A stretch of 37,553 nt of DNA from positions 1-37,553 of the forward strand of contig JAKPUX010000352.1 of NCBI GenBank assembly GCA_029554865.1, written 5' to 3'. The notes under the pieces are model-generated. The model did no database searches. It saw only the letters and a program-made list of their open reading frames with translations, and had not been told where the DNA came from. The stretch is from a bacterium (GTDB lineage: Bacteria; Zhuqueibacterota; Zhuqueibacteria; Residuimicrobiales; Residuimicrobiaceae). Every line of letters starts with the position of its first letter. Position 1 is the first letter of the stretch. Of this stretch, positions 1-37,553 are shown piece after piece. The position numbers and the translations under genes were made by a program.

Positions 1-248
1 GTAAATCCGCCGTTAATGCTCCGCGAGGCCGCGAGCAGAAGCTGGGTGCGGTCGAATTCGGGAGGCAGCACAACCCCCAATCTCCACAGGGGTGTGATGG
101 GTCCACCATTATCCCATTCGAACCGGAGCACAGACGGAGAAGCGGGTTCGAAGGGAGAGGCGACCACCCGATGGAGGGACTGGGCCTGCAGGGAGAGGAC
201 GCCGGTCAGGAGAACCATGAACAGACTCTTTTTCATTTGAGCAATCAT
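1..248 (-). CDS. Secreted protein of unknown function, N-terminal part only
   Basis: Only the first 78 to 82 residues are present; the gene runs off the left edge. The sequence begins MKKSLFMVLLTGVLSLQAQ, a typical Sec signal peptide with a basic start, a hydrophobic core and a cleavage site near AQS. The mature start (SLHRVVASPFEPASPSVLRF) matches no family I recognise. There are two in-frame ATG codons. The one at 248 adds MIAQ and has a weak GGA about seven bases upstream; the one at 236 starts directly at MKKS and has no close Shine-Dalgarno. I give the longer form, without strong preference. It lies downstream of a candidate extended -10 promoter and a leader of about 140 bases, so it seems separately expressed from the TPR gene upstream. 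The signal peptide is well supported; the function is unknown. Confidence 0.7.
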   Translation of the reverse strand, partial: MIAQMKKSLFMVLLTGVLSLQAQSLHRVVASPFEPASPSVLRFEWDNGGPITPLWRLGVVLPPEFDRTQLLLAASRSINGGF

Positions 249-566
249 GACATTTCCGTTTGAGATGCTACCAGGGCGCACGCTGCACGGCCGGGTGTCT
301 CACCTGGTTTCCCCTGTCCTGCTTCGAAACAATAAAGGGCGAAAACCGGGCACTTTGCGGCCGCTTTTAATGTGCCTGTAGACAGTTGCAAACATTATAC
401 CAGCAAAAGGGTTAGATCGTCGTAACAATGGGCAGGGTATCAGGCTGGAACTCCGCCTTCACCCGTGTTGATGCCTTTCCTATCACGGAAGAACCTTGAT
501 CGATGCCTGGTCGTATGGATACACCGGTGTTGACGCAGTCTGAAGAAGTGTGCGGATGACCGTAAG
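249..566. other. Intergenic region of about 320 bases with leader and promoter candidate
   Basis: No coding region is convincing here. The part next to the TPR stop codon has a small hairpin (ATGAC, five-base loop, GTCAT) at 556-570 without a T-run, so it is not a good terminator. A degenerate 14-base direct repeat occurs at 461-474 and 523-536 (12 of 14 bases match). The left half would be the 5' leader of the truncated secreted-protein gene. It contains mutually exclusive pairings: CCAGG at 271-275 can pair with CCTGG at 303-307, or CAGGG at 272-276 with CCCTG at 312-316. I could not match it to a known riboswitch class. Confidence 0.5.
394..402 (-). promoter_or_regulatory. Candidate extended -10 promoter for the secreted-protein gene
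   Basis: On the minus strand the bases read TGGTATAAT, which is a TGn extension joined to a perfect TATAAT. No good -35 hexamer is found 16 to 18 bases upstream, which is usual for extended -10 promoters. Transcription would start near 387 and give a leader of about 140 bases before the ATG at 248. Confidence 0.5.
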
Positions 567-1703
567 TCATTTGAGAATGGCGCGCAGGAGAATCAAAAAC
601 CCGCGCCCGTCGTTTTCCAGCAGTTTGAGGTTCTTTTGCGCTTTCTCGTAGCCCGGATTGATGCGGACGGCCTCGCGATAGGCCTCGACCGCCCGGGTAA
701 AGCTGTGCCAACCGCGCAAAAGGCAGGCAGTGCCCAGGCTCTGGTGCAGATCTGCGTACTCCGGATGCTGACCGAGGGCCTTTTCCAGGGTCTTGATATA
801 GCTGTCGAGAGTGCGGTTATCCCGCTCCAGATCGGCGAACATGAATTTCAGATAGAACTCGCTGTCCGCAATGACGCTGCGGTGGCTCTGCACAGAGGGC
901 TCGATCGCCTTTTCGATCTCGGCCAACCCCTCTTCGAGACGCTCCCGGATCTCCAGGCATTCCAGTCCCTTTTCCAGATGTGCACGTTGTTCAGGGCTGA
1001 CCAGATCCATTGCATAAAGCAGATGCTGTTTGCTCTCCTTCATACGCTCGATCGGGGGGGCCATCTCGGGATGGGTCGGCTGCAGCAGGGTCGATTCCGC
1101 CCAGATCAGGCCGAGCAGGAGATGGGCGCTGACATAATCGGCATTGAGCGAGAGGGCCTTCTGACAGCTCTCGGCGGCCGCGCGATGATCGCCGCCCTTG
1201 CGCAGCACCTCGGCCAGGAGATAATGGACATCGGGATATCCGGGCCGCTTCTCGGCCGCCCTGCGCAGGTTTTCCAGGGCCTGGTCCAGATCACCCTTCC
1301 GGTACCACGCCCGTCCCAGGCTGTAATGGATGTTCTCGAAATTCTCATCCCGCTGCAGCACGGTGGAAAAGGTGTCGATGGCTTCGTCGTAAAAACCCTT
1401 TTCGAGGAAAAGGGTGCCCAGCTTGGTCAGCGATCCGGCATTTTCTCCGGCCAGGACCTTGTCGTTCACGCAAAAGAGCAGATCCAGATCCGACACAGTC
1501 AGGTCATGTAATTGACGGACCTCGGCCTCGAGCTGCTCAGGGGCGACGCTCTCATCGATCAGGTTTTCACGGTGATCCACAAGCTCCTCGCCGTCCTGGA
1601 CGGAGGTCACCGCCTTGCGCGACTCCGGCTCGAAACGGGTGCTAATCGAAAGCCTGCGTTTGCCCGCCCGCAGCGAGCTGTCGAATGCCAGTTCACGGCT
1701 CAT
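567..1703 (-). CDS. Cytoplasmic TPR-repeat protein
   Basis: A 378-residue protein with no signal peptide or membrane segment. Residues 1-85 are polar and acidic. Tetratricopeptide repeats follow from about residue 88: recognisable units are near 88-121 (LGTLFLEKGFYDEAIDTF), 122-156 (LGRAWYRKGDLDQALENL) and 157-190, with another near the C-terminus (LGTACLLRG...AVEAYREAVRINPGY). The middle (about 205-300) is helical and charged without clear repeat spacing. TPRs are protein-binding scaffolds, so no reaction can be assigned. The start overlaps the end of the FmdB-like gene by 11 bases, so the two are translationally coupled and this is the last gene of the operon. Partner and role are unknown. 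Confidence 0.82.
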   Translation of the reverse strand: MSRELAFDSSLRAGKRRLSISTRFEPESRKAVTSVQDGEELVDHRENLIDESVAPEQLEAEVRQLHDLTVSDLDLLFCVNDKVLAGENAGSLTKLGTLFLEKGFYDEAIDTFSTVLQRDENFENIHYSLGRAWYRKGDLDQALENLRRAAEKRPGYPDVHYLLAEVLRKGGDHRAAAESCQKALSLNADYVSAHLLLGLIWAESTLLQPTHPEMAPPIERMKESKQHLLYAMDLVSPEQRAHLEKGLECLEIRERLEEGLAEIEKAIEPSVQSHRSVIADSEFYLKFMFADLERDNRTLDSYIKTLEKALGQHPEYADLHQSLGTACLLRGWHSFTRAVEAYREAVRINPGYEKAQKNLKLLENDGRGFLILLRAILK

Positions 1704-1938
1704 TGGTTTTCTTCTCCGGCTTGGTCTCGGTGGAAGAGTTGGTCGTCGAATGGCTGTGCTTGTAATCGGTCTGATAAAAACCGGAACCCTTGAAAATCAC
1801 TCCGGCCCCGCCGCTGAGTATGCGATGGACATCGGGCTGGTCACAGTTCGGACAGACGGTAAGGGGTTCGGCTGCTATGCTCTGAAAGGCTTCAAAAATA
1901 TATCCGCAGTTCCTGCACTGGTAATCATAGGTTGGCAT
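1693..1938 (-). CDS. FmdB-family zinc-ribbon protein
   Basis: An 81-residue protein beginning MPTYDYQCRNCGYIFE, the hallmark of the FmdB/CxxC_CXXC_SSSS putative regulatory family (Zn_ribbon_8). Two cysteine pairs, CRNC near residue 8 and CPNC near residue 30, should bind one zinc. A Gly-rich stretch ending KGSGFYQTDY follows, also typical of the family, and then a polar Ser/Thr/Lys tail. I take the ATG at 1938; it shares one base with the TGA of the aminotransferase gene (TGATG) and has AGGGA about eight bases upstream. A TTG one codon earlier is less likely. Family members often sit in operons as small accessory proteins, and their function is not established. Confidence 0.88.
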   Translation of the reverse strand: MPTYDYQCRNCGYIFEAFQSIAAEPLTVCPNCDQPDVHRILSGGAGVIFKGSGFYQTDYKHSHSTTNSSTETKPEKKTNEP

Positions 1939-3143
1939 CAAGACATCCCTGCTTGTTCAAGCGACTTTATTCCACTTTCAATCCGATCGAGGGCCTTTTC
2001 CAGAACTGCCATGGAAGTCGCATAGGAGAGCCGGACATGGGTGTCCATGCCAAAGGCCACTCCCGGCACTATCGCAACCCCGAATTCCTGAAGAAGGTAC
2101 TGGCAGAAACTCACCGAATCGGTAATTTTGAAACCATTCTTTTCCCGGCCAAACCAGGCGGAGACATCCGGAAAAGCGTAAAAGGCCCCCTGCGGCAGCA
2201 AGCAGGAGATCCGGGGCATCGCCATCAGCCGCTTGTACACATAATCCCGGCGCTCGAGAAAGGCCGCTCGCATCTCCCCGATGAAGTCCTTTGAACCCAG
2301 ATAGCCCGCCAGCGCCGCCTTTTGGGAGATGGAGGCGGGATTGGAGGTAGTGTGCCCCTGGTATTTGATCACCGCTTTGGCAATCTCCTCCGGCGCGGCG
2401 AGAAAACCGATCCGCCACCCGGTCATGGCGCAGCTTTTGGAGACGCCGTTGACCAGCAGAAGCTGGCTGCGGATTTCCGGGAATTGGCTCAGGCTGGTAT
2501 AACCCCCTTCATCGAAGACGATTTGATCATAGATCTCATCCGAGAGCAGGTAGACCCCGGTGTCGCGGATGACCTGAACCAGTTCCGCCAGCTCTTCGCG
2601 GCTGTAGACTGCGCCAGAGGGGTTGCTCGGGCTGTTGAGGATAACCAGCCGGGTCTTTGGGCTGATGGCCGCCTTCAATTCCGCCGCCGAAATCTTGAGA
2701 TGCTCCCGGTCCGCAGGATCGATGAAGCGGCAGGTGGCATCGGCGAGCTGGACCATCTCCGGATAGCTCACCCAGTAGGGCCGCGGCAGGACCACCTCAC
2801 TGCCGGGATCGCAAACGGCAAGCACAGCCTGAAAAACGGCGAATTTCGCCCCGGAGGTGACTACGATCTCTTTTGCAGTATAGCGGGCGCCGTAGGCCGC
2901 CTGCAGCCATGCCGCGATCGCTTCGCGCAGCTCCATACTTCCCTCAGCCGGGGTGTACTTGGTATAACCCTGGCGGATGGCCTCGATCGCCGCCTCCTTG
3001 ATAAAACCGGGCGTGTCGAAATCGGGCTCCCCGGCGCCGAGGGCGACGACATCCTTTCCTTCCCGCTTCAATCTGGCCAAGGTGCTGTTCAGGGCGACGG
3101 TCTGCGATTCCTGCATCCGGACCATGCGTTTGGCCAGGATCAT
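1938..3143 (-). CDS. Class I PLP-dependent aminotransferase, aspartate aminotransferase type
   Basis: A 401-residue fold-type I aminotransferase. It shows the class I/II landmarks: LGAGEPDFDTP near residue 35, NSPSNPSGAVY near 170-180 with the pyridoxal-binding Asn, SDEIYDQIVF near 201-210 with the Asp and Tyr that contact the cofactor, VSKSCAMTGWRIGF with the Schiff-base Lys near 236, and the substrate-carboxylate Arg in VRLSYATS near the C-terminus. Length and motifs fit the class Ib aspartate aminotransferases, which in many bacteria also aminate prephenate. The likely reaction is aspartate plus 2-oxoglutarate to oxaloacetate plus glutamate, in the cytoplasm. It lies 18 bases after pta and touches the FmdB-like start, so it is part of the operon. 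Exact substrate preference cannot be read from sequence alone. Confidence 0.9.
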   Translation of the reverse strand: MILAKRMVRMQESQTVALNSTLARLKREGKDVVALGAGEPDFDTPGFIKEAAIEAIRQGYTKYTPAEGSMELREAIAAWLQAAYGARYTAKEIVVTSGAKFAVFQAVLAVCDPGSEVVLPRPYWVSYPEMVQLADATCRFIDPADREHLKISAAELKAAISPKTRLVILNSPSNPSGAVYSREELAELVQVIRDTGVYLLSDEIYDQIVFDEGGYTSLSQFPEIRSQLLLVNGVSKSCAMTGWRIGFLAAPEEIAKAVIKYQGHTTSNPASISQKAALAGYLGSKDFIGEMRAAFLERRDYVYKRLMAMPRISCLLPQGAFYAFPDVSAWFGREKNGFKITDSVSFCQYLLQEFGVAIVPGVAFGMDTHVRLSYATSMAVLEKALDRIESGIKSLEQAGMS

Positions 3144-3161
3144 AATCTCCTCTCTCTCCGG

Positions 3162-4142
3162 CTAGTTTCTGGCTTTGAGGCTGCAGATGCAGGCGACATT
3201 GACGATATCCTCAGCCTTGCAGCCGCGCGACAGGTCGTTCGCCGGCTGTGCCAATCCCTGGATAATCGGCCCGATGGCCTGGGCGCCGGCCAGCCGTTCG
3301 ACCAGCTTGTAGCCGATATTGCCGGCCTGCAGATCCGGAAAGATCAGGACGTTGGCCTGTCCGGCGACGGGGCTGCCCGGGGCCTTGCGCTGACCGACTG
3401 AAGAGACCAGGGCGGCATCGGCCTGCATCTCGCCATCGATCCTGATCTCCGGCTTTTTCTGCCGGGCAATGGCCACCGCCTGCTGAACCTTGTCGACAAA
3501 GGGGTGCGAGGCGCTGCCCTTGGTCGAAAAGGAGAGCATGGCCACCAGGGGCTCTTCGCCGGTCAGGCTGCGATGCGTCTCCGCAGAGGCGAGCGCGATG
3601 TCCGCCAGCTGATCGGCGGTGGGATCCGGAATCACGGCGCAGTCGCCGAAGGTGAGGTTGCGGCCGTCGGGAAGGACCATGAGAAAGCAGCTCGAGACCA
3701 CGGAAAAACCGGGGGCGACCCCGATGACCTGGATGGCGGCCCGGAGCACGTCGCCGGTGGTATGGGCGGCACCCGCCACACTGGCGGCCACCCGTTTCTC
3801 GCGCACCATCATCGCCCCGAAGTAGAGGGGCTGGGCCATGTTCTTGCGGGCGGTCTCCGGATCGAGCCCCTTGTGCTTGCGCATCTCATAAAAGGTATTG
3901 GCGTAGGCCTCAAAACGGGCATCCTTCTCCGGTGTTATGATCTCCGCGCCGGAGATATTGACCCCAAGCGCAGCGGCCTGAGATGAAATTTTTTCCTTGT
4001 CGCCGAGGAGCACCGGGGAGACCAGCTTGTTGGCGAGGCAGATGGCTGCCGCCTGGATGGTACGGTCGTCCTCACCCTCCGGAAAAACGATCGCCTGGGG
4101 CTTTTCCTTTGCCTTGGCCTGGATCTGTTCAAGAATCGTCAT
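3162..4142 (-). CDS. pta: Phosphate acetyltransferase (short form)
   Basis: A 326-residue protein of the phosphate acetyl/butyryltransferase family. It starts [20 protein letters not shown] and contains [13 protein letters not shown], a typical N-terminal motif. It consists of the catalytic PTA_PTB domain alone, without the N-terminal DRTGG/AAA regulatory part of enterobacterial Pta. The C-terminal region ([28 protein letters not shown], here in two halves: [12 protein letters not shown] and AGAQAIGPI) is strongly conserved in true Pta. It interconverts acetyl-CoA plus phosphate and acetyl phosphate plus CoA. No acetate kinase gene is adjacent. The ATG overlaps the coaD stop codon (ATGA), so the two genes are translationally coupled. 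Together with coaD this is a CoA-centred pair. Confidence 0.93.
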
Positions 4143-4627
4143 TTTTTCCTCATCTTTTCCAGCAGTTGTTTTTCCACATGGGGCGGCACAAAACAGCTCA
4201 CCTCCCCGTTAAAACGGGCTAGTTCTTTGACAATGCTTGAGTTCAAATAGGAATACTTTTCATGCGGCATCAAAAAGACCGTGATCATGTGCTCGTCGAG
4301 CTTGCGGTTGACCAGGGCCATCTGAAACTCATATTCAAAATCGGAGACGGCGCGCAGTCCGCGGATGACCGCCTGCGCGCCGATGCTGCGGGCATAGTCG
4401 ACCAGCAGTCCATTGAAGCTGTCGACCCTGACGGAGGGCAATTCACGAATAGCCTCTTCGATCATGCCGACTCGTTCCTCCTCGCTGAAGAGAGGCGTCT
4501 TGCCGAGATTGCGCGCCACAGCGACGATCACCTCATCGAAAAGGAGGCTGGCCCGTTTGATGATGTCGATATGGCCGTAGGTGATCGGGTCAAAGGAGCC
4601 CGGATAGATCGCTATTTTCCTGGTCAT
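4139..4627 (-). CDS. coaD: Phosphopantetheine adenylyltransferase
   Basis: A 162-residue nucleotidyltransferase that makes dephospho-CoA from 4'-phosphopantetheine and ATP, the penultimate step of CoA synthesis. The N-terminal [16 protein letters not shown] holds the T/HxGH ATP-binding motif (TYGH). [15 protein letters not shown] in the middle is the conserved CoaD substrate region, and [15 protein letters not shown] is its version of the second motif (usually ISSTxVRE). Length is normal. I prefer the ATG at 4627, eight bases after GGGA; a GTG one codon upstream is possible. The 5' end overlaps rsmD by about 38 bases and the 3' end overlaps pta by four, a tightly packed rsmD-coaD-pta block. 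The rsmD-coaD pairing is common in bacteria. Confidence 0.95.
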
Positions 4628-5168
4628 CACTCATCCCGCAAAAGATGATCTGGGTGTCGCCCAATATTTTTACCTTCAGCGCACGCCAGGGTTCCGGGCA
4701 GCTGAATTTATCGCGCGAACTCGCTTCGTAGACAAAGAGCCCCTTTGACTCCAGGAGCTGTCCGGATTGCACCTGGGAGAGGATCAGGCCGATATCCTGG
4801 TACCGGTAGGGCGGGTCGCAAAAGATGAGGTCGTATCGCTGCTGCAGCCTGGCCGCCATCTTTAAAAAAGTCAGGGCCTCCTGGCGATGGAGCGCTGCTT
4901 CGATGCCGAGGGACTCCAGGTTGCGCCTGAGCAGGTTATAGGCGGCCGGGGAGCTGTCGACAAAGGTCGCTGCCCGGGCGCCGCGGCTGATGGCCTCGAT
5001 ACCGAGACTGCCGGTGCCGGCGAAAAGGTCGAGAACCCAGGCCCCCTCCACCAGATTGCCCAGCCATGAAAAGACGAACTCCCGGGTCCGATCAGCCGTC
5101 GGCCTCAGCCACTCTCCCTTGACGGAGTGGATGGTGCGGCTCCTGAAGCGCCCGGCGATGACGCGCAT
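4590..5168 (-). CDS. rsmD: 16S rRNA (guanine-966 N2) methyltransferase
   Basis: A 192-residue Rossmann-fold methyltransferase. MRVIAGRFRSRTI at the start and LRPTADRTREFVFSWL near residues 21-36 are the RsmD family signature. DLFAGTGSLGIEAISRGA is the S-adenosylmethionine binding motif I, and FCDPPYRYQ is the catalytic D/NPPY motif used for exocyclic amino groups of bases. It methylates G966 (E. coli numbering) in 16S rRNA during 30S assembly. The gene starts three bases after the PilNO-like stop codon and overlaps coaD downstream, so it belongs to the long minus-strand operon. The C-terminal extension after IIFCG is short and polar. Confidence 0.94.
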   Translation of the reverse strand: MRVIAGRFRSRTIHSVKGEWLRPTADRTREFVFSWLGNLVEGAWVLDLFAGTGSLGIEAISRGARAATFVDSSPAAYNLLRRNLESLGIEAALHRQEALTFLKMAARLQQRYDLIFCDPPYRYQDIGLILSQVQSGQLLESKGLFVYEASSRDKFSCPEPWRALKVKILGDTQIIFCGMSDDQENSDLSGLL

Positions 5169-5171
5169 CTG

Positions 5172-6209
5172 TTAACGCGTGCGGGCTTCAAGGCGGAGGA
5201 CGCCGACCGTCTTCTGCGCCTTGTCGGTCTGCAGGATAATCTTGTCCAGCCGCATCTGCGGCAGCCGGCCGGCCAGGTTCAGACAGTAGGCCTGGAACTG
5301 GCTCTCGCTGCCCGAGACCTTGGAAAAAACCGTCGTCCAGGATTCCCCGCTGCGCAGTATGGGCTTGGCCTGGGAGACCTCGATAACCTTCAATCCGGCT
5401 TCCCGGGCGGCGGCCTGCAGATCATCCTTGATGCGCGTCAGCTCCGCGGCCTCCACAACCGGGGGCGCAGCAGAAGAGATTGAGGGAAAGGTCCCGGTGA
5501 CCAGGGCGCGGGTGCCGGAATAGTATCCGCTCGCCGGCGAGGAGCTCAGCCCCCCGGGAACGCTGCTTTTGAGGGCGTTGGCGTAATTCTCGATGACGGC
5601 GCGTCCCTGCGCCGAGACCTCTGCGGAAAAGGAGTTCTGGTCCAGAATCAGGGTGCTGACGTGCAGGTCTGCCGGGCGCGCGGCCAGGATGCCTCCCAGC
5701 AGTCCTGCCGCCCTGGCCAGGGGCGAGCCGCCGCCGGTTTCGGCCGGCAGGGTCCGGGCCGGCGCAGGCTGGACAGATTCGGCCTGGACTGGCGCGGGGG
5801 ACTCTGTGGCCGGAGCCTCGGCGGAGGAGATCTCCTCCGCAACCGATCCGCCGGGGGCAGTGGATTCCGCAGCCGGTTCAGTCAGGACCGGCGCCGGCTC
5901 GGACGCCTGCGGAGCAGCCTGCTGCGCGGATTTTTGGAACTCGCCCAGCTCCTCCGGCTTGTAGAAAAAGCCGTAATAGGCCGCTGCACCGATGGCGGCG
6001 AGCAGCAGGAGGATGATCAGAACAGGTCCGAGAATACTGCGTTTCCGGCCCTCCGGTTCATCAAAATTGTAATAGTCGAGAGGTGTTTCGGCGTTTCTCG
6101 GCAAAGCTGGATCCTCCATCAACGGGGAGGCAGGCTGTTCCGCCGTTTCCGGCGTCCACTCCGGCTCCTGCATATGGGCTTCTTCACGCTGGTCTATCAA
6201 TAGATTCAT
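5172..6209 (-). CDS. PilN/PilO-like fused inner-membrane assembly protein
   Basis: A 345-residue bitopic membrane protein. Residues 1-10 read MNLLIDQREE, close to the N-terminal NLLPxRE motif by which PilN binds PilM in type IV pilus systems; this favours the start at 6209 (GGGG six bases upstream) over the later ATG of MQEPEW. A short cytoplasmic part precedes one transmembrane helix at about 58-80, then a Pro/Ala/Glu-rich linker at 95-165. Two compact regions follow. Residues 170-260 resemble the PilN/GspL-C ferredoxin-like domain (LHVSTLILDQNSFSAEVSA). Residues 262-345 resemble PilO, with LPQMRLDKIILQ...LRLEA. The PilM-like gene lies 51 bases upstream. I infer that one protein does the work of separate PilN and PilO. 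Similarity is weak at sequence level, so the domain reading is tentative. Confidence 0.6.
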   Translation of the reverse strand: MNLLIDQREEAHMQEPEWTPETAEQPASPLMEDPALPRNAETPLDYYNFDEPEGRKRSILGPVLIILLLLAAIGAAAYYGFFYKPEELGEFQKSAQQAAPQASEPAPVLTEPAAESTAPGGSVAEEISSAEAPATESPAPVQAESVQPAPARTLPAETGGGSPLARAAGLLGGILAARPADLHVSTLILDQNSFSAEVSAQGRAVIENYANALKSSVPGGLSSSPASGYYSGTRALVTGTFPSISSAAPPVVEAAELTRIKDDLQAAAREAGLKVIEVSQAKPILRSGESWTTVFSKVSGSESQFQAYCLNLAGRLPQMRLDKIILQTDKAQKTVGVLRLEARTR

Positions 6210-6260
6210 ATCGACCCCTTTACTAGGTAGAACTGGTCATCACTGCCGCGTCCAGAGGCA

Positions 6261-7202
6261 CTACGCTCTGAGCAGGCCCAGCAGCGGCAATATGTAGCGT
6301 GCGTTCTCACGAATCATCTGTTCCGCTTCCATACTGAGCGAATGGTCGATCTGGCTCAGGGGTTCCAAAATCTGAATCTGGGCGGCGCGCTGCAAGCGCT
6401 GGAGGGCGTGCACAACGGCCGTCGGCAGGCTTGCGGCAGAGATATGGATCTCCTCGATGCTCTTGAGCAAGAGTTCATCCCCCAGGCTTTCCATCAGTCT
6501 GAGGGTTTCGTCATTGATGCGGGTGGCCAGCTCCTCGCTGTTCTCCTCGCCGAGCTCACTGCTCTGGTATTTCAGCTCGCCATAGGTGAGGTAGCCCTGA
6601 TCCTTGATCAGGGTGATGCCGAGCAGCTCTTCCTGGACATCGATGAGGGCGGCCAAGCCTCGGGATTGCGGCTTTAAGAGCAGCAGGCCACGAATGGCGG
6701 CGAGAAGATCGACATCGACCAGATCCAGCCGGACCCGCGTGTTCTTAAAAATATCGTTGAGATAGGTGATGATGGCCTTGCGGACCACGGCGATGATGAC
6801 ATGATCATAATGGTCCCGCTCGCTGCGCACCCGCTCGTAATTGGCGTGATACTCGCTGCGCGGGGAGACCAGCATCTGCTCCAGCTCCCACTCCACCTGC
6901 TGGCGAACCTCGGCTTCACTGAATTCGCGATCGATCTTGAGCCGTTTGAGCTGGACCATGCGGCGGTCGAGGCAAAAGGAGACCGCAGAGGCGGAGATGG
7001 CGAAGCGGTCGATCATTTCGGAGATGGCGCCGGAAAAATGGGAGAGAAGTTCCCGGTCGGCGAGGGATTGAAAATCAAACGGTACATCCAGGTCCAGAGC
7101 ACCCGCTGACAGCAGTCTCAGCGGACGGCTTGTCCCGGCTTCGAGGAAATAGAAGCGGTTTTTGGCCATCATGAGACCGAGCTGAGTAGTTGTATTATCC
7201 AT
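6261..7202 (-). CDS. PilM-like actin-fold protein
   Basis: A 313-residue soluble protein resembling PilM/ComA-type type IV pilus assembly proteins. The stretch CLDRRMVQLKRLKIDREFSEAE followed by VEWELEQ (residues about 80-115) matches the conserved PilM region where the clients of the IC subdomain and membrane face lie. VDLLAAIRGLLLLKP and AALIDVQEELLGITLIKDQ follow in the expected order. The nucleotide-binding loops look degenerate: neither the N-terminal nor the middle phosphate loop has the D-x-G motif (LGLMMAKNRFYF and ALIDVQEE instead). A Shine-Dalgarno GGAGGGG lies nine bases before the ATG. It sits between a ComEA-like gene and the PilNO-like gene, whose N-terminus carries the PilM-binding motif. 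Role inferred: cytoplasmic adaptor of a pilus or competence alignment complex. Confidence 0.62.
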   Translation of the reverse strand: MDNTTTQLGLMMAKNRFYFLEAGTSRPLRLLSAGALDLDVPFDFQSLADRELLSHFSGAISEMIDRFAISASAVSFCLDRRMVQLKRLKIDREFSEAEVRQQVEWELEQMLVSPRSEYHANYERVRSERDHYDHVIIAVVRKAIITYLNDIFKNTRVRLDLVDVDLLAAIRGLLLLKPQSRGLAALIDVQEELLGITLIKDQGYLTYGELKYQSSELGEENSEELATRINDETLRLMESLGDELLLKSIEEIHISAASLPTAVVHALQRLQRAAQIQILEPLSQIDHSLSMEAEQMIRENARYILPLLGLLRA

Positions 7203-7277
7203 GTTGTTTTGCCCCTCCAGATCTGCTCTCGCTATAGATTAATACGGCCATTTTGCTCATGAAGCCTGGTGTGTAAG

Positions 7278-7718
7278 CTAGTCAACCTCTATTCTCTCCC
7301 TGATTCTGGCAAATGTCTTGGGTCCGATCCCCTTGACCTCTTGCAGCTGATCGATCGTCCTGAAAGGCCCATGCTCCTCACGGTAGCGGATAATCCTTCC
7401 GGCCAGGGCCGGACCTATCCTGTCCAGGGCGGCCAACTCCTCGGCTGTGGCGGTATTGAGATTCAGCCGGGAGACCAGACGTAGCTTGCGGCTGAGCAGG
7501 CTCTGCGGTGCCGCCACCGCTGCAGGAGCGGCAGCTGCGCCGCCCGGGATCGCGGTCAGGGGAGAGATTTCCCTGGAGAGAGCAAGCTGCCTCTCCCGCC
7601 ACATCGCCAGCTCCGCATCTCCATGGATCTGGCGATAATAGGTCACTGCGCAGCCGATGAGAAAAGTGGTCAACAGAAAGAGGATGAACCGCTTTTCCTG
7701 GAGTGAAAATTCCAGCAT
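7278..7718 (-). CDS. ComEA-like helix-hairpin-helix DNA-binding protein
   Basis: A 146-residue protein with one N-terminal membrane helix (about residues 10-27, FILFLLTTFLIGCAVTYY), an Ala-rich linker, and a C-terminal double helix-hairpin-helix domain. The domain begins LNLNTATAEELAALDRIGPALAGRIIRYREEHGPF and ends with QLQEVKGIGPKTFARIRERI; the paired IGP/IGP hairpins are the ComEA signature. ComEA proteins bind double-stranded DNA in the periplasm during transformation, and similar domains also occur in exported proteins of other systems. It starts three bases after the dnaJ stop codon and is followed by the PilM-like gene, a context that supports DNA uptake or pilus function. Confidence 0.85.
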   Translation of the reverse strand: MLEFSLQEKRFILFLLTTFLIGCAVTYYRQIHGDAELAMWRERQLALSREISPLTAIPGGAAAAPAAVAAPQSLLSRKLRLVSRLNLNTATAEELAALDRIGPALAGRIIRYREEHGPFRTIDQLQEVKGIGPKTFARIRERIEVD

Positions 7719-7721
7719 AGG

Positions 7722-8849
7722 CTAACGGATAGCCTCGCGCATTTTTTCGAACAGCCCCTTGTCCGCCTTTTCAGGATAGAGGGATTCGAATTCTGCCAGC
7801 TGGCGGATCATTTTCTTTTCAGCCTCGCCCAATTTGGTCGGGGTGTAGGCCGTGATGCGGATGAGCTGGTCGCCGGCGCCGCCCCCGTTGAGATTGGGAA
7901 TGCCCTTGCCGCGCATCCTGAGGATCTTGCCGCTCTGGGTGCCGGCCGCGATGGTGATGCGCGCCTTGCCGCCCAGGGTGGGCACCTCGACCTCATCGCC
8001 CAGGATCAACTGGGGAAAACTGATGTTGAGATCATAGAGAATATCATTGCCGTGGCGCTGGAAATGGGGATGCGGCTTTTCTTCGATGATCACCAGTACG
8101 TCCCCGCTGGGTCCGCCGCGCAGGCCGATGTTGCCCGCGCTGCGGATGGTCAGATACTGGCCTTCGGCGACACCGGCGGGGATCTCAACGTCCAGTGTGC
8201 TCTCGCCGCGCACCCGGCCCTCGCCATCACAGCTGGAACAGGGGTGCTCGATGACCTTGCCTTCGCCCAGGCAGCGCCCGCAGGTCCGGCTGATGGAGAA
8301 GAAACCCTGACGATAAGCCACTTCACCCCGTCCCTGGCACTGCGGGCAGGTCGTCGTCGAGGTGCCGCTCTTGGCCCCGGTGCCGCCGCATTTTTCGCAG
8401 CGAACCTGTTTCTTGATCTTGATTTTTTTAGATACGCCGCGGCCAATCTCTTCCAGATCCAGTTTGAGACGAACCTGCAGATCGCTGCCGCGCTGGGCCG
8501 CCGCGCGGCGGCCGCCGCCTCCGCCCATGCCGAAAATGTCGCCGAATCCGCCGCCGAACACCTCACGAAATATATCAAAGGGATCGCCGAACCCGCGGGG
8601 ATCAAATCCCCCGGCGCCGCCTCCGCGCATCCCCTCACTGCCGAACTGGTCGTACTGCCTTCGTTTTTGCGGATCCGAGAGGATGGAGTAGGCTTCAGCG
8701 ATCTCCTTGAATTTTTCTTCGGCCGCCTTGTCGCCGGGGTTCTTGTCGGGATGATACTCCATGGCCAGTTTGCGGTAGGCCTTTTTAATGGTGTCCGCAT
8801 CAGCGTCCCGGCTCACACCCAGTACTGAGTAATAGTCCTTGCTTGCCAT
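7722..8849 (-). CDS. dnaJ: Chaperone DnaJ (Hsp40)
   Basis: A 375-residue class A J-protein with all expected parts. The J domain (residues 5-70) holds the HPD tripeptide at 33-35, which stimulates DnaK ATPase. A Gly-rich linker follows ([15 protein letters not shown]). The zinc domain has four CxxCxGxG repeats: [24 protein letters not shown] and CSSCDGEG. The two C-terminal substrate-binding domains follow, and the chain ends with FEKMREAIR. It recruits unfolded clients to DnaK. It lies directly downstream of grpE in an hrcA-grpE-dnaJ block; dnaK is not here and must be elsewhere in the genome. Confidence 0.97.
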
Positions 8850-8880
8850 ATGCTATATTGCTTCCGTCCCAAAAATCAAA

Positions 8881-9480
8881 TTACTTGCTCACTACCACCT
8901 GGGCATGGCGCAGGACCCTGCCCTTGAAGAAATAACCCTTCTTGTGTTCTTCGACCACCCGGTTCGGCTCGCTGCCGGAGACCTCAATATGGAGGAGGGC
9001 GTCGTGCAGGAGGGGATCGAACTCCTCGCCGATGGTCTGCATTGGTTCCAATCCCCCATCCTGAAAAACCTTGAGGATGTTTTTGTGGAGCAGATTGATG
9101 CCATCAACCAGGGCGGCCAGTTCAGCGCCGCCGCCGGCGGCGGCGACAATGCGATCCAGATCATCGAGAGCGGGCAGCAGCCTCGCCATCAAGTCGTAAT
9201 TGGCATTACTGATATAGCTCTGCATATCGCGGTCGCTGCGCTTGCGGTAGTTATCGAACTCTGCTGCCAACCGCAGCAGCTGGTCTTTCAACTTCAGGTT
9301 TTCAGCCGTCAGGGCGGCGATGGCCGCGGCGTCAGCGTCCACCGCCTTTTCGGTTTCGGCCCCTGCCCCATCTGCAGAAGGCTCTTCCGGGCCGGACTGC
9401 TCTCTCGGCTCCTCCTGGAGAGAATCCTCCAGATCCGCTACCGTCTGTTCCCTGTCGCTGTTTTTCTGTTCTTCCTTCAT
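8881..9480 (-). CDS. grpE: Nucleotide exchange factor GrpE
   Basis: A 199-residue GrpE. The first 60 residues are acidic and disordered. A long coiled coil follows (IAALTAENLKLKDQLLRLAA), then the conserved core AEFDNYRKRSDRD, LLPALDDLDRIVAA, and GINLLHKNILKVFQDGGLEPM. The C-terminal beta domain has the family signature FDPLLHDALLHIE...VVEEHKKGYFFKGRVLRHAQVVVSK (read in parts). It drives ADP release from DnaK and acts as a thermosensor. I choose the ATG at 9480; a TTG one codon earlier gives MMKEE but would leave no space after the GGAG. It sits 22 bases after hrcA. Confidence 0.95.
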   Translation of the reverse strand: MKEEQKNSDREQTVADLEDSLQEEPREQSGPEEPSADGAGAETEKAVDADAAAIAALTAENLKLKDQLLRLAAEFDNYRKRSDRDMQSYISNANYDLMARLLPALDDLDRIVAAAGGGAELAALVDGINLLHKNILKVFQDGGLEPMQTIGEEFDPLLHDALLHIEVSGSEPNRVVEEHKKGYFFKGRVLRHAQVVVSK

Positions 9481-9502
9481 CAACTCCGAACCTGCTGCCT
9501 TT

Positions 9503-10537
9503 CTAATTCTGCTTGTTTAAAACATATCCGAGCGTTTCCGCCATAAACTGAACCAGTCCGATGATCTTGGCATACTGCATCCGCGTCGGCCCGATCACAC
9601 CGATGGTGCCGGTGGCCCCGCCGATGGAATAGGTGGTGGTGATAATGCTGCAGTGCTTCATCACCTCCTGCTTGTTCTCATCGCCGATGACGATGGAGAC
9701 TCCGCTGCAGTCCGACTCCTCGAGCACGCGCAGCAGGAGGTCGCGGCGGTCGATCAGGTTCAGGATGACGCCCACCTTCTCCTGGGAGGCGAATTCGGGC
9801 TGCAGGATGATCTTGCCCGCCCCGGCCACATGAAAGGAGGCCACCGGGTCATACCCGACCAGCTTTTCAGCCCTGCTCCTGATCTTGCCGAGCACGCGCT
9901 TGCTGTTCTCATCCAGATCCGAGAAACGTTCCTCGAAAGTGGACTGGAACTCCTGAATGGTCAAGCCATGCAGCCGCTCGTTGAGGATCTGCCTGGCCGC
10001 CTCGAGGAGATGGCCGGGCACCTTTTCATCCATCTCGACGATAATGGTTTTGACCAGGCCCGAGGCGATGGTAAGAATGACGAGAATCTTTTCTTCTGAA
10101 ACCGAAACCAGCTCGATCTTCTCGAGACGGCCCTGGTTGAAGCGCGGGGCCAGCACCACCCCCAGCTGGCTGGAAATGTTGCTGAGCACATGCGAGGCCT
10201 GATCGATGATAAGATCTACATCCTCGGCGAAGCGGTTGAGCTGCTCGACGATGGATCGCCGTTCCGAGGGACTTAGCTTGACCCCGCCGATCATGCCATC
10301 GACATAGGCGCGATAGCCGCCGTCTGTCGGCACACGTCCGGCGGAGGCGTGCGGCTGACGGATCAGCCCCTTCTCTTCCAGATCGGCCATGACATTGCGG
10401 ATGGTCGCCGGACTCAGGTTCAATTCGGCGAACTTGGACAAATAGCGCGAACCGACCGGTTCAGCCGTATCGATGAAGCTCTGCACGATCGAGAGGAAAA
10501 CCTGCCGCTCGCGTTCTGTCAAGTCATCCAGAGTCAT
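9503..10537 (-). CDS. hrcA: Heat-inducible transcription repressor HrcA
   Basis: A 344-residue HrcA. The N-terminal winged helix includes LTERERQVFLSIVQSFI, TAEPVGSRYLSKF and LSPATIRNVMADLEEKGL, followed by HASAGRVPTDGGYRAYVD, all strongly conserved in the family. The GAF-like dimerisation region follows, and the C-terminus ends with GPTRMQYAKIIGLVQFMAETLGYVLN. HrcA represses heat-shock operons by binding CIRCE inverted repeats and needs GroEL to fold. No standard CIRCE element lies upstream of this gene. I use the ATG at 10537; a TTG two codons earlier is possible, and neither has a strong Shine-Dalgarno. It heads the hrcA-grpE-dnaJ block. Confidence 0.96.
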   Translation of the reverse strand: MTLDDLTERERQVFLSIVQSFIDTAEPVGSRYLSKFAELNLSPATIRNVMADLEEKGLIRQPHASAGRVPTDGGYRAYVDGMIGGVKLSPSERRSIVEQLNRFAEDVDLIIDQASHVLSNISSQLGVVLAPRFNQGRLEKIELVSVSEEKILVILTIASGLVKTIIVEMDEKVPGHLLEAARQILNERLHGLTIQEFQSTFEERFSDLDENSKRVLGKIRSRAEKLVGYDPVASFHVAGAGKIILQPEFASQEKVGVILNLIDRRDLLLRVLEESDCSGVSIVIGDENKQEVMKHCSIITTTYSIGGATGTIGVIGPTRMQYAKIIGLVQFMAETLGYVLNKQN

Positions 10538-10650
10538 AGGCAATCACGCAAAAATCAGACCATTTTATAACGGTCTCTAAATTAACAATTAATAACTGTT
10601 CAATCAAGCAAAATTTACAGGTGCATCCAATCTCACCTGCCGGCTCCTTT
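10538..10650 (-). promoter_or_regulatory. AT-rich region upstream of hrcA with possible operator and weak ftsX terminator
   Basis: This is the only sizeable gap between ftsX and hrcA and probably holds the heat-shock operon promoter. On the minus strand TATAAA lies within an inverted repeat AGACC, 10-base spacer, GGTCT (10557-10576), so a protein bound there would cover the -10 element. The arms are only five bases long and could be chance. The CIRCE half-site TTAGCACTC is absent. Next to the ftsX stop, CAGGTG, a 10-base loop and CACCTG (10618-10639), followed by TAAATTTTG, may act as a weak terminator. Confidence 0.4.
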
Positions 10651-11499
10651 TCACAGGTAGCGCTTGATCGCCAGCAGGCTGCCAAGAAAACCGAGAAAAC
10701 AGCCGAGCAGGAGCAGGACGATCAGGCTCTCAGGCGGCAAGTGCAGCAGTCCCGGCAGCAGTTGGGCCAGCAGGCGGTCGACGAAATAGAGGGCCAGCCC
10801 GGCCAGAAGGGCCCCGGCCGCCCCCTGCAGCGCCCCTTCCAGGATCAGGGGCGAGCGGATGAATCCCGGCGTGGCCCCGACCAGCCGCATTGTCGATATG
10901 ATCTGCTTGCGCGCGCTGATGACCAGGCGGATGTTATTGGAGACGACAAAAAGCGAACCCAGCGTCACAAAGAGCAGCAGGATCCAGCTCGTGGTCGCGG
11001 CAAGCCGGGCGTAGCGCTGCAGGGTGAAAAGGGTCTGAAAATGATAGACCACCTCATCCACCCCCGCCTCCTCTTCGATGCGGGCGGCGATCTGCTTGAT
11101 GCGCCCTTCATCCTCTCCCGTAATGCCGAGACGGACGACGAAGGAGGAGGGCAGGGGATTCTCCTCCAGGGCGGCGAACAGCTCGCGTCCGAACTCCTTC
11201 TGAAACTCCTCAGCAGCCAACTCCCGGGAGACGAAGCTCACTTTGGCCACCCCTGAAATCCGGCTGATGCGCTGTGAAAGGGCCGCGATCTGCTGATCAT
11301 CCAGGGTCCCGGAGATGAATACCTGCAGCTGCAAACGGTCGTTGAGGGTCTGCTTGAAATGATCGATGTTGGCGGAGACCAGGGCGATAAAACCCAACAG
11401 CGACAGGAAAAACGCAATCGTCAGGATGGAGAGGAGGCAGGAGCCCCAGGCGCGCCTGAAACCATCCGCTGTCTCTTTCAGAACATGACGTAGATTCAT
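10651..11499 (-). CDS. ftsX: Cell division protein FtsX
   Basis: A 282-residue membrane protein, the partner of FtsE. There is one membrane helix near residues 20-42 (SCLLSILTIAFFLSLLGF), a periplasmic domain of about 120 residues starting IDHFKQTLNDRLQLQVFI, and three C-terminal helices, near 160-185 (TTSWILLLFVTLGSLFVV), 215-240 and 255-275. NNIRLVISARKQIISTMRLVGATPGFIRSPL, read in two parts, is the cytoplasmic loop typical of FtsX/MacB proteins. FtsEX links division to periplasmic peptidoglycan hydrolases. The start has GGAG four bases upstream, and ftsE ends 21 bases before. Confidence 0.94.
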   Translation of the reverse strand: MNLRHVLKETADGFRRAWGSCLLSILTIAFFLSLLGFIALVSANIDHFKQTLNDRLQLQVFISGTLDDQQIAALSQRISRISGVAKVSFVSRELAAEEFQKEFGRELFAALEENPLPSSFVVRLGITGEDEGRIKQIAARIEEEAGVDEVVYHFQTLFTLQRYARLAATTSWILLLFVTLGSLFVVSNNIRLVISARKQIISTMRLVGATPGFIRSPLILEGALQGAAGALLAGLALYFVDRLLAQLLPGLLHLPPESLIVLLLLGCFLGFLGSLLAIKRYL

Positions 11500-11520
11500 T
11501 CGACTCCGCTTGTTACTGGC

Positions 11521-12171
11521 TCAGGCCACCAGGCGGCCGTTGTTGATCTTGATGATGCGGCCGCGATAGCGCTGCACCATATCATAGTTGTGTGTGGCCA
11601 TCAAAATCGAGGTACCACGGGTGTTGATGCGCAACAGCACATCCATGATCCCCGCGGCCGTTTCGGGGTCGAGATTGCCGGTCGGCTCATCGGCGAGCAG
11701 AAGGAGGGGTTCGTTGACGATGGCCCGTGCGATCGCGACCCGCTGCTGTTCCCCCCCTGAGAGCTCGTCGGGCATCTTGCGCGCCTTGTGGCTCAATCCG
11801 ACATCGGCAAGGGCACGCAGCACGCGCCGCTTGATCTCTTTCTGCCGCGCGCCGATGACCTCAAGAGTGAAGGCGACATTGTCGAAAACATCCCGGTCAG
11901 CGAAAAGACGGAAATCCTGAAAAACAATGCCCAGCTTGCGCCGCAGAAAGGGAACCTCGCTCTTGCGGATAAAAAGAGAGTTGTAATCGCCGACAACGAC
12001 GTGCCCCTCCGCCGGCTGTTTGTCCATATATATAGTCTTCAAAACCGTGGACTTGCCGGCGCCGCTCGGACCCACCAGAAAGACCATCTCCCCCGGCGCC
12101 ACTGAAAAGGTGATCTGATCGATGCCCTCCCCGTTGGCATAGGTGACGCGCACACTTTGCAGTTCAACCAT
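11521..12171 (-). CDS. ftsE: Cell division ATP-binding protein FtsE
   Basis: A 216-residue ABC ATPase. It has Walker [10 protein letters not shown], the Q-loop [19 protein letters not shown], the signature [14 protein letters not shown], Walker [14 protein letters not shown], and the H-loop MATHNYDMV. These sequences, especially FQDFRL and DNVAF, are characteristic of FtsE rather than other small ABC proteins. It binds ATP and drives FtsX conformational change to activate septal hydrolases. The ATG at 12171 is chosen because GGGAG lies about eight bases upstream; an ATG 24 bases earlier lies inside the end of the methyltransferase gene. ftsX follows directly. Confidence 0.95.
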
Positions 12172-12185
12172 GCTCGCTGCTCCCG

Positions 12186-12980
12186 CTACATGCATGTTTC
12201 GCGCCCCTTTTTGAGGACAAAATGGACCCGCTCAGCCCGCTCACTGCCGGGCCGCAAGGTAAAATTGGCATACTGGCCCAACAAGGTGAAAGGGCTCAGG
12301 GCGATAAAGTCTTCGACTTGCGCAAGGGCGCGAATGGATTGAGAATGAACCTCTTTATATAAACAGCCGGGTGCACTGGATAATTCTATCTCGAAATAAT
12401 TATACTGAATATTCCTTTCGGCGTCGAACAGGCTGGTCCTCCGGTAGGATCCCTCTGCAAACTCCTCCTGATGGACATAATCGGCAAAGGTCTCCGTCGA
12501 ATTGCGCAGGGTGCTGATATCAAAAATGAAGAGCCCCCCCGGCACGAGCAGCTCGTGAAGCCTCTGGAAAGCGGACTGCCACTGCTGCGGCTCAAGGAGA
12601 TAGTTCATGCTGTCGTAGGAGGAAAGGACGAGCTCGACCGGCGTTCGTATCGCCACTCGGTCCATCGCGGTGCACCAATAGGGAATGGCCGCCCGGCTGC
12701 TCCGAAAGGCAGCCGCGATCTTGACCATCGGGAGCGAGGCATCGCAGCCCAGAACCCTGAATCCGCGGGACTGAAACTCGCGGCAGAGGGTGCCGGTTCC
12801 ACACGAGACATCGAGCACCGTCCGCGGCTCCACCCCGTGCAGCCGGGCGAGCCGGATCAGATGCCTGGCCCAATGGTCATAATCCACATGATTCATCACC
12901 TGATCGTAGATCTGGGCCAGCGCCGTATAGGGTTCCGCTGCAATGACCTGTTCCGGCGGAATATGTCTGTGTTTGAACAT
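12186..12980 (-). CDS. Class I SAM-dependent methyltransferase, substrate unknown
   Basis: A 264-residue protein with a single methyltransferase domain. AQIYDQVMNHVDYDHWARHLI near residues 23-43 is a common lead-in of Methyltransf_25/11-type enzymes. Motif I is VLDVSCGTGTLCREF, followed by VLGCDASLPMVKIA with the acidic residue that contacts the ribose, and VLSSYDSMNYLL as motif IV. The C-terminal part (YNYFEIELSS onward) forms the usual extra strands over the active site. No membrane segment is seen. The substrate cannot be told. It precedes ftsE by 14 bases and follows the amidotransferase-like gene, so it may serve the envelope cluster or simply be co-transcribed. The ATG at 12980 is preferred over a GTG one codon earlier. 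Confidence 0.8.
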   Translation of the reverse strand: MFKHRHIPPEQVIAAEPYTALAQIYDQVMNHVDYDHWARHLIRLARLHGVEPRTVLDVSCGTGTLCREFQSRGFRVLGCDASLPMVKIAAAFRSSRAAIPYWCTAMDRVAIRTPVELVLSSYDSMNYLLEPQQWQSAFQRLHELLVPGGLFIFDISTLRNSTETFADYVHQEEFAEGSYRRTSLFDAERNIQYNYFEIELSSAPGCLYKEVHSQSIRALAQVEDFIALSPFTLLGQYANFTLRPGSERAERVHFVLKKGRETCM

Positions 12981-13044
12981 CACCCCTCATCTGAATTGCT
13001 ATTCCGTGCGGCCCGAGAGGGCTCCTCAACCAGCATGGAGGAGG

Positions 13045-14301
13045 TCAGGTCTTAAGCTCCTTCTTGCGCGCGGCCGGAAAGAGAATGTTGTTCAGGATCA
13101 GCCGGTATCCGGGCGAGTTTTTATGGAGCGCCAGCTGCGTGGGGGGATCGTTGACAAAATGCTGGAAATCCTCCGGATCGTGGCCGGCGAGATAACAAAA
13201 GGTACCGCGTCCGAAATTGCCGCGCAGATACTTGACCTGGTCAGTTCCTTCGGCTTCGCCCATGATCGTGACGCTCTTTTTGATCAACTTTTTCTGGAAG
13301 CCCGTCGTCTGCCCCATGAAGCCCTTGATAGCTGCGACATGATTCTGGCTGAGCATCGTCGGCACGGGATCATACTTGGCGGAAAACTCGAAGAGTGTGA
13401 AATAGTCCCCTTCAGCACCACGGGAGACCGGAGCGTAGGAGGGAGGCACATCGATGTCGGAGTACTCGTAGACCATGGGGTTGGTCTCGATCTTGAAATT
13501 TTCAAAGGCGAAAGTCTGTGTATAATCGAGTTTGCCCTGCGCCCCCGGTTCGATGGGATCACCATCGAAGAGGGCATCGACGATATCGACACGGCTGGCG
13601 GCCAAAGCGATTTCGAACGAATCGGTGGCCGAACACATGGCGAAAAGAAAACCCCCGGCCGCGACAAAGTCGCGGATGCCATGGGCCACCGCCCGCTTCA
13701 ACTCCGAGACCTTGGCAAAGCCCAATTTACGCGCCACAGCCTCATTCTTGCGCACCTCATCCTTGTACCAGTCGGCGTTGCGGTAGCTCGCATAAAACTT
13801 GCCATACTGACCGGTGAAATCCTCGTGATGAAGATGCAGCCAGTCGTATTTCTGCAGCTCGCCGCGGACGACCTCTTCATCCCAGAGCACGGTATAGGGG
13901 ATCTCGGCGTAATCGAGCGCCATGAGCACAGCATCGTCCCAGGCCTGCTTGTTGGGCGGGGCATAGATCGCCACCGCCGGGGCCTTTTCGAGCTTGACAA
14001 CCTCCATATTTTCGCGCTCGATCTCGGCATAGATGGAGCTCACCTCTGCGCCGGAGAGCGTGGAAAAGGAGACCCCGCGCACCCGCAGCTCCCTTTCAGT
14101 CGCCGTTGAATAGGCGGTCAGAAAGGAGCCGCCGCGGTAGTTGAGCAGCCATTCCACCTCAACGCCGTGATCCAGCACCCAGTAGGCGAGGCCGTAGGCC
14201 TTGAGATGGTTCTCCTGCCGGTGGTCCATGTAGACGAGAAGCTGCTGCCCGAAGGCCGTGGCCGAAAAAAGCCACACGATGAAAAATACCAGTCTGCGCA
14301 T
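13045..14301 (-). CDS. Secreted protein with amidotransferase/ThuA-like fold, function unknown
   Basis: A 418-residue exported protein starting MRRLVFFIVWLFSATAFGQQ, a clear signal peptide; GGGG lies five bases before this ATG. The mature part opens with LLVYMDHRQENHLKAYGLAYW and VEWLLNYRGGSF. Relatives in FCB-group genomes have, to my recollection, sometimes been labelled asparagine synthetase B, but neither the glutaminase Cys-1 nor the synthetase SGGxDS motif is present. The middle has AAGGFLFAMCSATDSFE, like the nucleophile region of class I amidotransferase folds, and the C-terminal RGTFCYLAGHDPEDF and YRLILNNILFPA resemble the ThuA/DUF4159 ending. It lies 23 bases after the TPR gene. 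I read it as a periplasmic protein of the envelope cluster; catalytic activity is uncertain. Confidence 0.7.
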   Translation of the reverse strand: MRRLVFFIVWLFSATAFGQQLLVYMDHRQENHLKAYGLAYWVLDHGVEVEWLLNYRGGSFLTAYSTATERELRVRGVSFSTLSGAEVSSIYAEIERENMEVVKLEKAPAVAIYAPPNKQAWDDAVLMALDYAEIPYTVLWDEEVVRGELQKYDWLHLHHEDFTGQYGKFYASYRNADWYKDEVRKNEAVARKLGFAKVSELKRAVAHGIRDFVAAGGFLFAMCSATDSFEIALAASRVDIVDALFDGDPIEPGAQGKLDYTQTFAFENFKIETNPMVYEYSDIDVPPSYAPVSRGAEGDYFTLFEFSAKYDPVPTMLSQNHVAAIKGFMGQTTGFQKKLIKKSVTIMGEAEGTDQVKYLRGNFGRGTFCYLAGHDPEDFQHFVNDPPTQLALHKNSPGYRLILNNILFPAARKKELKT

Positions 14302-14324
14302 TACTGCCCCGTTCCCGGAAGGCA

Positions 14325-16175
14325 TCACCGGCTCCGCGTTTCAAGACGGCGGATGTGACCCCTCACCTGTTCAATATAGATACTTTCTGGATATTTTTCC
14401 AGAAAACTTTCATAAAGTTGCCGGGCCTTTTCCGGCTCTTTCAACTCCTCGTGAAGCCCGGCCATGGTCATCAGGGCAAAATCCGGGGCCAGTCCGGAGC
14501 TGTCCGCCGCCAGCGCGGCGCTGATCACCAGGGCCTCGGGAAAACGCCCCATCGTGCGCAGCAGATCGACCTGGAGGAAGCGCGCCCGCTCCGCCAGCGC
14601 ACCCGGCCTGGAGCCGGCCAGCAGAGCCGCCAGGGTGTCGAAAGCAGCAGCATGGCTGCGCTGGCGCTGCAGCCAGAGGGCCTTGCCATAGCGCACCAGT
14701 TCAAGAGAATCCTGCCGGCTGCTGCGCAGAAGGAGATAAAGCTCCAACAGATCATTCTGCACGGTGTCGGCCTTGGCTTCGCCCGCACCTCCGGCCCCTC
14801 CAATCAACTTCTCCAGCTTGTTCAGGGCGCGGCCGGGTCTCCCCTCAAACAGGTCGATCTGGACGAGCATGAGATCGGCCTGGCGCTGCCGGCCGTAGCC
14901 CGTTGGGGTCTCCCTGTGCAGTGTGGAGATAAATTTCTCAGCGCTGCGCAGATCCCCGCCCGCGATCGCGCATTGGGCCCGTTTCTGCAGGGCGAGAAGG
15001 TGGTAGGAGACCGGCAGGTTCGGGCGCTGCAGCAGCCGCTGATAAACCGAGTCGGCCGCCGCCAGATTGAAAAAGCGGTCGAGGTAGAGGTCGCCAGCGC
15101 GCAGATAGAGGTCGGGGGTTTCCGGCCAGTCGGGATAGCTGCGGATGAACTCCCCGTAGGCCGCCAGAGCCCGGGTATAGTCCCCCTCCTTTTCCAGCAG
15201 CCGGGCAAGCGCGAAGGCGGCGTGAACACGGTGTGGGCTCCTGGGTCCCGCCTGCTGCACCAGGGCCTCCAGGGCCCTTCTCGCCTCGGACAGTGCGCCA
15301 TCGCTCATTGCAGCCATGGCGAAGGTGTAGTAATACTGCCCGACCTCGGCCGGATTCTTGCGGCGTGCGGCCTCCTCGAGCTCCTCATAACACTGCAGCG
15401 CCAGGCGATAATCGCGGGACTGGGTGTAGAGCGAACCCAGCAGCTGGCAGCCCGGAAGACGAAAATCCGCGGAGGATTTCATCTCGCGTTCGATGCTGCC
15501 GGCGATCTGGCGGACAGCCTCGGGTTCATCCCCGGCGGAGAGCAGTTGGGCCTGTACATAGCCAAGCTGGCCCGCATTTTTTTGCAGATAGTTAAGGTAC
15601 TCCTCGGTCATGCGCGCGAAGGCACCCTGATCTTGATAGAGATGCACCAGCTCGAAAAAAAAGCGCTGCGGATCCTTGAAAGCCTTGCGTCCGCGCAGAT
15701 AGAGGCTCTCGGCCTCGTCATACAGGTAGTACTTGAGCAGAACCGCACCGGTTAGTTTGTAGGCCTGCTCCTCCTGGGGATTGTCGTCGATGACTGCTCT
15801 CCACGTCCGCAGGGCCTCCGCGCGGTCGCCGCGCAGATAGGCGATCTCGGCGAGATCAACCTGGAAGGGCAGGGCGCGCTGTCTGGTCTGCAGATCATGG
15901 ATGAGCGCCTCCCAGCCCGCCAGATCCTTGCTGCGCTCGAAACAGCGGCGCGCGCCGGCATAGGCGTTGAGATTTTGCGGCGGCGGCAGGATTCTCGCCA
16001 CCCGGCTGTAGAGTTCGCCCGCCTGGTCGAGACGGCCTGCAGCCTCCAGCTGCTGCGCCCGCTGTTGCAGGATGCGCAGCTCCTGATCTCCCGGCCGCTT
16101 CTCCTGTGCAGCCGTCCGGGAGAGGGCGGCCAGGAGCACGGCGATGATCAACAGATATCTAACGCTTCTCTTCAC
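14325..16175 (-). CDS. Secreted TPR-repeat protein
   Basis: A 616-residue protein with a signal peptide (VKRSVRYLLIIAVLLAALSR, cleaved near TAAQ). Helical repeats fill the rest, with TPR-like spacing: LQQRAQQLEAAGRLDQAGELY near residue 40, LALQCYEELEEAARR near 245, FALARLLEKEGDYTRALAAY near 310, LYLRAGDLYLDRFFNLAAADSVYQRLL near 345 (in parts), and ALISAALAADSSG with KARQLYESFLEKYPES at the end. The GTG at 16175 after GGAG is the best start; a TTG six codons earlier has no Shine-Dalgarno. It overlaps the end of the coiled-coil gene by 17 bases. Probably a periplasmic scaffold. No enzyme motif is seen. Confidence 0.78.
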   Translation of the reverse strand: MKRSVRYLLIIAVLLAALSRTAAQEKRPGDQELRILQQRAQQLEAAGRLDQAGELYSRVARILPPPQNLNAYAGARRCFERSKDLAGWEALIHDLQTRQRALPFQVDLAEIAYLRGDRAEALRTWRAVIDDNPQEEQAYKLTGAVLLKYYLYDEAESLYLRGRKAFKDPQRFFFELVHLYQDQGAFARMTEEYLNYLQKNAGQLGYVQAQLLSAGDEPEAVRQIAGSIEREMKSSADFRLPGCQLLGSLYTQSRDYRLALQCYEELEEAARRKNPAEVGQYYYTFAMAAMSDGALSEARRALEALVQQAGPRSPHRVHAAFALARLLEKEGDYTRALAAYGEFIRSYPDWPETPDLYLRAGDLYLDRFFNLAAADSVYQRLLQRPNLPVSYHLLALQKRAQCAIAGGDLRSAEKFISTLHRETPTGYGRQRQADLMLVQIDLFEGRPGRALNKLEKLIGGAGGAGEAKADTVQNDLLELYLLLRSSRQDSLELVRYGKALWLQRQRSHAAAFDTLAALLAGSRPGALAERARFLQVDLLRTMGRFPEALVISAALAADSSGLAPDFALMTMAGLHEELKEPEKARQLYESFLEKYPESIYIEQVRGHIRRLETRSR

Positions 16176-19100
16176 GTTCTCCGAGGGATTCAAAATATTT
16201 TCTGATCAGTTCGAGATAATCGCGGGAATAGCCCTCCTCCTTGGCACGGAGCAAATCCTGCTGCAGCCGGTCCCGCCGCTGGCCGAGATCCCCGGGCAGC
16301 TCCCCCGGGCTGGAGGGATGATACTCCTTGCCGGTCTCCGCCTTGCGCTCCTGGCTGCGTTCGCGTTCACGCATCGAGCGCTGGTAATCGAGCATGCGCG
16401 AGAGAATGCGGTTCTGGCGTTCAATGGTACTGCGATCGACCCGCTGCCCGGCCAGATCCTTCTCTACCTTCTCCATATCTCTGCCGATGTGCTCCAGATC
16501 GCCAAGCAGGTCCGAGAGACCCGCCGCCTCGGAGGCGAGCTGCTGCATGGACTTGCGTATACCTCCTTGCTGCTGGGCAAGCCGGGACATCGCCGCCTGC
16601 TGGGCGAGAGAGAGGGATTCTCCTCCTCCGCTCAGGCTGAGGGTTTGGGCATTGATCCCCTGCTGGCCATCGGCCAGCTGCTGCATCTGCTGCATGAACT
16701 GGCCCATGCTCATACCCCCGCCCTGGCCCTGGGCCATCGATTGCATGGCCGCGTCCATCTGCAGCACGGCCTCATTGAGTCCGGCCATGGCTTGACCCTG
16801 CTGCTGGCCCGCCTGCCCGAGATCGCGGTTCTCCAGCCCCTGCAGCGCCTGCTGCATGGCCTGCTGCGCCTGGCCGAGGGCCTTGCCGATGCGCGGCGTG
16901 ATACCAAAACTCTCTTTTGAAGCGGCATAAAGATCGTTGATGACCCTCTCGAGGCTGGAGGAGAGCTGCTGCTGACGCTCGGCTGTCTCCGGCACGCGGG
17001 CGCTGCCCTGGGGCATCCCGGCGGAACTGCGCAGCAGCTCCTCCTGCATCTGGGATAAACTAAGCAGGCTCCGGGTTCCGCGCTGAAGAGCACGCATGGC
17101 CCTCTCCATCATGGCTCCGGTCATCGCGTCCTTGGCCTGCTGCAGCTGCTCGCGGCTCCTCTCCAGACCCGCCTGAACCTGCTGCGAACCGCTCTGCATG
17201 CGGTCGCTGTTCCCCTGTGCGATCGCCCCCTGCATGGCCTCCATCTGCCCTTGCAGGCCAGCTTTGGCCAGCTCCTCCCTGGCCGCAGCCACACTCTCCT
17301 CGGGCATGCCCGGCTCGCGGCCCATCTCCTGCTGAAGGTCAGCCATGGCCTCTTCCATCCTGTGCAGATCCTCCCGCAGCCCCTCCTGCTCTTTGGCGAG
17401 TTTTTCGCGCTCTTCACCCTGGCTCTGCATCGTCTTTTCGGTCAGCTCGCGCTGGCGCTTCTGCAGATCCTCATTCATGTGGATGGCCTGATCGAGCTGC
17501 TGCTCCATTCTCAGCCGCTTCAGCAGCGACAGGGTGCGGTCCAGGCTCTTGTTGAGCGCCTCCTCGGTGAGCTTGAACTCCTCCAGAGCCTTTTGCAGCT
17601 GGGCGGGATCGACCTTCTGCATCGCTTCAGCAACCTTCTCCAGGTTCTTCTGCAGTTCGGGGGTCATGATCTCACGGTAAAGCTCCTGGAGTTCCTGGTA
17701 CTTATCAAGGGTCTCCGGTGAAAGCAGCTGGTTTTCCTCCATCTTCTCGATCATCTCGTCCAGATTGCCAGCTATCTTTTCCAGCTCCTGTTTGAGCTCC
17801 TCTTTCTGCTTGAGAAGATCGCCGACCTCCTGCTTCTTCTGCCAGGAGAGTTCGTCGGCGCGTTTGAGCTGCTGGGCCATCTCATCGAGCTTTTTCTTCA
17901 GCTCCAGCCCCTTCTCATAGTTCTCCTCCAGACCGGCGATCGCATCATCCTGCTCACTGTTGACCTCCTTGTAAAGCTCATAGAGCGAGGGAAAGCGCGC
18001 CCGGTAGAGGCCCGTCCGCGCCGACTTGGGGCCGCTGACCGTATCGTTGTCGCGAACCTCGATGTAGTAGAGCAGGGCTTCGGTCGGCAAGAGAGGCGAG
18101 GACGAGAGATCCCAGTCGTAGGCCAGGTTGATGATGGCCTGCCCGGAACGATGGAGAGGCAGCTCGAGACGTCTGAATCTGCTCGAATCGATTTTTGCCT
18201 GGTTCTCCTCGACCACCTGGTAGCCGATGGCTAGCCCCGAGAGGCCGTAATCGTCCTGAGCCTGGATCAGCAGGGAGAGGCGCATATCCTCGTGCAAATC
18301 GACATCGCCCGAGGGGGCCAGGAGGCGGACGAAGGGATACTGGTCAGCCAGCAGGCGGAGATGGTAGACGATCGGATTCTCGCTCGCCAGTCCGGAGTTG
18401 TCCTTCAATTCGGCGTAATAACTCTCCTCGCCCTGCAGGGCAAAGGTAGTAGCAAGCTGACGGCCCTTGACCTCCAGGGGCAGGATCCGACCGGAGCTGA
18501 AGCGAAGACTGGCTTCTGTGACCGGCTTGTTGGCCTCGGCCCGCCACTCGATGCGCGTCCCTTTCAGGGCACTGACATCCCCGATATTCTCCTCCAGCAG
18601 GAAAGGCTCGGCGCCGCTGTAGGACGGCGGCTGCAGACTCAGCTGCAAGGAGCGGATCATCGGCAGATCCACGACCCGCAGAAGATACTTTCTGGTGGCC
18701 GACTTTTGATAGAGGATCTGGTAGAGCAGAGAGTCTCTCAGTGCGGGAATGGCGTAGCGAAAGGTATCACTCATGCCGCGGGTCATGGAGAGGAGTTCTC
18801 GCCGCCCGAACCGTTCGATGGCGATTTGCAGATCCCCAACCATCAGGGTCTCCGTCCACGCGCGGATAGTGACCGGTGCGCCGCGGACAACCATGCGGTC
18901 GCCCGGTTCCACGCGGATTTCAGGGGCGAGCTGGCCGGAGAGCCCCCGGCGGGGATGGATGGTGCGCTCCAGACCGATCAGGAGGGTTTTGGGAAAGAGC
19001 AGCCAGGCGAATAGAAAGAGGGCGGCCGCAGCAGCCAGCCTGCGCAGCCAACGGCAGGCTGGAGCGCGGTCGAGATGACGCGAGAGATCGATGTCAGCGA

Positions 19101-19515
19101 GAAAAGCGGGGATGCCTGCGCGCACGGCCTCGATCAACTCCGGGGAGACCTTGACATCGTTCGCTTCAGGCCTGGCAGAAATCTGCAAGGCATTGGCGAG
19201 CCGGTCCTGCAGCTGCGGATACTCCCGGCCGATGCGCAGGGCGATGCTGTTGAGGGAAGGGTGCTCCGGGCGGAAGAGGAGGTCGGTCAGCGGCCGCAGC
19301 ACATGTTTGAGCCAGGAGGCGAGCAGGAGCAGCAGAGCGAAGGCCAGGAGAAGATAACGGCCCGCTGGCGGCAGGGAGAGCAGGGACTGCAGTAATACCA
19401 GAACCAGCAGTAAAAGAAGCGCATGTGTAGCCCATCGCGACAAAGCGGCGCCGACCCGCAGCCTCTTCTCCGCCTCCCTGAAAGCCGAAAGCCTTTTCAA
19501 TCCCTCCTGCTGCAT
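16159..19515 (-). CDS. Large DUF4175-like membrane-anchored coiled-coil protein
   Basis: An 1118-residue protein. Two membrane helices lie near residues 28-70 (LLLLLVLVLLQSLLSL and YLLLAFALLLLLASWL) and a third near 160-178 (AAAALFLFAWLLF). Between the second and third is a soluble part with RIGREYPQLQDRLANALQ, typical of DUF4175-like proteins. Residues about 185-520 form repeated beta-rich segments of a periplasmic domain. From about 530 to 790 the chain is heptad-rich and charged, a long coiled coil, and from 790 to 1030 it is unusually rich in Gln and Met. The end (SSPGELPGDLGQRRDRLQ) is helical. I take the ATG at 19515. It lies 20 bases after the DUF4159 gene. Function unknown; a structural or sensory envelope role is plausible. 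Confidence 0.8.
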   Translation of the reverse strand: MQQEGLKRLSAFREAEKRLRVGAALSRWATHALLLLLVLVLLQSLLSLPPAGRYLLLAFALLLLLASWLKHVLRPLTDLLFRPEHPSLNSIALRIGREYPQLQDRLANALQISARPEANDVKVSPELIEAVRAGIPAFLADIDLSRHLDRAPACRWLRRLAAAAALFLFAWLLFPKTLLIGLERTIHPRRGLSGQLAPEIRVEPGDRMVVRGAPVTIRAWTETLMVGDLQIAIERFGRRELLSMTRGMSDTFRYAIPALRDSLLYQILYQKSATRKYLLRVVDLPMIRSLQLSLQPPSYSGAEPFLLEENIGDVSALKGTRIEWRAEANKPVTEASLRFSSGRILPLEVKGRQLATTFALQGEESYYAELKDNSGLASENPIVYHLRLLADQYPFVRLLAPSGDVDLHEDMRLSLLIQAQDDYGLSGLAIGYQVVEENQAKIDSSRFRRLELPLHRSGQAIINLAYDWDLSSSPLLPTEALLYYIEVRDNDTVSGPKSARTGLYRARFPSLYELYKEVNSEQDDAIAGLEENYEKGLELKKKLDEMAQQLKRADELSWQKKQEVGDLLKQKEELKQELEKIAGNLDEMIEKMEENQLLSPETLDKYQELQELYREIMTPELQKNLEKVAEAMQKVDPAQLQKALEEFKLTEEALNKSLDRTLSLLKRLRMEQQLDQAIHMNEDLQKRQRELTEKTMQSQGEEREKLAKEQEGLREDLHRMEEAMADLQQEMGREPGMPEESVAAAREELAKAGLQGQMEAMQGAIAQGNSDRMQSGSQQVQAGLERSREQLQQAKDAMTGAMMERAMRALQRGTRSLLSLSQMQEELLRSSAGMPQGSARVPETAERQQQLSSSLERVINDLYAASKESFGITPRIGKALGQAQQAMQQALQGLENRDLGQAGQQQGQAMAGLNEAVLQMDAAMQSMAQGQGGGMSMGQFMQQMQQLADGQQGINAQTLSLSGGGESLSLAQQAAMSRLAQQQGGIRKSMQQLASEAAGLSDLLGDLEHIGRDMEKVEKDLAGQRVDRSTIERQNRILSRMLDYQRSMRERERSQERKAETGKEYHPSSPGELPGDLGQRRDRLQQDLLRAKEEGYSRDYLELIRKYFESLGEREEKR

Positions 19516-19535
19516 GCCTCTCAGCAACCTGCCTT

Positions 19536-20210
19536 TCAATGCGTCAGAGCATAGACGACGATGTTCATCCCCATCTGCAGGGCCTGTTCGCGCACCTCAG
19601 GGGGATCATGGTGGACCTCCGGGTCCGCCCAGCCGTCGGAGATGTTGCAGTTATAGGCATAAAAAACAACCATCCTGCCCTCATGAAAGATGGCGAAGCC
19701 CTGGGGCACACCGCCGTCATGTTCATGGGTCTTGGGTAATCCCTCGGGAAAGGAAAAGGGCGATCGGAAGATGGGGTGGGAAAAGGGCACCTCGAGCAGC
19801 TCATGGTCCGGCAGGACCTTGGCGATTTCGCGACGAAAGTGCTCATCCATGCCATAATCATCATCGGCGAAGAGAAAGCCGCCGCTGGTTAGATAGATCC
19901 GCAGCCGTGCCGCCTCCTGCGGGGTGAAGGCGATCCTGCCGTGGCCGGTCATAAAGAGGAATGGACAGGCGAATAGTTGGTCATCCATCAGGGAGACATG
20001 GACCTCCTCCTTCGCCGTGGCCAGAGAGGAGCGGGTGCGAAGGAAGGCGAGCAGATTGGGTACGCTGGAGGGATCGTTATACCAGTCCCCGCCCCCGCCA
20101 TACTTGAGGCGGGCGATGGTGAATTCCGAAGCGTCCGCAGAGAGCCGCTCGATTGGCAGAATCAGGGCTGCGCCCAGGAGAAGCAGCCACCATCGGCCGC
20201 GTTTAGTCAT
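19536..20210 (-). CDS. DUF4159 domain protein, secreted
   Basis: A 224-residue exported protein. The N-terminus is MTKRGRWWLLLLGAALIL, a signal peptide or anchor. The mature part is one DUF4159 domain (PF13709 family, by recognition): FTIARLKYGGGGDWYND near residue 30, FMTGHGRIAFTPQEAARLR near 85-105, LTSGGFLFADDDYGMDEHF near 110-125, HPIFRSPFSF, GFAIFHEGRMVVFYAYNCNISDGW and a closing MGMNIVVYALTH. The fold is amidotransferase/ThuA-like and no activity is known. The ATG at 20210 lies eight bases after GGAGG and is preferred to the one at 20216. A terminator sits just upstream, so this is the first gene of the envelope cluster. In FCB genomes DUF4159 genes often occur near MoxR/DUF58/DUF4175 genes. 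Confidence 0.88.
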   Translation of the reverse strand: MTKRGRWWLLLLGAALILPIERLSADASEFTIARLKYGGGGDWYNDPSSVPNLLAFLRTRSSLATAKEEVHVSLMDDQLFACPFLFMTGHGRIAFTPQEAARLRIYLTSGGFLFADDDYGMDEHFRREIAKVLPDHELLEVPFSHPIFRSPFSFPEGLPKTHEHDGGVPQGFAIFHEGRMVVFYAYNCNISDGWADPEVHHDPPEVREQALQMGMNIVVYALTH

Positions 20211-20233
20211 CCGCATCCCCTCCCTGTGACGGG

Positions 20234-20262
20234 AAAAAAAATCGGCCCAAAGCGAGCCGATT
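20234..20262 (-). terminator. Intrinsic terminator after surA
   Basis: On the minus strand AATCGGC, a nine-base loop and GCCGATT form a perfect seven-pair stem that runs directly into a tract of T. It lies 31 bases after the surA stop codon and about 24 bases before the DUF4159 start. It separates the mnmE-to-surA operon from the envelope cluster. Confidence 0.88.
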
Positions 20263-20292
20263 GGTGAAAAGAGAATTCCGCCTGATCACAAA

Positions 20293-21627
20293 TCAGTTCG
20301 AGAGATCGTCCTTGACTTCGACGTGCACATCCTTCTTGAGTTCCTCGATCCAGGCGTTGAAGGCCAGCCCCGTCTTGTAGTCGAGCGCGAGGCGCTGGAT
20401 CCGGTCATAATCCTTTTTAAAATCCAGCTCGCGTGCCTCCTCGCGGCGGTTGACGCGGAGGATGTGAAAACCGTACTGGGTCCGCACCGGATCGGAGTAT
20501 TCACCCGCCTTCAGCCCCGTCGTGGCGTAGACCAGTTCCTTGGCGCGCTCGCGCAGCTGGTCGATCTCGAAAAAGCCGAGATGACCCTTGTCCTCTTTGG
20601 AATTCTCATCCTGTGAATAACGAGCAACCAGCTGCTCAAAATCGGCCCCCTGCTTCAGCTGGGCCGCGATCGCCTTGATGGTGTCGGCGGCGGCGACCTC
20701 ATCCTCCCGGGAGGGCTTGGAGGTGATGAGAATGTGACGGGTGTTTATTTTTTCACCCCGCCGCTCGACCATTTGAATGATGTGAAAACCGAACTGTGAT
20801 CCGACCACCTCGCTGATGGCGCCTGCTTCCAGCTTGAAGGCCGCCTCCTCAAAATCGCGGACAAATTCACCACGCGACATAAAGCCGAGATCCCCGCCCC
20901 GGGCGGCCGAGCCCGGATCCTCGGAATTCTCCCGCGCAAGCGTGGCAAAATCCTCGCCCGCCAGAAGGCGCTGACGCAGAGCCTCCGCTTTGTCCCTGGC
21001 CGCCTGGCGCGCCGCTTCGCCGGGCAACGCCTTGATGAGGATGTGGCTCAGATCGAAAGACTCCTTGACCGGACCAATGGAGTCCTTGTACACCTTGAAG
21101 AACTCCTCCACCTCCCGGCGGCTGATCTTGATCCCCTGCATCTTGGCGGACTGAACTGCACGGATGCGCAGGTTGCGCTCGATCTCCTCCCGGTAGTTAC
21201 GCCGCACCTTGGCAAGCGAGGCGCCGAAATACTCTTCCACCTGCTGTTCGCCCCCCAGCTGCTGGATCACGCTCTGCATCTGCTGCTGAAGATAGTGCTC
21301 GACCTGCTGCTCATCGGCTTTGACGGTGTCCTTGTCCGCCTGCACGAGCAGGATCTTCTGGTTGATCAGATTGGTCAAAGTCTCCTGCTTGAGTCGGGCG
21401 AATTCACGGGGGGATTTGACCGGATCGATCCGGTACTGCATGGCCGTAAGGTAGGCGCCCTGCGCCACTTCGGATTCCAGAATCACATCATCATCGACAA
21501 CTGCGAGAATCCGGTCGAGAACCTGCTGGGCCTGCAGGGGGTTCAAAAGCAGTGCGAGCAGGAACAGCACGCCCGCCGCGGCACCACGCGCGATGCGTGA
21601 CACCCTTTTGGCAAAATTCATCGTCAT
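20293..21627 (-). CDS. surA: SurA-like periplasmic peptidyl-prolyl isomerase
   Basis: A 444-residue chaperone for outer-membrane proteins. A signal peptide (about residues 1-34, core [15 protein letters not shown]) is followed by [18 protein letters not shown], the typical start of the SurA N-terminal chaperone domain. Two parvulin domains follow, near 190-290 ([37 protein letters not shown]) and 295-400 ([35 protein letters not shown]). Both carry the His and Phe landmarks of active parvulins. The start overlaps the stop of the other parvulin gene (ATGA), so the two are translationally coupled. An intrinsic terminator follows. The gene implies an outer membrane with beta-barrel assembly. Confidence 0.9.
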
Positions 21628-22466
21628 TGTTTTCCTTCAAGGCTTTCAAGTTTGGTCATGTCGGTGTAGAGGGCGGCCTCGCTGCTCAGGCGCGAAATCA
21701 GGTTCTGCAGCGCCTCGTCCTTCTTGCGCGCGGTGATGCGCTGCTTGATGACCGGCTGCACCTCCTCGAGTGCGCGGGTGGCGCCTTTGCGCTGCACATC
21801 GACGAGCCGGAGGAGGTTGTAACCCAACTCCGATTTCACGGGCGCCGAAAGGCTCCCCGGCTGCATCGCACTAACCGCACGGGCGAGCATGGGCGAGAGG
21901 GCGCTGAGGGGGACATAGCCCAGATCGCCCCCGTGCAAGCGGCTGCCGTCGAGCGAATTACGGCTGGCGATCTCGCTGAAGGGTGTACCCCCGATCAATT
22001 CACGGCGCAGCTGCAGGGCCTCATTCTGGTTTTGTACCAGAATGAGCAGAAGGTGGTAGAGGTCGGCCTCAGCCAGGAACTCCTCCTTCTGCTCCTGATA
22101 GTAGCGCTGAATCTCCTCATCGCTGACCGAGACTGCAGCGTTCGCCGCCTGCTCGGAGAAAGCGGAGATGATATAATCGCGGCTCAACTCCTTGAGGGCG
22201 CGCTGGACTTCCGGTTGCTTGTCCACGCCCTGCAGCAGAGCCTCCTGGTAGAGCAGTTCCGATTCGATCCAGTGCTGGATATAGCGTTCGGCCTGGCTTC
22301 TGGCGGCCCCGGTCCCGGCGCCGGGGTTGCGCTCACGCACCTCCTGCAGGGTCAATACCGACTGACCGACGCGAGCGACGATGCCCGCCTCTTCTCCCTT
22401 TGTACACATCAGGCAGGTGAGGGAAAAAAGAAGAAGGCTCGCCGCCAGGGCACTCCCTGTTCTCAT
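21624..22466 (-). CDS. Exported parvulin-type peptidyl-prolyl isomerase
   Basis: A 280-residue protein with a hydrophobic N-terminus ([20 protein letters not shown]) that could be a signal peptide or a lipoprotein signal, though neither Cys has a good lipobox. A SurA/PrsA-type N-terminal helical domain follows ([47 protein letters not shown]). One parvulin domain lies near 130-225, with [35 protein letters not shown] and an [10 protein letters not shown] start; the usual first His is kept (YHLLL). It likely assists folding of exported proteins beside SurA, with which it shares four bases. It lies 51 bases after mfd, in an AT-rich gap. Confidence 0.85.
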
Positions 22467-22517
22467 AGGACTGGCTTCCGCCGATTTGTAAAGGCTAAAT
22501 TTAGATAAATATAGTAA

Positions 22518-25500
22518 TTATATAATACTTTCCAAGAACTTTTTAATCTGGGCCAGGGGCGCTAGGCCCGCCTCCGTCTTGAACTCGAAGTGAAGGCTGT
22601 TCTGGATCTGGCGAAGTTCAAAAGGATAACAGGCTTTTTGCACAATTTTACCTATCCACGGCCGGAATTGTTCCCCCTTGGGCACAGCCGCGGCGAAGAA
22701 TTTGCCGTTGATTTTGCCATCCTTGCAGCCGATCTCCTCCACTTTGGAAAGATGGGCGAGCATCTTGATGCGGACATAATCGAGCAGGTTGCGGGCCGCC
22801 TCGGGCAGGGGGCCGAAACGGTCGAGGACTTCGCGCTCCAGATCGTCGATGGCGGGCATGGCTTTGGCCTCGATCAGGCGCTTGTAAATATCGACGCGAT
22901 CAGAGGCGGCTTCGACGTAATCGGGGGGCAGAAAGGCTTCGCCCGTCATTTCAACCCTTGATTCTATCGCTACTTGCACATCATCTTCCACCTTGGGCTG
23001 CGGCGCAAGATTCAGCTCCTCACGCAGCTCCTTGATGGCTTCCTCGATGATCTTGGCATAGAGCTCGTAGCCAAGAGCGTCGACAAAACCGCTCTGTTCC
23101 GCACCGAAAATATTGCCGGCGCCGCGTATCTCCAGATCCCGCATGGCGATCTTGTAACCGGAGCCGAGATGGGAGCACTCTTGGATGGTCTGCAGGCGTT
23201 TGATCGCCGTGCGGGTCAGTTTGCGCAGGGGCGGTATAAGAAAGTAGGCGTAGGCCTGATGGTCTGAACGGCCGACGCGGCCGCGCAACTGATAAAGCTG
23301 GGCCAGACCGAAACGGTCGGCGCGGTTGACAATGAGGGTATTGGCATTGGGCACATCGATGCCGGATTCAATGATCATGGTGCAGACCAGGCACTGGATG
23401 CGACCCTCGGCAAACGAGGTCATGACCTTCTCCAGCTCCGGCCCCTCCATCTGGCCGTGCGCCACCGCAAAGGTGACCTCCGGTACGAGCTCGCTGAGCA
23501 GCTGATAAATGCCCGAGATGGTGGCGACCCGGTTGTGGATGAAAAAGATCTGCCCCTTGCGCTCGACTTCGCGCAGGATCACCTCGCGCACGTGATCGCG
23601 CTCGAACCGGCACACTTCAGTGACAATCGGCAGGCGGTTGCCCGGTGGGGTATTGATCAGGGACATGTCACGCGCCCCCATCAGGGCCATATGCAGGGTG
23701 CGCGGGATCGGCGTCGCCGAGAGGGTGAGGGTATCAACGTTGGCCTTGAGCATCTTAAGGCGCTCTTTGTGAAGGACGCCGAATTTCTGCTCCTCATCGA
23801 TGATCAGCAGCCCGAGGTCCTTGAAGCGGATATCCTGGGAAAGCAGGCGATGGGTGCCGATGATGAGATCGATCTCCCCGCGTCCCACCTGCTGGATGAG
23901 TTCAGCGAGCTGACGCGGGTTTTTGAAGCGGGAGAGGACGCCGATGCGCACCGGAAACTTGGCCAGCCGTTCACTGAAGGTGGCAAAGTGCTGCTGGGCC
24001 AACACGGTCGTGGGCACGAGGACCGCCACCTGCTTGCCGTCGGTCAGGGCCTTGAAGGCCGCGCGCACAGCCACCTCGGTCTTGCCGAAACCGACATCTC
24101 CGCACACCAGCCGGTCCATCGGCACGGGTTTTTCCATGTCCACCTTGATCTCGTTGACGGCATTGAGCTGATCGAGGGTTTCATCATAGACAAAGGAGGC
24201 CTCGAGTTCTTTCTGCCAGATGGAATCCGGGGAGAAGGGGTGGCCGGCCCTGAGCTTGCGGACGGCATAGAGCTTGATCAACTGCTCGGCGACCTGCTTG
24301 ACCCTGGCTTTGGTCCTGGACTTGAGCTTGTCCCATTCCTTGCCGCCCAGCTTGTTGAGCACGGGCACATAGCCGTCCCTGGAGGAATACTTCTGGACCT
24401 GATCCATTTTTTCGAGGGGAACGTAGAGCTTGTCGCCGTTGGCGTATTCGATCTGAATACATTCGCGGGTGCGGCCGTAGGCCTCGATCTGTTTGAGGCC
24501 CTGAAAGATGCCGACCCCGTACTCGATATGGACGACATAGTCGCCCTCCTGGAGCTTGAGCAGATCAGCAAAGGAGACCATGCGCCGCGAGGCCTTGTCC
24601 TGTTTGCGCAGACGGATGCGGCCGTAAAGTTCGCGGTCCGTGTAGAGAAAGAGATGCTCTCCGGGCCACTGAAAACCCTCGGAGAGATTGAGGGTTTCGA
24701 CGGCGATATCCCCCATCTCCTCACGGGCGAGGAGATCCCGCAGACGGCCGGTCTGGGCTTGCGAATCACACAGGACCGCAACCATCGGAGTGATGCCCTG
24801 TTGCCGGGCCTCCTCATGATGCGCCTCCACCTCCTGGAAAAAGGGCTTGAGATTGCCGGCGAAATGGTGGTTGCGCAATGTGGACAACTCGATTTCAGGC
24901 AGGGAGGATTGTGTGCTAAATGTATTTAATTCAATTGTTTGTATTGTGTTGATAATTTCCAGAATGCTCTTCCTGTCGCTGTAGAAAGCGGAAAAGTGGC
25001 CGCCCTCGGACGGGTGATCCTGGAGAAAGGTATCAAAGCGAACCGAATACTCTTTTTCAAAGTTTTCTAACTCGTTACTAATTAATATATTATCAAAGAG
25101 AAGCAGTTTGACGTCCTGGGGCAGATAGTCGGTGAGCAGCGACGTGAGCGGCAGCTGATCGAAGGGTGGATCCTGGGCGGGCCCGTACAAGCCGCCCGCA
25201 CTGAGGGGAAGCAGGACGATTGACTCCAGGGGGGTGAGCGAGCGTTGGCTTTCGATGTCGAAGTAGCGCATCGACTCAATCTGGTCTCCCCAGAATTCAA
25301 TGCGCATGGGGTGGGTCTCTTCGAAGAGGAAAAGATCGATAAGCCCGCCGCGAACAGCCATCTCCCCCGGCCTCTCCACCCTCATTTCGCGGGTATAACC
25401 GATGTGGACCAGTTCTTCGATCAGGCGTGGGAAGGCATAGTTCATGCCGCGCTCCAGCCTGAGCGCGGCCCCGGCGACGCGGACAGGATCGGCCACCTTC

Positions 25501-25886
25501 TCGAGCAGGGCGGGGGCGGAGGTGACAATGAGGGCGGGCTCGCGGCGCAGGAGTATATTCAGCGTATTGAGGCGCTGGCCCACAACCGTACCCAGGGGAC
25601 CGACCTCATTCCACATCTGTTTGCCATGTGGAGTGAAGAGGGCGAGCAGCTCGGGCGGGAGCAGCTCGACCAGGTCGTCGTAAAAGTGCTTGGCCTCATC
25701 CGCTCCGGGAAAGAGACAGAGGAAGGAGGCGTGCGCGTGCTGGCGGAGATGCTGCGCCAGAAAGGGGCGCGCCGCACCCTGGCAGCCGCGCAGGACGATG
25801 CTCTGCCCGGTGGAGATGGCCTTCTCCAGGCGGGCCACGGCCTCGCTGCGGGCGAAGATGTCGGCGATGGTGTCGATAACAGACAT
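22518..25886 (-). CDS. mfd: Transcription-repair coupling factor Mfd
   Basis: An 1122-residue superfamily 2 translocase. The N-terminal UvrB-like module runs to about 420. The RNA polymerase interacting domain begins near LLKLQEGDYVVHIEYGVGIF. The motor has Walker A GDVGFGKTEVAVRAAFKAL, motif II IIDEEQKFGV (DEEQ box), SATPIPRTLHMAL (motif III), and SGIDVPNANTLIVNRADRFG with LYQLRGRVGRSD (motifs V and VI). The C-terminal TRCF domain ends the protein. Mfd removes RNA polymerase stalled at DNA lesions and recruits UvrA. Length is normal. The ATG at 25886 is chosen; an upstream in-frame GTG at 25922 lies within a GC-rich hairpin region and is less likely. Confidence 0.96.
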   Translation of the reverse strand: MSVIDTIADIFARSEAVARLEKAISTGQSIVLRGCQGAARPFLAQHLRQHAHASFLCLFPGADEAKHFYDDLVELLPPELLALFTPHGKQMWNEVGPLGTVVGQRLNTLNILLRREPALIVTSAPALLEKVADPVRVAGAALRLERGMNYAFPRLIEELVHIGYTREMRVERPGEMAVRGGLIDLFLFEETHPMRIEFWGDQIESMRYFDIESQRSLTPLESIVLLPLSAGGLYGPAQDPPFDQLPLTSLLTDYLPQDVKLLLFDNILISNELENFEKEYSVRFDTFLQDHPSEGGHFSAFYSDRKSILEIINTIQTIELNTFSTQSSLPEIELSTLRNHHFAGNLKPFFQEVEAHHEEARQQGITPMVAVLCDSQAQTGRLRDLLAREEMGDIAVETLNLSEGFQWPGEHLFLYTDRELYGRIRLRKQDKASRRMVSFADLLKLQEGDYVVHIEYGVGIFQGLKQIEAYGRTRECIQIEYANGDKLYVPLEKMDQVQKYSSRDGYVPVLNKLGGKEWDKLKSRTKARVKQVAEQLIKLYAVRKLRAGHPFSPDSIWQKELEASFVYDETLDQLNAVNEIKVDMEKPVPMDRLVCGDVGFGKTEVAVRAAFKALTDGKQVAVLVPTTVLAQQHFATFSERLAKFPVRIGVLSRFKNPRQLAELIQQVGRGEIDLIIGTHRLLSQDIRFKDLGLLIIDEEQKFGVLHKERLKMLKANVDTLTLSATPIPRTLHMALMGARDMSLINTPPGNRLPIVTEVCRFERDHVREVILREVERKGQIFFIHNRVATISGIYQLLSELVPEVTFAVAHGQMEGPELEKVMTSFAEGRIQCLVCTMIIESGIDVPNANTLIVNRADRFGLAQLYQLRGRVGRSDHQAYAYFLIPPLRKLTRTAIKRLQTIQECSHLGSGYKIAMRDLEIRGAGNIFGAEQSGFVDALGYELYAKIIEEAIKELREELNLAPQPKVEDDVQVAIESRVEMTGEAFLPPDYVEAASDRVDIYKRLIEAKAMPAIDDLEREVLDRFGPLPEAARNLLDYVRIKMLAHLSKVEEIGCKDGKINGKFFAAAVPKGEQFRPWIGKIVQKACYPFELRQIQNSLHFEFKTEAGLAPLAQIKKFLESII

Positions 25887-25915
25887 AATCAAGGCTTCAG
25901 CAGAATGGAGAGATC

Positions 25916-25964
25916 CCCCCACCGGAACGGGGGCTGAGCAGACGGCACGGCGGTGGTCGCCGCC
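25916..25964 (-). repeat. Two GC-rich hairpins in the murQ-mfd gap
   Basis: On the minus strand, directly after the murQ stop codon, GGCGG, a six-base loop and CCGCC (25949-25964) form a hairpin. CCCCC, an eight-base loop and GGGGG (25916-25933) form a second. Neither is followed by a T-run, so they are not standard terminators. They may slow transcription, protect mRNA ends or be chance in GC-rich DNA. Confidence 0.4.
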
Positions 25965-26882
25965 TCAACGATGCAGGGCGATGGCGCGGTGGACAAAACC
26001 CTCCCCTTTCTTGAGCAGGGCGTGCGCTTCCTCGGCCGTCACCCCGGCGCTGATCATCACCAGGGCGGTCTTGACGTGTCCGTCCGCCTTTTTTAGCACC
26101 TTCTCAGCGCTCTCATAGTCCACCCCGGTCGCCTGCATGACGATCTTTTTGGAGCGCTCTTCGAGTTTTTTCGAGGTCATCTGCAGGTCCACCATCATGT
26201 TCTCCCACACCTTGCCGAGCTGGATCATCGCGGTGGTGGTGATCATGTTCAGGATCAGCTTGGTCGCCGTGCCCGCCTTCATGCGGGTGGAGCCCATGAC
26301 CACCTCGGGGCCGACGACGGCGCAGATGGCGACATCGACCTTGATATTCATCTCCTTGCGGGGATTGCAGGTGACGTAGAGGGTTTTGCAGCCGACCTCA
26401 CGCGCCTTGTCGATCGCGCCGATCACGTAGGGGGTGCGGCGGCTGGCGGCGATGCCGCAGACCACATCCCTGGGGGTGATGTTGCGGGCGAGGATATCCT
26501 GCGCCCCCATCTCATAACGGTCTTCGGCCCCCTCCTGGGCGCTGATCAGGGCCTTGTAGCCGCCGGCGATGATCCCCTGGACCAGTTCGGGGCTCACCCC
26601 GAAGGTGGGGGGGCATTCGGAGGCATCGAGGACGCCGAGGCGGCCGCTCGTGCCGGCACCGACATAGATTAGACGGCCGCCCTCCTTGAAGGCCTGGACG
26701 ACAATACGGACCGCCTTTTCAATGTATCTGATTTCGCTGCGTACCACTGCCGCGATCTTGAGATCCTCATCATTGATGAGATGGAGGACCTCAGAGATCG
26801 ACTGCTGGTCAATGTGCCGGGTAGCGGGATTGCGCGCTTCTGTGGTGAGATTCTTGATCTCGTCAAAAACCGTTTTGGACAC
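25965..26882 (-). CDS. murQ: N-acetylmuramic acid 6-phosphate etherase
   Basis: A 305-residue SIS-domain enzyme that cleaves the lactyl ether of N-acetylmuramic acid 6-phosphate to give GlcNAc-6-phosphate and D-lactate, recycling peptidoglycan. The family signature TEARNPATRHID lies near residues 14-25. The SIS core has RLIYVGAGTSGRLGVLDASE, with the catalytic Glu in ASECPPTFG near 90, followed by IIAGGYKALISAQEGAED and VCGIAASRRTPYVIGAI. GSTRMKAGTATKLILNMI near 200 is also diagnostic. A C-terminal helical domain ends the protein. It starts 18 bases after rsmG and shares its operon. Regulator MurR and transporter MurP are not in the window. Confidence 0.96.
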   Translation of the reverse strand: MSKTVFDEIKNLTTEARNPATRHIDQQSISEVLHLINDEDLKIAAVVRSEIRYIEKAVRIVVQAFKEGGRLIYVGAGTSGRLGVLDASECPPTFGVSPELVQGIIAGGYKALISAQEGAEDRYEMGAQDILARNITPRDVVCGIAASRRTPYVIGAIDKAREVGCKTLYVTCNPRKEMNIKVDVAICAVVGPEVVMGSTRMKAGTATKLILNMITTTAMIQLGKVWENMMVDLQMTSKKLEERSKKIVMQATGVDYESAEKVLKKADGHVKTALVMISAGVTAEEAHALLKKGEGFVHRAIALHR

Positions 26883-26900
26883 GGGTTCCTCCCGTTTCAG

Positions 26901-27557
26901 TTATATTCGCGTGTGGACGATGACCATTTGCCGGCCCGCAGCGGGATCATCCGGCAGTTCCGGCATCGGGATCAGCTGCCAGCGCACGGCCGGATGGCGT
27001 TTGCCAAACTGGTGCAGCTCTTCAGCCAGATCCCCCCCCTTGAGGGCGGCCAGGCGCCCGCCCGGGCCGAGCAGGGGAGCGGCCCAGCGCCAGAGGTCGC
27101 TCAGTTTGGCGACCGCCCGGCAGACGACCAGATCGAAGGTCAGACCGGGAAAGCGGCCCGGCAGATTCTCGGCGCGCTCGCAAAAGGCCTGAACATCGTC
27201 CCAGCCGAGGTGGTTAATGACCTCGGCGAGGAAGCGGGCCTTGATCTGGCGCGAATCGAGCAGGGTGAGGAGCAGGCCCGGTTCGGCGATCTTCATCACC
27301 ACCCCCGGAAAACCCGCTCCACTGCCCAGATCGAGGACCAGTCGGAACTCCCCGAGCACCTCCGGCCGTATAAACCAGAGGGATTCGCGCACATGACGGG
27401 AGACGATGCGGCCGATATCCTGGCGGGAGACCAGGTTGGTGCGCTGGTTCCAGCTCTCGACCAGCTCGACGTAGCGGGCGATCTCCTCCCACTGCTGCTC
27501 CCGCAAATGTACATCATTTGCGAGCGCCAACAAAGCCTTTTTATTCGCCGGGTCCAT
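26901..27557 (-). CDS. rsmG: 16S rRNA (guanine-527 N7) methyltransferase
   Basis: A 218-residue GidB-family methyltransferase that modifies G527 of 16S rRNA; its loss gives low-level streptomycin resistance in several species. WNQRTNLVSRQD near residue 37 and the SAM-binding motif DLGSGAGFPGVVMKI near 82 are diagnostic, and VVCRAVAKLSDLWRW is the family's later motif. The ATG at 27557 has a strong AGGAGG four bases upstream and overlaps the mnmG end by 17 bases; a start nine codons earlier is less likely. It follows mnmG as in most bacteria, but parA and parB, which often come next, are replaced by murQ and mfd. Confidence 0.96.
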   Translation of the reverse strand: MDPANKKALLALANDVHLREQQWEEIARYVELVESWNQRTNLVSRQDIGRIVSRHVRESLWFIRPEVLGEFRLVLDLGSGAGFPGVVMKIAEPGLLLTLLDSRQIKARFLAEVINHLGWDDVQAFCERAENLPGRFPGLTFDLVVCRAVAKLSDLWRWAAPLLGPGGRLAALKGGDLAEELHQFGKRHPAVRWQLIPMPELPDDPAAGRQMVIVHTRI

Positions 27558-29484
27558 TTTCCTCCTGGCGGAGATGCGTTCCACGTGGAACAGAGCGGCT
27601 GCGGCGCAAGCGCGCCAGATGGATCATGATCACCGCCACGTCCTCAGGCCCGACCCCGAGGATGCGCGAGGCCTGTCCGAGGGTGCGCGGACGGATGCGC
27701 GCCAGTTTCTCGCGGCTCTCCCGCGAGAGCGAGGGGACCGCCTCATAGTCGATCTCCTCCGGAATGAGGGTTTCCTCGAGGCCGGCCATGCGGCGAATGT
27801 GTTCCTGCTGACGCTGGAGAAAGCCGGCATACTTGATCTCGATCTCCACCTGCTCGCCCACCCGGCGCCAGAAGGGGTCCAACTCCTCAACAAGAAGGGG
27901 ATCTTCGCCGCACCCGGCCAGGTCGGCCAGACGCAGCTCCGGCCGTTTGAGCAGCCGCGCCGCACTTTCGCGGTGCAGGAGGGGGGCTTTGCCCGCGCGG
28001 ATGAGCAGGGGATTGATCCGCTCCGGATCAGGATTCACCTTCTCGAGCCGCACCCTGGCCGCCTGAACGGCCTCGCGCAGTCTTTCGAGCGCGGTGAAGG
28101 CAGCGTCATCGATCAGACCGAGGCGGCGGCCGTATTCCATGAGGCGCAGATCGGCGTTGTCCTGCCGGAGGTGGAGGCGGTTCTCCGCCAGGGAGGTGAA
28201 CATACGGTAAGGCTCACTCAGCTCCTTGGTGGTGAGATCATCGATGAGGACGCCGATATAGGACTCCTGGCGCGGGAGGATGAAGGGCTCCTGCCCGCGC
28301 CGGGCGAGGACGGCATTGATGCCGGCCATCAGCCCCTGGGCTGCGGCTTCCTCGTAGCCGGAGGTGCCGTTGATCTGCCCGGCGAAGAAGAGGCCCTGCA
28401 CTGACTTGGTCTCGAGATTGGCCTTGAGCTGGGTGGGGTGGAAATAGTCGTATTCGATGGCATAGCCCAGCCGGGTGAGATGGGCGCGCTCCAGTCCGGG
28501 CACGGAGCGGACGGCGGCAATCTGGATATCCTCAGGCAGACTGGTGGCGAAGCCGTTGAGGTAGTACTCATGGCTCTCGCGCCCCTCGGGTTCAAGGAAG
28601 AGCTGATGGCTCTCCTTGTCGGCGAAGCGATGGATTTTATCCTCGATCGAGGGGCAGTAGCGGGGTCCGATACTCTTGATCACCCCCTGATAGAGGGGGG
28701 AGCGGTCGAGCCCGGAGCGGAGGATGTCGTGGGTGCTGGCGCCGGTGCGGGTGAGGTAGCAGGAAAGCTGGTCCATTTTGAGGTTTTGATGGCGGAAGCT
28801 GAAAGGGATGATCTCGGCGTCCCCGGGCTGCTCCTCCATGCGCTGCAGATCGACGGAGCGGCCGTCGAGGCGCGGGGGGGTGCCGGTCTTGAGCCTGCCG
28901 CTGTGGAGGCCATAGTGTGCGAGCTGTTCGGCGATGCCGCCGGCGGCCGGTTCTCCGCTGCGCCCTCCCGGAAAGTGGTTGAGGCCGATATGAATGAGGC
29001 CGTTGAGAAAGGTGCCGGCACAGAGGATAACCGCACCGGCCCGCACCGAATGGCCCGCTTCGGTCATCACCCCACGGATCTCGTCCTTTTCGATAAGCAG
29101 GGCGGTCACGCTCTGCTGGCGCAGGGAGAGGTTCTCCTGCTCCTCGAGCAGCCTGCGCATGCGCAGGGGGTAGTGATAGCGGTCATTCTGGGTGCGCGGG
29201 GACCAGACGGCGGGACCCTTGGAGCGGTTGAGCATGCGGAATTGCAGGGCGGTCTCGTCCGCCACCACGCCCATAGCGCCGCCGAGGGCGTCGATCTCCT
29301 TGACGAGGTGGCCCTTGGCCAACCCGCCAATGGCGGGATTGCAGGACATTTGCGCCAGGGTGAAGATGTTCTGGGTGATGAGCAGGGTGGAGGCCCCCAT
29401 CCGGGCGGCCGCCAGCGCGGCCTCGCAGCCGGCATGACCCCCACCCACTACCAGAATGTCATAGCCATCGCCGGAGCCTTTCAT
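27541..29484 (-). CDS. mnmG: tRNA modification enzyme MnmG (GidA)
   Basis: A 647-residue FAD protein which, with MnmE, forms the carboxymethylaminomethyl group at uridine-34 of several tRNAs. The N-terminal FAD fold DILVVGGGHAGCEAALAAAR is followed by SCNPAIGGLAKGHLVKEIDA and GPAVWSPRTQNDRYHY. GTFLNGLIHIG, GRLKTGTPPRLDGRSVD, INGTSGYEEAAAQGLMAGIN and the C-terminal helical domain (LARIRPRTLGQASRI) are all in order. The ATG has GGGGAG four bases upstream. The last codons contain a parS-like palindrome. Order mnmE-mnmG-rsmG is the classic origin-proximal block. Confidence 0.97.
   Translation of the reverse strand: MKGSGDGYDILVVGGGHAGCEAALAAARMGASTLLITQNIFTLAQMSCNPAIGGLAKGHLVKEIDALGGAMGVVADETALQFRMLNRSKGPAVWSPRTQNDRYHYPLRMRRLLEEQENLSLRQQSVTALLIEKDEIRGVMTEAGHSVRAGAVILCAGTFLNGLIHIGLNHFPGGRSGEPAAGGIAEQLAHYGLHSGRLKTGTPPRLDGRSVDLQRMEEQPGDAEIIPFSFRHQNLKMDQLSCYLTRTGASTHDILRSGLDRSPLYQGVIKSIGPRYCPSIEDKIHRFADKESHQLFLEPEGRESHEYYLNGFATSLPEDIQIAAVRSVPGLERAHLTRLGYAIEYDYFHPTQLKANLETKSVQGLFFAGQINGTSGYEEAAAQGLMAGINAVLARRGQEPFILPRQESYIGVLIDDLTTKELSEPYRMFTSLAENRLHLRQDNADLRLMEYGRRLGLIDDAAFTALERLREAVQAARVRLEKVNPDPERINPLLIRAGKAPLLHRESAARLLKRPELRLADLAGCGEDPLLVEELDPFWRRVGEQVEIEIKYAGFLQRQQEHIRRMAGLEETLIPEEIDYEAVPSLSRESREKLARIRPRTLGQASRILGVGPEDVAVIMIHLARLRRSRSVPRGTHLRQEENGPGE
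27577..27592. other. parS-like centromere site inside mnmG
   Basis: The bases CGTTCCACGTGGAACA form a near-perfect palindrome around CACGTG. They agree with the bacterial parS pattern TGTTNCACGTGNAACA except at the first base. The site encodes part of the MnmG C-terminus (SVPRGT) and lies about 6.2 kb from the origin. It is the weaker of two sites in the window. Confidence 0.7.
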
Positions 29485-29517
29485 CGCGCTCCCCTGCCGC
29501 TGCCTTCGCTCTCCTGA

Positions 29518-29533
29518 TGTTCCACGTGAAACA
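29518..29533. other. parS centromere site between mnmE and mnmG
   Basis: The bases TGTTCCACGTGAAACA are identical to the parS sequence known from Bacillus subtilis and widely conserved in bacteria. The site lies in the 51-base gap between the mnmE stop and mnmG start, about 4.2 kb from the origin. ParB would bind here, load as a CTP-dependent clamp and recruit SMC. parA and parB are not in the window. Confidence 0.9.
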
Positions 29534-29535
29534 TT

Positions 29536-30939
29536 CTACTTGCCTATGCAAAAGGTGGAAAAGATATCCTCGAGGATGTCGGCGCTGCGCACCTCTCCGG
29601 TGAGCTCGCCCGCGGCCGCCAGGGCCATGCGCAGATCCAGGGCGATGAATTCCCCGGAGCGCTCTTCAGACAGACTCTGCCGTGCCTGCTCAAGATGATA
29701 CTCCGCACGGCGCAGGGCATCGTGATGGCGCAGCCGCGTGATGGTCACGCCTTCTCCCTCTGGCCTCTCCCTTTCGACGCGGGCGATCATGCGCCGCTCC
29801 AGTTCCTCAACCCCTGCCCCGGTGCGGACGGAGAGAGCAAGAAGGTATTCGACTGCTGCGATGGGGGGCGGGGTAAATTTCTCCGGCTCGGGGAGCAAAT
29901 CGCACTTGTTGAAGAGATAGAGGGTGGAGCCCGCGGGGCGCCCGCGGCCGAGCTCGATGATCTCCCGGTCCTCATCGTCCAGGGGAGTACTGGCATCGAA
30001 AATCAGGAGAAGGAGGTCGGCCGAGGAGATCGCGGCCAATGTTCGGGCCACTCCTTCCCGCTCGATTTCGTCGGCGGCCGCCCGGATGCCGGCGGTATCA
30101 GTGAGGTGAAAGAGGTACCCGCCCAGCCTCAACCCCTCTTCCAGGGTATCCCGGGTGGTGCCGGGGAGGCGTGAGACAATGGCGCGGTCGCGCCGGAGCA
30201 GGCGGTTCATCAGGGTCGATTTGCCGACATTCACCTTGCCGGCGAGGACCACCCCGACCCCCTCGCGCAGCAGCTGCCCGTAGTGATAGCCGGCGAGAAT
30301 GGTGCGCAGCTCCCCGGCCGCCTCATTCAGCTTCTCCTCCAACTGTGCGCGATCGGCCAGCACCTCGCCTTCGCTGAAGTCGAGTTCCAGCTCCAGCAGG
30401 GCACAGCTGGTGCGTAAATAATCACTTAATTTGTTTATTTTCAATGATATATCGCCGTGAAGCTGGGCCAGGGAAAGGGCGAGAGCGCGCCGGCTCGGCG
30501 CTGCGATGATGTCGGCGACGGCCTCCGCCTGCAGAAGATCGAGTTTGCCATTGAGAAAGGCGCGCTTGCTGAATTCTCCGGGGGCGGCCAGTCTCGCCCC
30601 GCGTCGCAGCAGCAGCCCGAGCAGTCGCTCGACCACCAGGAGCCCGCCGTGGCAGTTGATCTCCGCCATATCCTCACCGGTGAAGGAGTGCGGGGCGGGA
30701 TAGGTGTGAAGGATCACCTCGTCATAGACCTCAGCCGCCTCACCGCAGCCGACCTCCGGTTCCACCAGCATCCCGTGATAGCGATCTGCCCGCTTGAGGT
30801 TGATCCGCCGGCGCCCCGTAAAAAGCGCAGCACAGATCTGGAGGGCATCCGGACCGCTCACGCGGATGATCGCAAGGGCGGCGGGGCCGTGGGCTGTGGC
30901 CAGCGCAGCAATGGTGTCATTTTCAGAATAGGGGCTCAT
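29536..30939 (-). CDS. mnmE: tRNA modification GTPase MnmE (TrmE)
   Basis: A 467-residue GTPase, partner of MnmG in wobble-uridine modification. The N-terminal tetrahydrofolate-binding domain starts DTIAALATAHGPAALAIIRV and has FTGEDMAEINCHGG. The helical domain carries the inserted G domain: P-loop AGKVNVGKSTLMNRLL near 225, GTTRDTLEE (switch), DTAGIR (G3) and NKCDL (G4). The C-terminal CIGK is the conserved CxGK motif needed for modification. The start has AGGGTGG four bases upstream and lies only 12 bases after an intrinsic terminator that follows yidC. A parS site follows the gene. Confidence 0.97.
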   Translation of the reverse strand: MSPYSENDTIAALATAHGPAALAIIRVSGPDALQICAALFTGRRRINLKRADRYHGMLVEPEVGCGEAAEVYDEVILHTYPAPHSFTGEDMAEINCHGGLLVVERLLGLLLRRGARLAAPGEFSKRAFLNGKLDLLQAEAVADIIAAPSRRALALSLAQLHGDISLKINKLSDYLRTSCALLELELDFSEGEVLADRAQLEEKLNEAAGELRTILAGYHYGQLLREGVGVVLAGKVNVGKSTLMNRLLRRDRAIVSRLPGTTRDTLEEGLRLGGYLFHLTDTAGIRAAADEIEREGVARTLAAISSADLLLLIFDASTPLDDEDREIIELGRGRPAGSTLYLFNKCDLLPEPEKFTPPPIAAVEYLLALSVRTGAGVEELERRMIARVERERPEGEGVTITRLRHHDALRRAEYHLEQARQSLSEERSGEFIALDLRMALAAAGELTGEVRSADILEDIFSTFCIGK

Positions 30940-30950
30940 CGGGCCACCCT

Positions 30951-30984
30951 AAAAAACAATGCCCCACCCGATAAAGTGAGGCAT
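30951..30984 (-). terminator. Intrinsic terminator between yidC and mnmE
   Basis: On the minus strand ATGCCTCAC, an eight-base loop and GTGGGGCAT make a nine-pair stem with one G-U pair, followed by TG and six T. It lies 24 bases after the yidC stop codon and ends 12 bases before the mnmE ATG. No room remains for a separate mnmE promoter downstream, so mnmE must rely on read-through or on a promoter inside yidC. Confidence 0.88.
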
Positions 30985-31008
30985 CTTTGCATGATTGGGA
31001 AAAACCGC

Positions 31009-32745
31009 CTATTTTTTCTTGCTCTTCACGACCACCGGGGCGGGCTCTTCAAGGCCCATGAAATACTTTTGGTGGACGATGGAGATGATATTGAAGAGGG
31101 TATAGTAAAGATTCAGTCCGCTAGGGAAGCTGTTGAAGAGCAGGGTCATGAAGATGGGCATGATGTAAACCATGGCCTTCTGCTTCGGGTCGGTGATCGA
31201 CATCTTTTGCTGGAGGATCATCGTCAGCCCCATCAGGATGGGGAGGACGTTGACGGTGTTGCCGTACATCGGAATGGTGAAGGGGAGGGTGAAGATGGTA
31301 TCGGGGCCGGAGAGATCCTTGATCCACCAGAAAAAACCCTCCTGGCGCAGGGAGATGGTGCTGCGGAAGACGATGTAAAGGGCCCAGAGCAGGGGCATCT
31401 GCACGAGGATGGGAAGGCATCCGCCCATGGGATTAATGCCCTCCTCCTTGTAGATCTTCATGGTCTCCTCATTGAGGCGCTGGGGATCCTTGGCGTACTT
31501 TTCCTTGAGTTCGTTCATACGCGGGGCCAGGGCCTGCATCCTCTTCATCGACTTGGTGCTCTTCTGGGTAAGCGGCGCAGTGATGATTTTGATGAGCAGG
31601 GCGAAGATGATCAGCACGATCCCATAGTTGGGAATGATGGAGTGGAGCTTCTTGAAGGTCCAGAGGATGGCAACACTGAAGGGCTGGATGATCTTCGCGC
31701 CCATGTCCATGAGTTTTTCGAGGCCGAGATTATAGGATTTGAGCAGTTCGTCCTTCATCGGACCAATGAAAATGGTGAAGCGATCTCGATGATTCTCGCG
31801 GGTGAGGGGCATTCCGATCGTGACGGCGAATTTTTTCCATTTTTCCTTGGTGTAGCCGCTCTTGGGCAGTTCGCGTCCGATGATGGTGGCGTATTCGGCT
31901 TTGTTGGTCTGCGGCATCACCGCGTAAGCGAAGTACTTAGTGCGTACAGCCACCCAGTCTATGCTGCCGCTCTCCTTCTCGAGGATGCCCCTGGTTTTGC
32001 CGATTTTGTTGACGCGGCCAGCGGCCGCGATGGCCGCCTTGGCATAATACATATCCTCTCCGAGGCGCTTCTCGGTTGATTCCAGTCCATTGGGTATGAC
32101 GATCTGGTAGGACTTGTCGGCGACCAGGCTGCCCATATTCTCGAGGACAACCTCGAGATCAAAATCATAGCGTCCGTTTTTAAAGGTGAAGGTTTTGCTG
32201 ATGCGCTGATCGCTGTCGAACTGGCGCGTGAAGCGCAGGGTGGCATCACCTTCGGAGAGGAGGATGCTATCACCAGCCTCGCAATTAAAATGGTAGCCGG
32301 CTGTGTGCAGGGTGTCCTCATCGCGGGTATAGAAATCGAGGGCGAGACCGCCTTTGCTTCCTGACGGAAGCATGGAGACCGGTTCATTCTCGCTCTTCTT
32401 GTACTCCTTGAGGGTCCAACTCACCAGGGTGCCGCCGCGAGTGGAAAATTGTGCGGTATAGAGATCCGATTCGATGGTGATCAGCCGTTCCGGGATCAGG
32501 GCCTCCGCCTCCACCCGTGAGCGCGAGGAATCAGCCGTTGTGGCGGCGATTTCTTCATGGTCAGTAGCAGCCTGCTCCTGGGTTCCCCGGAGAGAGTCCA
32601 TGGCCGCTGGTCTGGCCTGGCGAGCTTCGAGCTGTTTTTTATAAGCCTCGGGGAAGAAGAGTTTCTGGTAGATCGGGCTTTGCACGAAGATAAAAACCAG
32701 GCCGATGAGCAAGAAGGCGAGAATGGTCTTCTTATCCAGATTCAT
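31009..32745 (-). CDS. yidC: Membrane protein insertase YidC (Gram-negative type)
   Basis: A 578-residue insertase. The first membrane helix lies near residues 6-24 (KTILAFLLIGLVFIFVQSP). A large periplasmic P1 domain (about 80-350) follows, with beta segments such as LITIESDLYTAQFSTRGGTL. The conserved core has helices near 365-390, 440-460 (INPMGGCLPILVQMPLLWAL), 495-520 and 525-560 (FNSFPSGLNLYYTLFNIIS), and ends in a Lys-rich tail (VVVKSKKK). The P1 domain is found in bacteria with an outer membrane. YidC inserts and folds inner-membrane proteins with or without SecYEG. AGGAAA precedes the ATG. Downstream of yidD and followed by a terminator. Confidence 0.96.
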   Translation of the reverse strand: MNLDKKTILAFLLIGLVFIFVQSPIYQKLFFPEAYKKQLEARQARPAAMDSLRGTQEQAATDHEEIAATTADSSRSRVEAEALIPERLITIESDLYTAQFSTRGGTLVSWTLKEYKKSENEPVSMLPSGSKGGLALDFYTRDEDTLHTAGYHFNCEAGDSILLSEGDATLRFTRQFDSDQRISKTFTFKNGRYDFDLEVVLENMGSLVADKSYQIVIPNGLESTEKRLGEDMYYAKAAIAAAGRVNKIGKTRGILEKESGSIDWVAVRTKYFAYAVMPQTNKAEYATIIGRELPKSGYTKEKWKKFAVTIGMPLTRENHRDRFTIFIGPMKDELLKSYNLGLEKLMDMGAKIIQPFSVAILWTFKKLHSIIPNYGIVLIIFALLIKIITAPLTQKSTKSMKRMQALAPRMNELKEKYAKDPQRLNEETMKIYKEEGINPMGGCLPILVQMPLLWALYIVFRSTISLRQEGFFWWIKDLSGPDTIFTLPFTIPMYGNTVNVLPILMGLTMILQQKMSITDPKQKAMVYIMPIFMTLLFNSFPSGLNLYYTLFNIISIVHQKYFMGLEEPAPVVVKSKKK

Positions 32746-32754
32746 AATGGTTTC

Positions 32755-32976
32755 CTATACAGGGTCATTTCCGCCCGGAAAGAACGGATTGCATTTGAGC
32801 ACTCTTATCATGGCCTTGCCTCCGCCTTTCAAGAGTCCGTATTTTTCGATGGCCTGGAGGGCATAGGTTGAACAGGTTGGGTGGTAGCGGCAGGAGGGCG
32901 GCAATAGCGGGGAAATCGCCTTCTTGTAGAAACGGATCAGCAGCAGCACAAGCTCTTTTGCAGGATTGATTTTCAC
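32755..32976 (-). CDS. yidD: Membrane protein insertion efficiency factor YidD
   Basis: A 73-residue protein with the YidD signature: LIRFYKKAISPLLPPSCRY, then HPTCSTYALQAIEKYG, ending KCNPFFPGGNDPV. The three Cys residues and the RYHPTCS block are invariant in the family. An amphipathic N-terminal helix binds the inner face of the membrane and the protein assists YidC-dependent insertion. I take the GTG at 32976 (MKINPAKELV); a TTG at 33003 would add nine residues. Neither has a strong Shine-Dalgarno. It lies between rnpA and yidC, its universal position. Confidence 0.9.
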   Translation of the reverse strand: MKINPAKELVLLLIRFYKKAISPLLPPSCRYHPTCSTYALQAIEKYGLLKGGGKAMIRVLKCNPFFPGGNDPV

Positions 32977-33026
32977 TATAGCGCACTGTTTCCGTGCCGG
33001 CAACTGGACAAGGCGCGCGGGACCTT

Positions 33027-33383
33027 TCAGGAACTGGTCTGATTTTCGTGGAGGGAGATCTGTTCAAGAAGACGGCGAAAATCCTGTTCCAGAAGGTTGA
33101 ATGGGTCGGACAGGGCCTGTTCCCGAGTGATGACGATCAAATTTCCCGACAAATCAAACTCCCCTCTCCAGGCCCTCCACAATTCCCGCGTACGACGTTT
33201 CAATCTGTTTCGATCGACAGATTTCATCCCTCGTTTTACAGAAAAGCCGATTCTGAGCTTGTCCTCTTTGACGACGAATAGGGTAAAGTAACTTCCTTTA
33301 TAGACGGAGCCCCGGCGGATGATGCTGGAGAACTCCGCGCTCTTTTTGATGAGCGAGGATTTATCCAATCGCAAATTTTTCAA
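33027..33383 (-). CDS. rnpA: Ribonuclease P protein component
   Basis: A 118-residue basic protein that pairs with the catalytic RNA to mature tRNA 5' ends. The central GFSVKRGMKSVDRNRLKRRT followed by RELWR includes the diagnostic RNR motif, and LRLDKSSLIKKSAEFSSI at the start and LIVITREQA in the later strand fit the family. The start codon appears to be TTG at 33383, 12 bases after rpmH, without a clear Shine-Dalgarno, so translation is probably coupled to rpmH. It is normal in length. Confidence 0.94.
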   Translation of the reverse strand: MKNLRLDKSSLIKKSAEFSSIIRRGSVYKGSYFTLFVVKEDKLRIGFSVKRGMKSVDRNRLKRRTRELWRAWRGEFDLSGNLIVITREQALSDPFNLLEQDFRRLLEQISLHENQTSS

Positions 33384-33395
33384 TGCAAAGTCGAA

Positions 33396-33539
33396 TTACT
33401 CGTCGCTGACGGAGAGTTTTTTGCGGCCCTTGGCCCTTCTTTTGGCGAGCACTGTGCGGCCGTTTTTAGTGGCCATTCTGGCGCGAAAACCGTGTTTGTT
33501 CACCCTTTTTCTTTTGCTGGGCTGGAAGGTCGGTTGCAT
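33396..33539 (-). CDS. rpmH: Large ribosomal subunit protein bL34
   Basis: A 47-residue protein: [18 protein letters not shown], then [20 protein letters not shown] and RKKLSVSDE. The Lys/Arg-rich sequence with NKHGFRARM is unmistakable for bL34. AAAGGAGA lies about eight bases before the ATG. It is the first gene of the rpmH-rnpA-yidD-yidC operon and faces away from dnaA across the origin. The AT-rich DNA just upstream (33560-33620) should hold its promoter, but I see no convincing hexamer pair. Confidence 0.97.
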
Positions 33540-34037
33540 ACTGGGATTCTCCTTTGATAAATAGATATTAGCTCATATAATTACGAATATTTTTACAAAA
33601 AATCAAGCATTAATTTTCCCTTAAGCGCTCCGACGATCATTCCAGCCTTTCTCTCCGTCCGTCTACCTCTTCGAGGCGGGAGGCTTTTGCTGTGGCTCTC
33701 CCCTCCAGAAAAAAGGAAAATTTGCTATTGCAAATCAGCGCGCTTTTACGGACATTTAGTGGCGGAGTGATGTGGATAACAGAATGTGGATAACTTTTAC
33801 ATGCATCAATCCGATTGGCAGCCCTGATGCCACTTTCCCGCCGCTTGTTCACAATCTGTCATCCACATTAATCACAAGACATTATAATTATTATTGATAT
33901 CATCTATTATTTTCCGTTTGTTCATGTGGATAACCCTGTTCATAATGTGGATAAGTTGATTTATATCCTTTGCTGGGATGTGACGGAGAGGTTCGGGCAA
34001 TATCTTGACATTTACCCCTCTTTCTACAGGAGCAGTA
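33540..34037. other. oriC: Origin region, upstream part (rpmH-dnaA gap)
   Basis: A gap of about 500 bases without genes. Perfect DnaA boxes (TGTGGATAA, the reverse of TTATCCACA) lie at 33771-33779, 33785-33793, 33925-33933 and 33946-33954. One-mismatch boxes are at 33845-33853 (TTGTTCACA), 33859-33867 (TCATCCACA), 33868-33876 (TTAATCACA) and 33937-33945. An AT-rich stretch at 33878-33913 lies between boxes of opposite orientation. The rpmH and dnaA promoters must also be here. The 33600-33760 part holds nothing I can identify. Confidence 0.88.
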
Positions 34038-35390
34038 ATGTATCAGAATCATCATGAAGTATGGGACAAGGTGTTGGCCATTCTTAAAGACGAGGTCCAT
34101 CCCAATACCTTGCTCACCTGGTTCAAGCCGATTCAGCCCATCAAGCTGGACGACAAGGCCTTAACCATTCAGGTTCCCAACCAGTTCTCTTATGAATGGA
34201 TCGAGCAGCAGTATGGGGCGATGATGAGTCGCGCCCTCTCCCAGGTGATGGGCAACGGCTTCAAGCTGGCCTATTCCATCCGCATGGAGGCGCCCCTGCC
34301 CGCGGATCTGATTCCGCCGACGCCGACGAAATCCCCCCTCCCTGTCGCCAGCACGCATGCGGACAATCTGAATGTCCGCTACTGCTTCGACAGCTACGTC
34401 GAGGGCGAATGCAACAAGTTTGCCAAGGCGGCTGCCCTGGCGGTGGCCAAATCACCCGGCACAACCACCTTCAATCCTCTCGTCGTTTATGGCGGTGTGG
34501 GTTTGGGCAAAACCCACCTTATTCAGGCGATTGGTAATTACGCCAAGGAGCATAACCAATCCATCCGCGTTCTCTATGTCGACAGTGAGCGCTTCACCGC
34601 CGATTTCATCAATTCGATCCAGAAAAACAAGACCACGGAATTCAGCGGCCTCTACCGCAATGTTGATATTCTCATGATCGATGATATCCAGTTCTTTGGC
34701 AACAAGGAACGTACACAGGACGAGTTTTTTCACACCTTTAATGCCCTGCACCAGAAGGGCAAGCAGATCATCCTCTCCTCCGACCGTCCGCCCAAGGAAC
34801 TTCAGGGCATGGAGGAGCGCTTGAAATCCCGTTTTCAATGGGGACTGGTGGTGGACATTCAGGCCCCCGATCTTGAGACCCGGCAGGCCATCCTGCAGAA
34901 AAAGGCAGAAGAGAGTTCCATCGATCTTCCCCCTGAAATTTTCCATTTTATCGCCACCCACATCACCTCCAATATCCGCGAACTGGAGGGGGCGATGATT
35001 CGTCTGCTGGCTTTTGCCTCGCTCAACGGCATTGATATCACCCTGGAAGTTGCGAAAAAAGTGCTGCGCGATGTCTGCATCAGTAAAACCAAGGCCATCA
35101 GTATCGAATACATTCAAAAAGTGACGGCTCAGCACTTTTCCTTTCCCGACGATCTCCTGCGCTCCAAAACCCGCAAAAAGGAGATTGCCCAGGCCCGGCA
35201 GATCTGCATGTATCTGTGCAAATCTCTCACCGACAGCTCGCTCAAGACCATCGGCCTCCATTTTGGTGGACGGGACCACTCTACCGTCATCCACGCCATC
35301 AACTGCACAGAGGAGCTGATGGAAACGGATGGCAAGTACAGGGAAAACGTTGAGGCGATCAAAAACCAAATCGAAATTTCCCAGCTTTGA
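34038..35390 (+). CDS. dnaA: Chromosomal replication initiator DnaA
   Basis: A 450-residue initiator. Domain I (residues 1-85) starts MYQNHHEVWDKVLAILKDEV. A short linker (domain II, about 88-112) follows. The AAA+ core has Walker A GGVGLGKTHLIQAIGNYA near 155, Walker B ILMIDDIQFFGNKERTQDEF, and an arginine-finger region after SSDRPPKEL. Domain IV ends with the DNA-binding signature FGGRDHSTVIHAINC. It binds DnaA boxes and melts the origin. I choose the ATG at 34038, five bases after AGGAG; a TTG 33 bases earlier is less likely. DnaA boxes flank the gene on both sides, so it is probably autoregulated. Confidence 0.98.
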   Translation: MYQNHHEVWDKVLAILKDEVHPNTLLTWFKPIQPIKLDDKALTIQVPNQFSYEWIEQQYGAMMSRALSQVMGNGFKLAYSIRMEAPLPADLIPPTPTKSPLPVASTHADNLNVRYCFDSYVEGECNKFAKAAALAVAKSPGTTTFNPLVVYGGVGLGKTHLIQAIGNYAKEHNQSIRVLYVDSERFTADFINSIQKNKTTEFSGLYRNVDILMIDDIQFFGNKERTQDEFFHTFNALHQKGKQIILSSDRPPKELQGMEERLKSRFQWGLVVDIQAPDLETRQAILQKKAEESSIDLPPEIFHFIATHITSNIRELEGAMIRLLAFASLNGIDITLEVAKKVLRDVCISKTKAISIEYIQKVTAQHFSFPDDLLRSKTRKKEIAQARQICMYLCKSLTDSSLKTIGLHFGGRDHSTVIHAINCTEELMETDGKYRENVEAIKNQIEISQL

Positions 35391-35723
35391 GAAGTGTGGA
35401 CAAGTTGTTAAACTGCTGTGGACAAGCCTTCGAAAATTGTGGACAAACCCCTCTCTTTCCACAGCCATTCTTTTCCTCTTGCTGAATAGTGGACAAATGG
35501 CCATTTATAAGCCTTCTGTCCACACGCCGGTGTGCATAACCCGGCTGTTTTGCAGAAACACGTTAATTCATATTTTCAAGCACAAGAGGAGATTCTCGCT
35601 CGCTGTCAAAGGGCCCTTATCCACTTATCCACGCTGCCTACTACTACAATTATCTTGATATATATTTTTTTATTATATAACTTTAGTGATAAAACGCGCC
35701 AACTTTTTTGTGAGGAGGAACCC
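35391..35723. other. oriC: Origin region, downstream part (dnaA-dnaN gap)
   Basis: A 333-base gap without genes. Variant boxes TGTGGACAA repeat at 35395-35403, 35417-35425 and 35438-35446, with AGTGGACAA at 35488-35496 and CTGTCCACA at 35516-35524. A TTATGCACA box is at 35531-35539 on the minus strand. Two tandem boxes, TTATCCACT (35617-35625) and TTATCCACG (35625-35633), end the array next to the AT-rich unwinding element. The dnaN Shine-Dalgarno GAGGAGG is at 35712-35718. Confidence 0.88.
35617..35694 (+). other. Probable DNA unwinding element with DnaA-trio motif
   Basis: Tandem DnaA boxes (TTATCCACTTATCCACG) are followed by CTGC, three CTA triplets at 35638-35646, and about 45 bases of almost pure AT. 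This is the order of the basal unwinding system known from Bacillus subtilis: boxes, GC-rich spacer, trios (3'-GAT-5' on the opposite strand), then the melted region. After the third CTA the triplets become irregular (CAA, TTA). Confidence 0.78.
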
Positions 35724-36884
35724 ATGAATTTCACCGTTTCCCAAAAAGAGTTTTTTGATGCATTACAAAAAGTGATTGGTGTTGTGCCTCCCAAAACCAC
35801 TATATCAATTCTGACCTGCATCCTGCTCGATCTGCGCAGCGGCAAGCTCTCCCTGACCGGAACCGATCTGGAAATTTCGATCACTACCACCCTGGATGTG
35901 AACAGTTCTGAGGAGGGTTCGGTAGCCATCCCGGCCAAGATTCTTGTCGAAATTGTGCGCGAGCTGCCGGACGTTCCCCTGAATATCTTTTCAGATGCGG
36001 ACAACAAGGTGACCATCAAGACGGAGAAGGGCGAGTACAAACTCTCCACTCAGCCCAAGGAGGATTTTCCCCAGATCAGCGTTGAGGAGGGTGAACTCTC
36101 CTTTCAGATGGATTCCGGGCTGCTTGGACGCATGGCGGAACAAACCATGTTCGCTGTCTCGGCCGATGAACTGCGCCCCGCACTGACGGGCATCAATATG
36201 GAACTGCTCCCCGGCGAGATCCGTTTTGTCGCCACCGACGGTCATCGCCTCGCCAAAATCACCGTCAGCAACGGCATGATCGCCGACGATGTGCGCCGCA
36301 ACCTGATCATCCCGACCAAAACCCTCCATCTTCTGCTGCGCAATTTCGAGGACGATGCCAATGTAGGCCTCCAGATTGGCGAGGATCACATTGTTTTCAC
36401 CCTCGACCGGGCGGTGGTCTATTCAAAACTCATCAGCGGAACCTACCCCAATTATGAGCGCGTCCTTCCCAAGGATAACGAATTGAGGCTGCAGATCAAC
36501 CGCGAGTTGCTGATCTCCTCCCTGCGTCGCGTCTCCATCTTTTCCAGTTCCCTGACTCATCAGGTACGTCTCATGGTCGCGGCCGAAGAAGTGACGGTCC
36601 GCTCCGAGGATATAGAATTTGGTGCGGAGGCCAAAGAGGTCATTCCCGCCTCTTTCAATGGTGAATGGCTGCAGATCGGCTATAACAGCAACTATCTGAT
36701 GGATGTGCTCCGTCATCTCGATGGGGAAGAGGTCGTTTTTGAACTCAAGGATGCCACCAGCGCAGCGATCCTCAAACCGGTCGAAAGGCGTGAGGGCGAG
36801 GAGGTGCTGATGCTGCTGATGCCCATCCGCATCAACGAAGCGAGCCAGGCACCGGCCTCCGAATCTTCCTACAGCGCCGAGTAA
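35724..36884 (+). CDS. dnaN: DNA polymerase III beta sliding clamp
   Basis: A 386-residue clamp with three repeated domains. Landmarks are LLDLRSGKLSLTGTDLEISI near 35-55, FVATDGHRLAKITV in domain 2, SGTYPNYERVLP near 235, and the C-terminal LMPIRI in the position where the family has MPMR(L), which closes the client-binding pocket. A Ser/Ala-rich tail of about 16 residues follows, slightly longer than usual. GAGGAGG lies five bases before the ATG at 35724. It clamps polymerase and other clients to DNA. It follows dnaA across the unwinding region and precedes recF by 14 bases, the conserved dnaA-dnaN-recF order. Confidence 0.98.
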   Translation: MNFTVSQKEFFDALQKVIGVVPPKTTISILTCILLDLRSGKLSLTGTDLEISITTTLDVNSSEEGSVAIPAKILVEIVRELPDVPLNIFSDADNKVTIKTEKGEYKLSTQPKEDFPQISVEEGELSFQMDSGLLGRMAEQTMFAVSADELRPALTGINMELLPGEIRFVATDGHRLAKITVSNGMIADDVRRNLIIPTKTLHLLLRNFEDDANVGLQIGEDHIVFTLDRAVVYSKLISGTYPNYERVLPKDNELRLQINRELLISSLRRVSIFSSSLTHQVRLMVAAEEVTVRSEDIEFGAEAKEVIPASFNGEWLQIGYNSNYLMDVLRHLDGEEVVFELKDATSAAILKPVERREGEEVLMLLMPIRINEASQAPASESSYSAE

Positions 36885-36898
36885 CCTCCGGACCGGCT

Positions 36899-37553
36899 AT
36901 GTATCTGAGCAGTTTGGCGATTGACTCTTTTCGAAATCTGGATACACAGCGTCTCGATTTTTATGCCAGGAAAAACTATCTCTTCGGCGAAAATGCACAG
37001 GGCAAGACCAATCTACTCGAAGCCATCTATCTACTCTGCCTGTGTAAATCATTCCGCACCAGCAGCGATGCAGAACTGATTCCCCTGGGGAAAGATTGTT
37101 TCAGCCTCACCGGGAGGTTTGCGGACCATAACGGGATCGAGCACGAGATTGTTTTGCGATATCAGGCTTCATCAGGCAAACAGGTTTTCCTTGATGGCAA
37201 GCCGGTATATCAGCTCTCCAGCCTGGTGGGGCAGTTTCCTGTCGTGGTTCTGTCGGCTGCCGATTATGACATCACCCATGGTTCCCCGCAGCAGCGCCGG
37301 CGCTTTTTCAATATTCTGGCGTCCCAGTGCTCCGCCCGATTTCTGAATGATCTCAAAGAGTATGAAAAGATAATCAAACAGCGCAACCGGATATTCTGGC
37401 TTATCCAGAACGGCCGCATCAAGGGTGGGGAAGAGCTGGAAGTGTGGAATGAACAGTTGATCATCAAGGGCTGTGCGCTGATGGAGTTCCGCAGCAAGCT
37501 GATCTCCGAAATGGCTGCGGTCCTGGCGCACCATTATCAGAGCATCTCGGGGG
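36899..37553 (+). CDS. recF: DNA replication and repair protein RecF, N-terminal part
   Basis: The first 218 residues; the gene runs off the right edge. It starts MYLSSLAIDSFRNLDTQRL, the usual RecF opening, with Walker A FGENAQGKTNLLEAIYLL near 33-50, KSFRTSSDAELI, and AADYDITHGSPQQRRRFFN (the RecF form of the D-loop region, usually P..RR.FLD). RecF is an SMC-like ATPase that loads RecA at gaps with RecO and RecR. There is no strong Shine-Dalgarno before the ATG at 36899, and only 14 bases separate it from dnaN, so coupled translation is likely. The Asp usual after RRFL is Asn here (RRRFFN). Confidence 0.95.
   Translation, partial: MYLSSLAIDSFRNLDTQRLDFYARKNYLFGENAQGKTNLLEAIYLLCLCKSFRTSSDAELIPLGKDCFSLTGRFADHNGIEHEIVLRYQASSGKQVFLDGKPVYQLSSLVGQFPVVVLSAADYDITHGSPQQRRRFFNILASQCSARFLNDLKEYEKIIKQRNRIFWLIQNGRIKGGEELEVWNEQLIIKGCALMEFRSKLISEMAAVLAHHYQSISG

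Follow-up and report, generated by a model that had tools for sequence, protein, structure and literature searches.

Introduction

The locus described here most closely resembles the Basal Unwinding System (BUS), a mechanism of origin opening established in Bacillus subtilis and in Gram-negative bacteria (PMC6669920, PMC8287927, PMC10721633). In the B. subtilis model, DnaA bound to tandem DnaA boxes seeds an oligomer which captures 3′-GAT-5′ trinucleotides, the DnaA-trios (PMC6669920, PMC10721633). Predictions place BUS elements in 85% of 2070 origins, and their function has been demonstrated in three Gram-negative species; a Gram-negative BUS is already published and widespread, and is not new (PMC8287927).

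In its published definition, a BUS contains a DnaA box with at most two mismatches and, optionally, a second co-oriented box with at most four. A spacer of 0–16 bp separates the box from the first trio, which typically lies 10–13 bp from the more conserved box. At least three consecutive trios of the form 3′-NAN-5′ follow, GAT being the commonest (PMC8287927).

Here we present a locus with this organization in an uncultured bacterium. The less expected parts of the analysis are the separation of the unwinding module from dnaA in a sister family and the overlap of the module with a putative promoter.

Organism and gene context

The window, i.e. the whole stretch of DNA analysed, is an entire contig of 37.5 kb (C93) from a genome of 4.30 Mb in 408 contigs. 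Among named genomes, bacterium UBA2214 and KSB1 bacterium KLAP87 have the most similar DnaA (78–79% identity), and the organism is therefore KSB1-like and belongs to the FCB group, which bears out the earlier guess of a Gram-negative, probably FCB-group host. In the literature collection searched, no paper combined KSB1 and ‘replication origin’.

The start of recF follows dnaA and dnaN, all three on the + strand, while yidC, mnmE, mnmG, rsmG and mfd are located left of dnaA on the − strand. The gap between dnaA and dnaN (35391–35723) comprises 333 bp with 42% GC. When the DnaA of the window is aligned to B. subtilis DnaA from the cryo-EM structure of the BUS (8btg), the two residues required for this system are identical: R264, the arginine finger, and I190, the isoleucine which binds single-stranded DNA.

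Layout of the predicted unwinding module

The features of the gap and its surroundings are collected in Table 1. The two boxes of the module (35617–35633) are tandem and co-oriented, with a pitch of 8 bp and one base in common, and each carries a single mismatch. The first trio lies 4 bp from box 2 and 12 bp from box 1, and all three consecutive trios read 3′-GAT-5′. Directly after the trios, 39 of 45 positions are A or T (35646–35690; 87%). According to nearest-neighbour energies, the least stable 40-bp duplex in the whole window is found here, at 35648–35687.

Table 1. Features of the dnaA–dnaN region (positions in the window)
Feature	Position	Strand	Details
Box cluster upstream of dnaA (33771–33954), perfect boxes	33771, 33785, 33925, 33946	−	box scan
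Upstream-cluster box TCATCCACA	33859	+	box scan
dnaA, replication initiator	34038–35390	+	TIGR00362, 546 bits
Accessory inverted boxes in the gap	35395, 35417, 35438, 35531	−	one mismatch each (box scan)
Weaker accessory boxes in the gap	35455, 35516 (+); 35488 (−)	+/−	two mismatches each (box scan)
DnaA box 1 TTATCCACT	35617–35625	+	one mismatch to the consensus
DnaA box 2 TTATCCACG	35625–35633	+	one mismatch to the consensus
GC-rich spacer CTGC	35634–35637	+	4 nt
Three DnaA-trios CTA-CTA-CTA, CTACTACTA	35638–35646		5′-CTA-3′ on +, equal to 3′-GAT-5′ on −
A+T-rich unwinding element (predicted)	35647–35690		contains the least stable 40 bp
Putative FCB-type dnaN promoter CTTG-N20-TAACTTT	35654–35684	+	CTTG 35654–35657, TAACTTT 35678–35684
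dnaN ribosome-binding site AGGAGG	35713
dnaN, DNA polymerase III beta clamp	35724–36884	+	TIGR00663, 294 bits

Conservation in the phylum

Could boxes and trios simply coincide by chance within an A+T-rich gap? (CTA)3 alone does occur in 0.15% of Markov-simulated gaps. The same triplets with a box (at most two mismatches) within 16 bp are found in 0.0025% of them. Across the organism's own genome, the combined pattern has one match with zero mismatches, which is this site, and one match with three mismatches elsewhere. The chance explanation is refuted by conservation of the module over many families, with pitch and spacer fixed, and we assign it a vanishingly small probability.

This conservation was assessed in 82 genomes of the phylum. 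dnaA was located in 69 of them and a complete dnaA–dnaN gap was obtained from 60. A module pattern, defined as the 17-bp tandem box with at most three mismatches followed by CTA or TTA at 3–6 bp, occurs in 38 of the 60 gaps and in none on the reverse strand, and simulated gaps predict 0.01 per 60. Boxes, spacer and triplets are kept in all five members of the same family with a readable gap. Genome-wide, with at most two mismatches, the pattern gives 45 matches in 44 of the 82 genomes compared with 5 for the reversed pattern; a few of the 45 are evidently due to chance.

The internal geometry is constrained to different degrees. A pitch of 8 bp is the commonest among co-oriented boxes in the gaps of the phylum (27 pairs; the next commonest pitch has 6). 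In 43 modules, the four spacer positions are 66% GC compared with 35% for the gaps overall, and trio 1 is CTA or TTA in 36. The middle base is kept in 93% of these modules for trio 1, 65% for trio 2 and 47% for trio 3; strong conservation is thus limited to the first trio and declines along the run. The 8-bp pitch, the 4-bp spacer and a CTA run are also found outside the phylum, in a record titled Thermaceae (L032) and in a deltaproteobacterial locus (L076), and the geometry is therefore not special to this phylum.

The layout is absent from 22 of the 60 gaps, six of which belong to the sister family f3 discussed below. No module was located for families f18, f19, f20, f21 and f23, nor for most of f10. 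In six genomes of f18–f21 and f23 (G008–G010, G013, G015, G019), the search found none in the gap or, at two mismatches, elsewhere; the origin of these families may have diverged or moved.

GC skew in the window and in close relatives

Cumulative GC skew was measured on stretches of the relatives' genomes and on the 37.5-kb contig itself. The exact minimum lies 457 bp from the module in the closest relative (G053) and 4.8 kb from it in another member of the same family (G050). In the latter genome, mostly negative skew on the left of dnaA gives way to positive values in each 5-kb step on the right.

The contig itself, too short to serve as a skew test, has a weak skew with no minimum at the module, 2 kb beyond which it ends; a local minimum is located near 17.5 kb and a maximum near 32.5 kb. 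Around dnaA, its skew is opposite in sign to that of the relatives, being positive on the left and negative on the right. The yidC-mnmE-mnmG synteny with the relatives is conserved despite this opposite sign.

The initial annotation had listed tandem boxes, a four-base spacer, three CTA triplets and a 45-base AT tract, and had proposed an origin opening site of the B. subtilis type, to be checked by conservation in related gaps and by the position of the skew minimum. The layout is confirmed and is far beyond chance. Neither check refuted the proposal, in the family and the wider phylum for conservation and in the same-family relatives for the skew, and the proposed type of site is supported. 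Given the location in the dnaA–dnaN gap, the skew minima at this site in the two relatives and the residues kept in DnaA, we consider it very probable, judging from sequence, that the site serves as the chromosome origin's unwinding module and represents a B. subtilis-type BUS.

Separation of dnaA and module in a sister family

In f3, a sister family of the same order, the dnaA–dnaN gap measures ~80–130 bp in six measurable genomes, and a search of these six gaps found no DnaA box. The module was located elsewhere in eight f3 genomes, surrounded by further DnaA boxes (loci L178–L185), and occupies at least three distinct gene neighbourhoods. Its left neighbour is dgt in G037, G038 and G040, and an SxtJ-like gene with a carbamoyltransferase in G035, G041, G043 and G044; in G042, a TonB-dependent receptor is nearby. 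The names dgt and receptor derive from reading the sequence and from an HD-domain match.

The yidC-mnmG block could be placed relative to the module in three of these genomes, at distances of 6 kb (G038), ~8 kb (G042) and 20 kb (G044). The dnaA-dnaN-recF cluster is found 111 kb from the module in G038, 17 kb in G042 and on a separate contig in G044, and the boxes upstream of dnaA remain with dnaA. The position of the yidC-mnmG block suggests that the dnaA cluster moved away, rather than the module.

In G044, skew minimum and module are 402 bp apart. G038 has a plateau of flat skew between ~90 and 185 kb, and its module, at 174 kb, lies inside this plateau. The exact minimum lies at distances of 22 kb from the module and 133 kb from dnaA, which itself is found at 285 kb in the positive skew arm. 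Module and dnaA of G042, 17 kb apart, are too close to be resolved by skew. Where skew can tell them apart in f3, the minimum tracks the module and not dnaA, and therefore the origin appears to follow the module.

This family also informs the role of the box cluster upstream of dnaA. Since these boxes stay with dnaA in f3 and the module does not, autoregulation of dnaA is their likelier role. A search for the module layout upstream of dnaA in the genomes of the phylum gave no forward and one reverse match, nothing convincing.

A probable promoter within the A+T tract

Bacteroides promoters have a consensus composed of a TTG-type element at −33 and TAnnTTTG at −7. The motif CTTG-N20-TAnnTTT presents both elements at a fixed spacing. 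In the window, the final G of the −7 consensus is replaced by A, and the TAACTTT element ends ~40 bp 5′ of the dnaN start codon. With exactly N20, the motif is present in 21 of the 60 gaps (0.12 expected) within the last ~130 bp before dnaN, and it precedes dnaN in four f3 gaps which lack the module. We did not adopt a sigma-70 interpretation of the tract (TTGATA ... TATAAC), given how sharply the FCB-type spacing is enriched.

One may ask whether the tract is solely an unwinding element in which the match to this motif is incidental. As at known BUS sites it directly follows the trios, and no other part of the window is less stable, but the recurrence of the exact spacing, including in f3 gaps without a BUS, makes an incidental match unlikely. 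Judged by its sequence, the tract probably doubles as unwinding element and promoter of dnaN.

The opposite simplification would be that boxes and tract form merely a DnaA-regulated promoter region of dnaN, with the origin elsewhere, e.g. upstream of dnaA where four perfect boxes are located. The promoter motif within the tract is indeed strongly supported and DnaA boxes adjacent to promoters are often regulatory. However, in f3 dnaN retains the promoter motif, and boxes and trios lie together at another site, which marks the skew minimum. In G044, and less tightly in G038, this minimum tracks the module and not dnaN. In addition, the layout is essentially absent upstream of dnaA. We judge a promoter region without origin function to be very improbable.

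A model for origin opening

What DnaA does at the module, from binding and the choice of strand to melting, is inferred, as is the activity of the promoter, and a BUS at this site would operate as follows. DnaA would bind the tandem boxes as double-stranded DNA. An oligomer seeded on the boxes would then be set across the GC-rich spacer onto the 3′-GAT-5′ trios. Because these trios sit on the − strand, the oligomer would extend 3′→5′ on this strand, that is rightwards in the direction of dnaN, and melting is predicted to start at ~35638–35690. The upstream and inverted boxes could raise the local DnaA concentration or serve regulation, and the A+T tract would both unwind and supply the core of the dnaN promoter.

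The analysis adds to the range of the BUS an uncultured FCB phylum in which its geometry (8-bp box pitch, 4-bp spacer) is widely kept, and suggests that the same DNA houses the unwinding element and the promoter of dnaN. f3 represents a natural experiment in which the role of the unwinding module can be told apart from those of dnaA and dnaN. We see an even chance that BUS and box cluster in this family form a portable origin which functions without dnaA in cis, placed beside dgt, the carbamoyltransferase/SxtJ-like pair or a TonB-dependent receptor, and that melting and dnaN transcription may be coupled in the sister families, whose module overlaps the dnaN promoter.

Comparison with known origins

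The closest likeness is to the BUS of B. subtilis oriC (incC; DnaA-box 6/7 and DnaA-trios), which is also located in the dnaA–dnaN gap. Two co-oriented boxes, a short GC-rich spacer, 3′-GAT-5′ trios and an A+T tract are common to both; the comparison covered the layout of elements. Unlike the B. subtilis BUS, the window has both boxes one mismatch off and only three perfect trios, and its A+T tract carries the putative FCB-type promoter. The BUS of other phyla, including Helicobacter pylori, has the same elements, which are required there for unwinding in vitro and for H. pylori viability; the name KSB1 is absent from the main text of the paper on those elements.

The arrangement also recalls the bipartite oriC of Clostridioides difficile, where box clusters flank dnaA on both sides and where oriC2, between dnaA and dnaN, contains a trio (5′-CACCTACTACTATTACTACTATGA-3′) and an unwinding element, similar to the gap of the window (PMC7561715). 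Unlike in C. difficile, the upstream cluster of this phylum is found with dnaA even where the module is elsewhere, in f3 17–111 kb away or on a different contig, and a true bipartite origin is therefore not established in the phylum. Finally, f3 resembles Escherichia coli in that dnaA and the likely origin are separated; in three f3 genomes, this origin is found 6–20 kb from the yidC-mnmG block. In contrast to E. coli, whose BUS score is weak (PMC8287927), f3 retains a strong BUS.
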